Counted from the first letter of the stretch, positions 1 to 64,000 are shown. The stretch is 64,000 nucleotides of DNA from Spirochaetes bacterium GWE1_32_154 (GCA_001829315.1 MIAY01000017.1:7568-71567); one strand, 5' to 3'. Notes: generated by a model not told the origin, from the sequence alone. Program-made: numbers and translations.

Positions 1-165
1 AGAAGAACCGGATATTACAAACCCGGTCGTTACACCAACACCACCAATAGAAGAACCGGATATTACAAACCCGGTCGTTACACCAACACCACCGGTAGAA
101 GAACCGGTGATTACAAACCCGGTCGTTACACCAACACCACCGGTAGAAGAACCGGTGATTACTCC
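1..165 (+). repeat. 48-bp in-frame tandem repeat (16-residue unit)
   Basis: Three full 48-bp units (1-48, 49-96, 97-144) and a partial fourth encode Pro/Thr-rich 16-residue repeats. Units 1 and 2 differ only at the last two bases; unit 3 changes GAT to GTG. The array runs off the left edge, so copy number is unknown. Such near-identical units are expected to vary in copy number between strains. Confidence 0.9.
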
Positions 166-1237
166 TAATATCACCGCTCCTGAATGGAAAAGCGGTTTCC
201 CCCGCATTGACGCTATTACACAAACAGGTTGTAAATATTTTGTTGCACAAAATAAAACCGGCGCTGTCTATTATATGATAGTTCCATATAATTCGATACA
301 GCCGACAGCCGAACAGATTAAGGCACAACTGAACTATGATTCTGTTTCTATAGTAAAAAGCGGCATTAAAAAAATTAATACCCCGCATTATGAATACACA
401 ACAAGTTTCTCAGAATTAAAAGCCGGTACAGAGTATACTATCTATTCTTTTGGTGAAACGTCTGATGGAATAGCAATGAAAACAATTCATTCAGTAACTT
501 TTACTACGATGCAACCGGCCCCTCAAAGCTGGTCAGTCGACAAAGAACCGGTAGTTGATTCAGCAATGATTACAACAACATCAATACGAATCAACTGTGC
601 AATTACTATTCCGGGTACAATCTATGCAGTTATTCTCCCCGTTGAATCGCCATCACCTGATTCAAGTCAGGTTCAGCAAGGTAAAGATAGCTATGGAATA
701 GACCTTTCAGCAGATTGCGTAAAAGAATACCGTATTACTTCGGATTTCAATTGCAATATCTACAAATCAATTGAATTTACTCAGTTACAACCCGGTACTT
801 CATATTCAATATATTTAACTGCATCAAATACAAACGAACAATGTATTGAACCGGTTTTAAAATATATCGTTTCAACAGCCGAACCGGTTATCACCCCGCT
901 TGAATGGAAACCTGATTTCCCTAAAGTTGATACAATAACACAAACAGGTTTTAAATATTTTGTTGCACAAAATAAAACAGGAACGGTCTACTTTATGGTA
1001 GTGCCGCATGAATCAACACCTCCAACAATAGAACAACTCAAAGCACAAATGAATTATGATTCTGTAACCATAGTAAAATGTGGAATTAAAGAAATAAATA
1101 CAGTCAACTATAATTATACAACAACAATGTCAAAACTGACCGCAAACACATCGTATGATGTATATGCTATTGGTGAATCAAGAGAGGGAGTTCTAATGGG
1201 CTCTATTAATAAAGTAACTGTAACAACAGCACCTTAA
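2..1237 (+). CDS. Repeat-rich FN3-like surface protein, 5' truncated by window edge
   Basis: The reading frame is open from base 2, so the true start lies outside the window. The first ~50 residues are 16-residue Pro/Thr/Val repeats (unit EEPDITNPVVTPTPPI). Three FN3-like beta-sandwich modules of about 115-125 residues follow. Modules 1 and 3 are near-duplicates that share ITQTG-KYFVAQNKTG; module 2 is diverged. Each module ends in the T-Y-x-I/V-Y strand typical of FN3 folds (GTEYTIYSF, GTSYSIYLT, NTSYDVYAI). Likely a secreted or surface multi-domain protein with a stalk-like linker. Function unknown. A hairpin terminator follows the stop codon. Confidence 0.75.
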   Translation, partial: EEPDITNPVVTPTPPIEEPDITNPVVTPTPPVEEPVITNPVVTPTPPVEEPVITPNITAPEWKSGFPRIDAITQTGCKYFVAQNKTGAVYYMIVPYNSIQPTAEQIKAQLNYDSVSIVKSGIKKINTPHYEYTTSFSELKAGTEYTIYSFGETSDGIAMKTIHSVTFTTMQPAPQSWSVDKEPVVDSAMITTTSIRINCAITIPGTIYAVILPVESPSPDSSQVQQGKDSYGIDLSADCVKEYRITSDFNCNIYKSIEFTQLQPGTSYSIYLTASNTNEQCIEPVLKYIVSTAEPVITPLEWKPDFPKVDTITQTGFKYFVAQNKTGTVYFMVVPHESTPPTIEQLKAQMNYDSVTIVKCGIKEINTVNYNYTTTMSKLTANTSYDVYAIGESREGVLMGSINKVTVTTAP

Positions 1238-1245
1238 ATTAAAAG

Positions 1246-1268
1246 TCCTGTAGCTTTTTGCTACAGGA
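1246..1268. terminator. Bidirectional terminator between convergent genes
   Basis: A perfect 9-bp stem (TCCTGTAGC / GCTACAGGA) with a five-T loop lies between the stop at 1237 and the TAG of the leftward cyclase at 1270-1272. On the minus strand it is followed by a T-rich run (CTTTTAATTT); on the plus strand by a weaker one. Confidence 0.8.
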
Positions 1269-1269
1269 T

Positions 1270-3042
1270 CTATTTAAAATCAAGCACAATACTGCCTGTC
1301 CAGTTCTCCGGGGGATTTGCAATAAAAGAGTCGCAGCGGGAACAGTACATACCAACTATAATATCATCAGGTTTTAATTGTAAACATTCCAGAAAAAAAT
1401 CCCGTGCAAAAATAAAATTGCCGATTTTAAACATTTTTATACCCTTTTTATACAGAGCAAAAAATTTCTGATCAAATTCCTCATCAGAAACTAACGAATA
1501 CATTGTCGTTGGTTTGTCTTTTCCCTTAACCATTACGGTATCTGCTTCACGGAAAACAAAATCGTCCATGATGCACCCCTGATAAATGTCTTCTGAAACG
1601 AGAATTCCTGTATTATAATGTTTATTAAGTGATTCAAGCCTTGCGGCAAGATTAACTGTATCACCAATAGCCGTATAATCAAAATTATCACTTGACCCGA
1701 TATTCCCGATAATTGCCTTTCCGATATGAATACCGACACCGATTCGATAACCGTTTTCCGGAAAATTAATAGTTTTTTGTGCGTTTCTTACATAAGCAAA
1801 CATTTCCAATGCTGCAAGACAGGCTCTTTTTTCATTATCAATATAACTCTCAGGAGCACCAAACATTGCAAAAACAGCATCACCAATAAATTTATTGATT
1901 TCCCCGCCATATTTTTTGATACACTTGGTTAACCCGGTGAAATGTTCATTGAGAAATGCAACGAGCTCTTCAGGATTATTATTATGTTCAATATATGAAA
2001 AATCTCTGATATGTGAAAAGATAACAGCAACTTCTCTTTTTTCTCCCGTCATAAGACTTTTAATATCAGTCTTTTTTAGTAAATCATCAATTACTTTAAC
2101 CGGTAGAAAATGGGAAAATAACAGTTTTAATTTATCTGCAGTATACATATTATTTTTATACTCAATAATAAAACAAAATATTTTGAATAAAAAAGGTAAA
2201 ACACTGTTGAAAACGGCCAACTCTTCACTATCCTGCATGGTATGACTGTAACAGATACCGGATTTAAAATTCTTCCATTGAGGAAAGTAGTATTGATTAC
2301 GCATTGTATCAGAATACGTTTTTGTGATTGTATCAATTTTGATAATTTCATTATGTATATTAATTTCAGGTGAAAGACAAAAGGTTTTAACTACATGAGT
2401 ATGAAATGATTCAAAAACACCATCAATCGTGTCTTTATTTTTTACAATTGAATAATACTGAACAGAATTTCCTGTGTAATTTGCAAACACCAATGAATCT
2501 ATTGAAAAATATTCAAATAATACAACACCAATATTCTCAAGTGTTAATTGATAATCAACAATTCCCGTTACTGCCATAACCAGTTTTTCATATAATTTTA
2601 TTCCAATTTGTTTTCTATGTAATAATGTTATGACTGATTGTAAAATTTCAGAATCATCTAACAGAGTATCATTTACTGCTTCTTTTTTTACCCCGGACTC
2701 TAAAAGTTTACATGATACCTGAACTAAAACCGCGAAAAATTTCTTTGAATATACAACTATATGATCTACACCTTTGATTGCAACAATCTCACTACTATTA
2801 GAAATAACTGCGATAACCGGGGTTCCATATTGTTTTTTAACTATTTCAATCACAAGAGAAGATTCAATATCATGTATATTTCCATCGAGTATAATCAAAT
2901 CCGCTTTTACACTATTAAGAGAACATAGAAAATCAATACCGCTGGTATATAGCACTGTTTCAATCTGAAGTGTAAGAAAAGATGAACGGATTAATGAATA
3001 TGTTTCAACTGAGTTCATTATACAAACGATTTTCTTTGTCAA
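1270..3042 (-). CDS. Class III nucleotide cyclase, C2-like (lacks first metal Asp)
   Basis: About 590 residues: degenerate receiver-like N terminus, GAF-like middle, then a class III cyclase homology domain and a short helical tail. Numbering from the TTG at 3042, the first metal Asp of the F-x-D-I-R motif is His344 (VIFSHIRDF). The second metal site is kept (Asp388, NKFIGDAVF), as are the transition-state pair Asn464/Arg468 (GDTVNLAARLE) and the phosphate-binding Lys (VKGKDK). Lys in NKFIGD and Thr in YTAIGD suggest adenine specificity. The TTG at 3042 is preferred because GGGGAG lies 7 bases before it; an upstream TTG at 3084 is possible. Last gene of the chemosensory operon and a paralogue of the gene before it. 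I infer it supplies the C2-type half of a heterodimer. Confidence 0.88.
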   Translation of the reverse strand: MTKKIVCIMNSVETYSLIRSSFLTLQIETVLYTSGIDFLCSLNSVKADLIILDGNIHDIESSLVIEIVKKQYGTPVIAVISNSSEIVAIKGVDHIVVYSKKFFAVLVQVSCKLLESGVKKEAVNDTLLDDSEILQSVITLLHRKQIGIKLYEKLVMAVTGIVDYQLTLENIGVVLFEYFSIDSLVFANYTGNSVQYYSIVKNKDTIDGVFESFHTHVVKTFCLSPEINIHNEIIKIDTITKTYSDTMRNQYYFPQWKNFKSGICYSHTMQDSEELAVFNSVLPFLFKIFCFIIEYKNNMYTADKLKLLFSHFLPVKVIDDLLKKTDIKSLMTGEKREVAVIFSHIRDFSYIEHNNNPEELVAFLNEHFTGLTKCIKKYGGEINKFIGDAVFAMFGAPESYIDNEKRACLAALEMFAYVRNAQKTINFPENGYRIGVGIHIGKAIIGNIGSSDNFDYTAIGDTVNLAARLESLNKHYNTGILVSEDIYQGCIMDDFVFREADTVMVKGKDKPTTMYSLVSDEEFDQKFFALYKKGIKMFKIGNFIFARDFFLECLQLKPDDIIVGMYCSRCDSFIANPPENWTGSIVLDFK

Positions 3043-3062
3043 ACCTCTTCTCCCCGTACAGT

Positions 3063-4700
3063 TTATATTGTAAAAACCTGACAATGATGATTCTCTATTT
3101 CAATTTCACCGGCAACTTTATAGTCAATATTCGCATCTAATTGCTTTCTCACCTCATCAGAAAATAAAATAGTCGTTTTTAATTGCTTCGTAGCACCCTC
3201 AAGTTCTTCAGCAATCCCGACGACATTTCCTATAACCGTATATGCTTTTTTTTCATTTGAACCGATATTCCCGACTATAGCCTCGCCACAATGTATTCCA
3301 ATACCATTATTGACTTTATTATCAGGCAGATATAATCCGGTAATATCAACCTCAGACAGTTTTGAAACCATTTTAATGGCTGCGTTAATCGCCCGTGTAG
3401 CTATTGAAGTAGAAGCATTTGTACCGGTATGTTCAGAATCGATAAAAACAGCAACAATTGCATCCCCGATAAATTTATCAATAGTTCCATTTTCCTCTCG
3501 AATGCAACTAACCATAATTTCAAAGTAATTATTGAGAAATTTAACAACATTTTCAGCTGTATTTTTCTCGGTAATTGTAGTAAATGACCTGATATCTGAA
3601 AATAATATGCAAACTTCCTTTCGTTCTGCATTGCTTTCATTTTCCTCTGCATCAAACATCCTGTCAATTATTGTCTCCGGTATAAACTTGGAAAAGACAT
3701 TTTTAATATTCAATTTTTTTTCGTAAGCCTGATAATATTGCATCCCGTTACAAATCACTTCACCGGTTTTAAATAATAACTCGCTGATAGTTCCTATCAT
3801 TATATCTGAAGTGAAAAAATTGTTAATTGAACTGCCACAATGAATTGTTCCTATTACATTTCCGATAGAATCAAATAATGGAGAATAAAAGTATGAACTT
3901 ACTGCATTAATATCACTCGCATCATTTTCTCCATCAGATCGTTTAAAAAAGTTTATCAAATCATCGTTTGTTTTAATCGAAACGAATGTTGATGTATTAT
4001 AAAAAAAACGGTTTACTTGTGTTGAATCAATATGTTTGAAATTAGTAAAATGACTATGAAATGAGACATTAAAGAAATCATTATACGAACTTTTGTTGAT
4101 AGAACGCGACATCATTGAATATTCAATAGTTTTTCCGTCAATATCCAGAAATAAAGTAATACAATCCGGATTACAAAACTGCTGTATTTCAAGCAAAACA
4201 AATTTAATGCATGTGGACATACTGTCAATATTTTCCAGTGACTTTGCAAGAAAACTGCTTTTCAACACATTACTATTTGCTGAGTTTTTTGTTACAACCT
4301 TCTTAAAAACCGTTTGGATATCCGATTGTACAGGTGAGAAAACGCCATTAATATCCGGTAATTTCTCAGAAGGAATCAAAGGTTGGTTCTGATATTGTTT
4401 AAATGTCTTCCACGCATCGGTATAACAAATAATATCATGTGAACACAATGATTCTGATCGTAATCTGTCAAATGAGGCTTTAACATCGGTAATAATATAA
4501 ACCGGAATATCGAGTGTTGATTCTAAATAATGCGACAAGGTAAAACAATCAGGATTTCTGATTGTTCTATCAATACAAATCACCTGTGGGATAGTATTAA
4601 TCTCAATCGGATTACACGTATTAATTGGTATGACAACACATTCCTCACATTCAAAAAGTGAATCAGAATCTGTTATAAAAAAAACCATTATTTTATCCAT
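3063..4700 (-). CDS. Class III nucleotide cyclase, C1-like (lacks Asn/Arg pair)
   Basis: 545 residues with the same layout as its downstream neighbour: degenerate receiver, GAF-like domain (SYFYSPLFDSIGNVIGTIH) and C-terminal class III cyclase domain. Both metal-binding Asp residues are present, Asp369 (ILFSDIRSF) and Asp413 (KFIGDAIVAVF), 44 residues apart as in canonical cyclases. The transition-state Asn and Arg are replaced by Gly495 and Glu499 (IGNVVGIAEELEG), and the VKG-type phosphate-binding Lys segment is missing. Alone it should not be catalytically competent; it matches the C1 half of animal adenylyl cyclases. It overlaps cheA by 8 bp (shared ATGGATAA), implying translational coupling. 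Confidence 0.9.
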   Translation of the reverse strand: MDKIMVFFITDSDSLFECEECVVIPINTCNPIEINTIPQVICIDRTIRNPDCFTLSHYLESTLDIPVYIITDVKASFDRLRSESLCSHDIICYTDAWKTFKQYQNQPLIPSEKLPDINGVFSPVQSDIQTVFKKVVTKNSANSNVLKSSFLAKSLENIDSMSTCIKFVLLEIQQFCNPDCITLFLDIDGKTIEYSMMSRSINKSSYNDFFNVSFHSHFTNFKHIDSTQVNRFFYNTSTFVSIKTNDDLINFFKRSDGENDASDINAVSSYFYSPLFDSIGNVIGTIHCGSSINNFFTSDIMIGTISELLFKTGEVICNGMQYYQAYEKKLNIKNVFSKFIPETIIDRMFDAEENESNAERKEVCILFSDIRSFTTITEKNTAENVVKFLNNYFEIMVSCIREENGTIDKFIGDAIVAVFIDSEHTGTNASTSIATRAINAAIKMVSKLSEVDITGLYLPDNKVNNGIGIHCGEAIVGNIGSNEKKAYTVIGNVVGIAEELEGATKQLKTTILFSDEVRKQLDANIDYKVAGEIEIENHHCQVFTI

Positions 4701-6792
4701 TACTTATACCCAGAAGTTTTTTTATATCACCAAGGAAAATATCTCTATCAAAGTTAGATTTATAATGTATCGAATTTGCTCCGGCTGCAATATAATCATC
4801 AAGCCGCTGTGTTTTCTTTGAAGAAGATAATACTATTACCGGTGTTTTTTCATAACCGGGAATTTTTCTGCAATTTTCAATAAAGGTTAAACCATCCATT
4901 CGCGGCATTGCAGTATCTGTAATTATCAGGTGAAATGTGGATTCTTTTAATTTTTCCAGAGCATCAATACCATCAGTTGCCGTATCTGTATTGATTTTAC
5001 TTCTTTTTAACATGATGCTTTCAATTTCTCTATTGACCGGACTGTCATCCACTATTAAAACCGATTTATACTGTATCGCATCAGTCGAATATCGTGTTTT
5101 ATAATCAATATTTTTTATCTCTTTAAGCATACTGACAATCTTCGGGATATAAATGATGGTAACAATCCGGAATTCCTCATCAAAAACAACCCCCTGAATA
5201 CCTTTTATCGACTGAATATTTTTAGGTAGCGGTTTATACACGGTCGATGTATGATATAAAATTTCATCAACGATTATACCGGTTTTTTCATTATACATCT
5301 CGGTTATAAGGATAAATAATGTATCTGAATCTGAAGGTGTTTTCCCTTTTAAAATCCCGGTTAACGGATAAATCGGAATTATATCATCACGTAATTTAAC
5401 AGCTTGTTTTGTCACAAGATCCATAACTTCATTTTTATCAATAATGATAATTTCAGAAACAAAAATTGATGGTATAAAAAAAGGTGATTTTCCGGCAGTT
5501 ACAAAATAGCCATATAATGTCGTTAGCGATTTTGGAACGGTAAATGTAACCTTTACACCGTTATTAGCCCGGTTCTCAAGTAATATCCGTCCTTTAATTC
5601 TATCAATATGCTTTTCTGTTGTTGTTAAACCGAATCCTCTTCCGGTATACACCTCCGCTGATGTGATACCGGGTATAAATAATAATCGATTGAGTTTTTT
5701 TATTCCCGATTGTAACAAAACCTGCTTTTTATGAGGAAACAACGATATTGCGCGCATGACAATTTTCTTATAATCTACACCACACCCGTCATCTTCTATA
5801 GATATATTAATGTTTCCGTTATCTGTAGTCGCAACAACCTTAATCGTACCTTCAGGATTTTTCCCCTTACTAAGCCGTTCTTCAGGTGATTCAATACCAT
5901 GTTCGATACAATTTGCAATACTATTTAAAACAGGTTGTTTAATGTTTTCAAGAATGAGCGTATCAAGTATAATTCTATTATGGACAATCGATACAGAAAT
6001 CTTTTTATTAAACTTTGCGGACAATAATTCTGCTGTATTTTTTATATCGTCAGTCAAAAGGATTATTGGAACCATTCTAAGTGACAAAATACTATCCTGA
6101 AGTTGATAACTGCTTCTATCGAATTTTAAAATACTGTTTTTAACATCAGATTCTAAAAGTTTTAGTTTTTTATTTTCATTTTTAATGTCATTAACATCTA
6201 TATCAGGACTGGTAAGTATAGCATCAACCGTTCTTCCATACGAATAGATTTTTTCTATTTTCTGTTTGAGCTGATATTGCGTAACAATTAATTCATTTAC
6301 TTTTGTCATAATTGTATCAACATTTTTCAGGTTCATTGTTATAGTTCGTGATGGATCAATGCCGCTTTCCAAAACATCCTGAGGCTGAACTAATTTCTTC
6401 TTCACTATATCAATAATAAATGCCTCATCAATATCGGTGTCTAAACCGGAAGCCGTTTTATTGAGAACTACAAGTAATTTTTTGATTGAAACCGTATCAG
6501 GTTTGGTATGTTCAGCAGTTATAATTTCTTTTATGTACACTAATACAATATTAATGGTATCAATAATACGTTCATTTATTCCACTTTTATTTATTTCAAT
6601 ATTTTTCAGGATATTGATAATTGATTCAGTCAAAGTATACACGAGGGTTAATCCGGTTATTGATGATACACTGCGAATAGAATCAAAAAGATTTATGATC
6701 TGTTTACTGTCTATTTCATCATTACCTAATACAACCCGGATTTTTTGAGAATAATCTGCAATTTCTTCTTTAAACCTTGTATTATCAGACAT
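4693..6792 (-). CDS. cheA: CheA-type kinase fused to a receiver domain, no P1 histidine
   Basis: 699-residue hybrid: N-terminal helical Hpt-like domain, dimerisation helices (~160-260), HATPase_c with N box (NSIANCIEHGIE), G1 (IEDDGCGVD) and G2 (TGRGFGLT), a CheW-like P5 domain (~410-550), then an intact receiver (IVDDSP, phospho-Asp in TDTAMPRMDG, SSS, Lys in HYKSN). In the Hpt the position of the phosphorylated His is Arg40 (LFDSIRSVSS where H-T/S-x-K-G is expected), and no other His sits in such a context. The kinase may phosphorylate another Hpt protein or act mainly as array scaffold. It lies 2 bp after cheR. Confidence 0.92.
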   Translation of the reverse strand: MSDNTRFKEEIADYSQKIRVVLGNDEIDSKQIINLFDSIRSVSSITGLTLVYTLTESIINILKNIEINKSGINERIIDTINIVLVYIKEIITAEHTKPDTVSIKKLLVVLNKTASGLDTDIDEAFIIDIVKKKLVQPQDVLESGIDPSRTITMNLKNVDTIMTKVNELIVTQYQLKQKIEKIYSYGRTVDAILTSPDIDVNDIKNENKKLKLLESDVKNSILKFDRSSYQLQDSILSLRMVPIILLTDDIKNTAELLSAKFNKKISVSIVHNRIILDTLILENIKQPVLNSIANCIEHGIESPEERLSKGKNPEGTIKVVATTDNGNINISIEDDGCGVDYKKIVMRAISLFPHKKQVLLQSGIKKLNRLLFIPGITSAEVYTGRGFGLTTTEKHIDRIKGRILLENRANNGVKVTFTVPKSLTTLYGYFVTAGKSPFFIPSIFVSEIIIIDKNEVMDLVTKQAVKLRDDIIPIYPLTGILKGKTPSDSDTLFILITEMYNEKTGIIVDEILYHTSTVYKPLPKNIQSIKGIQGVVFDEEFRIVTIIYIPKIVSMLKEIKNIDYKTRYSTDAIQYKSVLIVDDSPVNREIESIMLKRSKINTDTATDGIDALEKLKESTFHLIITDTAMPRMDGLTFIENCRKIPGYEKTPVIVLSSSKKTQRLDDYIAAGANSIHYKSNFDRDIFLGDIKKLLGISNG

Positions 6793-6794
6793 AG

Positions 6795-7610
6795 TTAATT
6801 CCCCGCTACTTTTTTAAAGAAATAACAATTTTCAATATGCATCAGTTCTAATTCGGGATGTTCAACAAAAGCTGTATTTGAACTGGATAATATAATATAA
6901 CCACCGGGTTTTAAAACCTTTACAGCTTTGTCGATTATTTTATTTCGAGTTTCCAGATCCATATATATTAAGACATTACAAATTAATATAATATCCGGTT
7001 TTCCCAAAAGTATCTGTTCATAATCATCAAGTATAAGATTCAGCGGTTTCACTGAAATCATTTCTATTATTTCACGATTGATCGTTACAATAGAATTATT
7101 TTGACTGCTATTTTCTTTTATCAAAGGATGAAATATAGTCCCGTCATTTCGAAACGAATTTTTCCCGTAACTTCCCTTAAGTAAGGTATTAAGCGTTCGA
7201 ACATCAATGTCTGATGCAATAACCGGTTTATATCCCTTGCACGAAATCCCCCATGTATTCTTTATAAGTAATGCAAGTGAGATAGCTTCCTCACCAGAAG
7301 ATGTTGCAGCACTCCATATAATCGGCGGGTATTGATGATTCTCTTTATAGTCAGGTAACAAAACATTTTTTAATAGCTTAAAGTATTTTTCTTCTCTAAA
7401 AAAATAGGTTTCGTTTATTGTAAATATCTCAAGTAAATCATAAAACAAATCAGGATTCCGGTTTAATTGTTGTATATATTCATCAACACTCCATTTTTCC
7501 AGTAACCTGTCAATAAAGCGCATAATCATTCTTTCGTTTGATTCTGCAGCTTTTAAGCCGGTTTTTACAGTGATATAATCAAAAATATTTAAGTATTTCT
7601 TATTTTCCAT
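6795..7610 (-). CDS. cheR: CheR chemoreceptor methyltransferase
   Basis: 271 residues. Methylates glutamates of the chemoreceptor with SAM. The family hallmark NETYFFREEKYF starts the catalytic domain, followed by the SAM loop IWSAATSSGEEAISLA, the acidic IASDID, and ICNVLIYMD. Full length for CheR (about 270-290). It starts inside the last codons of cheB (11-bp overlap), so translation is coupled. With CheB it gives the array a complete methylation-based adaptation pair even though the CheA phosphohistidine is missing. Confidence 0.95.
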   Translation of the reverse strand: MENKKYLNIFDYITVKTGLKAAESNERMIMRFIDRLLEKWSVDEYIQQLNRNPDLFYDLLEIFTINETYFFREEKYFKLLKNVLLPDYKENHQYPPIIWSAATSSGEEAISLALLIKNTWGISCKGYKPVIASDIDVRTLNTLLKGSYGKNSFRNDGTIFHPLIKENSSQNNSIVTINREIIEMISVKPLNLILDDYEQILLGKPDIILICNVLIYMDLETRNKIIDKAVKVLKPGGYIILSSSNTAFVEHPELELMHIENCYFFKKVAGN

Positions 7611-8628
7611 AGTTATTTCTCATTTTTACGAGATTTACCAGATATTCTGCGATTTTATCAATTGGTAACACAATTGAAGCGCCACCTGATTCAATTGCAA
7701 CTTTCGGCATACCAAAAACAGTGGATGTTTCTTTATCCTGCACAATCGTATACCCGCCATTATGAAGAATATCAACACAACCCAAAGCCCCGTCCTGCCC
7801 CATTCCGGTCAGTAAAATGCCGACAAGATTTTTTTTGTATGTTGATGATGCTGTTTTAAATAATCTATCAATCGATGGCTTTTGAAAATTAACCTTTTCA
7901 CCATCTTCGTAATAAAACACTTTATTTTTAATAACAAGATGTTTTCCCTGGACTGCAATAATAACTTCTCCGGGGTTCGGTTTATCATTAGTAACAGCCA
8001 ATCGCACTGACAATTTACTTTCACGATTCAGATATTTTGCAAGTCCTTCCTCATGACCGTCTTCAAGATGCTGGACAATTGATATGGGTACCGGAAAATC
8101 AGACGGCAGATTATCCAGAATTATTTTTAACGCCTTAGGACCGCCGGTTGATGAACCGATTACGATATGTTCAATGCAATCTGACTGACTGGTTTTATTC
8201 GCACCAATAACAGATTGATATTTGGTTTTTAATTCAGTTTGTAATATTCGTGAATCCGGTGGTGCTTTTATAGATCGAAGTATACTCTTCCGGTATTCAT
8301 CATCATTAATTGTATCAATATCAGGATATTCAATAACCTTGCCATAATTCCTTTTAGTCAATTCAGCAACTTCTTTTTCATTGAATTTACCGGTAAAACA
8401 AACCAATGGTTTTGACTCTACCTTGGCTAGTTCCATAAAAAAATAATCATCATCAACTTTAATGGTATTATCACCGAAAATAATGAGTTCTGCTTTTTTC
8501 TCGTTTGCAATTTTAAGTGCATCCCGCCAGTTAGCAGTCAGGAGTAATACTTCATCGTGAGCATCAGTAAAAATTTCTTTCAGAATTGAACGCATCATAG
8601 CTGAGTTTAGTACAATTATTACTCTCAT
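7600..8628 (-). CDS. cheB: CheB methylesterase with degenerate receiver
   Basis: 342 residues. The C-terminal methylesterase domain keeps the Ser-His-Asp triad: Ser in IGSSTGGPKAL, His in VQHLEDGHEEG, Asp in LLTGMGQDGA. The N-terminal receiver-like domain has lost the acidic pair (VIIVLNSAMMR instead of V-D-D-S), and its phosphoacceptor region is atypical (LIIFGDNTI). Phosphorylation control is therefore doubtful, which fits the missing phosphohistidine in the operon's CheA. Follows the CheW-like gene by 3 bp. Confidence 0.93.
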   Translation of the reverse strand: MRVIIVLNSAMMRSILKEIFTDAHDEVLLLTANWRDALKIANEKKAELIIFGDNTIKVDDDYFFMELAKVESKPLVCFTGKFNEKEVAELTKRNYGKVIEYPDIDTINDDEYRKSILRSIKAPPDSRILQTELKTKYQSVIGANKTSQSDCIEHIVIGSSTGGPKALKIILDNLPSDFPVPISIVQHLEDGHEEGLAKYLNRESKLSVRLAVTNDKPNPGEVIIAVQGKHLVIKNKVFYYEDGEKVNFQKPSIDRLFKTASSTYKKNLVGILLTGMGQDGALGCVDILHNGGYTIVQDKETSTVFGMPKVAIESGGASIVLPIDKIAEYLVNLVKMRNNYGK

Positions 8629-8631
8629 TCG

Positions 8632-9132
8632 TTACTCCACTTTAGTATTAATTGCAAAGGAAAGTACCTTTTCCAGATCGATCAGATAAGAAATTGTATG
8701 AGAACACAACGAACATGCTATTATTCCTTTTTTTTCCAATGCCTCTGATAGTACATGGGGTAATAACTTCAATTCCCGTAGTGCAATACTCTTAATTTCA
8801 GATGATGATGGTATTAAACAGGCGATTATATCTGATTTGAGATATTCTTTAATTGTCCGGTTATATGCACTCACATCTGATACAAAACAAAGTTTAACAG
8901 AACCTTTCGTTACAGCATGAAAATTGCTGTGAATAAAAGCATTCAAATCAAATAATACTACTTCCTGCTCTCCAAATTGTATGATTTTCTGAAAATAAAT
9001 ATTCTGTAACCCCGAATCTTTCACTTCATTAAGCATAATGCTTGAATAAAATTGAGATTTATTGATATAGATTTCTATTTTTTCATAATGAATATTGAGA
9101 AAATCACAACAGCCATTATTACTCAAGGTCAT
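8632..9132 (-). CDS. Probable degenerate CheW-like protein
   Basis: 166 residues, no strong family match by eye. A CheW-like beta-barrel core is suggested by short alternating strands and VVLFDLNAFIHSNF, which resembles the I/V-V-D-L segment of CheW. The gene overlaps cheW by 14 bp and is 3 bp from cheB, so it belongs to the chemosensory operon. It could be a second, diverged coupling protein (compare FrzB in the Frz system) or an adaptor to the cyclases. Assignment is inference from position and size. Confidence 0.5.
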   Translation of the reverse strand: MTLSNNGCCDFLNIHYEKIEIYINKSQFYSSIMLNEVKDSGLQNIYFQKIIQFGEQEVVLFDLNAFIHSNFHAVTKGSVKLCFVSDVSAYNRTIKEYLKSDIIACLIPSSSEIKSIALRELKLLPHVLSEALEKKGIIACSLCSHTISYLIDLEKVLSFAINTKVE

Positions 9133-9613
9133 CTTGTATCCGTATAACTATTTTTTGAACATCAACAACAGGTATTTCATCATTTTCATGAGTTATTGAA
9201 CTATGAAAATATGCATCCTTATCATTCTGATCTTTAATGAAATGTATATCATTACTATTAATAAACACTATTTTTAAAATATCACTTATTATAAATGACA
9301 TTTTATCAACACTGTTTCTTAAAATCACAAACTTCTTCGCTTCAAGCATCTGATTGCTGAATAAAATCTGAAGATCAACCACACTGTACGGCTCTCCCTG
9401 ACGATTAATTAAACCGCGTATATAATGAGGCGTAAAAGGAAGATAGTGTATCTCATTTTCAATGATAATTTCCTGCACTATCAATTCGGGTAATGCAAAT
9501 TTCTTTTCACCAATTAAAACGATAACAAACTTCTCCCCGGTTTTCACATTGACATCTTCCGGGGGGGATGACTGATTACTTTTTAAACTGTCTATAATTT
9601 CACTATTTTCCAT
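9119..9613 (-). CDS. cheW: CheW coupling protein
   Basis: 164 residues. CheW links chemoreceptors to CheA. After a ~30-residue leader the CheW fold is clear: EKFVIVLIGEKKFALPELIV, then the hallmark PFTPHYIRGLINRQGEPYSV (R-G-x-x-N-x-R-G) and VVDLQILF, ending with IPVVDVQKIV. Follows the MCP gene by 11 bp. Confidence 0.93.
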   Translation of the reverse strand: MENSEIIDSLKSNQSSPPEDVNVKTGEKFVIVLIGEKKFALPELIVQEIIIENEIHYLPFTPHYIRGLINRQGEPYSVVDLQILFSNQMLEAKKFVILRNSVDKMSFIISDILKIVFINSNDIHFIKDQNDKDAYFHSSITHENDEIPVVDVQKIVIRIQDDLE

Positions 9614-9624
9614 TATAATTACTC

Positions 9625-11607
9625 TTATCCTTCTAATTTGTACTTGTTTACTATAGATTCCAAAGTTTCCGAAACAACATCCAAATCATCTGATGCATTA
9701 GTCGTTTCCCGGGTTGCAATCGCAATATTATCAACACCTTCTGAGATTTGTTTTATTGCAATGAGAATCTGTTCAAATGTACCAACCTGCTGATTGATTG
9801 ACTTTGCAATCTGTTTTGTTGAATCGGTTGAAATTTCCGAACTGGATAAAATATCAGCAAATAGATTATTAATTTCTTTTGTCAGTCCATTTCCTTCTTT
9901 AATACGCTCAGTTCCCTCTTCAGAAGTTAATATCAACCGGTCTGATGATTTCTGGATTTCTGTAATTCTGTTTTTTATTTCATTGGTTGAAGTAACTGTT
10001 GAATCTGCTAATCGTCTGATTTCAGTAGCAACAATCTGGAAATTCTTCCCGGCTTCCCCTGCAGCTGATGCTTCAAGTTCTGCATTGAACGCAATAATTT
10101 TAGTCTGATCGGCAATGCTATTAATGATATTCACAATATCCCAGATATTATCAATTCGTTCACTTAAGAATTTTATTCCATCAATAGTTGTTTTATTTGA
10201 AAGATTAATTTCTTCCATTTTACTTAAATTATCCTGTACCTTTGAAAAACCATTTTTAACGGTTACCTGAGTATTTGTTGTAATTGTTGTAATCTCACTA
10301 ATCTTTTTCTCAATCGATTTTGATAAACTATCAACATCTTCCATTGTACTGACAATTTCCTTAACAGCAGCAGCCTGCTGACTTGCTGTTGAAGAGGTTT
10401 CCTGTGATGAAGATGATAGTGCCTGAATTAATTCAACAACTTTATTGGTTATCTTTTTTAAATTGAATAAAACTTCTTTATAACTGGATAAAAAACTATT
10501 TAAAGAAGTACCCATATCATCAATCTCATCCCGGAATGAATGCACTGAAACAGATATATACTTTTGAGTAAAATCACCTTTTTCAGCAATATCAAAAATG
10601 TGTCCGAACCGTGCTATTTTCGATGATATAATTCTACTGATAAATGAAGAAATGACAATTAAAATGAATGAGGATAATACAATTCCTATGACAATTATTA
10701 AACGCATAATAACTAAAGGACTGAGTAATTCAGCTTGAGACATTCCGGTTACTATAATCCAGTCTAATTCTTTTATATACGAATAATATGCAATATATTT
10801 TCGTTCTTTCGTATCATTAATGCTTTTTTTTACGAACTCAATCCGACCTGATTTCGTCCGGCAAATGGTTTCTATATAGTCATTTTCAATAAGATTTGCA
10901 CCTTCTTCTTCCTGATGAATTATTGCATTACCTTCAACATCAAGTACAAATGTAAACCCGGTTTTACCATTTTTGGTAATCAGTAAATCATCCCGGAAAT
11001 CAGCTTTATTTAAAAGGGATGTAAATTCAGATTTATATGATGAACACCATATTATTAAATCCCATGGTTTAAAATAGGTTATATATCCGGCTTTCGTTCT
11101 CGCCTGTGTTTCATTTACATTTTTCCAGTCATATTCTATGTACCCTTCCTGTGAAGGTGTTTTAATTATAGCATCTACTTTTTGCCAAAATGGCTGTGCA
11201 GAAATATTAACACCTTCAGAAAGCGGATGAATAAATAACAATCCGTCTTTTTTTACTCCCGCGATATAACCGGTGTCCCCTACTTTCATAAAACCGGGAT
11301 ACAACAGCATATTTCGCGCTTCTTTAATCGCTTCTGCTTCGGTTAATATACCTTTTTGATATTGATTATAATAATAATCAGCAATTTTTCCGCCTTTATC
11401 AGAAAATGTCCGTAAATAATTTTTTACCGAGACATTGAGAATTCCTTCCATATTTCGATTAATTACATCTGATAAGGCTTGTAAATTTGTTTCCTGAATA
11501 GAAACTACTTTAATTTTCACATATTGGTATATTAATATTCCAATTACAAGAAATATTATAAAAGTTGCAGTTCCAAAGCTGAAAAACATCTTGTTTCCAA
11601 TTTTCAT
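9625..11607 (-). CDS. Methyl-accepting chemoreceptor with tandem Cache domains
   Basis: 660 residues. TM helix 1 (~9-30); a large periplasmic region with two Cache_2-like modules (FMKVGDTGYIAGVKKDGLLF and KTGFTFVLDVEGNAIIH); TM helix 2 (~295-320); HAMP; and a cytoplasmic signalling coil with the conserved hairpin tip DQTKIIAFNAELEASAAGE. Cache receptors usually bind small carboxylates or amino acids, but no ligand can be read here. It is the only receptor in the operon and is presumably the dedicated input to CheA/CheW and the two downstream cyclases. GGAG precedes the ATG. Confidence 0.93.
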   Translation of the reverse strand: MKIGNKMFFSFGTATFIIFLVIGILIYQYVKIKVVSIQETNLQALSDVINRNMEGILNVSVKNYLRTFSDKGGKIADYYYNQYQKGILTEAEAIKEARNMLLYPGFMKVGDTGYIAGVKKDGLLFIHPLSEGVNISAQPFWQKVDAIIKTPSQEGYIEYDWKNVNETQARTKAGYITYFKPWDLIIWCSSYKSEFTSLLNKADFRDDLLITKNGKTGFTFVLDVEGNAIIHQEEEGANLIENDYIETICRTKSGRIEFVKKSINDTKERKYIAYYSYIKELDWIIVTGMSQAELLSPLVIMRLIIVIGIVLSSFILIVISSFISRIISSKIARFGHIFDIAEKGDFTQKYISVSVHSFRDEIDDMGTSLNSFLSSYKEVLFNLKKITNKVVELIQALSSSSQETSSTASQQAAAVKEIVSTMEDVDSLSKSIEKKISEITTITTNTQVTVKNGFSKVQDNLSKMEEINLSNKTTIDGIKFLSERIDNIWDIVNIINSIADQTKIIAFNAELEASAAGEAGKNFQIVATEIRRLADSTVTSTNEIKNRITEIQKSSDRLILTSEEGTERIKEGNGLTKEINNLFADILSSSEISTDSTKQIAKSINQQVGTFEQILIAIKQISEGVDNIAIATRETTNASDDLDVVSETLESIVNKYKLEG

Positions 11608-11711
11608 ACAAACTCCGAATTAAAAAAATTCAATACTTACTACTCGACAGTTTGTTGCTAAAAAACAATAGATGTTCTTGTAAAAATCGTGATACACTTA
11701 ATATCGATCAG

Positions 11712-14108
11712 TTAACCTCGTGCAAACTCTTCAAATTGGGGCAAAAGGCTTGAATAACCAACATCTCTTTCAAAATTAATTTCTATACGAAGTGCCCGTA
11801 ACCCTTTAATCCCCTGAAGATCTTCAAGCAGTAAATCTTCAATTGTATCTTCTATTAAATACTTTTTTGCTATTAAAAACTCGAGGTATTGTCTATATTC
11901 AACGGCTTCAGAATTCTGGGTGTAGACAATTGCAATTTTACCAATTTGAGTCAACCGTTCTTCAGTATCTTTAATCACTGCTTTATCGATACGTTTTTTC
12001 ATGATTTCATACCGGATATTATACGCACCTTCAACAGCAAGTTTATTCTCATCGGTTTTAAACATTAATGTTAACGGCATATCCTGAACTACGACAAGAT
12101 GGGTTGTATCAAGTTTAATTTTTTGTTTTTCTTTTATTTTATCAGTTAATAACGCTATGTTTGATAATATTATCAATTGCCAGAGTCTTAGATTCTTAAG
12201 ATACAGTTTATTAAATTCACTATCACCAATAAGTGATGAACCGATATAAATATTCTGATCAATTCCATCAGTTGTGTTTTTATCAAAATAATGAGGGTAC
12301 ATTTTTTGCGCTTCCGGTTGAACTGAATCAATATAATTTGATATGGTTTTATTTAACAGATCAACGCTGTCATCAAAATCTTTTCTTTTGTTATACAAAG
12401 TTCCAATATTTGAATCAATTACATTGTAATAGTGGGCAATTTTTTCATTAACGGTTTCATTAAGATTTTTTAAATTTTTAAAACACGTTTCAATTTCATT
12501 ATGTAAAAAACCGATTATTCCAAGCTCATTCCCGCTTGACAGGTTTTCCTTAATTTCAGATAAATAGTTGTCGACACGAAATAGATATTCATCGAGAATA
12601 GGAAGTTTTCTTACCGTTTGAACCGATTCAAGAATATCCTTTATAAGTTGAAGATGTTCTTCAAGATCTGACTGAATCGCTGTATTTCGCTGCACTGATG
12701 AACCACGAATATCTGTTGCGCAATAAAGCGGATACACATCTTCAAAAACAATTTTTTCAACATCACTTTGTTTGTTTTCATTATGTTTATCAATCATTTT
12801 CATTGCAGCTTCACGAAATTTCCATTCAATAGACGGATGAATTGAAGTATAATTGGTTCTGATTATAGATTGAACCTCATTATCAAAATCATCCAATGCT
12901 CGTTCAATTACGAGTGAAAAAAGCGGATATAATTCCTCTAATTTCATTAAATTAATCGGATCAAAAGCAAAGGCTTCAGATGAAGACAGAAAAAACTCAC
13001 CGATTACATTTTCACCTGTTGTTAACGGTCGAATAAGAATTGATTTTATATCATTTTTCAATAATTCTGTTTCAAAATTATTCTGTGTTTTTCCTTTAAT
13101 ATATCCCGGAAAATCATTAATTATTAAAGTTTTCTTTTCAATATAAGCCTGTTGAAAAACCGAATTATGGAAATCATCTGTATCAATATGTTTTGACTCT
13201 CTGTAAATACATTCGACATCACTGCATTTATGAGAAACAGAATTTAACATAAGAATTTTAGAATTATGAAATGCAGCGATACCAACAAATACAGTTTGAT
13301 TTTTTAAAAGACTTCTAATATTATCCTGTATGTTAACAATGATTTGACGGTCAAGAATTGAATTTTTAAACATCAATTCTTTTTTTATTTCAGATATGAT
13401 CTGACTATCAGTAATATCAGTTTTATTTATTAACAATAAACCGCTTAATTTAAAATTGTCCGGAGCTATAATTTTTGTGATTACATTTAAATCATTAAGA
13501 TTATCTTTAATTTCCTGTAATTGCAGATCTGTTAACTTCGGTATAGTTTTAGCCGGTATGATTTTTACGAATCGATCATCAAATTTTGATTTGAAAAACT
13601 TTATAAAATTGTTTTTCTTATGCTGGATTTTCGTAATGATTTCATTATCATATTGTATATCAAACCCGTAAAATTCATTTAATATTTTTATATAAATATA
13701 CAAAGTTGTTTTACAATTTATGTCATTATTTTGATTATTACTGAAACTTATTCCATCATTTTCAATTTCTTTAACATACGTTAAAAAACCATCAGAATAA
13801 TAAAACGGGAGTTTTTTCAAATCAAAAGTATGCATTGTAAAAATGGTGGAATTATTGTCTCCCGGAGGAATAATAATTGAAAAAAGAATCGAAAAGAAAT
13901 CCTTAAACTTATCTGAATGAGGATTTTCATTTATTCTGCGCATACTATCAGGGGTACTGCAAAAAGTGCTAATGTGTTTTCTATAGATTTCACCATATAA
14001 AGGATGGTTTTCAAAACTTTTCCAATAGTCAAGCAGATACTGAATTGTAAACTCAGATTCAAAATTGGTAATGGTATTGGTGCAAGATGTAATGTTTATT
14101 GAAAGCAT
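11712..14108 (-). CDS. Large GAF-domain protein upstream of the chemosensory operon
   Basis: 798 residues, no membrane segment. A GAF domain lies at about 235-405 (FVGIAAFHNSKILMLNSV, SILIRPLTTGENVIGEFFLSS). The following segment contains VYPLYCATDIRGSSVQRN, superficially like the first strand of class III cyclases (F-x-D-I-R-G-F-T), though later metal and Asn/Arg motifs were not found. The C-terminal half is helical. Related long GAF proteins occur in Bacteroidota and spirochetes. It is 104 bp upstream of the MCP gene on the same strand and could be the operon's first gene or a separate unit. Confidence 0.7.
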   Translation of the reverse strand: MLSINITSCTNTITNFESEFTIQYLLDYWKSFENHPLYGEIYRKHISTFCSTPDSMRRINENPHSDKFKDFFSILFSIIIPPGDNNSTIFTMHTFDLKKLPFYYSDGFLTYVKEIENDGISFSNNQNNDINCKTTLYIYIKILNEFYGFDIQYDNEIITKIQHKKNNFIKFFKSKFDDRFVKIIPAKTIPKLTDLQLQEIKDNLNDLNVITKIIAPDNFKLSGLLLINKTDITDSQIISEIKKELMFKNSILDRQIIVNIQDNIRSLLKNQTVFVGIAAFHNSKILMLNSVSHKCSDVECIYRESKHIDTDDFHNSVFQQAYIEKKTLIINDFPGYIKGKTQNNFETELLKNDIKSILIRPLTTGENVIGEFFLSSSEAFAFDPINLMKLEELYPLFSLVIERALDDFDNEVQSIIRTNYTSIHPSIEWKFREAAMKMIDKHNENKQSDVEKIVFEDVYPLYCATDIRGSSVQRNTAIQSDLEEHLQLIKDILESVQTVRKLPILDEYLFRVDNYLSEIKENLSSGNELGIIGFLHNEIETCFKNLKNLNETVNEKIAHYYNVIDSNIGTLYNKRKDFDDSVDLLNKTISNYIDSVQPEAQKMYPHYFDKNTTDGIDQNIYIGSSLIGDSEFNKLYLKNLRLWQLIILSNIALLTDKIKEKQKIKLDTTHLVVVQDMPLTLMFKTDENKLAVEGAYNIRYEIMKKRIDKAVIKDTEERLTQIGKIAIVYTQNSEAVEYRQYLEFLIAKKYLIEDTIEDLLLEDLQGIKGLRALRIEINFERDVGYSSLLPQFEEFARG

Positions 14109-14184
14109 ACGATTTTTGTCTCCCCTAATTTGTAAAATGTACTATTAGCGTATCTATAAGTCAATACAATTTAGAAAAAAATGA

Positions 14185-14208
14185 GAATGAGTGATTACTC
14201 ACTCATTC
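14185..14208. promoter_or_regulatory. Palindromic operator-like site before EamA gene
   Basis: Perfect inverted repeat GAATGAGTGA-TTAC-TCACTCATTC, 2 bp upstream of a TTGACA -35 box. The symmetry and TGA-rich arms resemble TetR-family operators. A hairpin role is less likely because no U-run follows. It lies between the divergent GAF and EamA genes, so it could act on either. Confidence 0.5.
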
Positions 14209-14210
14209 TA

Positions 14211-14239
14211 TTGACAAAACAATTCCTATATATTAGAAA
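14211..14239 (+). promoter_or_regulatory. Candidate sigma-70 promoter of EamA gene
   Basis: Consensus TTGACA at 14211-14216. A weak -10 (TAGAAA at 14234) lies at 17-bp spacing; better-looking TATATT boxes lie at non-optimal spacing. The ATG is at 14274. Confidence 0.4.
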
Positions 14240-14273
14240 TAACAGCCTCATTTGAGTAAAAAAGGTAACATAT

Positions 14274-15182
14274 ATGATAACAAAATTTGGTGAAATTGCA
14301 GCATTAGTCACTGCTTTTTCATGGACAGCTGCAGCGATGATTTTTGAATCAGCATCAAAAAGAGCGGGAGTTACAGCTGTTAATACTCTAAAAGTATTAT
14401 TCGGTACAATATATCTCGCTATTCTTGCACTTTTTCTCAACAACCACATTTTTCCATTTGATCTTCCCGTTAAAACCTGGTTATTTATGAGTGCTTCAGG
14501 AATAATCGGTTTTGTTGTAGGTGACTACTTTCTATTTAATGCATATTTACTCATAGGTTCACGAATCAGCATGTTATTAATGTCAGCATCTGTTCCAATG
14601 ACAGCAATCGCTTCATATTTCATTTTTAAAGAATCAATCAGTTCCTGGGGCGGATATGGAATTGCGCTGGCGATTATTGGTATCTCTATAACAGTTGTTG
14701 GAGGGAAACAAAAAAAACAAAGTACTGATGAAGCACATGTACATTCGGATTATATAAAAGGAATCATCTTTGGAATCATGTCTGCTATAGCAATGGCTAT
14801 GGGAACATTACTTACCAAAGTGGGAGCAGCCGATGTGAGTGCTATTGCAGCAACCCAGGTAAGAATAATGTCAGCACTAGTCGGCTTTATTATCTTTACA
14901 ATAGTTTTTGGAAGAACTAATGAAATCATTAGTGCCATAAAAAATAAACAATCAATGCTCTATATAGCAATTGGTTCAATCTTCGGTCCTTTTATCGGAG
15001 TCGGAGCACTATTGTATGCACTTCAGCATGCAAAAGCGGGAGTGGTATCAACAATTTCATCTTTAACACCTATCCTGATAATAGCCCCTTCAATTATCTT
15101 TTTTAAAAAGAAAGTCACCTTTATGGAAATCACCGGCGCATTCATAGCAGTCGGCGGAATATCATTATTATTTATTTACTAA
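14274..15182 (+). CDS. EamA/DMT-family transporter
   Basis: 302 residues with about ten hydrophobic helices in two homologous EamA halves, the classic drug/metabolite transporter layout. The second half starts near residue 160 (GIIFGIMSAIAMAMGTLL), and the family signature GALLYALQHAKAGVVSTISS is present near the end. Substrate cannot be predicted. Monocistronic, with a palindrome and promoter upstream and hairpins downstream. Confidence 0.92.
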   Translation: MITKFGEIAALVTAFSWTAAAMIFESASKRAGVTAVNTLKVLFGTIYLAILALFLNNHIFPFDLPVKTWLFMSASGIIGFVVGDYFLFNAYLLIGSRISMLLMSASVPMTAIASYFIFKESISSWGGYGIALAIIGISITVVGGKQKKQSTDEAHVHSDYIKGIIFGIMSAIAMAMGTLLTKVGAADVSAIAATQVRIMSALVGFIIFTIVFGRTNEIISAIKNKQSMLYIAIGSIFGPFIGVGALLYALQHAKAGVVSTISSLTPILIIAPSIIFFKKKVTFMEITGAFIAVGGISLLFIY

Positions 15183-15283
15183 TTTCAAAATTATCATTTT
15201 TGATAATTTCATTATAATTAAAATAAACCCGCATCATCACGTTTGCTTAACTAATTTCAAAATTATCATTTTTGATAATTTCA
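15178..15283. repeat. Duplicated 34-bp hairpin (tandem terminator-like)
   Basis: The same 34-bp sequence occurs at 15178-15211 and 15250-15283. Each copy folds into AAATTATCA-TTTT-TGATAATTT, a perfect 9-bp stem. The first copy includes the EamA stop codon. AT-rich stems without a long T-run make poor intrinsic terminators, but the duplication just upstream of the flagellar promoter suggests insulation or regulation. Confidence 0.7.
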
Positions 15284-15303
15284 ATATTAATAAAAAAAAC
15301 AAG

Positions 15304-15330
15304 TTAACCATTTTATTAAAATTCCGAAAC
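15304..15330 (+). promoter_or_regulatory. Candidate sigma-28-like promoter of flgG
   Basis: TTAA, 15 bp, then TCCGAAAC resembles the flagellar sigma-28 pattern (TAAA-N15-GCCGATAA) only in part. It lies 30 bp upstream of the flgG ATG, at a sensible distance. Confidence 0.3.
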
Positions 15331-15360
15331 TCTATCTATACAGGGAAAAGGAGTAATTTT

Positions 15361-16155
15361 ATGTTACGATCATTATGGACAGCAGCAAGTGGTATGAATG
15401 GCCAGCAATTTAATATTGATACAATTTCAAATAACTTATCGAATGTTAATACAACCGGTTTTAAAAAGACAAGAGCTGAATTTGAAGACCTTCTTTATCA
15501 AAACCTTCGTCTTGCCGGTACACCATCGAGTTCAATAAGCGACTATCCTACAGGTGTTTATGTTGGTCTCGGTGTTAAAACAGCTTCAACCCAAAGAATC
15601 TTTGAACAAGGGGCACCACAAAATACCAATGTTAAAACAGACCTTGCAATTGAAGGTGAAGGTTTCTTTAAAGTAACCATGTATGACGGAACTGAAGCAT
15701 ACACGAGAGACGGTGCATGGAAAGTTGACTCAAACAGACAAATGGTTAATCATAGCGGATACAAAATGGAACCGGAGATTATTTTCCCCGAAAATTTCCT
15801 CATGGACTCAGTAACAATCAGTCAGGATGGAAAAGTAACCTGTAAAATCGGCGGTGATGATGAAATACAGGATGTCGGACAAGTTAATATATTCCGTTTC
15901 GTAAATCCGGCAGGTTTAACTTCAGTTGGTGGAAATCTCTACAAAATTTCAGATGCCTCAGGTGCTGAAATTGAAGGCACTCCAGCCTATGACGGTATGG
16001 GAAAACTTCACCATGGTTTTATAGAAATGAGTAATGTTAAAGTAGTTGAAGAAATGGTAAATATGATTGTCGCACAAAGAGCGTATGAATTAAACTCAAA
16101 AGCGGTACAAACATCCGATTCATTATTAAACACGGCAGTTAATTTAAAAAGGTAA
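15361..16155 (+). CDS. flgG: FlgG distal rod protein
   Basis: 264 residues, normal length. Starts with the rod-protein signature MLRSLWTAASGM and NNLSNVNTTGFKK, and ends with the conserved coiled-coil motif NVKVVEEMVNMIVAQRAYE. It forms the distal rod of the periplasmic flagellar motor. A strong GGAG precedes the ATG, and it heads the flgG-flgA-flgI-flgJ operon. flgF, often next to flgG, is absent here. Confidence 0.97.
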   Translation: MLRSLWTAASGMNGQQFNIDTISNNLSNVNTTGFKKTRAEFEDLLYQNLRLAGTPSSSISDYPTGVYVGLGVKTASTQRIFEQGAPQNTNVKTDLAIEGEGFFKVTMYDGTEAYTRDGAWKVDSNRQMVNHSGYKMEPEIIFPENFLMDSVTISQDGKVTCKIGGDDEIQDVGQVNIFRFVNPAGLTSVGGNLYKISDASGAEIEGTPAYDGMGKLHHGFIEMSNVKVVEEMVNMIVAQRAYELNSKAVQTSDSLLNTAVNLKR

Positions 16156-16157
16156 TT

Positions 16158-17111
16158 ATGATTTCAAATAAATTCTTTGGTATTATTTTTATTATCTTCA
16201 TTAATAGTATGGCATTCTCATCAACCTATTCATTAAAAGAAAGTATAATTACTGATAAAAAGTCATTATTTTTTAACGACATCGTATATGAAAATGTTGA
16301 AGAGTATCTTCTGGATATTAAAATCTGTGATGTATCAACTGAATATGATATGAGATTTACACCGGTTGATATTATGGAAAAACTCTTTGCACAAGGCATT
16401 AATACAATCACTATAACCGGAAGAAATATAATAATACAAACTGAAAACGATGAAAGTGATGATGAGAACACATCAAGTGTTTTGAATAATTCACCAATTG
16501 ACTTATTATACAATCATATTTACTCATTCATCCCGAAAGAAAAATACAAAATAAACATCAATGTTCTTGAAACAATACCGTTTGCAAATGTAGAAACTAC
16601 GTATGAGAAAGCTCAGTGGGAAATACCGCTTATTAAAAACGGATTGCAGGACATTACAAAATTCAGGAAATTACGACTTAAAATAGATGGAAAATCTGTA
16701 ACTGTACGGCTTGACATAAAAGTACTTGCTGATGTGTATATTTCTAAAGAAAATAAGAAAAAAGACGATTCTCTAAAAGAATCAGATTTTATAAAAATGA
16801 ATATGGATATCACAAGTATCTCAAACTTTGAAAATATTATGTATGATATTAAAGACAATTATTATTATACTAAAAATATTACAAACGGTGAAATATTGCG
16901 ATCTACGATAATAGATTTGCGTCACGATGTAAAAAAAGGTGAAGCAGTTACCGTTCTCATAGAAAGAAACGGCGTTTCATTATCGCTCAAAGCAACTGCA
17001 CTAGAAAGCGGTAACTTTGGAAAACCATTATCGGTGAAAGTAATCAATGGCGGAAATCTCTACGGTATTTTGAGGAGTTCTGAAAATGGGAAAATTATTG
17101 AAATTAATTAG
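16158..17111 (+). CDS. flgA: FlgA flagellar P-ring assembly chaperone
   Basis: 317 residues with an N-terminal signal peptide (MISNKFFGIIFIIFINSMAF). The C-terminal third matches FlgA/SAF: VTVLIERNGVSLSLKATALE, then GNFGKPLSVKVINGG. The N-terminal two thirds are diverged, as usual for spirochete FlgA. It starts 2 bp after the flgG stop and overlaps flgI by 26 bp. It acts in the periplasm on FlgI. Confidence 0.9.
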   Translation: MISNKFFGIIFIIFINSMAFSSTYSLKESIITDKKSLFFNDIVYENVEEYLLDIKICDVSTEYDMRFTPVDIMEKLFAQGINTITITGRNIIIQTENDESDDENTSSVLNNSPIDLLYNHIYSFIPKEKYKININVLETIPFANVETTYEKAQWEIPLIKNGLQDITKFRKLRLKIDGKSVTVRLDIKVLADVYISKENKKKDDSLKESDFIKMNMDITSISNFENIMYDIKDNYYYTKNITNGEILRSTIIDLRHDVKKGEAVTVLIERNGVSLSLKATALESGNFGKPLSVKVINGGNLYGILRSSENGKIIEIN

Positions 17112-18099
17112 TATATCAGCATTTATTTTCTTCAATTTTTTTGTATATTCTGTAACCCCCGTACGAATTAAAGATATTGCTGTAATCCAGGGACTGAAAG
17201 AAAATCAACTCACCGGAATCGGTTTAGTAACCGGGCTTAAAGGACAGGGTGATTCTCCAAAATTTGAGTTAACCAGAAAAATGCTCTATAATTTCACCTC
17301 AAACTTCGGTTTTAATATCAAAGAAACTGATGTAAACAGTAAGAATGTTGCCGCTGTTGTCGTAACCGCACGAACTGACGGTTTCACCCGGGTCGGTGAT
17401 TCAATCAACGTTTCAATAAGTACCATTGGGGATGCTAAATCATTAGAAGGCGGTATATTATTACAAACTGCATTACAAGGTGCAAACGGTGTGATTTATG
17501 CTGTTGCTCAAGGCAGATTATTAACCGGAACAAAAGCTCAAGGAACCGAGTCTACCGGCTCTATCCCCGGTGGAGCTATAGTTGAACAAAACATAATCAG
17601 TAATTTTATACAAAACAATACAATACGATTAATAATAAAAAATGCTGATTTTACAACTGCAAATATGATTAAAGAAGCAATCATTGGTTTAAATCCTGAA
17701 TTTAAAGTAAATGCAAGTGATTCGGGTATCGTAGAAATTATATTGGATGAAGTATCTGCAAAAGATCCTGTAAATATAATATCGCAAATTGAAGTCTTAA
17801 CAGTGACACCCGATTTTACCAATGCTGTTGTTATTGATAAAAAAACCGGTGTTATTGTAACCGGTGGCGGAGTAATTATTCAGGAATGTACTGTTTCAAC
17901 TGCATCACTATCATTATCAGTGAACAAGAAAAAAAATGCTAATGAACCGAAAAAAAACAGTATGAAAATAACGGCAACCACCGTTGATGAATTAGTCAAT
18001 GTTTTGAACCAGACAGGAATTCCTGTGAATGAAATAACAGCATTATTGGAAGCAATTCACAGAACAGGTGCATTAAACGCAAAGTTAATTATACTATAA
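17086..18099 (+). CDS. flgI: FlgI P-ring protein
   Basis: 337 residues, with signal peptide then the FlgI start VRIKDIAVIQGLKENQLTGI, GLVTGLKGQGDS, and VVVTARTDGFTRVGDSINVS. GGAG sits 8 bases before the ATG within the end of flgA. The C terminus contains the family segment NQTGIPVNEITALLEAIHRT. Spirochetes keep FlgI although their flagella are periplasmic. Confidence 0.96.
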   Translation: MGKLLKLISISAFIFFNFFVYSVTPVRIKDIAVIQGLKENQLTGIGLVTGLKGQGDSPKFELTRKMLYNFTSNFGFNIKETDVNSKNVAAVVVTARTDGFTRVGDSINVSISTIGDAKSLEGGILLQTALQGANGVIYAVAQGRLLTGTKAQGTESTGSIPGGAIVEQNIISNFIQNNTIRLIIKNADFTTANMIKEAIIGLNPEFKVNASDSGIVEIILDEVSAKDPVNIISQIEVLTVTPDFTNAVVIDKKTGVIVTGGGVIIQECTVSTASLSLSVNKKKNANEPKKNSMKITATTVDELVNVLNQTGIPVNEITALLEAIHRTGALNAKLIIL

Positions 18100-18109
18100 G
18101 GGGTTATAT

Positions 18110-18508
18110 ATGGCAAATGGATTAACATCACTAACAGAAAACAGACAGGAATATAGATACCTCGAAAAAATTAAAAATACAAATAATGTTAAATTAGATA
18201 CATCTGCAAAGAAGTGGAATGATTTACTGGTAAAAAGTGGCCCGGCAACAGGTCAGGTTGATACTTCAAAATTATCAAGCGATGAAAAAGAAGTGTATGA
18301 CCGTAGTGTTGAAATGGAAAGTTTTTTGTGGAAACAGGTTCTTAACTCAATGAAACAGACAATTAACAAAAGTAAACTGATTGATGGCGGTCAGACTGAG
18401 GAAATATTTACAGACTTCCTCTATGATGAATATTCAATGATGATGGCTAAAAAATCAGGAACAGGCATTGCAGACACTTTGTTTAAACAATTATCAGGAT
18501 ATATGTAG
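18110..18508 (+). CDS. flgJ: FlgJ-type rod-binding protein
   Basis: 132 residues, only the rod-binding domain of FlgJ without the muramidase domain, as in spirochetes. Hallmark: ESFLWKQVLNSMKQTI, then GGQTEEIFTDFLYDEYSMMM and KKSGTGIADTLFKQL. Directly follows flgI. Confidence 0.92.
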   Translation: MANGLTSLTENRQEYRYLEKIKNTNNVKLDTSAKKWNDLLVKSGPATGQVDTSKLSSDEKEVYDRSVEMESFLWKQVLNSMKQTINKSKLIDGGQTEEIFTDFLYDEYSMMMAKKSGTGIADTLFKQLSGYM

Positions 18509-18578
18509 AGAATAGCGCTCTTGCAAAAATAGAAATTCTATGATAGATTGATGAAAATCAATTTCATTGGAGATTTCA

Positions 18579-20231
18579 TTGAAAAAATTACCCATTATCA
18601 TACTGAACCTCATAATTATTTCTGCCTTACTTACAGCAAGTGATAAGGATATACAGGCAAAAATAAAAGCAAAAAGCTTTTACAAGTCAACCGAAATTAT
18701 TACACTTAACGGATCAAAAAGTGATTTTCCTGACAAAAAAAAGAAAACGACTTATTCATGGAGCGTCATTGATGAAAACACACAAGAGTTTGCAAACAAT
18801 CAGAATGATGAAAAAATTGATTTACAATTAAACGAAGGCCGATATACTGCTAAACTTACTATTAAACAAGGTAAAAAAAAATCTACAGACACAAAAGAAT
18901 TTGTTGTTGCCGAAAAAGACACGGTACAGGTAACAATAAAGGTTATCCCGCCTGATGATACACCAGGTTATGATTATATTTTCTTAGGACACAATGTTGA
19001 AAATCACAAAGAATGGGTTCCTTATGCTTCGCGTTTAACGAAGGGATCAGATTCAAGCTGGGTTAAAACTTTTACACTGGAAACCGGTAGAATATTTAAA
19101 TTTCAACCGACACGGGGCAGCTGGGGAACAAAAGGCCGTGACAAACATGATAGTGACTTTAATACATCGTATATGCCATTTCGCGATGAAACAGTTACAA
19201 TTTCAGGTTTTACCTGGGGAAATGTTGTTGACAATAAAAAATTACAAAGGGAACCGCTTTTGGTTCTTAACAGTGAAGATTACTCATCAATGAAAGTAGT
19301 TTGGAATACCGATGAAAAAAACCTATTCTATGGAGAAAATGAAACAAATCAGATTGAAGCATCGGTAAAAATATATGAATATGGTATGGAAGCACTGATT
19401 AATGACTTAAAACCGGGTAAAACATACTATTTCCGGTTAGGCTTGAACGGAGAAAAAATCTCTTTTACCACCCCTGACAATGACGGATCATTTACATTTG
19501 CCGCTGTTGCTGACGGACAGAATATTAAAAGTTCAATTGAGAAATTAACAAAAAAATTAGTAACGTATAAACCTTCATTAATTGTCTATGCCGGAGATTT
19601 GATGAATAACGGACTAAAAGCATTCAGCTGGGATCTCACTTTTTTCACACCGTTTGTGCCATTTATAAAAGGAATCCCTCTTGCTGTTGCACCGGGAAAC
19701 CATGAGGAAAGTGCTGTATTATTTAACCGTTATTTGGGTCAGGAAAAAAACTGGAAAACATTTGTCCATGAAAACACACGATTTTTAATGATTGATGCAG
19801 AAAGCACCTATGTTAAAGGCAGTGAACAATACAATTTTATAGAAAAAGCACTTAAAGAAAACAAATCAACATGGATCATTGTAGTAAACCATGAATCGCC
19901 ATACGCTTTTATACCACGACATTATTCAAATCTACTCGTACGTGAAGAATTGGTTCCTCTTTTTGAACAATATAACGTAAATCTTGTATTATCAGGACAT
20001 AATCATGTATATGAACGAACAAAACCAATAAACAAAGTCACCTATGTCACCCTCCCCTGCCTTGGAAGTAATAAACCTAAAGAAGCGGTTGATGAAAAAG
20101 ATGCTCGATCAGAAATCCAGGTATTCAATAACAATGGTTTTGCAATAATAAATGTTGACCCGAAAGGAATCAGGGTTTCAGTTGAAGTTGAAAATGGAGA
20201 TTTTATTGATACATTTAGTATCGTGAAATAA
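18579..20231 (+). CDS. Secreted calcineurin-like metallophosphoesterase
   Basis: About 550 residues: signal peptide (MKKLPIIILNLIIISALLT), a Ca/CARDB-like or FN3-like N-terminal region, a purple-acid-phosphatase-type N domain (KPGKTYYFRLGL), then the metallophosphatase domain with AAVADGQ, YAGDLM, PGNHEE, VVNHES and SGHNHVYERT. All metal ligands are present. TTG at 18579 is chosen because GGAG lies 6 bases upstream; a TTG at 18567 overlaps that RBS. Probably periplasmic or surface phosphoesterase; substrate unknown. Confidence 0.88.
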   Translation: MKKLPIIILNLIIISALLTASDKDIQAKIKAKSFYKSTEIITLNGSKSDFPDKKKKTTYSWSVIDENTQEFANNQNDEKIDLQLNEGRYTAKLTIKQGKKKSTDTKEFVVAEKDTVQVTIKVIPPDDTPGYDYIFLGHNVENHKEWVPYASRLTKGSDSSWVKTFTLETGRIFKFQPTRGSWGTKGRDKHDSDFNTSYMPFRDETVTISGFTWGNVVDNKKLQREPLLVLNSEDYSSMKVVWNTDEKNLFYGENETNQIEASVKIYEYGMEALINDLKPGKTYYFRLGLNGEKISFTTPDNDGSFTFAAVADGQNIKSSIEKLTKKLVTYKPSLIVYAGDLMNNGLKAFSWDLTFFTPFVPFIKGIPLAVAPGNHEESAVLFNRYLGQEKNWKTFVHENTRFLMIDAESTYVKGSEQYNFIEKALKENKSTWIIVVNHESPYAFIPRHYSNLLVREELVPLFEQYNVNLVLSGHNHVYERTKPINKVTYVTLPCLGSNKPKEAVDEKDARSEIQVFNNNGFAIINVDPKGIRVSVEVENGDFIDTFSIVK

Positions 20232-20437
20232 CATTTTTAAAAATAAACTAACACTCGAACTTTAGTGATGCATTATGATAAACACCGAAAAATGATTTTC
20301 AATCTCTTTTTCGTTTCACGCGGAGGTTATGAGTTCGCGAAAGAGGGGAATAAGAAAACAGATAAATTTTCACCAAACCCCGCAGATTTTACACGTTTTT
20401 CACTTTAATACAAGTAGAGATAAAAACGGAGTACAAT

Positions 20438-21409
20438 GTGCAGAACCACAAAACAACTCAAAGAAGTGAATATGATGAAGCCTGGAAAAGTTTAATCGAA
20501 GCGTTCACCGCAGATTTCTTTGATTTCTACTTCCCGGCATTATATAATCGTATTGATTTTACACAACCGGTTGAACATAAAGACAAAGAGATTCAGAAGA
20601 TATTTTCTAAATCATATCAAAAACATAAAGTTGCAGACAAATTGATAGCTGTCACTCTTAAAAATGGTAGAAAAAGCATCCTTTACATACACATCGAAGT
20701 ACAGGGAACACGTAAAAAAGACTTTGCAGAAAGAATGCTTCACTATTATACAAGGATCAAAGACCGGTATAATCATGAAATACTGAGCGTTGCACTTTTG
20801 ACCGACGGAAGCAGTAAAAATATTAATAACATCTATCAATTTAAGTTTGAAGAGTTTGAATACAAATTTATATTTCCATACAAAAAGATAACAGACTTTA
20901 AAGATCAGGGCAATCTACTTTTAACTTTACAAAACCCCTTTGCTTTGGTAACATATAGCTTATTAGAATGGCATAAATGCAATAAAGAGCAACAAAAGAA
21001 GTTGAATTTGAAAACCAGACTTACAATAATGTTGCTTGAAAAAGGGTTTACTGAGGAATATATACGAATATTATTTAACTTTATAGACTGGGTGATTAAA
21101 CTGCCAATAGATATTGATAAGAAATTTGAAGATACAATACTGAATTATCAGGAGAGCAAAAGAATGGCTTATGTAAATACATTTGAAAGGCTACACGGTG
21201 CAGAATGGATGATGAAAGGTGAAATTAAAGGTGAGATCAAGGGTGAGAAAAAAGTACTTCTTCGTCAATTAAAAATTAAGTTTTTCTTGAATGAACATGA
21301 TGAGGATATTGTTCAAAACTGTAATGATACTTCTAAAATTGAAATGGCATCTGATATGCTCATTTTGGGAAAGCAAAAAGAAGAGATTCTTGAAGTGTTA
21401 TGTGTTTAA
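20438..21409 (+). CDS. Rpn/PD-(D/E)XK family nuclease
   Basis: 323 residues, GTG start with GGAG 6 bases upstream. Family features: VADKLIAVTLKNGRKSILYI and HIEVQGTRKKDFAERMLHYY (the D...E-x-Q core of the Rpn nuclease), FIDWVIKLP, RMAYVNTFERL, and the Lys/Glu/Gly repeat MKGEIKGEIKGE near the C terminus. Members are linked to recombination-promoting nucleases that expand in many genomes. A C-terminal relic of the same family lies at 25790-25970. Confidence 0.88.
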   Translation: MQNHKTTQRSEYDEAWKSLIEAFTADFFDFYFPALYNRIDFTQPVEHKDKEIQKIFSKSYQKHKVADKLIAVTLKNGRKSILYIHIEVQGTRKKDFAERMLHYYTRIKDRYNHEILSVALLTDGSSKNINNIYQFKFEEFEYKFIFPYKKITDFKDQGNLLLTLQNPFALVTYSLLEWHKCNKEQQKKLNLKTRLTIMLLEKGFTEEYIRILFNFIDWVIKLPIDIDKKFEDTILNYQESKRMAYVNTFERLHGAEWMMKGEIKGEIKGEKKVLLRQLKIKFFLNEHDEDIVQNCNDTSKIEMASDMLILGKQKEEILEVLCV

Positions 21410-21448
21410 TAAAGTGAAACACTCCACGTAGCGGAATCTTGCCCCACA

Positions 21449-22156
21449 TCATACCAACAAACACTCTAAAACCGCGACTGTATTTCTCTCAACACTCTGC
21501 TTGATAATATTTTTCTCGGCACGTTTTTTTTCAAAAATCACATCAGAAACGGTTAAAACTGTTGCTGTTTTCATTCCATATTTTGCACCGAGATAAAATA
21601 AAGCGTATGATTCCATCTCAACACCAAGTGTACCGAAATCACCGAATTTTTTATATACATCAAAAGTATCTTCATAAAATGTCTCAGAACATAAAACCGT
21701 ACCTGCGTGAACACGAGAAACCTCTTTTTTACCGTTAAGGTATGTATATATTTTCACGGTTAACTCAAAATCGGGAGCTGCACTAAACGACGCACCCGGG
21801 AATTCCCGACGACACATATCATGCGAAGAATGGGATGCTGTAGCAACAATCGTGTCACCCAATTGAATTGTGCTTGAAATCGTACCACAGGTTCCAATAC
21901 GGACAATTTGTTTTACACCAAGCATATGAAGTTCTTCAACAATAATCGATAATGAAGGAGTGCCCATACCGGAAGTTTGAACTGAAACCCGTTTACCTTT
22001 ATAGGTTCCTGTATAACCAAACATGTGTCTGTATTGTGTATAACAAACCGGATTATCAAAAAAAGTCTCTGCAATATGAGTAGCTCTATCCGGGTCTCCA
22101 ACTAATAAAACACACTCAGCAACATCACCGGCTTGAGCTTCAATATGTATCGGCAT
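21449..22156 (-). CDS. deoD: Purine nucleoside phosphorylase, DeoD type
   Basis: About 235 residues, normal length. Cleaves purine nucleosides with phosphate. Motifs: VGDPDRA, QYRHMFGYTGTYKGKR, SGMGTPSLSI, RIGTCGTI, GVEMESYAL, VSDVI. The ATG at 22156 (MPIHIEAQAG) is chosen because GGAGG lies just upstream. Third gene of a proS-memo-deoD operon, 13 bp after the MEMO gene. Confidence 0.95.
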   Translation of the reverse strand: MPIHIEAQAGDVAECVLLVGDPDRATHIAETFFDNPVCYTQYRHMFGYTGTYKGKRVSVQTSGMGTPSLSIIVEELHMLGVKQIVRIGTCGTISSTIQLGDTIVATASHSSHDMCRREFPGASFSAAPDFELTVKIYTYLNGKKEVSRVHAGTVLCSETFYEDTFDVYKKFGDFGTLGVEMESYALFYLGAKYGMKTATVLTVSDVIFEKKRAEKNIIKQSVERNTVAVLECLLV

Positions 22157-22169
22157 CGAAAAACCTCCA

Positions 22170-23003
22170 TTAATATATAATTCCTGCATAACCCACAAAA
22201 CTTTCTGATTTTAAAATATCATAACTTGTAGAATAACCGAATAACTCACCTCTTTCAACACCCTGACAACCTGACAAATACAATGCCGATGTTGCAGCAC
22301 CGGCTGAACAGGCAGAAGAGTTCTTTATTGCATACTCCATCGATTCACTACCCTGCATTTTTAAAAGTAACTCAATGTAATTATGATCATTAATATATTT
22401 CACCCATTCCACCGGATCTAAACCTTCAGTATCTTTGGTGAAATGATAATTATGTCCGTAATGAGTAAGATCGGTTGACCCGATATACAACGCTTTTCCG
22501 CGATAATGTTCATCAATTATATCAAGAACTTTATAAATCTTTTCAGACGGGGGCATATATATACATACAATTTTTATATCCCCGAAAAAATACTTAACTA
22601 ATGGAAGTAAAACTTCAATCGAATTATCCTGAACAAAATCTTTTTTATGAACATACGAATTTTCAAGTAACAAAGAAACCGCTTCCCTGTCACAATCAAG
22701 ATAGCCCAAAGGAGTATGCGCTTTATCAAAGGTTTCAACAATGGGGTTAGCATACGCCGGTAAATGGCCGCCAAAAATAAAAAGTGTCGTGATCTCAGGG
22801 GTAACATACTGTGAAAGCCGCTTAATTATATTCACCGAAATATTACCGCAAAACCGCCATCCGGCATGTGGGGAAACAACAGCTTTTAAATGCTCTTTTG
22901 AACTTTCCTTATCCTCATGGATATACTTTTTAATCTCTTTAACACATTCTGCATGATTTTCAGGATACCATCCTTCATACGCTAACAACATTGGTCGATT
23001 CAT
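22170..23003 (-). CDS. MEMO1-family protein (AmmeMemoRadiSam system protein B)
   Basis: 277 residues. Metal-site motifs of the MEMO family are visible: SPHAGW, IFGGH, GSTDLTHYG and Cys in SSACSAG. The usual H-S-I-E is NSIEVLLP, with Asn for His. In many bacteria this family sits with AMMECR1 and a radical SAM protein, but those partners are not here; it is instead 21 bp after proS and 13 bp before deoD. Good RBS (AAGAGGTG). Confidence 0.9.
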   Translation of the reverse strand: MNRPMLLAYEGWYPENHAECVKEIKKYIHEDKESSKEHLKAVVSPHAGWRFCGNISVNIIKRLSQYVTPEITTLFIFGGHLPAYANPIVETFDKAHTPLGYLDCDREAVSLLLENSYVHKKDFVQDNSIEVLLPLVKYFFGDIKIVCIYMPPSEKIYKVLDIIDEHYRGKALYIGSTDLTHYGHNYHFTKDTEGLDPVEWVKYINDHNYIELLLKMQGSESMEYAIKNSSACSAGAATSALYLSGCQGVERGELFGYSTSYDILKSESFVGYAGIIY

Positions 23004-23024
23004 ACTACACCTCTTCAGGGTATT

Positions 23025-24737
23025 TTAATAATTTAGTTCATCAAATAACCTTTTAATTATAGTATTAATTTCAGAAATAAGCTTATCTAATGAAATAATT
23101 TGTGTTTCATTAGTACCCACAGTTACCTCAGCCCCGCCTTTTTCAATCGATTTCTCACCAATAGCAACCGTTATTGGCGAACCGATAAGATCGGCATCTT
23201 TAAACTTGAAACCGGGTGATGCACTTCGTTCATCATATAAAACTTCAATACCTTGTGACTTCATGTTCTCATAAATAGCATCACATTTTTCTTTTAATTC
23301 GATGTTATTATCTTTGTATAACCCGAGAAGCGAAACCTGAAATGGTGCGATTGAAATCGGCCAGACAATTTTATCATCCGATGCAGTAACTTCAAGAACA
23401 CTCGCCATAAGTCTGCCGACACCTATTCCATAACATCCCATAATCATATCTTTTTCTTTTCCGTCTTTATCTAAATACTTAGCCTTCATCGCACCTGAAT
23501 ATTTCGTTCCAAGTTTGAATATATTACCGATTTCAATACCACGGGTAACGGTTAATTTTCCGCCGCATTCAGGACACATCTCACCTTCACTCACCGATGA
23601 AATATCAACAACATCACTTGTATTCCAATCAATGCCATAATTACAATTGATTACATGAAAATCAACTTTATTTGCACCGGTTACAAGATTTGACGACTCA
23701 GCAGCCGATGTATCAGCAATAATTCTCATTTTCTGATTCACCGGTGATGCAAAACCTTTTACAATTCCCGCACCTTTTAACTGTTCATCCGTTGCAAGAA
23801 AAATCGCTTTACTTTTTAAGTAGTTTTTTAACTTTGTTTCATTTATTTCAAGATCACCGCGAATAACACACATAACAAGCTCATCACCGTTTGAGTACAC
23901 CAGCGCTTTAATCGTTTTTGTCTGCGGGATATTTAAAAAGGCTGATACATCTTCAATACTCATTTTACCGGGAGTCGCAACTTCTTCCATAGCACGAGGC
24001 GTCTCTTTTAAATATTCACGTTTTGCATAGGCAACCTCTTTATTTGCTTTGTAACTGCATGAATTACATAAAATCAGCGTATCCTCACCGGCTTCGGTAA
24101 CGGCCATAAACTCATCAGCTCCGCTTCCCCCCATCATACCAACATCGGATGAAACGGCGATAGCAGGTAAACCGCATCGTTTAAATATACGATGATACGC
24201 CTTGTATGCATCATCATACGCAGCATTTAAATCTTCATACGAATCATGAAATGAATATGCGTCTTTCATAACGAACTCACGAACACGCACTAAACCACCG
24301 CGAACTCTCGGTTCATCTCTGAATTTGGTTTGAATCTGATATACTTTCACCGGCAACTGTTTGTATGATTTAACTGCATATCGTATTAAATCAGTTACAA
24401 CTTCCTCATGAGTCATACCAAGTACCATTTTTCTGCCGACTCTATCATCAAAACGAAGTAATTCATCACCAACCGCTTCATAACGACCTGTTTCCGACCA
24501 CAATGAACCGGGTATTACAACGGGCATATTAATTTCCAAATACTCAATACCATCCATTTCCTGCCGGATAATATTTTCGATTTTTTTGAGGCTTCTCCAT
24601 CCAAGAGGAAAATAGCTGAAAATCCCTGCAGAAACCTGCTTGATATAACCGCCTCGTAACAGTAATTTATGACTTTTTAATTCTGCATCTTTTGGAATTT
24701 CTTTTATTGTTTTTAATAAATATTTTGAAAGTTTCAT
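23025..24737 (-). CDS. proS: Prolyl-tRNA synthetase, bacterial type with editing domain
   Basis: About 570 residues, normal length. Class II motifs: motif 2 QIQTKFRDEPRVRGGLVRVR, motif 3 CYGIGVGRLMASV. The YbaK-like editing insertion lies between (FLNIPQTKTIKALVYSNGDE), followed by the anticodon-binding domain (PISIAPFQVSLLG, YDERSASPGFKFKDADLIG). The ATG at 24737 has AGAGG 5 bases upstream. Its promoter region is duplicated before aroC. Confidence 0.97.
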   Translation of the reverse strand: MKLSKYLLKTIKEIPKDAELKSHKLLLRGGYIKQVSAGIFSYFPLGWRSLKKIENIIRQEMDGIEYLEINMPVVIPGSLWSETGRYEAVGDELLRFDDRVGRKMVLGMTHEEVVTDLIRYAVKSYKQLPVKVYQIQTKFRDEPRVRGGLVRVREFVMKDAYSFHDSYEDLNAAYDDAYKAYHRIFKRCGLPAIAVSSDVGMMGGSGADEFMAVTEAGEDTLILCNSCSYKANKEVAYAKREYLKETPRAMEEVATPGKMSIEDVSAFLNIPQTKTIKALVYSNGDELVMCVIRGDLEINETKLKNYLKSKAIFLATDEQLKGAGIVKGFASPVNQKMRIIADTSAAESSNLVTGANKVDFHVINCNYGIDWNTSDVVDISSVSEGEMCPECGGKLTVTRGIEIGNIFKLGTKYSGAMKAKYLDKDGKEKDMIMGCYGIGVGRLMASVLEVTASDDKIVWPISIAPFQVSLLGLYKDNNIELKEKCDAIYENMKSQGIEVLYDERSASPGFKFKDADLIGSPITVAIGEKSIEKGGAEVTVGTNETQIISLDKLISEINTIIKRLFDELNY

Positions 24738-24794
24738 ATTCACCTCTTTATGAATTATACCCTGTTGAATTTTTTTCTATTTTACAGTAATATA
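24733..24794. promoter_or_regulatory. proS promoter/RBS segment, copy 1 of a duplicated 62-bp sequence
   Basis: Contains, on the minus strand, TATAAT and AAAGAGGTG leading into the proS ATG. On the plus strand it holds TTGAAT-17 bp-TAATAT (24765-24793), pointing away from proS. The same 62 bp, about 60 identical, occurs at 38206-38267 upstream of aroC. Confidence 0.75.
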
Positions 24795-24882
24795 GAAAAA
24801 AAGCAATTTTTTTTATGTAATAAATATGAGTCAATGAGAGATCACATTTTGTGACCTTAAGATCGTGTGGATGCTTTACACT

Positions 24883-25770
24883 TCAGATTATATATAAACA
24901 GCAATTATATTCAATTTTAATTGTATTATTAATTGAATATTTTTCAAAAATACTTTTTAACTCACCCATCAAGGTATCATAATTTAAATCACCTTTTTCA
25001 GGTGAATATGAAGCAGACTCCAGTCTTCCTTGTAAACCTGTAAAATCAAATTCCTGAAAATTTTCAAACACAACCGTATCTATTTTTTTATTTATAAATA
25101 TTGATTTTAATTTCTCAATTGGATAATTTTTGTGCTTAATTTTATCATAATCATTACAATATTTCTTCAATAGTAAATTATACTCTTTATGAAATAAATT
25201 ATCATCTTCTTTCCTATCATTCCAGATTAATACAATTAAACCATTATTTTTCAAGATTCTATCAAACTCAATCAAAGTAGTATCAATTTCAAACCAGTGA
25301 AACGATTGGGCTACTGTAATAATATTGATACTTTTATCTGATAATTTTGTATTTTCTGCAGTTGCATTCTTTATAGAACAATTTTTATAATCTTTTAAAT
25401 ATTCTTCTGATGCTTTTCGCATTTCATCATTAAGTTCAATTGCATATACTTTATTTCCATTTTCTAATAATAATTTCGTGAAAATTCCTGTACCGGAACC
25501 AATATCTGCAACTATTTGTGAAGAATTTAAATTGTAATTATCAGAGGCTCTTGCAAAAATAATGAGTACATTCTTTTTTCGTTCGCCATATGCGATAAAA
25601 TCGCATTATAGGAAGCCTCATGCAAAAATTCGAGATAAGAAGAGTATTTTTGCAAGAGGCTCATCATTTAAATATTTGATACATTCTTTTGGATATGACA
25701 GTCTGTATTTCACATAATTTTCGACTCTATCAGAGAATCTTTTTGTTGGATAATAATCTTTTATGCCCAT
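24883..25770 (-). pseudogene. SAM-dependent methyltransferase interrupted by a MITE
   Basis: The N-terminal part (25770 to 25663; MGIKDYYPTKRFSDRVENYV) and the remainder (25543 to 24883; motif I VADIGSGTGIFTKLL, SFHWFEID) are separated by a 119-bp element with the 4-bp duplication ATCA on each side. Removing the element and one ATCA restores a continuous frame through ECIKYLNDNYNLNSSQIVA. AAGAGG lies 7 bases before the ATG at 25770. The intact form would be a ~255-residue class I methyltransferase. Confidence 0.9.
25544..25662 (+). mobile_element. MITE-like element, copy 1 (119 bp, TSD ATCA)
   Basis: Terminal inverted repeats GAGGCTCTTGCAAAAAT / ATTTTTGCAAGAGGCTC (16 of 17 complementary), internal palindrome ATGCGATAAAATCGCAT, and a 3' hairpin half (25613-25662). 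Flanked by ATCA at 25540-25543 and 25663-25666. No coding capacity. It disrupts a methyltransferase gene. Confidence 0.88.
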
Positions 25771-25789
25771 TAAACAACCTCTTAATCGC

Positions 25790-25970
25790 TCAAATTTTTG
25801 GGCTACTGTTTTGCACATATCTCGACGTTTTTCTCTTTGCCAATCTTTCAAAACTTGTTACATAAGCCATAGTTTCAACCTCCATTTTGTCTACTTCTTC
25901 TTTAAGTTTTTCTTCATATATTGCAGGTAATGTAATCACCCAATCAATAAATTTCAAAACAGACAATACT
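25790..25970 (-). pseudogene. C-terminal relic of an Rpn-family nuclease
   Basis: Encodes VLKFIDWVITLPAIYEEKL and METMAYVTSFERLAKR-like sequence, closely matching the C-terminal half of the intact gene at 20438-21409 (FNFIDWVIKLP, KRMAYVNTFERL). The catalytic N-terminal half is missing, and the tail shifts frame after FERLAKR. In frame it is joined to an IS66 orf3 fragment, forming a 109-residue chimera (25790-26119). Confidence 0.75.
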
Positions 25971-26367
25971 CTATTTTTATCAAAAATACGATCCTTATAT
26001 ATTTGTAAGTTTTCATTGGCGATTTGCGGTTTTAGTTTGAAATCAGAGTTTTCATTTTCAAGATGTGTGTTTTTTCTTATTAATTCCTGATACGAGGTAT
26101 TTTCTTTTTCGACCTGCATGAGCAGTATAATATCATACCAGAGTAAAAATGGATAGAAATTTACAGAAAAAATTCAATTTACAACCGTATAGTAAAGCGT
26201 TTTATGTGGATGAAAAAAATCGATACCGGACAAAAGCATAGTTAATTCGTCAAAGGTAATTGTTCTTGCTTCACGTGCATCTGACGGCCATGGGAAACGG
26301 TCAACTTCGACTCTTTCCAGTTATTTAAGATATTTCTCCATTTTTCAATTGCACTTTGATTTGTCAT
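25971..26367 (-). mobile_element. Degenerate IS66-family insertion sequence remnant
   Basis: Three pieces in IS66 order on the minus strand. First, an ATG at 26367 begins MTNQSAIEKWRNILNNWKES, resembling the start of TnpA. Second, this runs into the C-terminal end of TnpB (26305-26174): VDRFPWPSDAREARTITFDE and LLSGIDFFHPHK, then stop. Third, from 26119, an orf3 (TnpC) N terminus with the coiled coil HLENENSDFK and QIYKDRIF. Most of tnpA/tnpB and the DDE domain are deleted. Confidence 0.75.
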
Positions 26368-26374
26368 TGCTATC

Positions 26375-26512
26375 GAGCTTCTTGCAAAAATACTCTTTTT
26401 ATCTCGAATTTTTGCAAGAAGCTACCTCTAATGCGATTATATCGCATATTGCGGGAGCAAAAAAAAAGTACTCTTTTTTTCATTAAGTACTCTTGATTTA
26501 TGCAAGAGCCTC
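26375..26512 (-). mobile_element. MITE-like element, copy 2 (138 bp, inverted, TSD TATC)
   Basis: Same family as 25544-25662 in the opposite orientation. Ends GAGCTTCTTGCAAAAATA and TGCAAGAGCCTC; internal palindrome ATGCGATTATATCGCAT. Perfect 4-bp duplication TATC at 26371-26374 and 26513-26516. Lies just upstream of the IS66 remnant. Confidence 0.9.
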
Positions 26513-26560
26513 TATCTCCCAGGTTTATTTGATCTGATAGAAATAGCATTATTTTTCAGG

Positions 26561-27184
26561 TTATGTTAGTATGGCATTATTTGACGGATACATATTATCT
26601 GACTTTGCTTTATTGGATGTTTCTAAATATCGATATAAAGTGGCTGAACTAATTCCTGACATTGTAATAATTTCGCTTATGCTGTATTCTTTTGAATTAT
26701 ATAAATTAAGAGCTTTTTCTATGTTCTTATCTTTAACTCTTGGTCGTCCGCCCTTTCGTCCTCTCGCTCTTGCGCTACTTAACCCTTCTTTTGTTCTTTG
26801 AACAATTAAATCACGTTCAAATTGACTGAAAGCCTGGAATACTGTTAGCATCAGTTTTCCTTGTGGTGTATTTGTATCAAATTTTTCTTTAATACTGATT
26901 AGTGTAACACCTTTTGCCTGAAAAAGGTCAACAAGTTCGATCAAGTCTTTTGTACTACGACCTAATCTTGAAAAGCTCTCAATAATGATAGTGTCTCCGG
27001 AACGAACTTTATCTTTTAACCGGTTTAATTCCGGGCGATCTGATTTTGTACCTGACATTTTTTCAGTTAATATTTCATTACAGTTATAATTTTTAATCAA
27101 ATCTAACTGGCGAGTCAACTCCTGCTGTTGTGTACTGACTCTTGCGTAACCATATATATGGTTATTTTTATCTGTTTTCTTCAT
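26561..27184 (-). CDS. Serine recombinase (resolvase/invertase family)
   Basis: About 207 residues. Catalytic Ser in IYGYARVSTQQQELTRQLD; further resolvase motifs IIIESFSRLGRSTKDLIEL, GKLMLTVFQAFSQFERDLI, and a C-terminal HTH (YSISEIITMSGISSATLYRY). Full length for Tn3-type resolvases and Hin/Pin invertases. Probably part of a lost mobile element, given the IS66 relic and MITE beside it. Start chosen at ATG 27184 (MKKTDKNN); no clear RBS. Confidence 0.92.
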   Translation of the reverse strand: MKKTDKNNHIYGYARVSTQQQELTRQLDLIKNYNCNEILTEKMSGTKSDRPELNRLKDKVRSGDTIIIESFSRLGRSTKDLIELVDLFQAKGVTLISIKEKFDTNTPQGKLMLTVFQAFSQFERDLIVQRTKEGLSSARARGRKGGRPRVKDKNIEKALNLYNSKEYSISEIITMSGISSATLYRYLETSNKAKSDNMYPSNNAILT

Positions 27185-27337
27185 ACAATATGTTATCATA
27201 AACGGTGGTTACTGTGAAGTTGATTTTGAAGATAGTTTTGATAATGAGAATAAGGGGTTTTAGGGCTTAAAATTAAGGAAAATATTTATTATCATTAATC
27301 ATCGTTTTTGAGAAGATGATCTTGGGGTAAGTTTTGG

Positions 27338-28558
27338 TCACAAATTTGGCTGTACACCTAATATATAATCTGCATCTTTGATAAATGATTTTCTTTTCTT
27401 ATCAGTATAAAAATATCTTCCCCATTTATAAAAAATAGATATTTCAAAACTCTGAACTATTTGATTACTCGATGGATAAAAAGCAATTTTATAATTTATT
27501 TCATTACCAAAAGCAGATAAATACCTATTAATATAAGGACTGTTAAAATTGATTAAAAGACCGCCCCCCAATACTAACGTATAAATATTATAACTAAATT
27601 TCCCGTAAAATTCTGTATAAGGATCATTTGTAAAAAATTGTAAAGATATGTTTTCACCGAAATAATTTTCATAAATAAAACCAGTAGTAAAATACCCTGA
27701 AATCGGAAATCTTGATTTTTTAATATCATGTATATGAAAATTTAATGTATTTCTAAGGCTAACATAATTATAAGGGTTTATTAAACTTACAAATACTAAA
27801 CTGGAAAGTAATCCAAACGTATCAAATCTATATTCTATTGAAAATATATCAATCGGATACACTTCAATAAAAAATGATAATAATTCAAAATAAGGTTTTG
27901 GCTGATTTTTTTCTGCATAGTACTGAAACCCGATTAAAGATGTAAAACCTATTGAAGCTATTGTACTACAAAATGATTCTGTCTTATTTTTTAATGCGTT
28001 ATATTCTTCTATATTAATTTTTTTAGGTTTTTGAATTATTTTTTTTGATTTATTATTATTTTTATCAATTTTCAAAACGTCATTTATTTGTTTAAAAAAA
28101 AGTGAAAAAGCATTATTAACCGTCAAAGATTTTTCAGAATCTCCAAAGACATCATATTTTTTGACATCATTTACAAGTATAGCCCATGAATTTATTGTTT
28201 TATATTTATCATTTTTTAAAACAACAATAGCATGAATCAAAAATGAAGCTTTATAATTACCATCTTCTTCCTCTGATATTAGATAGCCAAATTTAAGCAT
28301 ATTAATATTAAGATAATAAATTGACTTACCTTTCTTACTTGAATAATGATCTCCCAAAAACTCTTTAATTGCATCTTTATAATCAATAGTTTTTAATCCT
28401 TTTAATTCAAAGATTCCATCAGGATCTATATATGAAATTTTAGGATAAATTAAAATATCATTAGTTAAATCAATGCGAACATCAGTAGTAATAGACCCTG
28501 AATACATATTAACAAAAGATAAAAAAAGGATTAAAGAAACAGCTAAATATTTTTTCAC
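27338..28558 (-). CDS. Secreted/outer-membrane protein of unknown function
   Basis: 406 residues, GTG start preceded by GGAG. Clear signal peptide (MKKYLAVSLILFLSFVNMYS). The N-terminal half has alternating polar/hydrophobic strands and ends in a Lys-rich linker; the C-terminal ~200 residues contain many Tyr/Phe-rich amphipathic strands (VFVSLINPYNYVSLRN, FEISIFYKWGRYFY), which suggests an outer-membrane beta-barrel. No family recognised. Confidence 0.7.
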   Translation of the reverse strand: MKKYLAVSLILFLSFVNMYSGSITTDVRIDLTNDILIYPKISYIDPDGIFELKGLKTIDYKDAIKEFLGDHYSSKKGKSIYYLNINMLKFGYLISEEEDGNYKASFLIHAIVVLKNDKYKTINSWAILVNDVKKYDVFGDSEKSLTVNNAFSLFFKQINDVLKIDKNNNKSKKIIQKPKKINIEEYNALKNKTESFCSTIASIGFTSLIGFQYYAEKNQPKPYFELLSFFIEVYPIDIFSIEYRFDTFGLLSSLVFVSLINPYNYVSLRNTLNFHIHDIKKSRFPISGYFTTGFIYENYFGENISLQFFTNDPYTEFYGKFSYNIYTLVLGGGLLINFNSPYINRYLSAFGNEINYKIAFYPSSNQIVQSFEISIFYKWGRYFYTDKKRKSFIKDADYILGVQPNL

Positions 28559-28655
28559 AAATTACTCCAATAAAAAAATAATATTTAAAAACTTTAAAAT
28601 TTAAAATCAAACTCAATAATATGGCATAAATTGTGTAGATGTCATAATGTACATA

Positions 28656-29039
28656 GGGTATATTTAAACAATTAGGGAAAATCCGAGCTATGAAACTGGC
28701 TTAACTAACTGATATGTCAATAGTTAAACTCAAAATCTTTCTCCCACTTTAGCATCCCTTTTTTAAGTGAAATTTTGGGAGAAATATTTAAGTATATTTT
28801 CACGTAAATATTTCTCTTATTTTAATGGATGTTATACAATTTTACTCACTTATATTTATAATCCATTAAATATATTTGCCACATCAAAATCAATTGAATC
28901 AATAAAAACTTCATCTGAAAGGTCGTATTCCACTTGTAAAAAAATTCATTCGACATTCTCTGATGATATTTCAAGTGCTTTAGAAAACCTTAATACCTAA
29001 ATCCTAACGAGGATTTTCCCTAAATGTTTAAACTTACCC
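28656..29039. mobile_element. Possible degenerate element bounded by 29-bp inverted repeats
   Basis: GGGTATATTTAAACAATTAG... at 28656-28684 is repeated, inverted, at 29011-29039 (26 of 29 positions match by eye). The ~325 bp between hold no convincing gene: a 77-codon plus-strand frame (28767-29000) has no recognisable domain. No flanking duplication was found. It may be a MITE or the shell of an IS. This covers most of the 28559-29206 gap. Confidence 0.5.
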
Positions 29040-29144
29040 AATATTAGGTTGGCTTTTCAAAAAAGCATGGCTGATAATCTCAGCACAACGAATTACATAC
29101 TCCGGCTTATACTCTTCAATTAAAATCTTTTCCATCTCTGACAT
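29034..29144 (-). pseudogene. Short ORF fragment, unknown
   Basis: A 36-residue frame (MSEMEKILIEEYKPEYVIRC, ending SHAFLKSQPNIG) with no good RBS. The frame is open further upstream without a clear start, so it looks like the tail of a lost gene. Its stop overlaps the inverted repeat at 29011-29039. Confidence 0.25.
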
Positions 29145-29206
29145 CACATTTAAGTACACTACTATATCACTATAGTAAAAATAATATCTTTACTTCTCAA
29201 TTTAAC

Positions 29207-29629
29207 CTACTGCATTTTAGTAAATACAATTTCTGCATGTTGTAATTGCTTATCAACTAAAAAAACAGGAGTTTTCAAAGTCAGCTTATCGTTATCAACA
29301 GTAAATTCCCTCTCCTGTTCTAAGCCAATTAAATTAGGAATTAAAGAAACTTCACTCAAATGAATCACCTTATTACCTTCAATCTTATATTTTCCCGAAT
29401 ATCCTGTATACCCCTCCATGGCCGCCAGTTTTTCCTCTGTTGTGCCATTCATGATATCGTTAGATTGATAAGGAGGCCTACCGGCTTTCATAATATTCAC
29501 ACTCATATGATCACTTTCAGTATAAATTATGTAACCTTTTGCGTCCTGACCAAAAGGATAGGAAACATCTCCCTTTTCATTCAACTGATGAAAGGTATGC
29601 AGCTTCCATACACCCACAATTTCATTCAT
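29207..29629 (-). CDS. Lipocalin-like domain protein
   Basis: About 140 residues. Matches the lipocalin-like family: IVGVWKLHTFHQLNEKGDVS, YPFGQDAKGYIIYTESDHMS, then GYTGYSGKYKIEGNKVIH. The ATG at 29629 (MNEIVGVW) is chosen because GGAGG lies 5 bases upstream. It is the leftmost gene in the cassette-like array, just inside the attC-like site at 29698-29864, but no matching downstream site was found. Cytosolic; ligand unknown. Confidence 0.8.
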   Translation of the reverse strand: MNEIVGVWKLHTFHQLNEKGDVSYPFGQDAKGYIIYTESDHMSVNIMKAGRPPYQSNDIMNGTTEEKLAAMEGYTGYSGKYKIEGNKVIHLSEVSLIPNLIGLEQEREFTVDNDKLTLKTPVFLVDKQLQHAEIVFTKMQ

Positions 29630-29697
29630 CATTTCCTCCATTTCTAATATCACTGCAAATTTAAATATCAAAATAAAATGAATCGTTAATTAATCTC

Positions 29698-29864
29698 CTA
29701 TAACGCTTTGAAACAAAATCTGAAACATAAATTCTTGGTCGCTTGCAAATGCAAACCAATCATTTATCGCAAATAATAATCATAGTCGCAAACCACAAAG
29801 CAAAAAAATTAGCCGCCGGCAGGTCTGTCGAACATTTGCTTAACCTGGAATGCTATTGTTAGGT
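29698..29864 (-). repeat. attC-like site C (cassette array)
   Basis: On the minus strand the site starts with ACCTAAC and ends with GTTATAG. The ACCTAAC box is the exact complement of GTTAGGT, the leading edge of the same cassette (within 30602-30608), as required for a circularised integron cassette. Length 167 bp. Its sequence otherwise differs from sites A and B. Confidence 0.6.
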
Positions 29865-29869
29865 AATTT

Positions 29870-30316
29870 TTATGTATCAATACGCTGTAATTCAATATCT
29901 GAGATTACTTTGTTTCTATAAATTAAATCATCTCTTTTTGAGAATCCCAAGCTTTCCCAGAATTCATTTCCAAGTTCATTATTCTTAAACACAACAAATG
30001 CTACTTTATGAATCTCTTCTTTTCTTAATGCATTTATTGCGGCATTAACTAAGGCTGTTCCGACACCTTTGTTTCGATAAGCATAATCTACTGCCGTATG
30101 ATGTATATATCCTCTTCGTCCATCATGGCCACTCAGTATGACACCAATCAATTTATTACCATCTTTTGCTATAAAACACGTATTTGGATTCCTTTTTATA
30201 TATTTTCTTATACCATTATAAGAATCATCAATTGAATTTAAGCCCATACCGGGCGTAGAAATCCATAACGAATAGATATCTTTATAATGTAATTGTTTCA
30301 TTTTTAGTATTTTCAT
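29870..30316 (-). CDS. GNAT-family N-acetyltransferase
   Basis: 148 residues. GNAT acetyl-CoA fold: CFIAKDGNKLIGVILSG (beta 4), GYIHHTAVDYAYRNKGVGTA (acetyl-CoA pyrophosphate loop R-x-x-G-x-G), and EFWESLGFSKRDDL. Shares a cassette with the 67-residue gene upstream, 31 bp apart. Acceptor unknown; such genes are common integron cargo. Confidence 0.92.
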   Translation of the reverse strand: MKILKMKQLHYKDIYSLWISTPGMGLNSIDDSYNGIRKYIKRNPNTCFIAKDGNKLIGVILSGHDGRRGYIHHTAVDYAYRNKGVGTALVNAAINALRKEEIHKVAFVVFKNNELGNEFWESLGFSKRDDLIYRNKVISDIELQRIDT

Positions 30317-30347
30317 ATTTATATAACCTTATTAGCTTTTATATACA

Positions 30348-30551
30348 CTAATTCTTAAGAAATTCCACTGTTTTATTCTTCAATGATATTTTACCAACAA
30401 TATATCCATATTGAACAAGTTCTTTTTTATAATTAAGAAACGAGTGGTCTATTTCAATTCCATTTATTTCTTTTATCTCTTCAAAAGATAAAACTAGGTT
30501 TTGATTATTCTTATGCGCAATGTGCTTCCATAACCGATCATACTTACTCAT
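30348..30551 (-). CDS. Small conserved protein of unknown function
   Basis: 67 residues, MSKYDRLWKHIAHKNNQNLV then EIKEINGIEIDHSFLNYKKE. The pattern K-Y-D-x-L-W...L-S-F-x-E-I...D-H-S-F-L resembles a small family common in Firmicutes, also found as an N-terminal domain. AGGT precedes the ATG. First gene of a two-gene cassette with the acetyltransferase. Confidence 0.75.
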   Translation of the reverse strand: MSKYDRLWKHIAHKNNQNLVLSFEEIKEINGIEIDHSFLNYKKELVQYGYIVGKISLKNKTVEFLKN

Positions 30552-30601
30552 ATCATTTACCTGTCAGTATTGTATTATTTCCTCGCCCGCCGAAGGCGTG
30601 T

Positions 30602-30776
30602 ACCTAACGTTCGATTAACCCGTGAGGCGTAATTGGCACATAAATTGCTTTTTTTTAGCCCCGTTCTTCGTGATTAACAAAAAATCTTCCAGTTTAACCC
30701 GAAATTAGAATGTCTAAAAAAAAGTTCAGCAATTTGTGTGACAATAGCCGAGTCGGTGTTAAATCGGTTGTTATAT
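30602..30776 (-). repeat. attC-like site A (cassette array)
   Basis: Minus strand: starts ATATAAC, then AACCGATTTAAC, and ends GGGTTAATCGAAC-GTTAGGT. ATATAAC complements GTTATAT, the leading edge of this cassette at 32775-32781. The inner boxes CCGATTTAA and TTAATCG pair with one extra base, like the extrahelical bases of attC. 175 bp, roughly 85% similar to site B. GTTAGGT fits GTTRRRY. Confidence 0.7.
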
Positions 30777-30785
30777 TGCAACAGT

Positions 30786-32720
30786 TTAATCAACATTTTT
30801 ATTAAAAAGAGATTCAACTCTTTCGAAAAGAGGGAAAAAATCATTAAATAAATCTTTTGGTTGATTAATTAGAATTTTCCAAAAATTACTTTTTTTTGAG
30901 TCCTTAAATCTTAATAAAGTTTTCCCGAAGAAGGAAATCTCTTCAACTAAATCATTTTCTATTAAATAATCTTCTGGAATAAGATTTTCAATTTCAATAT
31001 AATTGGAAAAATTGGGATGTGATAAATCAGAATAATAAGATATTCGATCAGGTACAGGAAGAAGAATTGCATAAAAACTACTATGTTTTTTTCTTTTTAT
31101 GTAAAAGCATTTCTTTTTATTTCCAAATATATCATCTTCCCATTGACTCGTTTTTGTTAGTGAACAGAATTGTTCAGTTCCTGCGTAATCAAAATCAAAT
31201 AATCCAATAATTTTGTTATTTTTAAATAAATCGATATTTTTGGCTCGTAAAAAGCCTGCTAGAGAACTAGCCCCTTCAAGACCTTGTATGTTAAAGTCAC
31301 AGGAACTTAAGAATATTTCATTAAAATTTTCCAAGTCGAATTCTTTGTCATTTATTTTTAACCAAGCTATTTTATATATTTGATCATATTTATCTTCAAC
31401 AAACAGAATCTTTTCATACTTTTTGTTTTCTTCTATTTGTTTTTCTAATTTATGTTTTAATAAATTATTTTCTTCATAAATTCTTTGTAAACCGGAATTT
31501 AAATCAAAAACACCTAATTCTTCATTTAATCTATTTAAATCAGAATCAAAATCGTCGAGTCTTAATTCTATCTGATTATTATCTTCTTTCAAGAATGAGA
31601 TTTTTGAACAATTGTATTCATATTTTTTCCATACACGATATCTACTTATATTTTCACCACTCAACGATAAGAAATTGAATGAATGTGTAGTTAAAAAAAT
31701 CTGTACCGTATCTAAGAAAACATTACGAAACCTTTCAGCTAATATTTGAGCATTTCTATATTCATATGAATTTTCTGGTTCTTCAAATCCCCAAATAAAA
31801 TATCTTTTTGATTTCTCTCCTGACTTAATTGTTTTATTTGTAAAGGATGTTTCCTTTTTTGAAATGTAATATAGAATCTCAGGTATTAATTTTGCTTGTA
31901 TTCCATCTCCTCTTAGTAACAAGTCTACTGCACCTGTATTAACATTTAAAGTCTGAAATAAATAAACAAGATTTGGTAGTTCAAAAACTGGTGAGAAATC
32001 TACATTTTTGTCTTCTATCACATCCTTAAATTCTTCCATCAATGATAGCGTTTCTGCTTGTATTGCTGATTGAAACTTATTCTTGGTTCTATCTACTTCA
32101 GATTTTATTTCCTTTAACAATGTCTGTTGCAATTCTCCATAAAGATGAGAAAAGTATCGTGAATCTTTAATAGCTGGGATATAATGAAATTGAATTGAAT
32201 CTAAAAAATCGGTCAACTGTCTTGAGAGACTAGCTTTAAAGTTTGATTTTAAATCATTTGTTTTTTCATCAATAAAGTTTTGATATAATTCATTTTTTTC
32301 AGATTTGAATGCAGTTAATACTCCATCATCTTGATCATATGAACTATATTCTGAAGTTTTTTTCCAACGTCGTGAAACCCAAAAACGTTCAGGTAATTTT
32401 ACAGCTTCTTTTTCGTGTTTATTTATTCCAGCATTTTTTGAGTTTATAAATGTTATTCTAATAGTTACAAGTTCTTCCTTAATATCTTTTTCATCTCTTT
32501 TTTCATTTTTATGATAATCTTTATCAAAAACAAAAAAGTTCTGTAAATCAATCTTTTTATTAAAGAATAAATTAAGTGCTCTAAGTATATTAGATTTCCC
32601 AGAATCATTAGCGCCTGAAAATATATTGAGATCAGTAATTTTGACTACTTCATTTTTCTCGCCAGTTCTATTATTGAACGAACGGAAATTCTTTATTTCA
32701 ATTTTTTCTATAATTTTCAA
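30786..32720 (-). CDS. OLD-like AAA ATPase with C-terminal Toprim domain
   Basis: 644 residues. N-terminal SMC/RecF-type ATPase: Walker A GANDSGKSNIL, signature-like LLLRGDGIQAKLIPEI, Walker B IWGFEEPENS, H-loop LTTHS. C-terminal Toprim: ILFVEDKYD (Glu) and IGLFDFDYAG (D-x-D). This is the OLD/GajA type of ATP-dependent nuclease architecture, many of which act in phage defence; that role is inference. No UvrD-like helicase follows, so it is not a standard Gabija. Carried alone on a cassette between attC-like sites A and B. TTG start with weak RBS. Confidence 0.85.
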   Translation of the reverse strand: MKIIEKIEIKNFRSFNNRTGEKNEVVKITDLNIFSGANDSGKSNILRALNLFFNKKIDLQNFFVFDKDYHKNEKRDEKDIKEELVTIRITFINSKNAGINKHEKEAVKLPERFWVSRRWKKTSEYSSYDQDDGVLTAFKSEKNELYQNFIDEKTNDLKSNFKASLSRQLTDFLDSIQFHYIPAIKDSRYFSHLYGELQQTLLKEIKSEVDRTKNKFQSAIQAETLSLMEEFKDVIEDKNVDFSPVFELPNLVYLFQTLNVNTGAVDLLLRGDGIQAKLIPEILYYISKKETSFTNKTIKSGEKSKRYFIWGFEEPENSYEYRNAQILAERFRNVFLDTVQIFLTTHSFNFLSLSGENISRYRVWKKYEYNCSKISFLKEDNNQIELRLDDFDSDLNRLNEELGVFDLNSGLQRIYEENNLLKHKLEKQIEENKKYEKILFVEDKYDQIYKIAWLKINDKEFDLENFNEIFLSSCDFNIQGLEGASSLAGFLRAKNIDLFKNNKIIGLFDFDYAGTEQFCSLTKTSQWEDDIFGNKKKCFYIKRKKHSSFYAILLPVPDRISYYSDLSHPNFSNYIEIENLIPEDYLIENDLVEEISFFGKTLLRFKDSKKSNFWKILINQPKDLFNDFFPLFERVESLFNKNVD

Positions 32721-32774
32721 TTTATACCCACTACTAATTTATTAATATATATAATATTATATAGTAATTATGCA

Positions 32775-32947
32775 ATATAACGCCCGATTAACCCGTGAGG
32801 CGTACATTGGCGCATAAATTGCTTTTCAGCCCGGTTCTTAATGACTAACAAGAAATCTTCCAGTTTAACACAAAATTAGAACCTATAAAAACCAGTTCAG
32901 CAATTTGTGTGACAATAGCCGAGTCGGCGTTAAATCGGTTGTTATGT
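32775..32947 (-). repeat. attC-like site B (cassette array)
   Basis: Minus strand: ACATAAC-AACCGATTTAACGCC at the start; GGGTTAATCGGGC-GTTATAT at the end. ACATAAC complements GTTATGT at 34036-34042, the leading edge of this cassette. 173 bp, roughly 85% similar to site A, with VCR-like ends (GGGCGTTA). Confidence 0.7.
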
Positions 32948-32950
32948 TTT

Positions 32951-34000
32951 TCATTTATTATTAAATAGTTTTTCTCTTTTTTCTCTATTATTAAATGTAG
33001 ATAAATATGTTATTGGATTATATCCTTCTGCTAAGATTCCAAACTTTTTTTGATTTAAATCATATAAATAAATTAATCCATTAAAAGTAAAAACAAATGA
33101 GTCTTTATTTAACCATGTCATATTCATAATTCCTGGTTGGAAGTCACAATTATATTCACCTTCAAATTGTACTAATAAAAAATCTTCTTTTTTCCCTTTT
33201 TTTCTTAAAAATAAACTGCCTTCAATATTATGTAAATAAGAAGTCCCATCATTTGAGTAACTTTCCCAATCGCTTGTGTTAGAATGGTTATTATTGTTAA
33301 AATGAATATTAATAATCTCAATTGATTCTTCCCATAAATTATCTTTGTTTTTTACTATTGGGAGTTCTAGTATTTCTTTATTTGATAACAGATAACTGTA
33401 GCTTTGATTATTAAATAATTGATGGTAATAAATAATTTCGCCTGATTTATCCCATTTATAATCAGACAAATAGTTTGGAGCCCTAGTAATTTTATTTTTA
33501 TTTTTTGTGCCTAAATCATAAATAATAAGATTACTCTTATATGATGCATTATCAACATCATTTATCTCATAAACAATCTTTTTCGAGTTTGGCGACCATT
33601 CAGGAAGGTCGCAAATTATATCCTTTTCAATTATAATAAGTTCATTTTTATCAATATTGTAAATAAGGATACTTGCAAATTTTCCAGAAGTTCTTAGCGT
33701 TAGAAATTTTCCATTTGGTGACCAACCTACAATTCTTATATTTTTATGTATATTTATTTCAATATTTGACTTAAGATTTCTTATAATTAAAGTTTCATTT
33801 TCAATAAAGTATAATATATTAATATTTTTGTTATAAAATGAAATATCCTTTTCTTTATTTAACAATTCACCTTGATTTCCTATCCTATTTATTTCTTTAT
33901 TGATTAAATAAATTGCTGCAAAATATAATCCGCCCACAATTATCATTAGAGTTAAAAGAATTATAATAATTATGAAAATAACTTTTATCTTTTTTTTCAT
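32951..34000 (-). CDS. Membrane-anchored TolB/PD40-like beta-propeller protein
   Basis: About 350 residues. One N-terminal TM helix (KKKIKVIFIIIIILLTLMII), then WD40/PD40-like repeats: NIRIVGWSPNGKFLTLR, DLPEWSPNSKKIVYEI, YLSDYKWDKSGEIIYYH. The ATG at 34000 is preferred over an upstream start at 34117 because the cassette leading edge (GTTATGT) lies at 34036-34042, between them. Single-gene cassette. Function unknown; perhaps a periplasmic sensor or scaffold. Confidence 0.8.
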   Translation of the reverse strand: MKKKIKVIFIIIIILLTLMIIVGGLYFAAIYLINKEINRIGNQGELLNKEKDISFYNKNINILYFIENETLIIRNLKSNIEINIHKNIRIVGWSPNGKFLTLRTSGKFASILIYNIDKNELIIIEKDIICDLPEWSPNSKKIVYEINDVDNASYKSNLIIYDLGTKNKNKITRAPNYLSDYKWDKSGEIIYYHQLFNNQSYSYLLSNKEILELPIVKNKDNLWEESIEIINIHFNNNNHSNTSDWESYSNDGTSYLHNIEGSLFLRKKGKKEDFLLVQFEGEYNCDFQPGIMNMTWLNKDSFVFTFNGLIYLYDLNQKKFGILAEGYNPITYLSTFNNREKREKLFNNK

Positions 34001-34035
34001 GTTTTTGATCACTTCTTTCAGATATATTTTAAGAA

Positions 34036-34042
34036 ACATAAC
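34036..34042 (-). promoter_or_regulatory. Cassette leading-edge core site GTTATGT
   Basis: Minus-strand GTTATGT is the exact complement of the ACATAAC box that starts attC-like site B. It marks the upstream edge of the first cassette and the right end of the array. No integrase or recognisable attI lies beyond it. Confidence 0.55.
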
Positions 34043-34171
34043 ATTAATTATACCGATTCCCGAATAACTAGCCATACACCCGGTAACCCAAATCAAGAAC
34101 CAATCAAATACTACCACACAATACAGACATACTCAACAACTATAACAAAATAAATTAAAAACCTAAAAAAC

Positions 34172-34723
34172 TTACATTCTCCCCTTATAAAATGTCACAA
34201 CCATCCTGTCATTCTCAACATCATATTCAACCTTTTTAACATCTTTCCTCTTAATAATAACATCCGATTCTTCCACCGCTCCAGGAACAATTGAATCGGT
34301 TGCCTCGCTATCCGGTTTATCACGAAATTTCTTCTCTAAATCTGTAATGCTGTGATTTTTAAAATCAAAAAGAGTAATATCATCACCAATCTTTTTCTTT
34401 GTTTGCACCAGGACTTTTAACTTTGATTCCCCGATTTCACGCCCTGCATTTACATAATCAAGAGCATTTTCCTTACAATAATCTAATATCTGCATTTTAA
34501 GAAATATATTTGAAATATGAATATTTAACTTCTTAGGATAATCCATTTTAAGAATATACTCCCGAATAGAACGATAATTACGAAGAATATATAATTTACT
34601 CTCATGTATCTCTTTTAGTGACATAATGATATTACTTAAATATTTTGCTGCATTAATAAGACTTGCATCAATTTTATGCTCCAACTTCTCAAGCTGTGAT
34701 TTCTGGTTAATTATTAGATCCAA
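34172..34723 (-). CDS. Helical protein of unknown function, third gene of AbiE operon
   Basis: 183 residues, TTG start with GGAG 8 bases upstream. Mostly helical N-terminal two thirds (LEKLEHKIDASLINAAKYLS); the C-terminal strand-rich end is KKVEYDVENDRMVVTFYKGR. No family recognised. Before the MITE at 34742-34921 inserted, its RBS followed the abiEii stop codon by a few bases, so it was the third gene of the toxin-antitoxin operon. Confidence 0.65.
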   Translation of the reverse strand: MDLIINQKSQLEKLEHKIDASLINAAKYLSNIIMSLKEIHESKLYILRNYRSIREYILKMDYPKKLNIHISNIFLKMQILDYCKENALDYVNAGREIGESKLKVLVQTKKKIGDDITLFDFKNHSITDLEKKFRDKPDSEATDSIVPGAVEESDVIIKRKDVKKVEYDVENDRMVVTFYKGRM

Positions 34724-34741
34724 AACAAACTCCTTTTTTTA

Positions 34742-34921
34742 GAGGCTCTTGCAAAAATCAAGAGTACTTGATGAAAAAAAGGGTACTTTTTTTATGCTTC
34801 CGCTTTATGCGATATAATCGCATTATACCCTGGTCGTAATGAGTACATTACTGCTCGGGCATGCACCAGAGTAGCTTCTTGCAAAAATTCGAGATAAAAA
34901 GAGTATTTTTGCAAGAAGCTC
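34742..34921 (+). mobile_element. MITE-like element, copy 3 (180 bp, TSD TTTA)
   Basis: Same family as 25544-25662, with an extra ~40 bp before the 3' hairpin. Ends GAGGCTCTTGCAAAAATC and GCAAGAAGCTC; internal ATGCGATATAATCGCAT. Perfect 4-bp duplication TTTA at 34738-34741 and 34922-34925; the right copy overlaps the abiEii stop codon. It separates abiEii from the third gene's RBS. Confidence 0.9.
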
Positions 34922-34922
34922 T

Positions 34923-35789
34923 TTATACTTTATTTGTTTTATCTGCCATGGCTTCACATATCGATTGTAGTGAGTTTTCTATCTGCATTACGACTTCTTT
35001 AAATGATATTGTTTCTCCAACCCTTTTTGTAAAGGCATTCCATTGATTTATTTTATCCGGATCGTTATAGAACTGCGGTGAGAAGATAATTGTATAGTTG
35101 TCTATTTTTGTTCCTCTTTTGTTAAGTGTTTCATCTATAGCTCTTGATAGGTTATTTTGCGAGATTGTTCCTTATTTTAACAGATGATAAACATCATAAA
35201 AATCTTTCATTCTACTGTTTGCATAGGAAAGTACAAGCATTGCATCAAATTTTTCTGCAATTACGGACTCCTTTGAATATGCATTTATTCGTATTGTATT
35301 TTCAAAAAATGTTGGATATTCCATTATCTGAATGTCGGGATAGACAATATCATCAAAAGCTATGTCTATTTGAATAACTTTTGTTGCATTGCCTAAATAC
35401 CCTTTTATTTTGATTCTTACTCCCTGATAATCGGCATTTTCTTTTATTGTTTCTGATGTTATGCCGGAAGTGTCAAAATTGACTGCATCATCGCTTTGTT
35501 GCATACATATATTCTTGAATACTTCATGGAGGTCTTCTGTTATTCTACTCACTTTTAGTCCAAGAAAATCAATATCTTTCGTTGGCCGGTTTATGGGGAT
35601 GTCTGAAAAGAGAAGAAACAAGCCGCCTTTTAATATGAAGTTTTTTTTATACGGTGATTTTTCTAAACGATATAATAGTCTTTCCTGCATATATCGTAAC
35701 AGGATCGTATCAAAGTTTATGTTTTTACTTCGAGCTACGGTGAGAAGTTTATTTCTTATGGATTGTGCTTTATTTTTGATTTCTTTCAT
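34923..35789 (-). pseudogene. abiEii: AbiEii-type nucleotidyltransferase toxin with in-frame stop
   Basis: The intact frame 35172-35789 encodes 205 residues with the AbiEii nucleotidyltransferase motifs KNFILKGGLFLLF, PTKDIDFLG (metal Asp pair), IQIDIAFDD and EKFDAMLVLS, ending FYDVYHLLK. Directly after the TAA the same frame continues for ~82 codons with family-like C-terminal sequence (NLSRAIDETLNKRGT) to a natural stop at 34923. A single nonsense mutation (or sequencing error) therefore truncates it. It overlaps abiEi by 4 bp. In type IV AbiE systems the toxin modifies tRNA or other nucleotidyl acceptors to block growth. Confidence 0.85.
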
Positions 35790-36373
35790 ACAAGGACATC
35801 CAGGTATGTTTTAAGTTGTTTTGCAACTCTTAGTTTTAGTGAATATTCAATTAATTTTGTTATGTTTTTATCTTTTCTTTTAAGATAGTTTTGTATTACT
35901 TCTTTCATTATGTCTGTTCCTATTCTTTTTCTAAATCTTATTATATCGCACACCGTTTTCTCTATATCGTAGATTGTGATATTGTCTGATTTTATTATGC
36001 CTAATGTATATTCATTTTGGGAAAAATATGTTAATTTTATTGGCGGATACTCGGGAAATTTTATTTTAGTTCCTCTGGGGATTGCTATTGTATAATATGC
36101 CGGATTATGTGTTGTAAGTTCATAGAAAGAGGCCGCTGAAAGACAGCAAATAACACCGTTAGGTATTATTTTACAGACTTCTTTTAATTCATCTTCGTTG
36201 TCATACTCATTGAGTTTATAAAGACCTCTTTTTATTTTTTGTATTGTTCCGTTTTCTTCAAGTTTTTTTAAATATGTATTATGAATTTTTTCATCTGTAA
36301 TATCTTTCGTTCTTATTATTCCATCATTTTGGATAAATAAAGTTATGATTCTTTTTTCTATTTCTTTTTTCAT
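35786..36373 (-). CDS. abiEi: AbiEi antitoxin
   Basis: About 195 residues. N-terminal winged helix (IIRTKDITDEKIHNTYLKKL, then KIKRGLYKL) and C-terminal AbiEi_4-like antitoxin domain (NGVICCLSAASFYELTTHNP, IAIPRGTKI, DIEKTVCDIIRFRKRIG). AbiEi represses its own operon and neutralises AbiEii. The ATG at 36373 fits AGAGG 4 bases upstream and lies just downstream of a strong promoter; a longer start at 36418 would fall within that promoter. Confidence 0.92.
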   Translation of the reverse strand: MKKEIEKRIITLFIQNDGIIRTKDITDEKIHNTYLKKLEENGTIQKIKRGLYKLNEYDNEDELKEVCKIIPNGVICCLSAASFYELTTHNPAYYTIAIPRGTKIKFPEYPPIKLTYFSQNEYTLGIIKSDNITIYDIEKTVCDIIRFRKRIGTDIMKEVIQNYLKRKDKNITKLIEYSLKLRVAKQLKTYLDVLV

Positions 36374-36389
36374 TACTCCTCTTGATGAG

Positions 36390-36418
36390 AGTATACTTTT
36401 TTTATTGTGAAATTTCAA
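36390..36418 (-). promoter_or_regulatory. Sigma-70 promoter of the AbiE operon
   Basis: Minus strand TTGAAA (36418-36413), 17 bp, TATACT (36395-36390). The leader to the ATG at 36373 is only about 10 bases. Confidence 0.75.
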
Positions 36419-36481
36419 TATATTTGATACAAATTACTTCACTTATTAGTAAGTGTTGCTTTTTATATCATTTTTCCTCAC

Positions 36482-36635
36482 TTACCTACTCACCCCCCTC
36501 AATATAAAAACTCTTAGTAATATAACACCAATATAGACAATAGATCCTGCAGCAAAACCACTTGTTGAGAACTTTAAAACGAATGCTATCATAATAAATG
36601 CAATTAAAAGTAATAACCATCCGATTGATTTTTGA
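36482..36635 (-). pseudogene. Relic of a two-helix membrane protein
   Basis: A startless frame reads SKIGWLLLLIAFIMIAFVLK, then a second hydrophobic stretch (AAGSIVYIGVILLRVFILRG) and a stop. It overlaps the end of the antitoxin-like gene out of frame. It looks like a gene tail joined by deletion at the place where a toxin gene would be expected. Confidence 0.35.
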
Positions 36636-36819
36636 TTACCTCTTTATAATTAAAAAATGCTTTATTCATTAGAAAATCAAGTTTTCCTGATTCTGCATCT
36701 TTTTCTATTATTTCATCCCAAATATCGTTTTCGTATTCATAAAACCATTTTCTAAACTCATTTATTTGATTTTTTGGTAATGATATTACTGCTTGTTCAA
36801 TTTCTGTTATTGTTTGCAT
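36604..36819 (-). CDS. Orphan type II antitoxin-like protein
   Basis: 71 residues, MQTITEIEQAVISLPKNQIN, then the common antitoxin segment WDEIIEKDAESGKLDFL. Such proteins usually precede a RelE/ParE toxin, but none follows here; instead there is an out-of-frame membrane-protein relic. The C terminus (NQSDGYYF) is unlike the family and may be a fusion product. Good RBS (GGAG) upstream. Confidence 0.7.
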   Translation of the reverse strand: MQTITEIEQAVISLPKNQINEFRKWFYEYENDIWDEIIEKDAESGKLDFLMNKAFFNYKEVIKNQSDGYYF

Positions 36820-36844
36820 TGTTTCTCCTGTAAAGCATTATACA

Positions 36845-36892
36845 GAGCTTATTGCAAAAATTCTAGATAAAAAGAGTATTTTCAAGAAGCTC
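36845..36892. mobile_element. Solo 48-bp hairpin of the MITE family
   Basis: GAGCTTATTGCAAAAATTC...GTATTTTCAAGAAGCTC corresponds only to the 3' hairpin module of the full elements. No 4-bp duplication is visible. It shows that the 3' module can exist alone, by insertion or by decay. Confidence 0.75.
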
Positions 36893-36899
36893 TCTCATT

Positions 36900-38006
36900 T
36901 TAAATATTTTTTAGATGGGTATTAACATACATTGTTGTTGTATTCGCTTGATCATCACAATGAAACCCTATTTCAGCCCCCAATGTATCAGAAATAAGCT
37001 TTGCACTATACATTCCTAATCCATTGCCATTTTTTTTTGATGATGGTACATATTTCTCAAATAGATATGGTCTTATTGATTCAGGAATACAGCCTGAATT
37101 TGTTATATGGAATGTTAATTCTGCATCATATACAATATTTAAAAAAACTTTTTCCGACTTTTTAGATGCTTCAATAGCATTTTTTAGTAGATTTGATAAT
37201 AATCTGTATATCAAATCTTTATCTGTATAAAAATATAACTCCGGTATAGTATCTGATGAATTATTAAATCCTATTGATATTGCTATCTCCATAGGATTAT
37301 TATATTTATTAGAAAATGATTTAAGAACTTTTACAATAATTTCCTCCAACGATAATGTGGTGAAACTTAATGAATATGACTGTTCTTCTAATTTGTGCAT
37401 ACAAAGTGTATTTCGAATTTGTCTTAACATATATAAACCGCTATCTTTTATAAGCGATAAACTTTCTTTTACAGGTTCATCGAAATCCTCTGAACAGAGA
37501 AGATACTCTGAAAATCCAATAATAGAATTTAAAGGAGTAATTAAATCATGTTTTAAAATTCTATCCGTTTCATCTTTAATTTTCTGATGATGAAAATGCT
37601 TTTCTTCAATTTTTAATTTATGGTTATGTAGTTTCAACGCAACTTTTATTGCATTTATCAAAGCAGTATAAGGATTATCTTTTATGATAAAGCCATATGA
37701 AATCACATTCTCAATGAGTTCTAAGTAGTTTGAATTAACTAAAGATGTTGAAAATATAATAGGAATATCTTTCTCGTTTAATATTATTTTTGCACATTCA
37801 ATAGCATTGATACCTGTACATAAATTAATATCGATTATTATGAGATCGTATTTTTTCCGGAGAGATAAAACATATTCAATAGCTTTTTCCCCTGAAAAAA
37901 CGGTTGAAACATCATATCCATTTGAAACAAGTATATTTGTCGTTAATCTCGAAAACTCAGTATCTGAATCAACGAGAAGAATGCTGGTTGCTGTTAATTT
38001 TATCAT
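36900..38006 (-). CDS. Receiver-histidine kinase hybrid
   Basis: 368 residues: an N-terminal receiver (SILLVDSD, phospho-Asp in DLIIIDINL, Ser in IIFSTS, Lys in IIKDN), then a HisKA-like helix with the phospho-His in RILKHDLITPLNSIIGFSEY, and HATPase_c (N box NLLKNAIEAS, G1 FHITNSG, G2 KKNGNGLGMYSAKL). No TM segment, so a cytosolic kinase whose activity may be set by phosphorylation of its own receiver. Monocistronic. Confidence 0.93.
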   Translation of the reverse strand: MIKLTATSILLVDSDTEFSRLTTNILVSNGYDVSTVFSGEKAIEYVLSLRKKYDLIIIDINLCTGINAIECAKIILNEKDIPIIFSTSLVNSNYLELIENVISYGFIIKDNPYTALINAIKVALKLHNHKLKIEEKHFHHQKIKDETDRILKHDLITPLNSIIGFSEYLLCSEDFDEPVKESLSLIKDSGLYMLRQIRNTLCMHKLEEQSYSLSFTTLSLEEIIVKVLKSFSNKYNNPMEIAISIGFNNSSDTIPELYFYTDKDLIYRLLSNLLKNAIEASKKSEKVFLNIVYDAELTFHITNSGCIPESIRPYLFEKYVPSSKKNGNGLGMYSAKLISDTLGAEIGFHCDDQANTTTMYVNTHLKNI

Positions 38007-38205
38007 GTATTGATTATATTATTATATTTATTTTTTGCAATAGATTTATTGTATAAAATTATTAATTTTTTAAATTCCAACAAAAATAAGTATAAATTAC
38101 ATACCATTTTGAATAATTTATTACAGCCTACGCTATGCTTCCGGGATAAATCATGAACTCATTTTTTATCATACCTGGTAATTCTGCTGCTTTACCTAAA
38201 GAAAA

Positions 38206-38267
38206 TTCATATTCACATCTTTATGAATTATACCCTATTGAATTTTTTTCTATTTTACAGTAATATA
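38206..38267. promoter_or_regulatory. Copy 2 of duplicated promoter; TTGAAT-17-TAATAT drives aroC
   Basis: About 60 of 62 bases match the proS promoter segment at 24733-24794. The plus-strand boxes TTGAAT (38238-38243) and TAATAT (38261-38266) with 17-bp spacing point to aroC 34 bp downstream. The minus-strand TATAAT is also kept, but the RBS is mutated (AGAGGTG to AGATGTG) and the following frame stops after four codons. The 38014-38205 stretch holds a startless fragment (EYEFSLGKAAELPGMIKNEF) on the minus strand. Confidence 0.75.
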
Positions 38268-38299
38268 AAAATCCACATACATCAATTTTGGAGAATACA

Positions 38300-39388
38300 A
38301 TGTCCGGTAATACTATTGGTAAAATTTTTAAAGTAACAACATGGGGTGAATCTCATGGCGATTCTATCGGATGCGTCGTTGACGGCTGTCCATCGGGAAT
38401 TACAATAGACACTGATTTTATAAATAATGAATGTTCAAGAAGAGCACCGGGACAAAGCAACTTAACAACACCGAGAAAAGAATCAGACACTGTGCGTATC
38501 ATGTCAGGGGTATATAATGGCGTTTCCACAGGAACTCCCATCGCAATAATGATTGAAAACAGCAATGTTCAAAGTGTTGATTATGACAACTTAAAAGATT
38601 TATTCAGACCCGGGCATGCAGATTACTCATATCACTCAAAATACGGAACCCGCGATCATCGGGGTGGTGGAAGAAGCTCGGCACGAACCACTGCATCAAT
38701 TGTTGCAGCCGGTGCTGTTGCAAAAACGATACTGTCTAAAATTCACGGGTTTGAAATAAATGCTTATGTAAAAAAAGTATATAACATATCAACAAACATA
38801 AACCCGCTTTCTGTTACACGCGAAATGGTCGAATCAAATGCAATACGATGCCCCGACTTACTTGTAGCTGAGGAAATGATTGAACTTATTGAAAGCATCA
38901 AAGAACAAAAAAACTCGGTAGGCGGTGTCATTGAATGTGTTATTAAAAACCCTCCAATCGGTATGGGCGAACCGGTTTTTGATAAACTTGATGCTGATCT
39001 TGCAAAGGCAATGTTATCAATTAATGCAACCAAAGGGTTTGAAATTGGTGAAGGCTTTGATGTTATTAAGCTGAAAGGAAGCGAAAATAATGATATATTT
39101 ACCATATTAAACGGTAAGGTTACAACAAAAACCAACCACTCAGGCGGTATAATAGGTGGTATTTCAACAGGAATGCCAATTATTTTCAGAGTGGCATTTA
39201 AACCGACCCCGACTATTGGTTTGTCACAGGAAACAATTGATGTTGACGGCAATATGATTTCAATTGAAACTGCCGGTCGGCATGACCCTTGTGTTTTACC
39301 TCGGGCTGTTGCAATTGTTGAAGCGATGGCTGCAATTATTCTATGTGATTACTACCTTCTGGACACAATTAAAAGAGGTACACGATAA
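38300..39388 (+). CDS. aroC: Chorismate synthase
   Basis: About 362 residues, normal length. Final step of the shikimate pathway, EPSP to chorismate with reduced FMN. Motifs: TTWGESHGDSIGCVVDGCPS, RRAPGQSNLTTPRKE, FRPGHADYSY, GTRDHRGGGRSSARTT, and GRHDPCVLPRAVAIVEAM. The ATG at 38300 has GGAG 7 bases upstream; a TTG at 38288 overlaps the RBS. Its stop overlaps the aroK start by one base. Confidence 0.97.
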   Translation: MSGNTIGKIFKVTTWGESHGDSIGCVVDGCPSGITIDTDFINNECSRRAPGQSNLTTPRKESDTVRIMSGVYNGVSTGTPIAIMIENSNVQSVDYDNLKDLFRPGHADYSYHSKYGTRDHRGGGRSSARTTASIVAAGAVAKTILSKIHGFEINAYVKKVYNISTNINPLSVTREMVESNAIRCPDLLVAEEMIELIESIKEQKNSVGGVIECVIKNPPIGMGEPVFDKLDADLAKAMLSINATKGFEIGEGFDVIKLKGSENNDIFTILNGKVTTKTNHSGGIIGGISTGMPIIFRVAFKPTPTIGLSQETIDVDGNMISIETAGRHDPCVLPRAVAIVEAMAAIILCDYYLLDTIKRGTR

Positions 39389-39885
39389 TGAATTGCATTA
39401 TATTAATCGGCTATAGAGGTGTTGGTAAATCAACTATTGCAAAAGCTGTTGCTGCTAAATTAGAGTGTAAACAAATCTCTCTTGATACCCTTTTATCCGA
39501 AAAAATCGGCAATCTGCAGGCTTTTATTAAAGAAAACGGTTGGGAAAAGTTTCGTGAAGAGGAATCAGAACTTATTGAACACTTAGCATATTCCAATACC
39601 GTTATTGATTGCGGGGGTGGCGTTGTTGAATCAGAAAAGAATATGAACTATTTATCAGCACTTGGTACAATTTTCTATTTACGTGCATCTTCACAGGTAA
39701 TAAAAGAGAGATTAATTACTACCAATCCGCGATTATCATTATCAGGTACTACTGTCTTTAACGAAATTGACGAAGTGCTCGCACGAAGAGACCCTTTGTA
39801 TAGAAAATATGCAGATTATGTTATTGATACCACTATTTTATCACCGGATGATTCATGCGAAAAGATTATGAGTCTCTATTTATAA
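39388..39885 (+). CDS. aroK: Shikimate kinase
   Basis: 165 residues. Walker A GYRGVGKST, shikimate-binding Asp region (SLDTLLSEKIG) with F-R-x-x-E (WEKFREEE), GGG motif (VIDCGGGVVES), and the lid Arg region (TNPRLSLSGT, RRDPLYRKYAD). Phosphorylates shikimate. Translationally coupled to aroC, one base of overlap. Confidence 0.95.
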   Translation: MNCIILIGYRGVGKSTIAKAVAAKLECKQISLDTLLSEKIGNLQAFIKENGWEKFREEESELIEHLAYSNTVIDCGGGVVESEKNMNYLSALGTIFYLRASSQVIKERLITTNPRLSLSGTTVFNEIDEVLARRDPLYRKYADYVIDTTILSPDDSCEKIMSLYL

Positions 39886-39955
39886 AAGCTTTTGCAAGTG
39901 TTTCTGTAACATTATGTCAGGTATCATTGGATATGGTGACGTGTTCATAAAAATA

Positions 39956-41695
39956 CTATCCATTTTCAATTCCATCCCACTGGTCGGGAATGATAACTCC
40001 TGAATGTTCAGCACAGCGTTTTGCATAGTGAACTACTATCTTGTCATCAGGAAGTTGTTTAAGCAACTGATTGAAAATTGATAATGCCTCAGCAATCCGA
40101 CGATTATAATATAGCGTAACTGCTTCTTCAAATAAACTTTTTGTAGCGATTTTGATATTTTTATCATGCTCTTCCAATCCATCAAGAATTTCATAGAGTA
40201 AAACAGGTGTTTTCCTGCCTTTGACTCGAACTTTCATAAGAAACCGGTAGTTAAATTGTTGGGGATTAACAATGCCCGACAGAACATCCTGACTTACAAC
40301 GATTCCGCTTGCATACAGTTTGGTAAGTCCCTCAATTCTTGATGCAACATTAACCGTATCTCCGATAACGGTAAATTCCATCCGCGTTGCAGAGCCGATA
40401 TTACCGGCTAATACTTTACCTTTGTGGATACCAATACCGTTTTTGATTTCAGGTAAACCTTCATTTACAAAAAGGGTGTTAAGTTTTTTAAGAGTTTTCT
40501 GCATTTGAATAGCTGAAAGAATAGCATGATCTGCTTGTTCATCCGATTCATTTAATACCCCGAAAATTGCCATGATAGCATCACCAATGTATTTATTCAC
40601 AAGCCCGCTGTTCTCTGAGATGGACTGACTCATAATATCAAAATATCTGTTGAGAAGTTCAACAACTTTTTCAGGAGCCATTGTTTCTGAAATAGTAGTA
40701 AAATCACGTATATCAGAAAAAAGAATTGTCCCCTCTGTCAGTGTTCCTCCAAGTTTAATATTACCATTAAGGAGGTGATCACGAATAACAGGGTCGACCA
40801 TTTTGCCAAAAATATCCTTAATCCTTTCCCTTTCTTCAAGCCCCATAGCCATACTATTAATATTTGCGATTAAAGTCCCCAGTTCATTATCAATAGTTAC
40901 AGGTAGACGTGCTGAAAATGTTCCATTTTTAATCAGATTAACAAATGATATAAGATTTTTAACCGGTAATGAAAAAGAATATGCTTTAAAAAGTACTATA
41001 AAAAAAATACCTATAATAATTATAATAAAATACGATACCAGATAAGGATTGATATTTATGATAGTTTGAAGAAGGTTATTCGACACTATGGAAAGAATAA
41101 TAGTTATAATAGGATACAATGATATGATAATAAAAGCGACAAGAAGTTCATTGATGAATTTCTTTTTTGATGGTTCAAAAACGATACCTTTTAGAATAAA
41201 TATTTTTTCTTTCACCTTTATCATTAAATTATCAAGAAAAATAGCAGTAAAATAAACCGGTATAATAATATAGGAATATACAATTGACAATGTAAAATCA
41301 AGAATCCGTAAAATTGATTTATATGACTCAGCTTCAGCTTTCATACCACTTATAGTTATGATTGAACAATAGGTGAAACCTATAAAAAATAAAAGAAAAA
41401 AAGAAAAACGTGGAAGAGTATTTATATATTTTTTTATTTGTTCAATATTATTCTTTTTAAAACCTGAAGTAATAGAATTAAAAATAATTGAACCAAAAAA
41501 AATCATAAAAAAACCATTCCAGAAAAATATAAATGAAATAACTCCCAGATAATCGCTCTTTGAAAGATCTTTTACACCTATAGTAAAGTATAAAACAGTT
41601 ATCAAAAGATAAATAAAAAATGATGATCCCATGATAAGCAAGTAATACGATTTGAACCAGATGAGGAAATGCCTGTCATCATTGGATATTTTCAT
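39956..41695 (-). CDS. Membrane class III adenylate cyclase, complete active site
   Basis: About 579 residues: six hydrophobic segments in the first 260 residues, HAMP (~265-320), class III cyclase domain, and a TPR-like tail. All catalytic motifs are present: ILFSDIRDFT and NKYIGDAIMAIF (both metal Asp), FTVIGDTVNVASRIE (Asn/Arg), VRVKGRKTP. It should act as a normal homodimer, a useful contrast to the split pair at 1270-4700. The tail ending PDQWDGIE resembles the tail of the C2-like cyclase (PENWTGSI). The ATG at 41695 has GGAG 7 bases upstream. Confidence 0.92.
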   Translation of the reverse strand: MKISNDDRHFLIWFKSYYLLIMGSSFFIYLLITVLYFTIGVKDLSKSDYLGVISFIFFWNGFFMIFFGSIIFNSITSGFKKNNIEQIKKYINTLPRFSFFLLFFIGFTYCSIITISGMKAEAESYKSILRILDFTLSIVYSYIIIPVYFTAIFLDNLMIKVKEKIFILKGIVFEPSKKKFINELLVAFIIISLYPIITIILSIVSNNLLQTIININPYLVSYFIIIIIGIFFIVLFKAYSFSLPVKNLISFVNLIKNGTFSARLPVTIDNELGTLIANINSMAMGLEERERIKDIFGKMVDPVIRDHLLNGNIKLGGTLTEGTILFSDIRDFTTISETMAPEKVVELLNRYFDIMSQSISENSGLVNKYIGDAIMAIFGVLNESDEQADHAILSAIQMQKTLKKLNTLFVNEGLPEIKNGIGIHKGKVLAGNIGSATRMEFTVIGDTVNVASRIEGLTKLYASGIVVSQDVLSGIVNPQQFNYRFLMKVRVKGRKTPVLLYEILDGLEEHDKNIKIATKSLFEEAVTLYYNRRIAEALSIFNQLLKQLPDDKIVVHYAKRCAEHSGVIIPDQWDGIENG

Positions 41696-41724
41696 GAAAA
41701 TTCTCCAAAAATTAATTAGAAAAT

Positions 41725-41863
41725 GAGGCTTTTGCAAAAATCAAAAGTACTCGATGAAAAAAAAGGTACTTTTTTTATGCTTTCGCCATATGCGATAAAA
41801 TCGCATTATAAGAAGCTTCTTGCAAAAATTCGAGATAAAAAAGAGTATTTTTACAAGAAGCTC
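41725..41863 (+). mobile_element. MITE-like element, copy 4 (139 bp, TSD AAAT)
   Basis: Same family and orientation as copies 1 and 3. Ends GAGGCTTTTGCAAAAATC and ACAAGAAGCTC; internal ATGCGATAAAATCGCAT. Perfect AAAT duplication at 41721-41724 and 41864-41867. It sits 30 bp upstream of the membrane cyclase start codon, so it may affect that gene's promoter. Confidence 0.9.
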
Positions 41864-41895
41864 AAATTATAATCATATACAAAGTTTCAAAAATT

Positions 41896-43491
41896 TTATT
41901 TATTATCATCAAGTATTTTCTTTATATTTTTTATTTCACTATTATGTTCTTTTTCTAATATTTTATATGCACAATTGACTGCTGCTTTTAAAGCAATCGG
42001 TATACCGCCCCCCAAGGCAGCCCAATGTCCGCTTAAAAAAAGATTTTTAACAGGGGTTGTTATCTGACTATTTCCTGACTTTATATTATCCCATTCCGGT
42101 TTAGTTGCCATAATTGAACCGTCTTTATTTCCTGTATATCGCAAATAGGTAATTGGTGTTGCCACGTCACAGAAAACAATATGCTCTCTTAATTTCGGTG
42201 AAAGCACTTTACAGACTCTATCTATAAGTATATCAGCATATTCTTTTTTGAATTTCTTATATTCATCATTTCGTATAAATTCACCATCGGGAGTCCGCCC
42301 GGTTTTCCAGTAATTTGAATATTCTATCAAAGCAGGAGCAAATATACAAAGTGAGCCTTTTCCCGCAGGGGCAAGGGTTTTATCACGTTCAGAGGGTGAA
42401 AGGATAACAAAAGCAATTTTATTCGGATCACCTGTAGTGCAACCTTCGGCTCTCGTTACATCATCACGGGTTAAAGTAATCATTTCTTCACCAAAACCAA
42501 GCTCTGAAGCCGGACAATCAAATCCTAAAGATACAGTAACTGCTGATGAAAATAACTCTGCATTGTGTACCTGATTTAGAATTTTTTTATGTATCGTTCC
42601 TTCCGGCAGCATTTTTTGATACAATGTATCAATATCAGACGCTACAATAATATATTTTCCTTTTATTGTTTTACGTTCTCCATTCTGAACAAATGTTACG
42701 CCATCTGCGGTTTTGCCGGTTAATAGAACTTTTTCTGCTTTTGCATTAAAACTTATTGTACCGCCTGTTTTTTCAAAAACATTTTTTAGCCGGTCAGGAA
42801 TTATCTGTGATCCGCCTTCCGGTAATAACTGATAATCGCCAAGATAAGCCCAGCCAATTGGAACTAATATTGAAAGCAATTTATTCTCTGCACTGAATAT
42901 TTTTTTAATATCAGGATTTTTAAAAAAAAGCTCTAATCCTTTACTTGCCGAATAGGTAAAATATCGCATAAAAACTAAAGAGCAGGAGAACGTTTTAATA
43001 AAATACATTAATTTGTCCACAATTGTCATGTTCTTACCACAGCGGGAATATCGTCCCACTTGCACCATTGCTAATCCGCATTTCCTGGCAGCTTTAAACA
43101 TTTTGATTATACCTTTTTTTTCATCAGGAAATTCCTTGAGAAGTCTATTTTTGAAATCCTCAGGATCTGAGGATAATGTATAATCAAAACTATCACCTTT
43201 ATATCTTTTTATTCGAGTCATTGGTTTCATTTCAGGGAAACCCGGAGCAATATAATCAAGTGTTCTTCTAACAATTCCTTCAGGTCCGCATTGGTTTAAC
43301 CAGTGTATTGAAGCTTCAAAACGGAATTGGTTTCGATCAAAACAAGTCACATACCCGCCGACATGAGTATCCATTTCTACAATATGAACTTTTAACCCGG
43401 CCTTTGCAAGAATAGTTCCACATACTAATCCGCCAATTCCTGCACCTATTATTACAGCATCATATGATTCAAAAGACAAAGTTGTATCCAT
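41896..43491 (-). CDS. FAD-dependent phytoene desaturase/retinol saturase-like oxidoreductase
   Basis: 531 residues. N-terminal dinucleotide-binding fold (DAVIIGAGIGGLVCGTILAK, with Glu in HIVEMDTHVGGY) and the C-terminal FAD motif of the CrtI superfamily (VKNLFLSGHWAALGGGIPIA). Cytosolic or membrane-associated, normal length for CrtI-like enzymes. No other carotenoid gene is nearby, so the substrate is open; CrtISO/retinol-saturase-like members act on several polyenes. Confidence 0.9.
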   Translation of the reverse strand: MDTTLSFESYDAVIIGAGIGGLVCGTILAKAGLKVHIVEMDTHVGGYVTCFDRNQFRFEASIHWLNQCGPEGIVRRTLDYIAPGFPEMKPMTRIKRYKGDSFDYTLSSDPEDFKNRLLKEFPDEKKGIIKMFKAARKCGLAMVQVGRYSRCGKNMTIVDKLMYFIKTFSCSLVFMRYFTYSASKGLELFFKNPDIKKIFSAENKLLSILVPIGWAYLGDYQLLPEGGSQIIPDRLKNVFEKTGGTISFNAKAEKVLLTGKTADGVTFVQNGERKTIKGKYIIVASDIDTLYQKMLPEGTIHKKILNQVHNAELFSSAVTVSLGFDCPASELGFGEEMITLTRDDVTRAEGCTTGDPNKIAFVILSPSERDKTLAPAGKGSLCIFAPALIEYSNYWKTGRTPDGEFIRNDEYKKFKKEYADILIDRVCKVLSPKLREHIVFCDVATPITYLRYTGNKDGSIMATKPEWDNIKSGNSQITTPVKNLFLSGHWAALGGGIPIALKAAVNCAYKILEKEHNSEIKNIKKILDDNK

Positions 43492-43695
43492 ATTTTTTTC
43501 ATTCCATTTTTATTGATATTAAAATAATAATAAAAGCCTCGTGCAAAAAAAGCCAAATAAAAGAAAGGCAAATATTATTAGAAACTATAGCTGATTTATT
43601 AAAAGATAAGCAAGAACTTTTTGAACTTTTATGAAGAATATCATACATATTTTACGAAAAACCAGCCAGTTAATTTTCTTTTACAATAAAACTAT

Positions 43696-43839
43696 TTGAA
43701 AGTTATTGAAAATATTAAAGCTTTTTTAATACAAAAGTATGTATGTCAACTTTTGAAAGACACCAATAATGATCCACTTAAGGCAAAAATTGAAATCGCC
43801 TTAAGTGTTTTACCCGATACAAAGCTTGTAAAAAAATAA
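43696..43839 (+). CDS. Possible small protein or gene relic
   Basis: TTG start, 47 residues: LKVIENIKAFLIQKYVCQLL, then KIEIALSVLPDTKLVKK. No RBS. The preceding 150 bp hold another short frame (LLETIADLLKDKQELFELL) and a solo MITE end near 43534 (GCCTCGTGCAAAAA). The 43492-43843 gap looks like remnant DNA. The last codons lie in a palindrome shared with the convergent gene. Confidence 0.3.
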   Translation: MKVIENIKAFLIQKYVCQLLKDTNNDPLKAKIEIALSVLPDTKLVKK

Positions 43840-43861
43840 ACATTTACTTTTTTACAAGCTT
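43822..43861. terminator. Bidirectional terminator overlapping two gene ends
   Basis: Perfect 14-bp inverted repeat AAGCTTGTAAAAAA / TTTTTTACAAGCTT with a 12-base loop. It provides a T-run on both strands and overlaps the 3' codons of the leftward nucleotidyltransferase gene. Confidence 0.75.
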
Positions 43862-44638
43862 ATTTAATTTTTTAAATGATTTATACAAACTTTTCAGCAA
43901 TTGATCACCGGGGTCAGCTGCATATTTCAAGATGTTTTTTACATCTTTTTTCCAGTTTTCCGGGACAATCGAACAATTCTTACCGACAAATTTGAGTAAT
44001 TTTTTTTCTCCCGGATGAGGTAATTCATTTATTGCTAGTAGTATATCAAAATAACTTGCAAGAAATGCAGCAACTCTATGATTTACACTCACTAAATCAT
44101 TTCTGATTATCGCTTTTTCAATTTGCCCATAATAGGACGGGATAGTTCCGATTAAGAGTGGTATGTTTTTTAGTATAATATTATTTTTTAACTCAACCGG
44201 ATATTTCTGACTTTTAAACCGGGAAATATATTCAGAGCCTTTTCCATTTCGATCAAACAAAACATGTGACTTTGCAATATTACTCCATATACAAGTAGAA
44301 TAACCGGTGTATGCTGCGAACGCTGTAAATAATCGATTATATTCAGATTCGATAAAATCAAAATTTCTATATATCAATTCAACTGTTTCAGTTGTGTCTT
44401 TTAATATCCCGTCATCTTCAGTTTCCCAGAAAGTATTATTATATTCACAGTAAATAAGAAACTCATCAAGCACTTCTTTACGTTTTTCAACAGAAAGCTC
44501 TTTATTAGTATAAACATATAAATCATAATCAGACTCATCATCAGCAGTACCATCTGTTTGAGAACCGGCTAACATAACGCATTCAACTTCTTCTAGTTGT
44601 CCGAGTTTATCAGCAATTTTTTGTATTATTTTATTCAA
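43844..44638 (-). CDS. Nucleotidyltransferase-domain protein (DUF4037-like)
   Basis: 264 residues. N-terminal NTase core: VMLAGSQTDGTADDESDYDL gives the G-S-x(10)-D-x-D metal site. A helical C-terminal domain with conserved His/Pro residues (VNHRVAAFLASYFDILLAIN) follows. Resembles aminoglycoside-type or MNT-like transferases. It ends KLNKLVKK in the palindromic terminator. Substrate unknown. Confidence 0.85.
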   Translation of the reverse strand: MNKIIQKIADKLGQLEEVECVMLAGSQTDGTADDESDYDLYVYTNKELSVEKRKEVLDEFLIYCEYNNTFWETEDDGILKDTTETVELIYRNFDFIESEYNRLFTAFAAYTGYSTCIWSNIAKSHVLFDRNGKGSEYISRFKSQKYPVELKNNIILKNIPLLIGTIPSYYGQIEKAIIRNDLVSVNHRVAAFLASYFDILLAINELPHPGEKKLLKFVGKNCSIVPENWKKDVKNILKYAADPGDQLLKSLYKSFKKLNKLVKK

Positions 44639-44737
44639 TTAAAACCCCTCATATATTATTATTAATAGTTAAGTAAAAGATATTGTTAATTACGCATAAA
44701 GTCAAGCAATGTATTTTTATGTTTTTAGAGGTGCCTA

Positions 44738-45277
44738 TTATTTATTATTCTTATACTTATTCCCATAGGGTAAAATCATATTAGTCAGTTTCCTTGCATC
44801 ATATAACGATTGAGGATTAACAATTGCGCCGGCAAAGTCAGTATTTGTTAAATCAGAACCGTAAAAAACAGCACCGGTTAAATTTGCATTACGAAATTTG
44901 GCACCGGTTAAATCGGCATTAATAAATTTGGCACCGGTTAAATCCATACCGGAAAAATCAACATTTTTTGCTTCAACATCTGTAAAGTCGGTATTAAACG
45001 CTGAAGCATCTTTAACTATAGCTTTATTCATAGTCACACCGTTCAAAAATGAGTAACTTAAATTCACTCCTGTTAAATCAGCTCCGGTGAAATCAGAACC
45101 ATTTAATATTGAATATTTCATATCTGCTTTTACAAATTTACTGCCTTTGTAAACTCTGTTTGACAGGTCTTTTCTCGATAAATCCTCACCGGATAAATCA
45201 ACTTTTTTATACGTACAGAAATCAAGCCCGAACATCATATAACCTGCCAGAAATAATGTTGAAAATAATTTTAACAT
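44738..45277 (-). CDS. Exported pentapeptide-repeat protein
   Basis: About 179 residues. Short signal sequence (MLKLFSTLFLAGYMMFGLDF), then about 20 pentapeptide repeats of the A(D/N)LxG type (GADLTGVNL, NADLTGAKFRNANLTGAVFY), forming a right-handed quadrilateral beta-helix. The ATG at 45277 has GGAGG 4 bases upstream. A Cys near the cleavage region (LDFCTYKK) could be a weak lipobox. Function unknown. Confidence 0.85.
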   Translation of the reverse strand: MLKLFSTLFLAGYMMFGLDFCTYKKVDLSGEDLSRKDLSNRVYKGSKFVKADMKYSILNGSDFTGADLTGVNLSYSFLNGVTMNKAIVKDASAFNTDFTDVEAKNVDFSGMDLTGAKFINADLTGAKFRNANLTGAVFYGSDLTNTDFAGAIVNPQSLYDARKLTNMILPYGNKYKNNK

Positions 45278-45340
45278 ATCGCCTCCGAAATAAATTATAC
45301 AGAAATTGAATAATAAAGTCAATCAAAGCATTGTGTCCGG

Positions 45341-46468
45341 CTATCGTTTATGATTCGCAAAATAGGTACAAACAAGAGGTACTTGTGATGTTTCAATAAT
45401 TCCTGATGCACCGGTTGTTAATGTTCCTGAATTTATTAACGATTGTAATATACCGTCTTTCTGGTTATCATTGATAACAAGATCACTCATTTCACGGGCA
45501 GGAAGTACAAATTTATAATCACTGTCAAATGATTTATAATCGAGAGTATAGACAGTTGCCCCGCCTGCCCCGTCATTCATAGCCTGGTTTATGATGTTTC
45601 CGATATACCCTTCATTCGTAAAAACCGTAATATTTATCATCTTTTTTAAATATTTTCTTCTACCTGACCGCTTAGTAAGCTCTGATTCCGAAAATTTTCT
45701 TCGCCACTCATTGTTTCCTTTGATCTCATCAATTGCCTGAATTATCTGCTCGGTACTGGCAACCTGTTTTAATGTCCCACGAAATAACCGTGTATTTATA
45801 AATGCTTTTCTTATAGGAAACATATAAATAAACCCTTTTCCCGGCTGATCTAATCGAGCTATATCGACTAAAATCCCCATTACTTCCATGGCATCAATTT
45901 TTGAGACAGTCAATATCACGACTTCCTTTTCAGAAGGAATCGCCACTCTGATTAATCCGAGTTTTTCACGAAACCCGCCCCCCTCTCCATACGTTACCGT
46001 TGGAACACAAAACCCCATATCAAGTACCGATTTTATTATAATACCAGCTAAACCTCTTTGAATGATACAACTGATACCGGTAAAACCTGAGTTTGCAAGA
46101 TCATCAGATAACTCAAGACTATTTAATTTATCAAAATCAAAATGAAGCAGTTCAGAATTATACAAAGTAACTTCTTCAGTAAATACAGTTCCTCTTCCGG
46201 GATGATGAAATTCGCATTTTTTTATCAGATGATTCATAATTGCACTTTCATATTCAAAGGGAATAAAAAACCTGAAAATATCGGCGGGGTCATTTTCATA
46301 TTTCGTTTTAGTAATTAAACCGCCTAAATAATGTTTTTCCCTGATAACAACATTTCGTCCTGACTGTATGTGATAATTGACAATACCGGCTTCAAAAAGT
46401 GATTTTTCAACAAGATCTGATATCCATGTATAAACCTGACAGGTGACTTTAATCATTTTGTTACACAT
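45341..46468 (-). CDS. P-II-like regulatory protein paired with DUF1538 membrane protein
   Basis: About 375 residues. Several ferredoxin-like P-II-type modules: GLAGIIIKSVLDMGFCVPTV with YGEGGGFREKLGL (a T-loop-like stretch) and a domain ending LDQPGKGFIYMFPIRKAF, the G-K-G-F/I-Y-x-x-P seen in P-II-like proteins associated with DUF1538. The start at 46468 overlaps the stop of the DUF1538 gene by 8 bp. It probably senses a nucleotide or ion and gates the transporter. Confidence 0.75.
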   Translation of the reverse strand: MCNKMIKVTCQVYTWISDLVEKSLFEAGIVNYHIQSGRNVVIREKHYLGGLITKTKYENDPADIFRFFIPFEYESAIMNHLIKKCEFHHPGRGTVFTEEVTLYNSELLHFDFDKLNSLELSDDLANSGFTGISCIIQRGLAGIIIKSVLDMGFCVPTVTYGEGGGFREKLGLIRVAIPSEKEVVILTVSKIDAMEVMGILVDIARLDQPGKGFIYMFPIRKAFINTRLFRGTLKQVASTEQIIQAIDEIKGNNEWRRKFSESELTKRSGRRKYLKKMINITVFTNEGYIGNIINQAMNDGAGGATVYTLDYKSFDSDYKFVLPAREMSDLVINDNQKDGILQSLINSGTLTTGASGIIETSQVPLVCTYFANHKR

Positions 46469-48551
46469 TTTTTTTCTCTCCAATCAGATTTTCTGTGCCA
46501 TTTGTAATATATGACTCTTTTAATAGAACATTCTGCCGGTGTTGAACAAATAACCCGACTATCAGCACAGTAAGAATCGGGTATGCTGATGAGAGAGCTA
46601 ATATCCCGAACCCGTCTGAAACCCCGGTTTGCTGCCCTACTCCAAGCCCCATCGAAATAACCAGCGGAACCGTTACCGGTCCTGTTGTGACACCTGCAGA
46701 ATCCCAGGCGATAGTAACAAATTTTTCTTCTGAAATAAAAGTCAAACCGAGTAACACAATATATGGCGGTATTAACAGTACAATTAAGGGTATATCAAAA
46801 ATAATCCGCACTATACCGAAGCCCATTCCGATACCAACACCTATTGCAACTGATTGTATTAATAATTTTCTGGTAAACGTTCCGACGGTTATTTCTTCGA
46901 GGGTTATCCCTAAAGCATTTAATGCAGGTTCTGCAAGTGTTACACTATATCCCATAATAAATGCAAAAATAATAAGGAGAAAAAAACCTGCTATTGAGTT
47001 ATTTTTTCCGGTAACAGGACCGGTTTTGGCTGTATAAATAAATTCTTTTTTATTTTCATTAAAACTGGTTTTATCAAAAGGAATTTGCTTGTATCCGCTT
47101 TTTTCCTCGAGGTAGAAAAATGCTTTTTTCTCTCCTGATGCTGTTGTTGAGCGAATTACGATTGATTCATCGAAATCTTTAATAATCTTTTTCTCACCGG
47201 GTATATCAATTGTTTTAAAAGTCGCCGGTAATGTTATACCGACTTGACTACCCAGATTGGATAACCCCTTTTCAATACCAATATTAAATAACGTCATTCC
47301 GATTATTGAAAGGATAACCCCCAAAGCTATTTCATCTCTACGGGGCAAAGAACCTCCGGGTAAAAATGTCAGTAACAGAATAAGAAGCAATGATAGTGGA
47401 AGTATGGCTCGAACTGCAAGAAGACCGTTTTTTATAAAAGTATTACGACGGATTTTTTCACCGGTTAATGTATCTTTATTATCTGTGTATAGCTGATACA
47501 AAGTGGCATCTTGGAACGCCCACTTTTCAAAATCAGAATGATTTTTAAAGTAGCTTGTAATTTCTAAAGGATTAGCAATCAACTTTTCAAGCAATTCTTT
47601 TTGATTAACTTGTTCTCTTGTTGCGATTTCTTCACGTACATCGTGTGAACAATGTGATAAAAAACTTCCTGTATATAACTCTTTTGTAGTAAATATCTTT
47701 TCTACTTCTTTATGATTAAGAAAAAAATCATCAACACCGGCAGGATTAGGAATAGAGCCGGCTAATACTATTGCAGTAAGTATAACTGTTATAATGGGAA
47801 ATGCTGAAGCAAGTGTTACAACACCAAGACCTGAAGCATTTTCATCAGAACCTGAAATAACTCGCGATATACCAATACCAAGGGCTATAATAAGCGGAAC
47901 GGTAACAGGTCCTGTTGTAATACCGCCGGAATCCCACGCAAGTCCGGTAATCGGTAAAAGTTTTTTATTAAAAAGTAAATAAAGGGATAATAAAATAAGG
48001 GACGGAAAAAGTATGTAAATAAATGGTTTCAATGACCATTTATAGATAAAACGCAAAACTCCTATTAATACTGCAAGACCGACACCGATACAGATTGATA
48101 AAATAAGATGAAGAGAATAGCCATTTAATAGTGCAAACAATAAGGGAGATTCCCATGGCTTGACTGATGAACCTGCTGCATTCAGTACAGAAATTGCCGG
48201 TTCTGCTAATGTAGCGGCAAAACCGATGACAAATGCAAAAAACAATATAAAAACCAGGTGAAGTTTTCTCGGAAGTTGTTTACCGCAATACTCACCAAGT
48301 GGCATTATTCCAATAATCAAACCTTCCATAAAAAAAGCAAGCCCGAAAACAACAAGTGCAATTCCTCCGGCTATAATTAATGTCTGTTGTACCGGAATAC
48401 CAAGAATAAAAATCTGAAAAAAAACAAGATACAATACAATGATAGACACAGCTTTGATTTGAAATTTTATTTTTGAAGTTATATAGGGTAATAGTATTTT
48501 AAGAGTCTGCTTAAAAGGAACTTTAATTCTTAATTTATTTTTAGTAAACAT
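46461..48551 (-). CDS. DUF1538 double-domain integral membrane protein
   Basis: 696 residues, about 12-14 hydrophobic helices in two homologous halves. Both halves carry the DUF1538 signatures: GFAATLAEPAISVLNAAG and GYSVTLAEPALNALGITL; LAWDSGGITTGPVTVPLII and IAWDSAGVTTGPVTVPLVIS. Between the halves is a ~130-residue soluble insert. Transport function is likely but the substrate is unknown. Followed by, and coupled to, the P-II-like gene. Confidence 0.9.
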   Translation of the reverse strand: MFTKNKLRIKVPFKQTLKILLPYITSKIKFQIKAVSIIVLYLVFFQIFILGIPVQQTLIIAGGIALVVFGLAFFMEGLIIGIMPLGEYCGKQLPRKLHLVFILFFAFVIGFAATLAEPAISVLNAAGSSVKPWESPLLFALLNGYSLHLILSICIGVGLAVLIGVLRFIYKWSLKPFIYILFPSLILLSLYLLFNKKLLPITGLAWDSGGITTGPVTVPLIIALGIGISRVISGSDENASGLGVVTLASAFPIITVILTAIVLAGSIPNPAGVDDFFLNHKEVEKIFTTKELYTGSFLSHCSHDVREEIATREQVNQKELLEKLIANPLEITSYFKNHSDFEKWAFQDATLYQLYTDNKDTLTGEKIRRNTFIKNGLLAVRAILPLSLLLILLLTFLPGGSLPRRDEIALGVILSIIGMTLFNIGIEKGLSNLGSQVGITLPATFKTIDIPGEKKIIKDFDESIVIRSTTASGEKKAFFYLEEKSGYKQIPFDKTSFNENKKEFIYTAKTGPVTGKNNSIAGFFLLIIFAFIMGYSVTLAEPALNALGITLEEITVGTFTRKLLIQSVAIGVGIGMGFGIVRIIFDIPLIVLLIPPYIVLLGLTFISEEKFVTIAWDSAGVTTGPVTVPLVISMGLGVGQQTGVSDGFGILALSSAYPILTVLIVGLFVQHRQNVLLKESYITNGTENLIGEKKNV

Positions 48552-48698
48552 TCATACTCCAATATTCTGAATAGTAAGAAAATATCATTTTATTACAAAT
48601 CAACTAAAAAGTCGATTTATTTAAATAGATATATTCTATAATGCTTGTAATAAGCGATACCAGTCTATATTTTTTAATTAAATAAAGTAGCCGGACTC

Positions 48699-48727
48699 TT
48701 GAAAATAAAACTATTATAAGCTATTAT
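48699..48727 (+). promoter_or_regulatory. Sigma-70 promoter of the comFB-lol operon
   Basis: TTGAAA (48699-48704), 17 bp, TATTAT (48722-48727). The start codon at 48763 is about 30 bases downstream of the predicted transcription start. Confidence 0.6.
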
Positions 48728-48762
48728 AAAATATGTTTTTAATTAGATTTTTGGAGGATATA

Positions 48763-49065
48763 ATGGCTAACAGACTGAAAGATACATTAAATCTTAGCAA
48801 TCTTGTCAATGAAGCTGTTTTTGTTATCATTGAAGAAGTCGAAAAGCAATTAAATGAAGAAATTAATAACACAATATGTAAATGTGAAGATTGTGTACTC
48901 GATATGATTTCACTTGCCTTAAATAATGTAAAACCGGCTTACAGATCAACTCTTACCGGAGTTATTTATGCACAACAATTACATACAGAAGAAAACAAAA
49001 AAAAATATTCTGACGAGGTTAAAAAAGCTATTGCAAAAATTAAAAAAAATCCTTCTCATGACTAA
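48763..49065 (+). CDS. ComFB-family protein
   Basis: 100 residues, ATG with GGAGG 5 bases upstream. ComFB family hallmarks: LVNEAVFVIIEEVEKQL, Cys cluster CKCEDCVLDMISLALN, NNVKPAYRSTLTG. The family has been described as a cyclic dinucleotide receptor in cyanobacteria, so a second-messenger role here is possible but inferred. First gene of an operon with a lipoprotein and Lol genes, overlapping the lipoprotein gene by 8 bp. Confidence 0.85.
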   Translation: MANRLKDTLNLSNLVNEAVFVIIEEVEKQLNEEINNTICKCEDCVLDMISLALNNVKPAYRSTLTGVIYAQQLHTEENKKKYSDEVKKAIAKIKKNPSHD

Positions 49066-49624
49066 CAATAAAACAGTTCTTTTCCTGATCTTTTTGCTCA
49101 CATTAACCTCATGCGGAGTTATTCTCGATACCGGGAAAATTACAGGTGCATGGCAATTAGTGAGCTCAGAATACTATCTCTATAATGAAGTTACAGACTC
49201 ATATATCACAATCCTTGGCGATGCGACGACAGATGGATATAAAACTAAGATAGGGGCTCTGTTTTATTCTGACTCATTCAACATAATTATGACATTTGAT
49301 AATAATGGGGAATTTACCATTTCAGAAAAAATAACGGATCCTCAGACTACTAATTATATTGTTAATAAGCCCTCAGGAACATGGTCTATTGACAGCTATG
49401 AAAATACACTGAGTCTATCTGTTACCGAAGACATCCGGCCTGCGTTTAAGAATAAATATAATTTCTGGTCATCCGGTTTAACGTTAAAAAAAGAGTGGCC
49501 TTTATCTGATTTAATTAGTATGGAATTAATTATTACCGCTTCAGATATTGGCGAAGATACTATAGCCATTAATAAAACACCGTTTAAAGCCAAATCGATG
49601 AAAGGATATTTCAAGAAAATATGA
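49058..49624 (+). CDS. Lipoprotein of unknown function
   Basis: 188 residues. Signal peptide with lipobox LTLTSCG (Cys near residue 17). The mature part has GAWQLVSSEYYLYNEV and GTWSIDSYENTLSLSV, like a lipocalin-type or DUF5004-type beta-barrel. The ATG at 49058 overlaps the comFB stop; its own stop overlaps the next gene by 4 bp (ATGA). It could be a substrate or partner of the Lol transporter encoded next. Confidence 0.75.
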   Translation: MTNNKTVLFLIFLLTLTSCGVILDTGKITGAWQLVSSEYYLYNEVTDSYITILGDATTDGYKTKIGALFYSDSFNIIMTFDNNGEFTISEKITDPQTTNYIVNKPSGTWSIDSYENTLSLSVTEDIRPAFKNKYNFWSSGLTLKKEWPLSDLISMELIITASDIGEDTIAINKTPFKAKSMKGYFKKI

Positions 49625-50946
49625 CATTTAAAAACATTTTTCCAATTTTTACCAATTCCATTCTATTCAAATTATATGTGGGCGGAAGATTTATAAACCA
49701 CAAAAATGGTAAAAATAATATAATTTTCAATACCCTTTTTGCCGGTATCGCCGGTGGTCTTGCTGTACTTGTAGTTGTAATCGGGGTAATGAACGGTTTT
49801 CAAAATAATTACATTACCAGAAGAGTTGAAGTTGGTTCTTACCATGCAGTAATTACTCATAAAAAAGGTATTTCTGCATACAAAAAAATTGTTGATGATA
49901 TTTACAAAAATATTCCTGAGATAGAAGCCGCTGTTCCACATTCTGATAGAGAAGTTATTATTCTTTTTAAAAATCGTGCAAACTCTGATAAACAGCCGAT
50001 TAAACTTCGTGCTATCGATACAAATGAACTACAAAAAGATTCCGGTTTTCTCAAGTACTGTAAAATAGTCCGTGGTGACTTCAACCTTGATAACGATTCA
50101 ATTTTATTGGGAGAAGAACTTGGCTGGCGACAAATTAATTATGCAAAACAAGGTAATCTTGTATATATAACTCCAGATGTGAGCATAGGAAGTTTAAAGA
50201 ATGAAGGGTTACCATTTAAGGTTAAGGGTTATTTTAATACCGGCAGTTATGATTATGACCGTTATTGGGTTTTCATTGGTTTAAATGCATTTCACACCTT
50301 AACAGGTAATAAAAATGTTGATAGTATCGGCTTGAAATTTAAGGCAAAGGTTAATAGAAAAGAAGTTATTAGTAGATTAAAGAAATCATTACCGGATGAC
50401 CTTGTTATCCGGGATGCATCAGAAATTAATAAGGGATATTTTGCAGCATTAAAACTGGAAAAGACAATGATTTCATTTCTATTTCTTATTATTTTTATTA
50501 TGGTTTGCGTTAATATTTATGGAGCATTAAAACTGACTATTCTTGAAAAAAAGGAAAGCATACTTATTTTAAAAGCAATCGGGTTGCAACCCTCTGATAT
50601 AGAAATAATTTTTCTGTTGGAAAGTATTTTACTTGCATTTGGTGGTACAGCAGTAGGATTAATTATTGGTGTTTTTGTGAGTTTAAATATTCTTTCTATT
50701 TTTGCTGTTATTGAATATTGTATTAATGGCTTGTTGTATATTGCTTTACCGGCTGAGGTATTTAATCCTGTTAAATTATATGATACAAGCATTTACTATC
50801 AGACCGATCTTCTTGTTAAATTTTACCCGCATGAACTGGCTACGGCTGTTTTTGCTTTGATTATTATGACAATCGTTTCTGCTTTGATTCCGATTTTTAA
50901 AGCATCAAGAATCAGACCGAATGAAATTAACAGGACGGTATTATAA
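49621..50946 (+). CDS. LolC/LolE-family lipoprotein-releasing ABC permease
   Basis: 441 residues: TM1 (FAGIAGGLAVLVVVIGVMNG), a large MacB-like periplasmic domain, and three C-terminal TM helices with the FtsX core (ILKAIGLQPSDIEIIFLLES). The N-terminal GFQNNYITRR fits the LolC/E pattern. Forms an inner-membrane complex with the next two gene products to release lipoproteins to LolA. One base overlap with the next gene. Confidence 0.88.
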   Translation: MTFKNIFPIFTNSILFKLYVGGRFINHKNGKNNIIFNTLFAGIAGGLAVLVVVIGVMNGFQNNYITRRVEVGSYHAVITHKKGISAYKKIVDDIYKNIPEIEAAVPHSDREVIILFKNRANSDKQPIKLRAIDTNELQKDSGFLKYCKIVRGDFNLDNDSILLGEELGWRQINYAKQGNLVYITPDVSIGSLKNEGLPFKVKGYFNTGSYDYDRYWVFIGLNAFHTLTGNKNVDSIGLKFKAKVNRKEVISRLKKSLPDDLVIRDASEINKGYFAALKLEKTMISFLFLIIFIMVCVNIYGALKLTILEKKESILILKAIGLQPSDIEIIFLLESILLAFGGTAVGLIIGVFVSLNILSIFAVIEYCINGLLYIALPAEVFNPVKLYDTSIYYQTDLLVKFYPHELATAVFALIIMTIVSALIPIFKASRIRPNEINRTVL

Positions 50947-52229
50947 TGAAACTTGAAAATTTTATTGCTTTCAGGTACATACGATATTCAGGTGGAAACA
51001 AAGATATTTCGTCATCAGCAAAATCGGTGATTCTTTCTATAGCGTGTGCTATTATCTTTTATATTGCAGCTGCATCAATTATGAATGGATATATTTACGG
51101 TATTATGAAACTATCGTTTGAGGTCAGATCATTTCATCTTGCATTTAAAGATATTTCTTCCTATTCTGAGGCTGAAAGTTACCGTTTATTATTTAATGAA
51201 GATAAACGAACTATCTATACCGGTCTGTACCGGGAAACGAGTGTATTACTTTCTGCAAATTCAAAGAATACGGTTGTCGGTTTTTTCCGGGAAATTCCCG
51301 AAGATATTTTTACAAAAGATAAAGGATTTGATGATTGTGTTTCTATTACCTCGGGTACTAAATCGTTACTCATGAATCAAATAATGATTTCTGAGAAAAC
51401 AGCATCTAAACTTTCAGTTGATATTGGCGATTTTATTTTTTTAACCGCAATGACATCCGAGAATAACGGAAAATTGATTATCAGAAAGCTGTCTATTTCC
51501 GGTATATTTTCAACCGGTTTAACTGACTTTGACGAACAGATTTCATTCATCGGTAATAAAACGGGGGACAAAATATTTAAAGATTCACTACCGTACAATG
51601 TTATGATAAAAATTAATGATTACAATAAAGCCTCAGAGTTCAGCAGAGATTTTCTAATCAGCGGTATTCCCGGTTTAATAAGTTGGGATTATGATAATTA
51701 TAATGAGATTACTGCTGTTAAATTCCAGAAGAATGTTATTGCGTTTATCGTTATTCTTGTCATATTTGTTGCTGCATTAAACATTCTAACAACAATTCAT
51801 ATTACGATTCACGAGAAGTCTTCAGATATCGGTATTTTAAAATCAATCGGATGGACTCCAATAAAAATCATGGCAGTTTTTATTTTTAATGGAATTTATC
51901 TTGCTTTGATGGGTATTATTCCCGGTATTATAATAGGGCTTTTTATTATGTTCAATCTGAATAGTATAATGATTATTTCTGCAGATATATTTAATTATTG
52001 TATGCTGCAAATTCACAGTTTTACTTCACTTTTTTTTGCAAGCCCTGTTCCTGATGTGATTGAATTCTTTTCCAAAGACTTCTACCTTGATAAAATATAC
52101 ACATCAATTTCATTTGAGGAATTACTATTTATTACTTTTATCACTATGATTTTTGCAGTTATTGCTTCTGTTACACCATCAATTAAAGCTGGCTACATTA
52201 AACCAAATGAGGTATTGAAGAATGAATAA
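50946..52229 (+). CDS. Second LolC/LolE-family ABC permease
   Basis: 427 residues, the same layout as its neighbour: N-terminal TM (SIACAIIFYIAAASIMNGYI), periplasmic domain, and FtsX-type C-terminal TM helices (ILTTIHITIHEKSSDIGILK, then SIGWTPIKIMAVFIFNG). The two different permeases suggest a LolCDE heterodimer. Overlaps lolD by 8 bp (ATGAATAA). Confidence 0.87.
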   Translation: MKLENFIAFRYIRYSGGNKDISSSAKSVILSIACAIIFYIAAASIMNGYIYGIMKLSFEVRSFHLAFKDISSYSEAESYRLLFNEDKRTIYTGLYRETSVLLSANSKNTVVGFFREIPEDIFTKDKGFDDCVSITSGTKSLLMNQIMISEKTASKLSVDIGDFIFLTAMTSENNGKLIIRKLSISGIFSTGLTDFDEQISFIGNKTGDKIFKDSLPYNVMIKINDYNKASEFSRDFLISGIPGLISWDYDNYNEITAVKFQKNVIAFIVILVIFVAALNILTTIHITIHEKSSDIGILKSIGWTPIKIMAVFIFNGIYLALMGIIPGIIIGLFIMFNLNSIMIISADIFNYCMLQIHSFTSLFFASPVPDVIEFFSKDFYLDKIYTSISFEELLFITFITMIFAVIASVTPSIKAGYIKPNEVLKNE

Positions 52230-52893
52230 TATTGTTAAAGTTCAAAATCTTAAGAAATCTTTTACAACGGCTAATGAATCACTTGAGATCCTTTCAAACA
52301 TAAATTTGAATATAGATAAGGGTGAATTGATTTCTATTACCGGTGAATCAGGTTCAGGTAAATCAACACTACTTCACTTAATTGGAGGTCTTGACCTTGT
52401 TACTGAAGGAGAGATTTTTGTTAATTCCATTAATATTACCGCTATGAATGAGACTAAACTTTCATATTTCAGAAACAAAACGATAGGTTTTATTTTTCAA
52501 TCACATTATTTACTTGAAGAGTTTAACGCATTAGAAAATGTTATGATTCCGTATCTTATGAATAATTATAATAAAAAAATTGCCCGTGAGAAAGCATTAT
52601 ATTTGTTAAACATGGTCGGTTTAGATAACAGAGTAAAACACCACCCTTCAAAAATGTCCGGGGGTGAGCGACAAAGGGTTGCTATTGCCCGTGCGTTCAT
52701 TAACGAACCAATACTGATTCTTGCTGATGAACCGACAGGAAACCTTGATAACATGAACTCTGATAAAGTCGTTAATCTTCTATTTAATATCACTGATAGA
52801 ATGAAACATTCCCTGATTATTGTGACTCATTCAGAATCTATCGCCAATATGGCTGATAGAAACTACCACTTAAATCATGGTGTGCTTCAATAA
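52222..52893 (+). CDS. lolD: LolD-type ABC ATPase
   Basis: 223 residues. Walker A ITGESGSGKSTLLH, Q-loop FIFQSHYLLEEFNALENV (the LolD/MacB type), signature KMSGGERQRVAIARAF, Walker B ILILADEPTGNLD, H-loop IIVTHS. Energises the LolCE permeases. Last gene of the operon, followed by a hairpin terminator. Confidence 0.93.
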   Translation: MNNIVKVQNLKKSFTTANESLEILSNINLNIDKGELISITGESGSGKSTLLHLIGGLDLVTEGEIFVNSINITAMNETKLSYFRNKTIGFIFQSHYLLEEFNALENVMIPYLMNNYNKKIAREKALYLLNMVGLDNRVKHHPSKMSGGERQRVAIARAFINEPILILADEPTGNLDNMNSDKVVNLLFNITDRMKHSLIIVTHSESIANMADRNYHLNHGVLQ

Positions 52894-52926
52894 AATCGGA
52901 ACAGTACTATTTACGTCCCGATTTTT
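52892..52926 (+). terminator. Terminator after lolD
   Basis: 8-bp stem AAAATCGG / CCGATTTT with an 18-base loop, then a short T-run. It sits between the lolD stop and the convergent Fe-S gene. Confidence 0.6.
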
Positions 52927-52947
52927 AATCAAATATTCCCGGGAATA

Positions 52948-53790
52948 CTAAACCCAATCTTCACTTACTACCTCACCTCGCAGTCCAACGACAATACTTT
53001 TTACCGGTACTTTTCGGGATGCATTTCTTAATGCTTCCATTACCATTGCTATTAACCCGCCACAACATGGTACTTCCATCATTAAGACAGTTATAGTATT
53101 AACTTTTGAATCATTGATTAAAGCGGTAATCTTATCAAGATACACTTCTTTGTTTGCATCAAGTTTCGGACAAGCTATTACAAGTTTCTTTCCTTTTAAA
53201 TAATCCTGATGAAAATTACCCATAGCAAATGCAGTACAATCTGCTGCTATTAATAAATCAGCACCTTTAAAATAAGATGCCATTGGTGATATTAAATGTA
53301 ACTGTATCGGCCACTGTTGTAATTCTGAACTTATATTTCCTACCGATTTTTCTTTGTCGTTCTCACTATTATTTGAAAAGTCAACTGTTCTGCTTCCCGG
53401 ACATCCACCATGCATTTTTATTTTCTCCTTTGGTTCTTCTGTTTGTATTTGTATTTTATTATCTTTTAAATATTGTATTCCCTGATTATAATATTCGGTT
53501 TCACCATGATCTAACATGTGTTTTAAGTGTGCTTTAATAACATTTTCACCACCTTTTACTACATGTTCCATAACCTTTTTCTCATCATACGGTTCTGCCT
53601 CTCTTTCCTCTACTTCTATGGCTCCAAGCGGACAGTTACCAAGGCATGCTCCGAGTCCATCACAAAATAAATCGCTAATAAGTCTTGCTTTTCCATCAAT
53701 TATTTGTAATGCACCTTCAGCACAATTAGGAACACACATTCCGCATCCATTGCAAAGTGCCTCGTCTATCTTTATTATTTTTCTTTTCAT
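52948..53790 (-). CDS. Dicluster ferredoxin-domain protein
   Basis: 280 residues. Two N-terminal 4Fe-4S clusters (CNGCGMCVPNC and CDGLGACLGNC), a linker, then a C-terminal domain with conserved Cys (KMHGGCPGS, AADCTAFAMG, EVPCCGG) known from Fe-S proteins next to Crp/Fnr regulators. Likely a redox or electron-transfer protein in the cytosol. It is divergent from the Crp/Fnr gene, with a palindrome between them placed like a class II activator site for this gene. Confidence 0.88.
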   Translation of the reverse strand: MKRKIIKIDEALCNGCGMCVPNCAEGALQIIDGKARLISDLFCDGLGACLGNCPLGAIEVEEREAEPYDEKKVMEHVVKGGENVIKAHLKHMLDHGETEYYNQGIQYLKDNKIQIQTEEPKEKIKMHGGCPGSRTVDFSNNSENDKEKSVGNISSELQQWPIQLHLISPMASYFKGADLLIAADCTAFAMGNFHQDYLKGKKLVIACPKLDANKEVYLDKITALINDSKVNTITVLMMEVPCCGGLIAMVMEALRNASRKVPVKSIVVGLRGEVVSEDWV

Positions 53791-53849
53791 AAAAAACTCC
53801 TCGTTAATTCCTGATGATTATTATATACTATAAAAAATATAAATTAACC

Positions 53850-53863
53850 GTAACATATGTTAC
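53850..53863. promoter_or_regulatory. Perfect Crp/Fnr-type operator GTAACATATGTTAC
   Basis: 14-bp perfect palindrome between the divergent Fe-S and Crp/Fnr genes, directly upstream of the regulator's AGGAG. For the Fe-S gene its centre is about 41-44 bases before the predicted start point (minus-strand TATATA/TATAAT at 53820-53827). That geometry suggests activation of the Fe-S gene and autorepression of the regulator. Confidence 0.65.
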
Positions 53864-53875
53864 AGGAGTTTACGT

Positions 53876-54538
53876 ATGATTGAAAAAATAAAAAAAGTGT
53901 TAATTTTTTCAGATATAGACAATTCTTTACTTCTGGATCAAATTAACAAACAACGGATATCTGTCAGAACATTTGAAAAAGGGTCTTTTATTCTTCATCA
54001 GGATGCCGAGTATGATTCATTATACGCAGTTATAAATGGGATTTGTTATAGCGATATGATTGACGTTTCAGGGAAAAATATTAAAATTGATGATTTTCAA
54101 AATGGCGAACTTATTGCTTCCGGAATATTATTTTCATGCGATAATCGATTGCCTGTTTCAGTTATTGCAAAATCAAATTGTGAGATATTAATTCTTGATA
54201 AAAAAGCTATTCTTGATTTGTGTATGCATTCTGAAGGTTTTCTTCTTGATTATATGAGATTAATTTCTGACAAGGTTACCTTTTTAACAAAAAAACTTTT
54301 ATTTATCTCATTTAAAAGTATTAAATCAAAATTAGCGAGCTTTCTTGTTTCTAAAATAAAAGATGATAAAGATTATATTTCCATTGATCAATCCATTGAG
54401 GATTTAGCAAATTACTTTGGAGTTGCACGACCATCTCTTTCTCGAGTTATATCCGATCTGGAATTAGAGGGTATTATTTTTCATGAAAAAAACATTTACA
54501 CAATAATCGATAAAACCAAACTATTCAAACTTATTTAA
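53876..54538 (+). CDS. Crp/Fnr-family transcription regulator
   Basis: 220 residues. N-terminal cyclic-nucleotide-type beta roll (KGSFILHQDAEYDSLYAVIN) and C-terminal HTH (SIEDLANYFGVARPSLSRVI). The cAMP-contact Arg-Ser/Thr motif of true CRP (R-S/T in the phosphate-binding cassette) is not seen; the region reads NGELIASGILFSC. No Fnr-type N-terminal Cys cluster either. Its effector could be heme, NO or redox, as for other regulators paired with dicluster ferredoxins. AGGAG precedes the ATG. Confidence 0.92.
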   Translation: MIEKIKKVLIFSDIDNSLLLDQINKQRISVRTFEKGSFILHQDAEYDSLYAVINGICYSDMIDVSGKNIKIDDFQNGELIASGILFSCDNRLPVSVIAKSNCEILILDKKAILDLCMHSEGFLLDYMRLISDKVTFLTKKLLFISFKSIKSKLASFLVSKIKDDKDYISIDQSIEDLANYFGVARPSLSRVISDLELEGIIFHEKNIYTIIDKTKLFKLI

Positions 54539-54617
54539 GAAAAAAATTAAACCATCTATTGAAAAACATATTTAATTATTATATAAATAATAATATTATT
54601 TTTTTAACCGGAGAAGT

Positions 54618-55421
54618 ATTATTAATATTTTAATTGCTGGGGAAGAATCACATTGTTCTTTTTATATAGCTCTCTTAGAACAAAATGGCTATATCGGTAA
54701 ATTGTATGATAGCATTGCTCCTGGTGATGAAAAAGCAGCTTCATGTGAATACTGTATATTATTTGCTCAAACTGATGTTATGTCAACTGAGCATACGATG
54801 AAAGAAATTTTAAAAAGGTTTTCAAATATTAAAATACTACCGGTTCTTGGTAAGGCTACTTTCATTGTAATGGATACATTGTACGCACTCAATTTAACAA
54901 AAATTTGTTTTGAGTTTAAGCCGGAACAAGTTCTAACAGAACTAAAAGATTTTATTGAGAGATTTAAGGTTTTAGAAAATCATAAAGAGCAACGATACAT
55001 AATTAATTTTTATGAAAATCAAGGGGTTTTCTTTATCGATATTTCCGGTACCTTAAAAAAGGAAAATCTTAAAGCTTTAAGACTAATGTTTAAAACATAC
55101 CTTGGTGATAGAGTTAAAAAATTGCGAGGTGTTGTATATATTTTCAATAATACCGATGAGCAATCTTCATCATTTCAAACTACCTGGACTTTGTTTCGGT
55201 TCTGGGAAGACATTGGACTAAGTTTTAAAAAAATTTACTATTTATCACTTTCTGAGAAAATAACAAATACAATACACAAATATGTTGAACCACTCGGTAC
55301 CACTCATCTACCAAACCTTCTTGAAGTAGTCAAGACACTCTTCCCTGAACACAGTAAACTTAACGAGGAAGAGCTTTTCGACATAGCATCATCACTACTA
55401 TCTGATACTAAAAAATATTAA
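54618..55421 (+). CDS. Receiver-like/STAS-like protein with ATT start
   Basis: About 267 residues. N terminus INILIAGEESHCSFYIALLE looks like a receiver fold but lacks acidic residues; the C-terminal half resembles a STAS domain (GVFFIDISGTLKKENLKAL, LRGVVYIFNN). No ATG/GTG/TTG lies between the in-frame stop at 54591 and 54702. A GGAG at 54610-54613 sits 4 or 7 bases before ATT codons at 54618 and 54621. Starting at the TTG 54702 would remove the first receiver strand and helix. ATT initiation is inference. Confidence 0.65.
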   Translation: MINILIAGEESHCSFYIALLEQNGYIGKLYDSIAPGDEKAASCEYCILFAQTDVMSTEHTMKEILKRFSNIKILPVLGKATFIVMDTLYALNLTKICFEFKPEQVLTELKDFIERFKVLENHKEQRYIINFYENQGVFFIDISGTLKKENLKALRLMFKTYLGDRVKKLRGVVYIFNNTDEQSSSFQTTWTLFRFWEDIGLSFKKIYYLSLSEKITNTIHKYVEPLGTTHLPNLLEVVKTLFPEHSKLNEEELFDIASSLLSDTKKY

Positions 55422-55422
55422 A

Positions 55423-55593
55423 TCATGCCATTATATCGATTATAGTTCCAATATCAATATTTGATATTGTGGGTATTGAATTATAGCTATTATACTGATT
55501 GTTTATAGTTTTAGCTGTATCATCTTGTTCAATGCTCGCGACGGGTTGATAATAATATTCATATGGTAAAATTCCAGTTAAAGAAATATCCAT
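55423..55593 (-). CDS. Small unknown protein with strong RBS
   Basis: 56 residues, MDISLTGILPYEYYYQPVAS to IDIGTIIDIMA. A near-perfect AAGGAGGTG lies 5 bases upstream of the ATG, so it is probably translated. Asn/Tyr/Ser-rich middle. Size and the MDIS start recall short YjfB-type motility-associated proteins, but the match is weak. Its stop is 2 bp from the convergent gene end. Confidence 0.6.
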   Translation of the reverse strand: MDISLTGILPYEYYYQPVASIEQDDTAKTINNQYNSYNSIPTISNIDIGTIIDIMA

Positions 55594-55741
55594 AAGACAC
55601 CTCCTTCAACATACTCTAAAATTTAACGCTGCTAACATAATTAGTCAATAAATTAGTATAAAATATACATTTTCTTGTAATGATTATTCACTTTTTTTTA
55701 TTTAATATAGAGTAGATTTTATATTTTTTAGTGGAGAGAAG

Positions 55742-56230
55742 ATGAATATATATTACAAAACAAAAATTAAAATTGATCAGGAATTATTGAGTGAAATTAT
55801 TATTAGAAGTGTTGAACAATGCACTACAAGGTCAGGTTATATTAATAGAATATTATTTAAGATGCTTGGTATTATGGATGAGTTTGATTATAATCCAAAT
55901 ACAAAACCACCTATTGATGATGCTAGTGATTTCTCCTGCAATTTAGTTATTAATATTAAAAAAGAATATTATGAAAGATTAAAGTATTTACACTTTAGAT
56001 TTGGAACTTTTAGTATTGCGACAGTTTTGAGGTTTTTTTTGAGGATTTATTTAATTAAAGCCCGTGGGGTAATAAATGATATTATTTTGATGGTTCGTAA
56101 ATTTAATGAGAATAGAATATGGTCTTGCTTAGATATTGGGTGTCATATGTCACTTAAAACTCCAGGAATATCAAGAATAATCATATTATCTGACAAATTT
56201 ACCCTAAAAAATCTTACAGGATTCACATAA
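55742..56230 (+). CDS. Unknown protein with two ribbon-helix-helix-like halves
   Basis: 162 residues, GGAGAG upstream of the ATG. Two halves each start with a short beta strand and two helices: YYKTKIKIDQELLSEIIIRS with GYINRILFKML, and FSCNLVINIKKEYYERLKYL with TVLRFFLRIYL. This pattern fits a tandem RHH DNA-binding fold, an inference from secondary structure only. Ends 8 bp inside the convergent nuclease-like gene. Confidence 0.5.
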   Translation: MNIYYKTKIKIDQELLSEIIIRSVEQCTTRSGYINRILFKMLGIMDEFDYNPNTKPPIDDASDFSCNLVINIKKEYYERLKYLHFRFGTFSIATVLRFFLRIYLIKARGVINDIILMVRKFNENRIWSCLDIGCHMSLKTPGISRIIILSDKFTLKNLTGFT

Positions 56231-56783
56231 ATCCCCCCACTCCCCTAAGAACAACGAAAATAAACAAAGAAAAAATAAAAACACAAATAAAAACAAAAAA
56301 ATACAACCATAAGTCTCTCATAGCAAAATACTGAATTGATTTATCGGGCAATGAATAACTCATTTTAATAATTCTTCCACCTAATATATCCAGAAGATAA
56401 ACATCATCGATCCCGGGAATTAAAGAATATTCCAATAACTGCCTTCTTGTCATACTATTCAAAGGATCAATAGCTTTCTCACCAGTTTTAACATCCACAA
56501 TACAAAGTCTCCCATTTTTTGTAACTAAAAAATCAGGACGAATTTGGACCTCTGTTGGAATATCATTAAGTAAAATAATTATTTTTGTATTATATTGTTC
56601 TTTTATAATTTTAAATCCATTTTTTTTTAGAAAACTTGTAGCTTTAATTTCACCAAGGCGAGCGTTTGACCATCTATTCTTTAAAACAAGCGATTTATAC
56701 AATCGTCGAATAAAAATAAAAACAAGAACTATTATAATCCCGATTATTATAAAAAGAATATTCATAAGCATTAAAAAATTCAT
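56223..56783 (-). CDS. Membrane-anchored PD-(D/E)XK nuclease-like protein (NERD-like)
   Basis: 186 residues. N-terminal TM helix (MNILFIIIGIIIVLVFIFI), a nuclease-like core with NARLGEIKATSFLKKNGF, RPDFLVTKNGRLCIVDVKTG (the D...D-x-K motif), MTRRQLLEY, and a C-terminal TM helix (LYFFVFICVFIFSLFIFVVL). Similar to NERD/YraN-type domains. Function unknown. Confidence 0.7.
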   Translation of the reverse strand: MNFLMLMNILFIIIGIIIVLVFIFIRRLYKSLVLKNRWSNARLGEIKATSFLKKNGFKIIKEQYNTKIIILLNDIPTEVQIRPDFLVTKNGRLCIVDVKTGEKAIDPLNSMTRRQLLEYSLIPGIDDVYLLDILGGRIIKMSYSLPDKSIQYFAMRDLWLYFFVFICVFIFSLFIFVVLRGVGGFM

Positions 56784-56850
56784 TATTCACCTTAAAAACT
56801 ACTGATTTTTAAAACATATTATGTTACTATTAAAAAATTCGAGGTCAGAT

Positions 56851-57858
56851 TTGAAAAAAGTATACATAACATTATTTCTTCTTATTATTCAATATATTAC
56901 TGCACAAAATAAAATCGAATTTGAACTAGATAAAAAAAATAACAATACCTTTTTTCAAATACAAAACAAAACAAGCCTGAATTTCAATGATAATCTTAAA
57001 CTTTTATTTACTAAACCGCAAGATAAATGGTATCCTCGAAATGAACTAATAATCCAGGCACATTATACACTACCGATAAATAGAGACTTTGGTTTAGGTC
57101 CATCATTATTTAACCAAAGTTATATAAATATCAGTAAAGATGAAAATAGTAACACTCTTGAGAGTACAAGTGTTACCTTTGAAAATGTAACACTTGCCGG
57201 TTTATCATTAGTATTCACCCCGTTTATACCATCAATTAATAAACCGGCTTTTTTTCTAATGATAGATTTCGGTCCCGGTATATCAATTAATAATAATTTC
57301 AGTACAGATTCAGAACTACATGTAATGCCTGGTGGCTATTCAACCCAATTACTTATCCTGCCATTAATGCCGATACATTTATTTATCCTTGATATGAATC
57401 TTGTTTCTATTATGGCAACAACTACACCGGCTGGAATAATGCCTGGAGTCAGGTTGCGTAACCATTTAATAATAAAATTCAGTTTTATGAACTTTGTGAA
57501 TAAAGAGTTAAAATCAGGATTAGCAATTAAAAATATATTCAGTCACATACTAACCGGAAAACCCTTTACCAATGACTTATCAGATCAATACACATACAAC
57601 AAACTTTTTGCATCACTATTCTGGAATGGATTAAACGGTCTTGAAATCAATAGTGGATATGGATTTGAATATATCACATTCGCCAGAGCCCCTGACTATC
57701 ATATAGCAAATAAATATTTTACAGAAATTACGTATAAGAAAAATAACTTTACGATAGGACTAAAACATTCAATCATTTTCTGGAGTAACGGAATAACGCA
57801 CGGTAATCCAATAAATGAGCTGGAAATGTATTATGGATATGAAATAAATCGATTTTAA
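56851..57858 (+). CDS. Secreted/outer-membrane protein of unknown function
   Basis: About 335 residues. TTG start at 56851 preferred: GAGG lies 6 bases upstream and it begins a clear signal peptide (MKKVYITLFLLIIQYITA). Many amphipathic strands (FGLGPSLFNQSYINIS, LKNIFSHILTG, FTIGLKHSIIFWSNGI) suggest an outer-membrane beta-barrel. No family recognised. Confidence 0.65.
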   Translation: MKKVYITLFLLIIQYITAQNKIEFELDKKNNNTFFQIQNKTSLNFNDNLKLLFTKPQDKWYPRNELIIQAHYTLPINRDFGLGPSLFNQSYINISKDENSNTLESTSVTFENVTLAGLSLVFTPFIPSINKPAFFLMIDFGPGISINNNFSTDSELHVMPGGYSTQLLILPLMPIHLFILDMNLVSIMATTTPAGIMPGVRLRNHLIIKFSFMNFVNKELKSGLAIKNIFSHILTGKPFTNDLSDQYTYNKLFASLFWNGLNGLEINSGYGFEYITFARAPDYHIANKYFTEITYKKNNFTIGLKHSIIFWSNGITHGNPINELEMYYGYEINRF

Positions 57859-57878
57859 TAGAAGATGGTATTATTCTA

Positions 57879-57906
57879 TTGACTTAATAGCATTTTATCT
57901 TATAAT
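57879..57906 (+). promoter_or_regulatory. Sigma-70 promoter of response regulator gene
   Basis: TTGACT (57879-57884), 16 bp, TATAAT (57901-57906), about 29 bases before the ATG at 57935. Confidence 0.7.
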
Positions 57907-57934
57907 TGCCTAATATATCACTCAGAGGTTATGT

Positions 57935-58309
57935 ATGAATAATTTAAAAGTTTTGATAATTGATGATGAAGAATTAATTAGAGAATCACTTTGTGATTTC
58001 CTTGTAGATTTAGACTATACAGTCGGCTTATCTTCATCCGGCGAAGAAGGGTTACACGAAATTAAAACAGGTGACTATGATATCGCAATTATTGATATGA
58101 CACTGCCTGATATGAATGGTGAAGAATTTATTGAAAAAGCACATGTATTAAATCAGAAAATAAAATTTATTGTACATACAGGATATACAGGGTATTCTCC
58201 TCCGGAAAATCTCATTAAGATTGGTATAACAAACAAATCAGTATTAATCAAACCGGTAATAAACATGCAAAATATAATTACCCTCATTGAAGAACTGGTA
58301 AAAACATAA
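57935..58309 (+). CDS. Single-domain response regulator
   Basis: 124 residues, receiver only (CheY-like). Acidic pair IIDDEE, phospho-Asp in IAIIDMTLPDMNG, Thr in FIVHTG, Lys in VLIKPV. No output domain. It has its own promoter and RBS (AGAGGT). Cognate kinase not identifiable; the hybrid kinase at 36900-38006 is one candidate. Confidence 0.93.
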   Translation: MNNLKVLIIDDEELIRESLCDFLVDLDYTVGLSSSGEEGLHEIKTGDYDIAIIDMTLPDMNGEEFIEKAHVLNQKIKFIVHTGYTGYSPPENLIKIGITNKSVLIKPVINMQNIITLIEELVKT

Positions 58310-59761
58310 TCAAAAACTATAATTATTCAAACCGCCTGTACTGTCTGTTGTCGAGTCAAACCAGCAATCAAGAAGTTCAAACCAATTATCAGTGCTAGCA
58401 TCGCCGGCAACAGCATTATCTTTACACCATGCAAGATTAACATTATACCAGATGTACTCATTCCAAAGAAGCTTATTTTCATACATCAAATCACCTTCCG
58501 GGAAAAAAATAGAAACACCATTTTTCCCATTTTTAAAATACGGTGAATAATCAGCATCACCTGCAGAATCTATAATAAACGTATCAATCGCTTTCATAAC
58601 CAATAAAGCTTTGCCAACCATATCTTCAGAAAAGACTTCATCATTATTTTGTTGAATCTTATCACATAAGTCATACAAATCAAAATAAGGATATGCTATT
58701 GAATGTGAAAGGTTAGCCGAATTGAAATAATGAATTATTTCACTTTGTAAAATAGAAGCACTACCCCGTATTGATTTCAAATCAACCTTATGATTAACAA
58801 GAAGTTTTGATAAATCATCAAAATTATTCTTAACATCCAATACATATCGGGTATCATATATAGTAATAACCTGATTACGACTTGTTTGAGTGATAACTTT
58901 ATCATAAAACTCTTCAAATATAATCAGAGCAAAATCTAAAGCAGACAATGTCGACTGACCATAAACGATTCTGTTATTTTCATTGGTAACATTTCCCCCA
59001 ATTTTAATCCGTGAAAAAATATCAGTATAATTCCAGCCCTCAGATCGAATCTCTGGAGGAGAGGCGACAATATAGTCAGCAGAAAAACTATTATTTCCTT
59101 TTCGCAATTGATAAATAAACTCAATATTTCCCATAAAACAAGCATCAATGGCTAATAAATCAACCGATTGTTCACTTCCCATTTTTTCTGTAAACTCAGG
59201 AGTTAAAATCCAATCGTTAGAAGTTTGATCTTGAACAAGATTTTCATTTTTCACTAAATCAGACGAATCTGAACTTCGGGAGCCCTGCCCATGTGAACCA
59301 ATGAAAAGTGCATATTTAGTATCAGGATATTTTTTTTTCCCGTAATCAATAAAACCCTTTAAAATATCAGCATTCCCGGAATTATGATCTGATACTAATA
59401 CAGGTATAAATTCGGCATCTTTCATCTCAACAAAACCATCCCGGGTAAGAGAAAAAACTTTCATCCCCGAAAAATCTGTTCCAAAAGGATATGTCGATGT
59501 TGAATAACCCGCACTTCTATCAATACAAACTAAAATATTAACAGTACCATTAAACGCTTTTTTTACTTCACTCATATCAAGTAAAAGCACTGTTTCAAGA
59601 TCATTATCAGCTCCTGAATACATGAGAACTGTCCAAACCGGTTTTTCATAAGGAAGTTCTTCATTATCTTCTTCCTTACATTCACATGAGAATAAAAGAA
59701 ATATACTAATTATTACAAAAAAAGAAAATTGGATTATTTTAATACGATCCCCCTTCATCAT
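58310..59761 (-). CDS. Clostripain-family (C11) cysteine protease lipoprotein
   Basis: 483 residues. Lipobox LLFSCEC after a TM signal, then the C11 domain: PVWTVLMYSGADNDLE, catalytic His in LFIGSHGQGS, catalytic Cys in LAIDACFMGNIEF, and SPPEIRSEGWNY. Surface or periplasmic endopeptidase, probably Arg-specific like clostripain. Its ATG overlaps the stop of the ABC exporter gene (ATGA), so the protease and exporter form one operon. Confidence 0.92.
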   Translation of the reverse strand: MMKGDRIKIIQFSFFVIISIFLLFSCECKEEDNEELPYEKPVWTVLMYSGADNDLETVLLLDMSEVKKAFNGTVNILVCIDRSAGYSTSTYPFGTDFSGMKVFSLTRDGFVEMKDAEFIPVLVSDHNSGNADILKGFIDYGKKKYPDTKYALFIGSHGQGSRSSDSSDLVKNENLVQDQTSNDWILTPEFTEKMGSEQSVDLLAIDACFMGNIEFIYQLRKGNNSFSADYIVASPPEIRSEGWNYTDIFSRIKIGGNVTNENNRIVYGQSTLSALDFALIIFEEFYDKVITQTSRNQVITIYDTRYVLDVKNNFDDLSKLLVNHKVDLKSIRGSASILQSEIIHYFNSANLSHSIAYPYFDLYDLCDKIQQNNDEVFSEDMVGKALLVMKAIDTFIIDSAGDADYSPYFKNGKNGVSIFFPEGDLMYENKLLWNEYIWYNVNLAWCKDNAVAGDASTDNWFELLDCWFDSTTDSTGGLNNYSF

Positions 59762-61533
59762 AAAAACTGATGTGTATACAACTGAAAATAAAGTCCTTTC
59801 ATCGCAAGCAATTCATGATGCGTACCGGTTTCTTTAATTTCACCTTTCGATAAAACCATAATTCGATTTACATGCACAATCGTAGACAGACGATGTGCAA
59901 TTGCGATCGTCGTTCTGCCACTCATAATATTATTAACAGCAGCCTGAATAAGCCCCTCTGTTTCGGTATCAATACTCGCTGTGGCTTCATCGAGAATCAG
60001 AATCGGATTATCAAACGCCATAACCCGGGCAAATGAAATAAGCTGCCTTTGCCCGGATGATAAAGTCGCACCACGCTCTTCAATATAATGATTATACGAA
60101 TCTTTGTATGCATTAATAAATTTATCGGCATTAACAAACTCTGACGATTTCTTAATCATATCATCTGTTATACTGTCATCAAAAAGTCTGATATTCTCTT
60201 TAAATGTACCGGCAAAAATAAAAACATCCTGCATCACCACACCAAGACACCGGCGTAAAGAATTAATCTCAATATCCTTTATATTAACACCATCAAGAAT
60301 AATTTCACCTTTTTGAATATCATAATATCTTGAAATCAAATTGATAATACTCGATTTCCCTGCCCCGGTCGGACCGACAATCGCAATACTTTCCCCCGGT
60401 GCAATGGTAAAGCTGACATCTTTTAAAACCCAGTCTTCATTCGTATAGGCAAACCAGACATGACGAAACTCAATATGTCCCCTCACCACTGAACGGTCAA
60501 TAATTACCGGATCAGGAATAGAAATTATCGACTGTTTTACAGACAATGTCTGCTCAATTTTCTCAGTAGCAGAAATAGCTGATTGAAACACATTAAACTG
60601 CTCGGCAAGCTCATACAAAGGCTCAAACAAAATACTCATGTACTGAATAAAAATAAAAACAGTACCCACAGAAATCTCTTTATCAATAACCATTCGAGCA
60701 GCAAAATACAAAACGGCACAGAAAATAATCTGCGTGGAAAAATACAAAAGAGGTCTGAAAACACCATAAATAATCACTTCAATCATATATGAGTGATGAA
60801 CATTCTGATTGATTACTTCAAATTCTTTTTTCTTCTTTTCCTGGATATTTAAAAGTGAAATTATTTTCATAGAACTGATTGATTCTGATAAAAAAGCGTT
60901 TAAACCGGACAAATGATTTCTGAAACTCCGGTAATTCATTCTCATGACCTTTCTAAAAAGTAAAGAGGTAATAATCACTACAGGCAGCAAAATAATAATC
61001 ACCCAGGCAATTCGGGGGCTTACAATAAATGACCCGATAATTACACCAACAATAATAAAAACATCGGTGATAACATTAAGCAAAACAGACGTATACATAT
61101 CGTTAAGGGTTTCGGTATCATTCGTAATGCGGGTAACAACCTTACCAACCGGTGTTTTATCGAAAAACTGCAAATCAAGTTTAATAACATGTTTAAAAAT
61201 ATCATCACGAATCGCATACAGAATATTCTGACCTGCACGACCAATAAGTAAAACCTGGAGAAATATTGTAAAACTCATAACTGCCAAAACCATCAAATAG
61301 AGTAAACCGTATTTGATCATACCATTAAGAAGTATCGATGAGTTTCCATTGATAAAAAGATCAATAACCCGGCCGATTATAGCCGGTTGAATAAGTTTAA
61401 ACGTTGTAGAGAATATTAACAAAAGCAATGATATCAATATCGATAGTTTAAATTGACGGGCATACCGGATCATAAATTTGAATAATTTTAAATCACTTAT
61501 TGATGGCTTCTTTTCCTGAGCAGTATCAGTCAT
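59758..61533 (-). CDS. ABC exporter half-transporter, consensus ATPase site
   Basis: About 591 residues. Six TM helices, then an NBD: Walker A IVGPTGAGKSS, signature LSSGQRQLISFARV, Walker B ILILDEATASID with the catalytic Glu, H-loop IAHRLS. The ATG at 61533 has GAGGAGG upstream; it overlaps the partner gene by 8 bp. It pairs with the next gene product as a heterodimeric exporter. Confidence 0.92.
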   Translation of the reverse strand: MTDTAQEKKPSISDLKLFKFMIRYARQFKLSILISLLLLIFSTTFKLIQPAIIGRVIDLFINGNSSILLNGMIKYGLLYLMVLAVMSFTIFLQVLLIGRAGQNILYAIRDDIFKHVIKLDLQFFDKTPVGKVVTRITNDTETLNDMYTSVLLNVITDVFIIVGVIIGSFIVSPRIAWVIIILLPVVIITSLLFRKVMRMNYRSFRNHLSGLNAFLSESISSMKIISLLNIQEKKKKEFEVINQNVHHSYMIEVIIYGVFRPLLYFSTQIIFCAVLYFAARMVIDKEISVGTVFIFIQYMSILFEPLYELAEQFNVFQSAISATEKIEQTLSVKQSIISIPDPVIIDRSVVRGHIEFRHVWFAYTNEDWVLKDVSFTIAPGESIAIVGPTGAGKSSIINLISRYYDIQKGEIILDGVNIKDIEINSLRRCLGVVMQDVFIFAGTFKENIRLFDDSITDDMIKKSSEFVNADKFINAYKDSYNHYIEERGATLSSGQRQLISFARVMAFDNPILILDEATASIDTETEGLIQAAVNNIMSGRTTIAIAHRLSTIVHVNRIMVLSKGEIKETGTHHELLAMKGLYFQLYTHQFL

Positions 61534-63283
61534 TGATCGCCTCCTCAATTTTCTGCCTTTCATACAATTCTTTATATAAACCACCCTGACGGATAAGAGT
61601 TGCATGAGTACCGGATTCCTTCACCTCACCTTCATCAAAAACAATAATTTTATCAGCATTAATAATTGATGATATTCTGTGCGAGATTAGAATCGTTGTC
61701 ATATTTTTACGGTTTTCCAGTATATTATTAATGATCTTTTTTTCAGTATCAATATCTACAGCACTCATTGCATCATCAAGTATTAAAATTGGTGAGTTTC
61801 TGATAATCGCCCGGGCAATAGTCAACCGTTGCTTTTGCCCGCCTGAAAGAGTAACTCCCCGTTCACCGACAATCGTTTCATATTGTTCAGTAAACTCTTC
61901 AACATTTCCATGAAAAGAAGCAATCTTTGAGGCATTAACAATTGCATCATTTTCGCCCCGGTTAACACCAATTGCAATATTTTCTGAAATCGTAGCAGAA
62001 AAAAGAAACACATCCTGTGTGACTACCGAAATAATAGATCGTAACGAAGAAAGTTTAATATCCAATATATCAACACCACCGATAAAAACAGTTCCCCTTG
62101 GAGGATTAAACGTTCTTGTAATGCAATTAATAAAGGTTGTTTTACCGGAACCGGTTCGCCCTGTAATGGCAGTAATTTTATTTTTATCAATACTCAAATG
62201 TATGTTTTTAAGTGAAAAAGAACTGTCGTTTGTATGCGGATAACTGAACGTAAGACCTTTAATTTCCACGTCATTTCCATGAACTTCCGACACAGCGTTT
62301 TCAGTATCGAAAATCGCAGGTTTAACATCCAGGAGCGCCTCAATCCTTTTAACGGAAGAAAGACCTTTTGAAATGATATTTATACCCCAGCCTAGTGCAA
62401 ATGACGGCCAGATTAACAAAATGAGATACTCATAAAACGCAACAAATTCACCAAGAGAAATGACTTTTTGCGTCGTCAGATACCCGCCATAGAGCAGGGT
62501 TGTAAAAAAACTGAAACCTATTGCAAATTGAACCAATGCAGAAATAAGAGCTTCCATTTGTATGGTTTTAATCGTAATATCCCGATTTTTTTCATTACTC
62601 TTATTAAATCTGTTTTGAGCACCATAATATTGTATAAAAGATTTAATAACCCTCACACCGGATATTGATTCCTGGGTTATATCAGATAAACCGCCGAAAG
62701 CCTGTTGCTTATCTTCATACAAAGAATGCATTTTTTTTGTAATAACCATGCTCACAATACTGATAAGGGGTAACGGAAAACAGGCAACCAGAGTCAGTAC
62801 TAAATCGGTCGTGGTAATCATCCGGAAAATAATTAAAGATGTCATTAACACGAAATCAGCTATCATTAGAAAACCCGGGCCGGTTATCATTCTGATTGCG
62901 TTTAAATCATTGGTAAAGTAAGACATTAAATCACCGGTTTTATTTTTTGTATAAAACTCCTGTGAAAGATCTGAGAATTTATCGTATAGTTTTTTTCTCA
63001 TTTCCGTTTCAATTCGTCTGGCAGTGCCGAATAATGTATACCGCCAGACAAAACGAAAAAGTGTAACGATGGTTATAAAAATCATAATTTTTATTAAAAA
63101 CGGATAGACAGATGATATTACAGCATTTCCTGTTTTGATAGTATCAATAATATATCCGGTCTGGGCAGGAATAAATAATTCAGTTACATCAATTATAATT
63201 AATGCAAGCAAACCTATGATATAGGCTATATAATGTTTTTTCGTATAATGAAGTAATTTAATAAATAACTGAAATCTATTCAT
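61526..63283 (-). CDS. ABC exporter half-transporter, degenerate Walker B
   Basis: 585 residues, six TM helices and an NBD: Walker A ITGRTGSGKTT, signature LSGGQKQRLTIARA, Walker B ILILDDAMSAVD with Asp in place of the catalytic Glu, H-loop ISHRIS. The Asp substitution is typical of the degenerate-site subunit in heterodimeric exporters such as TM287/288. First gene of the exporter-protease operon. Upstream, at 63321, is a solo MITE end. Confidence 0.92.
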   Translation of the reverse strand: MNRFQLFIKLLHYTKKHYIAYIIGLLALIIIDVTELFIPAQTGYIIDTIKTGNAVISSVYPFLIKIMIFITIVTLFRFVWRYTLFGTARRIETEMRKKLYDKFSDLSQEFYTKNKTGDLMSYFTNDLNAIRMITGPGFLMIADFVLMTSLIIFRMITTTDLVLTLVACFPLPLISIVSMVITKKMHSLYEDKQQAFGGLSDITQESISGVRVIKSFIQYYGAQNRFNKSNEKNRDITIKTIQMEALISALVQFAIGFSFFTTLLYGGYLTTQKVISLGEFVAFYEYLILLIWPSFALGWGINIISKGLSSVKRIEALLDVKPAIFDTENAVSEVHGNDVEIKGLTFSYPHTNDSSFSLKNIHLSIDKNKITAITGRTGSGKTTFINCITRTFNPPRGTVFIGGVDILDIKLSSLRSIISVVTQDVFLFSATISENIAIGVNRGENDAIVNASKIASFHGNVEEFTEQYETIVGERGVTLSGGQKQRLTIARAIIRNSPILILDDAMSAVDIDTEKKIINNILENRKNMTTILISHRISSIINADKIIVFDEGEVKESGTHATLIRQGGLYKELYERQKIEEAIND

Positions 63284-63398
63284 AATAGCCTCATAATGTA
63301 TTCATATACTAAAAAAAATATTTTTGCAAGAATCTATGATAGTAATGATTTCCTTTGCAGTTTATGTGCCTGTAAGTAAATGGAACTGCACAATAGAT

Positions 63399-64000
63399 TT
63401 ACTTTTCAATAGTCAGCATTTCTGCTGAACGATAAAAAGCTGCATTATTTTCAGGGTCGGTTTTGAATGGAAAATCGGAATCAAAAGAAGGTTCGAGGGA
63501 ATTAAAATTTATTATTTGGAGATAGCCCTCTATTTTTTTACCATCTCCATATAAATCTATAAAATAATCATGATCAGGCATAATGAAAGATATAGAGTAT
63601 TCAGATACAATTTCAGCTTCAAATGGTAAAACTATACTGAAATTTTTATCTGGATCCTGATCAGTAACCTTATCAACTAAAGGATAATTTAGAAATTTGA
63701 CATACTTTTTTAATTCAAGAATTGGCATTTCCTTTGGATTAAAAAAAGGTTTTGAACTCGTTAGCGTTATATTTGAACCTTTTTTTGCAGTAGTCACTGA
63801 CATTGTAACCGTATTTTCATAATCAATAACAACAACCTTAGAAGCACAATAACCATAAGCTGCAGTACCAGTCTTATTAACATCAACGATGTGATTAACA
63901 AAAAAATCCATACCACTATCATTAAAATTGTTTGAATCAATATTCTTTGGTACTTGAAATTGAGCAGCATAATCAGTTATAATTTTTAGTGGAGCGACTT
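63399..64000 (-). CDS. Unknown protein, 5' truncated by window edge
   Basis: The minus-strand frame is open to the right edge; about 200 residues are visible, ending SAEMLTIEK. Contains KKGSNITLTSSKPFFNPKEM and YGYCASKVVVIDYENTVTMS. Beta-rich, perhaps a secreted beta-sandwich protein. No family recognised and no start in the window. Confidence 0.6.
   Translation of the reverse strand, partial: VAPLKIITDYAAQFQVPKNIDSNNFNDSGMDFFVNHIVDVNKTGTAAYGYCASKVVVIDYENTVTMSVTTAKKGSNITLTSSKPFFNPKEMPILELKKYVKFLNYPLVDKVTDQDPDKNFSIVLPFEAEIVSEYSISFIMPDHDYFIDLYGDGKKIEGYLQIINFNSLEPSFDSDFPFKTDPENNAAFYRSAEMLTIEK

Follow-up and report, generated by a model that had tools for sequence, protein, structure and literature searches.

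At the end of a chemosensory operon in Spirochaetes bacterium GWE1_32_154, two adjacent genes encode class III nucleotidyl cyclase paralogues, here called A and B, with reciprocal losses in their active sites. We consider it likely that A and B form an obligate heterodimeric class IIIb cyclase that arose by gene duplication and serves as the output of a non-canonical array that may work without phosphotransfer. From the gene content, the residue pattern and its conservation, and the phylogeny, we infer a heterodimer that would be active only as a pair, would make cAMP and would be under the control of the array. Below, 'the window' denotes the whole stretch of 64,000 nucleotides that was analysed, and positions are counted from its first letter.

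Catalytic residues of cyclases A and B and their conservation

Both genes lie on the minus strand. Cyclase A (3063..4700, 545 aa) is built of a receiver-like fold (residues ~1-105), a GAF-like domain (~150-297), a coiled coil and a class III cyclase domain (~359-545), and cyclase B (1270..3042, 590 aa) of a pseudo-receiver, a GAF-like region, a class III cyclase domain and a TPR-like tail. Read from its first TTG, the B frame spans 1270-3084 (604 aa); the TTG at 3042, which gives the 590-aa protein and has GGGGAGAAGAGG in front of it, is most likely the true start. The original prediction described overlapping paralogues of a 'split' enzyme. The frames do overlap when both are read from their first starts, but the preferred start of B leaves a gap of 20 bases between the genes in the window; and as A and B are two full-length paralogues, 'duplicated and subfunctionalised' is the better wording.

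Both proteins match PF00211 (Pfam) above the cut-off (A at 2.1e-20, B at 3.5e-26) and have the class III fold, which places them among the class III nucleotidyl cyclases. An AlphaFold2 model of A reaches pLDDT >90 in most blocks of the catalytic domain and is weaker at the N-terminus. Foldseek searches with this model returned CyaC (1wc1) and CyaB (3r5g), and alignments to solved cyclases (for B, to CyaB 3r5g) are concordant with the residue assignments given below. Searches of the PDB with A led to the C1 region of tmAC and to sGC-alpha regions, and those with B to the C2 regions of tmAC5/tmAC8 and of sAC and also, weakly, to AC9 C1.

Class III active sites lie at the dimer interface, the metal-binding Asp coming from one subunit and the base-recognising residues, Asn, Arg and Lys from the other (PMC8815786). 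In A, both metal Asp are present, Asp369 (3594..3596) and Asp413 (3462..3464), together with K409; Gly495 to Glu499 (3204..3218) stand in place of the catalytic Asn and Arg, and Glu536 (3093..3095) is found where the Lys of the VKG motif is expected. In B (590-aa numbering), His344 (2011..2013) takes the place of the first metal Asp, and the catalytic Asn464 to Arg468 (1639..1653) and the VKG Lys506 (1525..1527) are kept, as are K384, D388 and T457; all of these codons are on the minus strand. Our residue-level check agrees with the original prediction on the two Asp, Gly495/Glu499 and the missing VKG Lys of A and on His344, Asn464/Arg468 and the Lys of B. By sequence, the proposed analogy with the C1/C2 halves of mammalian tmAC also holds, A being the C1-like, metal-donating subunit and B the C2-like subunit that donates base and transition-state residues. 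Neither chain contains all seven catalytic residues: an A:A dimer is without Asn, Arg and Lys and a B:B dimer without the first metal Asp, so that a complete site exists only in A:B. Since each protein has lost exactly the residues kept by the other, the two should work only as a pair.

In the proposed composite site, A would supply both metal Asp (D369 and D413), and B would supply K384 and T457 for base recognition, N464 and R468 for the transition state and K506 for phosphate binding, which together would make up a single complete active site of the ATP type. The base-recognising Lys and Thr, present in 6/6 B proteins, are of class IIIb type and point to ATP as the substrate. The mirror site, in which His344 and Asp388 of B would face Gly495, Glu499 and Glu536 of A, is predicted to be dead and may serve as a regulatory pocket; that the His is invariant in B suggests a job for the dead site. 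Weak activity of a B homodimer is possible, since one metal Asp is left in B and its His could be a metal ligand.

An initial search of 40 relatives yielded a full-length orthologue pair in one genome (G029). A phylum survey of 393 Spirochaetota genomes gave six A genes, that of the window and five others (E 6.6e-234 to 2.6e-174, next match 1e-107), and when repeated with a six-row profile it returned the same six, again with a wide score gap. A B gene lies directly after each A gene, at distances from a 22 bp overlap to a 10 bp gap between first-start ORFs. The labels of the search tool assign the six genomes to six families (f1, f21, f27, f32, f38 and f50), and the proteins of the other five pairs are 26-44% (A) and 31-44% (B) identical to those of the window. 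Open frames are of normal length in 5/6 A and 6/6 B, the exception being the A of G048, which has 383 aa and is without the N-terminal region. A scan of named genomes with A gave a single genuine orthologue, from the MAG Spirochaetes bacterium GWB1_36_13, on a contig matching that of G029; two further matches were rejected as general cyclases rather than orthologues. Family- and class-level searches gave no pairs beyond the six, which are all that are known in this analysis, and a search of plasmids gave distant cyclases only.

Across the six pairs, A keeps the metal Asp at 12/12 positions and Asn, Arg and VKG Lys at 0/18, and B keeps the first metal Asp in 0/6 (it is always His), the second in 6/6 and Asn, Arg and Lys at 18/18. 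All seven residues of the composite site are present throughout (42/42 across six divergent pairs) while the mirror site decays. The replacements in A differ between genomes (Asn to G/R/S/S/E/E, Arg to E/E/E/A/G/L), as expected where selection has been released. Complementary losses of the tmAC/sGC type, leaving one complete composite site, had been predicted for the window and recur in every orthologous pair. The original prediction was to be abandoned if related pairs retained full active sites; the survey of adjacent homologues that it called for gave the opposite result.

The same division is seen more broadly at positions of the two half-sites that are conserved in the single enzymes described below. 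A keeps 137/150 of the metal half and 55/126 of the transition-state half, and B keeps 106/150 and 106/126, respectively. At the level of motifs, DIRxFT of the metal motif persists in A, from which NLxxR and VKG have been lost; in B the reverse holds, and its metal half is additionally altered at T, M and D. A Fisher test on the fully conserved columns of each half is not significant alone (p=0.056); it is the catalytic residues and the clade pattern that carry the argument.

The chemosensory operon and its phosphotransfer residues

The pair stands at the end of an operon that comprises a methyl-accepting chemoreceptor with a dCache sensor domain (9625..11607), CheW (9119..9613), a conserved 166-aa protein without a Pfam match (8632..9132), a CheB methylesterase (7600..8628), a CheR methyltransferase (6795..7610) and a CheA-like protein (4693..6792), all on the minus strand. 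Homologues of the 166-aa protein occupy the equivalent place between CheW and CheB in most, not all, of the related operons examined. With MCP, CheW, CheA, CheR and CheB together, the operon encodes a chemosensory system; it shares this set, and likely a non-flagellar output, with chemosensory systems of alternative cellular function, from whose CheA the CheA of the pair operons differs in being without the phospho-His. Directly upstream of the chemoreceptor, on the same strand, lies a gene for a 798-aa protein with a weak GAF match (11712-14108).

The CheA-like protein comprises a P1-like bundle without the phospho-His, dimerisation, ATP-binding and CheW-like domains and an intact C-terminal receiver. 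Asp37 (codon 6682-6684, minus strand) occupies the phospho-His position, and the five readable CheA of pair operons have D/Q/T/D/E there (5/5), the sixth, of G065, being cut by a contig end. The Pfam Hpt domain is detected in 0/5 of these pair-type CheA, as against 3/3 of the tested CheA with a kinase domain from single-cyclase operons. An AlphaFold2 model of the window CheA still shows the N-terminal helical bundle and matches structures of CheA P3-P5 and of arrays. In the ATP site, the N-box and glycine motifs are for the most part preserved, with the second glycine motif altered in G244 and G314, and the pair-type CheA form one clade (100/99). A 2023 survey of CheA attributed missing Hpt domains to contig ends or to Hpt being encoded by its own gene in the operon (PMC10782961); neither accounts for the pair-type CheA.

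The receivers are degenerate to varying degrees. CheB retains its catalytic motifs in the window and its esterase motifs throughout the pair operons, whereas its receiver, degenerate in the window, has lost the acidic pair in 5/5 and the phospho-Asp in 3/5, G244 and G314 keeping an Asp at that position. Of the response-regulator pocket (phospho-Asp, acidic residue, Thr/Ser and Lys), parts are missing from both A and B of the window; all four residues are found in the receiver of the single cyclase of G015. The B receivers have an Asp at the phospho-position in 6/6.

In the mechanism that we propose, the duplicated lineage would have lost the phospho-acceptor His of CheA and parts of the phosphorylation pockets of the CheB and cyclase receivers, and the array would probably act on the cyclase through contact and conformation rather than through phosphotransfer; this phosphate-free coupling is the most speculative part of the scheme. 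We favour direct contact because key residues of the His-Asp relay are gone while MCP, CheW, CheR, the CheB esterase and the ATP-binding part of CheA persist. Phosphate-free control is also the weakest part of our reading, given what is left of a relay: the CheA ATP site and receiver (the latter intact in 6/6 pair-type operons), the CheB Asp of two genomes, the Asp of all B receivers and 12 Hpt domains elsewhere in the window genome, two of them in frames of 115-120 aa. Phosphotransfer may accordingly persist, with another CheA or a free Hpt protein phosphorylating the CheA receiver or a remaining receiver Asp and so controlling A:B. Separate Hpt proteins that serve CheA are known (PMC10782961), and we regard such a relay as a real possibility, though we lean against it. 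The operon contains no Hpt gene, the receivers of A and B are without the other pocket residues, and in a separate group of single-cyclase operons (G246 and G369) CheA has lost its Hpt and ATPase domains, yet the canonical cyclase is kept. The CheA-like proteins without Hpt and ATPase domains in single-cyclase operons (L087:10931-12619 and L086:7122-8669) are in themselves another sign that these arrays may work without a kinase.

Single-cyclase relatives and the origin of the pair

As a control, 27 other cyclase ORFs were recovered from the window genome. Both metal Asp are present in all of them and Asn and Arg in nearly all (one alignment ends at a contig end), which, together with the recurrence of the losses in 6/6 orthologous pairs, puts the pattern beyond chance. 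The genome (G000) is rich in such enzymes, with 29 class III cyclase domains in 4.0 Mb, including convergent neighbouring pairs on contigs C21 and C43.

In 17 examined operons of the same type, a single cyclase occupies the equivalent place directly after CheA. Both Asp, Asn and Arg are kept in 17/17, one enzyme having Met for the VKG Lys, and ten of the 17 have a complete receiver pocket. Such a receiver-GAF-cyclase (e.g. that of G015, L040:6981-8855) has operon, position, domain order and cyclase clade in common with the pair, and differs from it in being one gene with a full active site, often with an intact receiver, next to a CheA with the Hpt His. The C-terminal TPR-like tail is kept in B and in the single enzymes and lost from A. 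In a cyclase tree computed without the catalytic columns, A and B form separate clades (100/99 and 99/96, respectively), as expected of subunits whose pattern was fixed over evolution. Both clades fall inside the group that holds the single enzymes, their internal branching largely matches, and sisterhood of A and B is not rejected (p-AU 0.43). Most simply, a receiver-GAF-cyclase gene would have been duplicated once in tandem and the copies would then have undergone reciprocal loss; the pair would have come from the canonical copy that stands alone at the operon end in many Spirochaetota. Tandem duplication alone does not yield the complementary pattern, since a tandem duplicate in G003 (L154) consists of two canonical enzymes.

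The same data bear on whether the pair is a cyclase at all. A and B could both be pseudocyclases, the pair serving the array as an output that senses nucleotides or acts as a scaffold; each alone is without an essential catalytic residue, and with degenerate receivers and a degenerate CheA phospho-His the operon evidently tolerates loss of catalysis elsewhere. We consider this unlikely, because a dead pair should lose both sites, and here the composite site is kept at every position while only the mirror site decays. It is similarly improbable that A and B function independently, with B (using the His as a metal ligand) or A active alone, or with each partnering other cyclases of the cell. In B the C2-type residues are all present, as is the second metal Asp, its His is invariant in six proteins, as if kept for a reason, and the 27 other cyclases of the genome could be partners. 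Against independence, the genes are neighbours, the A and B trees match and the decay is reciprocal, all of which points to the adjacent protein as the partner; A is short of three catalytic residues at once (Asn, Arg and Lys), and substitution of the metal Asp is known to abolish class III cyclase activity. The probability that the pattern is a sequencing error of the window genome, or reflects pseudogene decay confined to this strain, is negligible, for although some substitutions (Gly495 and Glu499 of A) resemble random drift, the same reciprocal pattern in all six pairs, from six genomes and six families with nearly all frames of normal length, rules out strain-specific decay.

Known heterodimeric cyclases and a second, membrane-bound pair

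A review describes heterodimeric class III cyclases notably from higher eukaryotes (PMC8815786), and the transition from a bacterial homodimer to the C1/C2 pseudo-heterodimer has been placed in an early eukaryotic cell (PMC9552081). A literature search that reached few subscription journals gave no description of a bacterial heterodimeric class III cyclase. Heterodimers are known in eukaryotes, and the chemosensory context is the more unusual part of the present system. As in mammalian tmAC C1a/C2a and sGC alpha/beta, in which one subunit has both metal Asp and the other Asn, Arg and Lys, giving one catalytic and one degenerate site (PMC8815786), A:B would have a single working site. Unlike these enzymes, it is bacterial and encoded by two separate adjacent genes in a chemosensory operon, and it has soluble receiver-GAF N-termini, class IIIb base residues (Lys/Thr) and a His at the dead metal position. 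The homodimeric CyaC (1wc1), CyaB (3r5g) and Rv1625c have the catalytic fold and residue spacing in common with A:B and differ in that two identical composite sites are formed from one kind of subunit. The chytrid heterodimeric rhodopsin cyclases RGC1/2 with NeoR have separately encoded subunits that are active only together, as we suppose for A and B; these, however, are fungal membrane rhodopsins (PMC7655827).

If A:B works as proposed, the transition to a pseudo-heterodimer, by duplication and complementary loss of half-sites, can be followed in present-day bacteria whose relatives have one cyclase gene in the equivalent operon. Simple proteins would then allow tests of how asymmetric cyclases originated and of what a dead pseudo-site is used for. 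An array that may signal without phosphate would also bear on the capabilities of the MCP-CheW-CheA core complex.

A second system may represent a half-way stage. The window genome carries another tandem cyclase pair on contig C28 (L155:4202-6853), with ~six predicted helices, and its counterparts in related genomes (L151:2517-5185 and L152:1587-4246) are likewise membrane-anchored cyclases. In the window genome the second protein is complete, and Arg and Lys are missing from the first. The pairs of G002 and G003 are altered in both members: Asn, Arg and Lys are gone from the first, and in the other the second metal Asp is replaced by Ser, which mammalian C2 also has at this position. G001 has a single canonical enzyme. 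The membrane pair seems to record a separate and younger round of duplication and complementary loss. The combined reading, in which an array without His-Asp phosphotransfer switches an obligate A:B cyclase by contact and complementary membrane pairs evolved a second time with a C2-like Asp to Ser change, we put forward tentatively, at somewhat less than even confidence. Complementarity of the same kind as in A and B is found in two of the three genomes with the second pair, within the window's own family, and a search of 296 genomes placed the degenerate first member in these three only.
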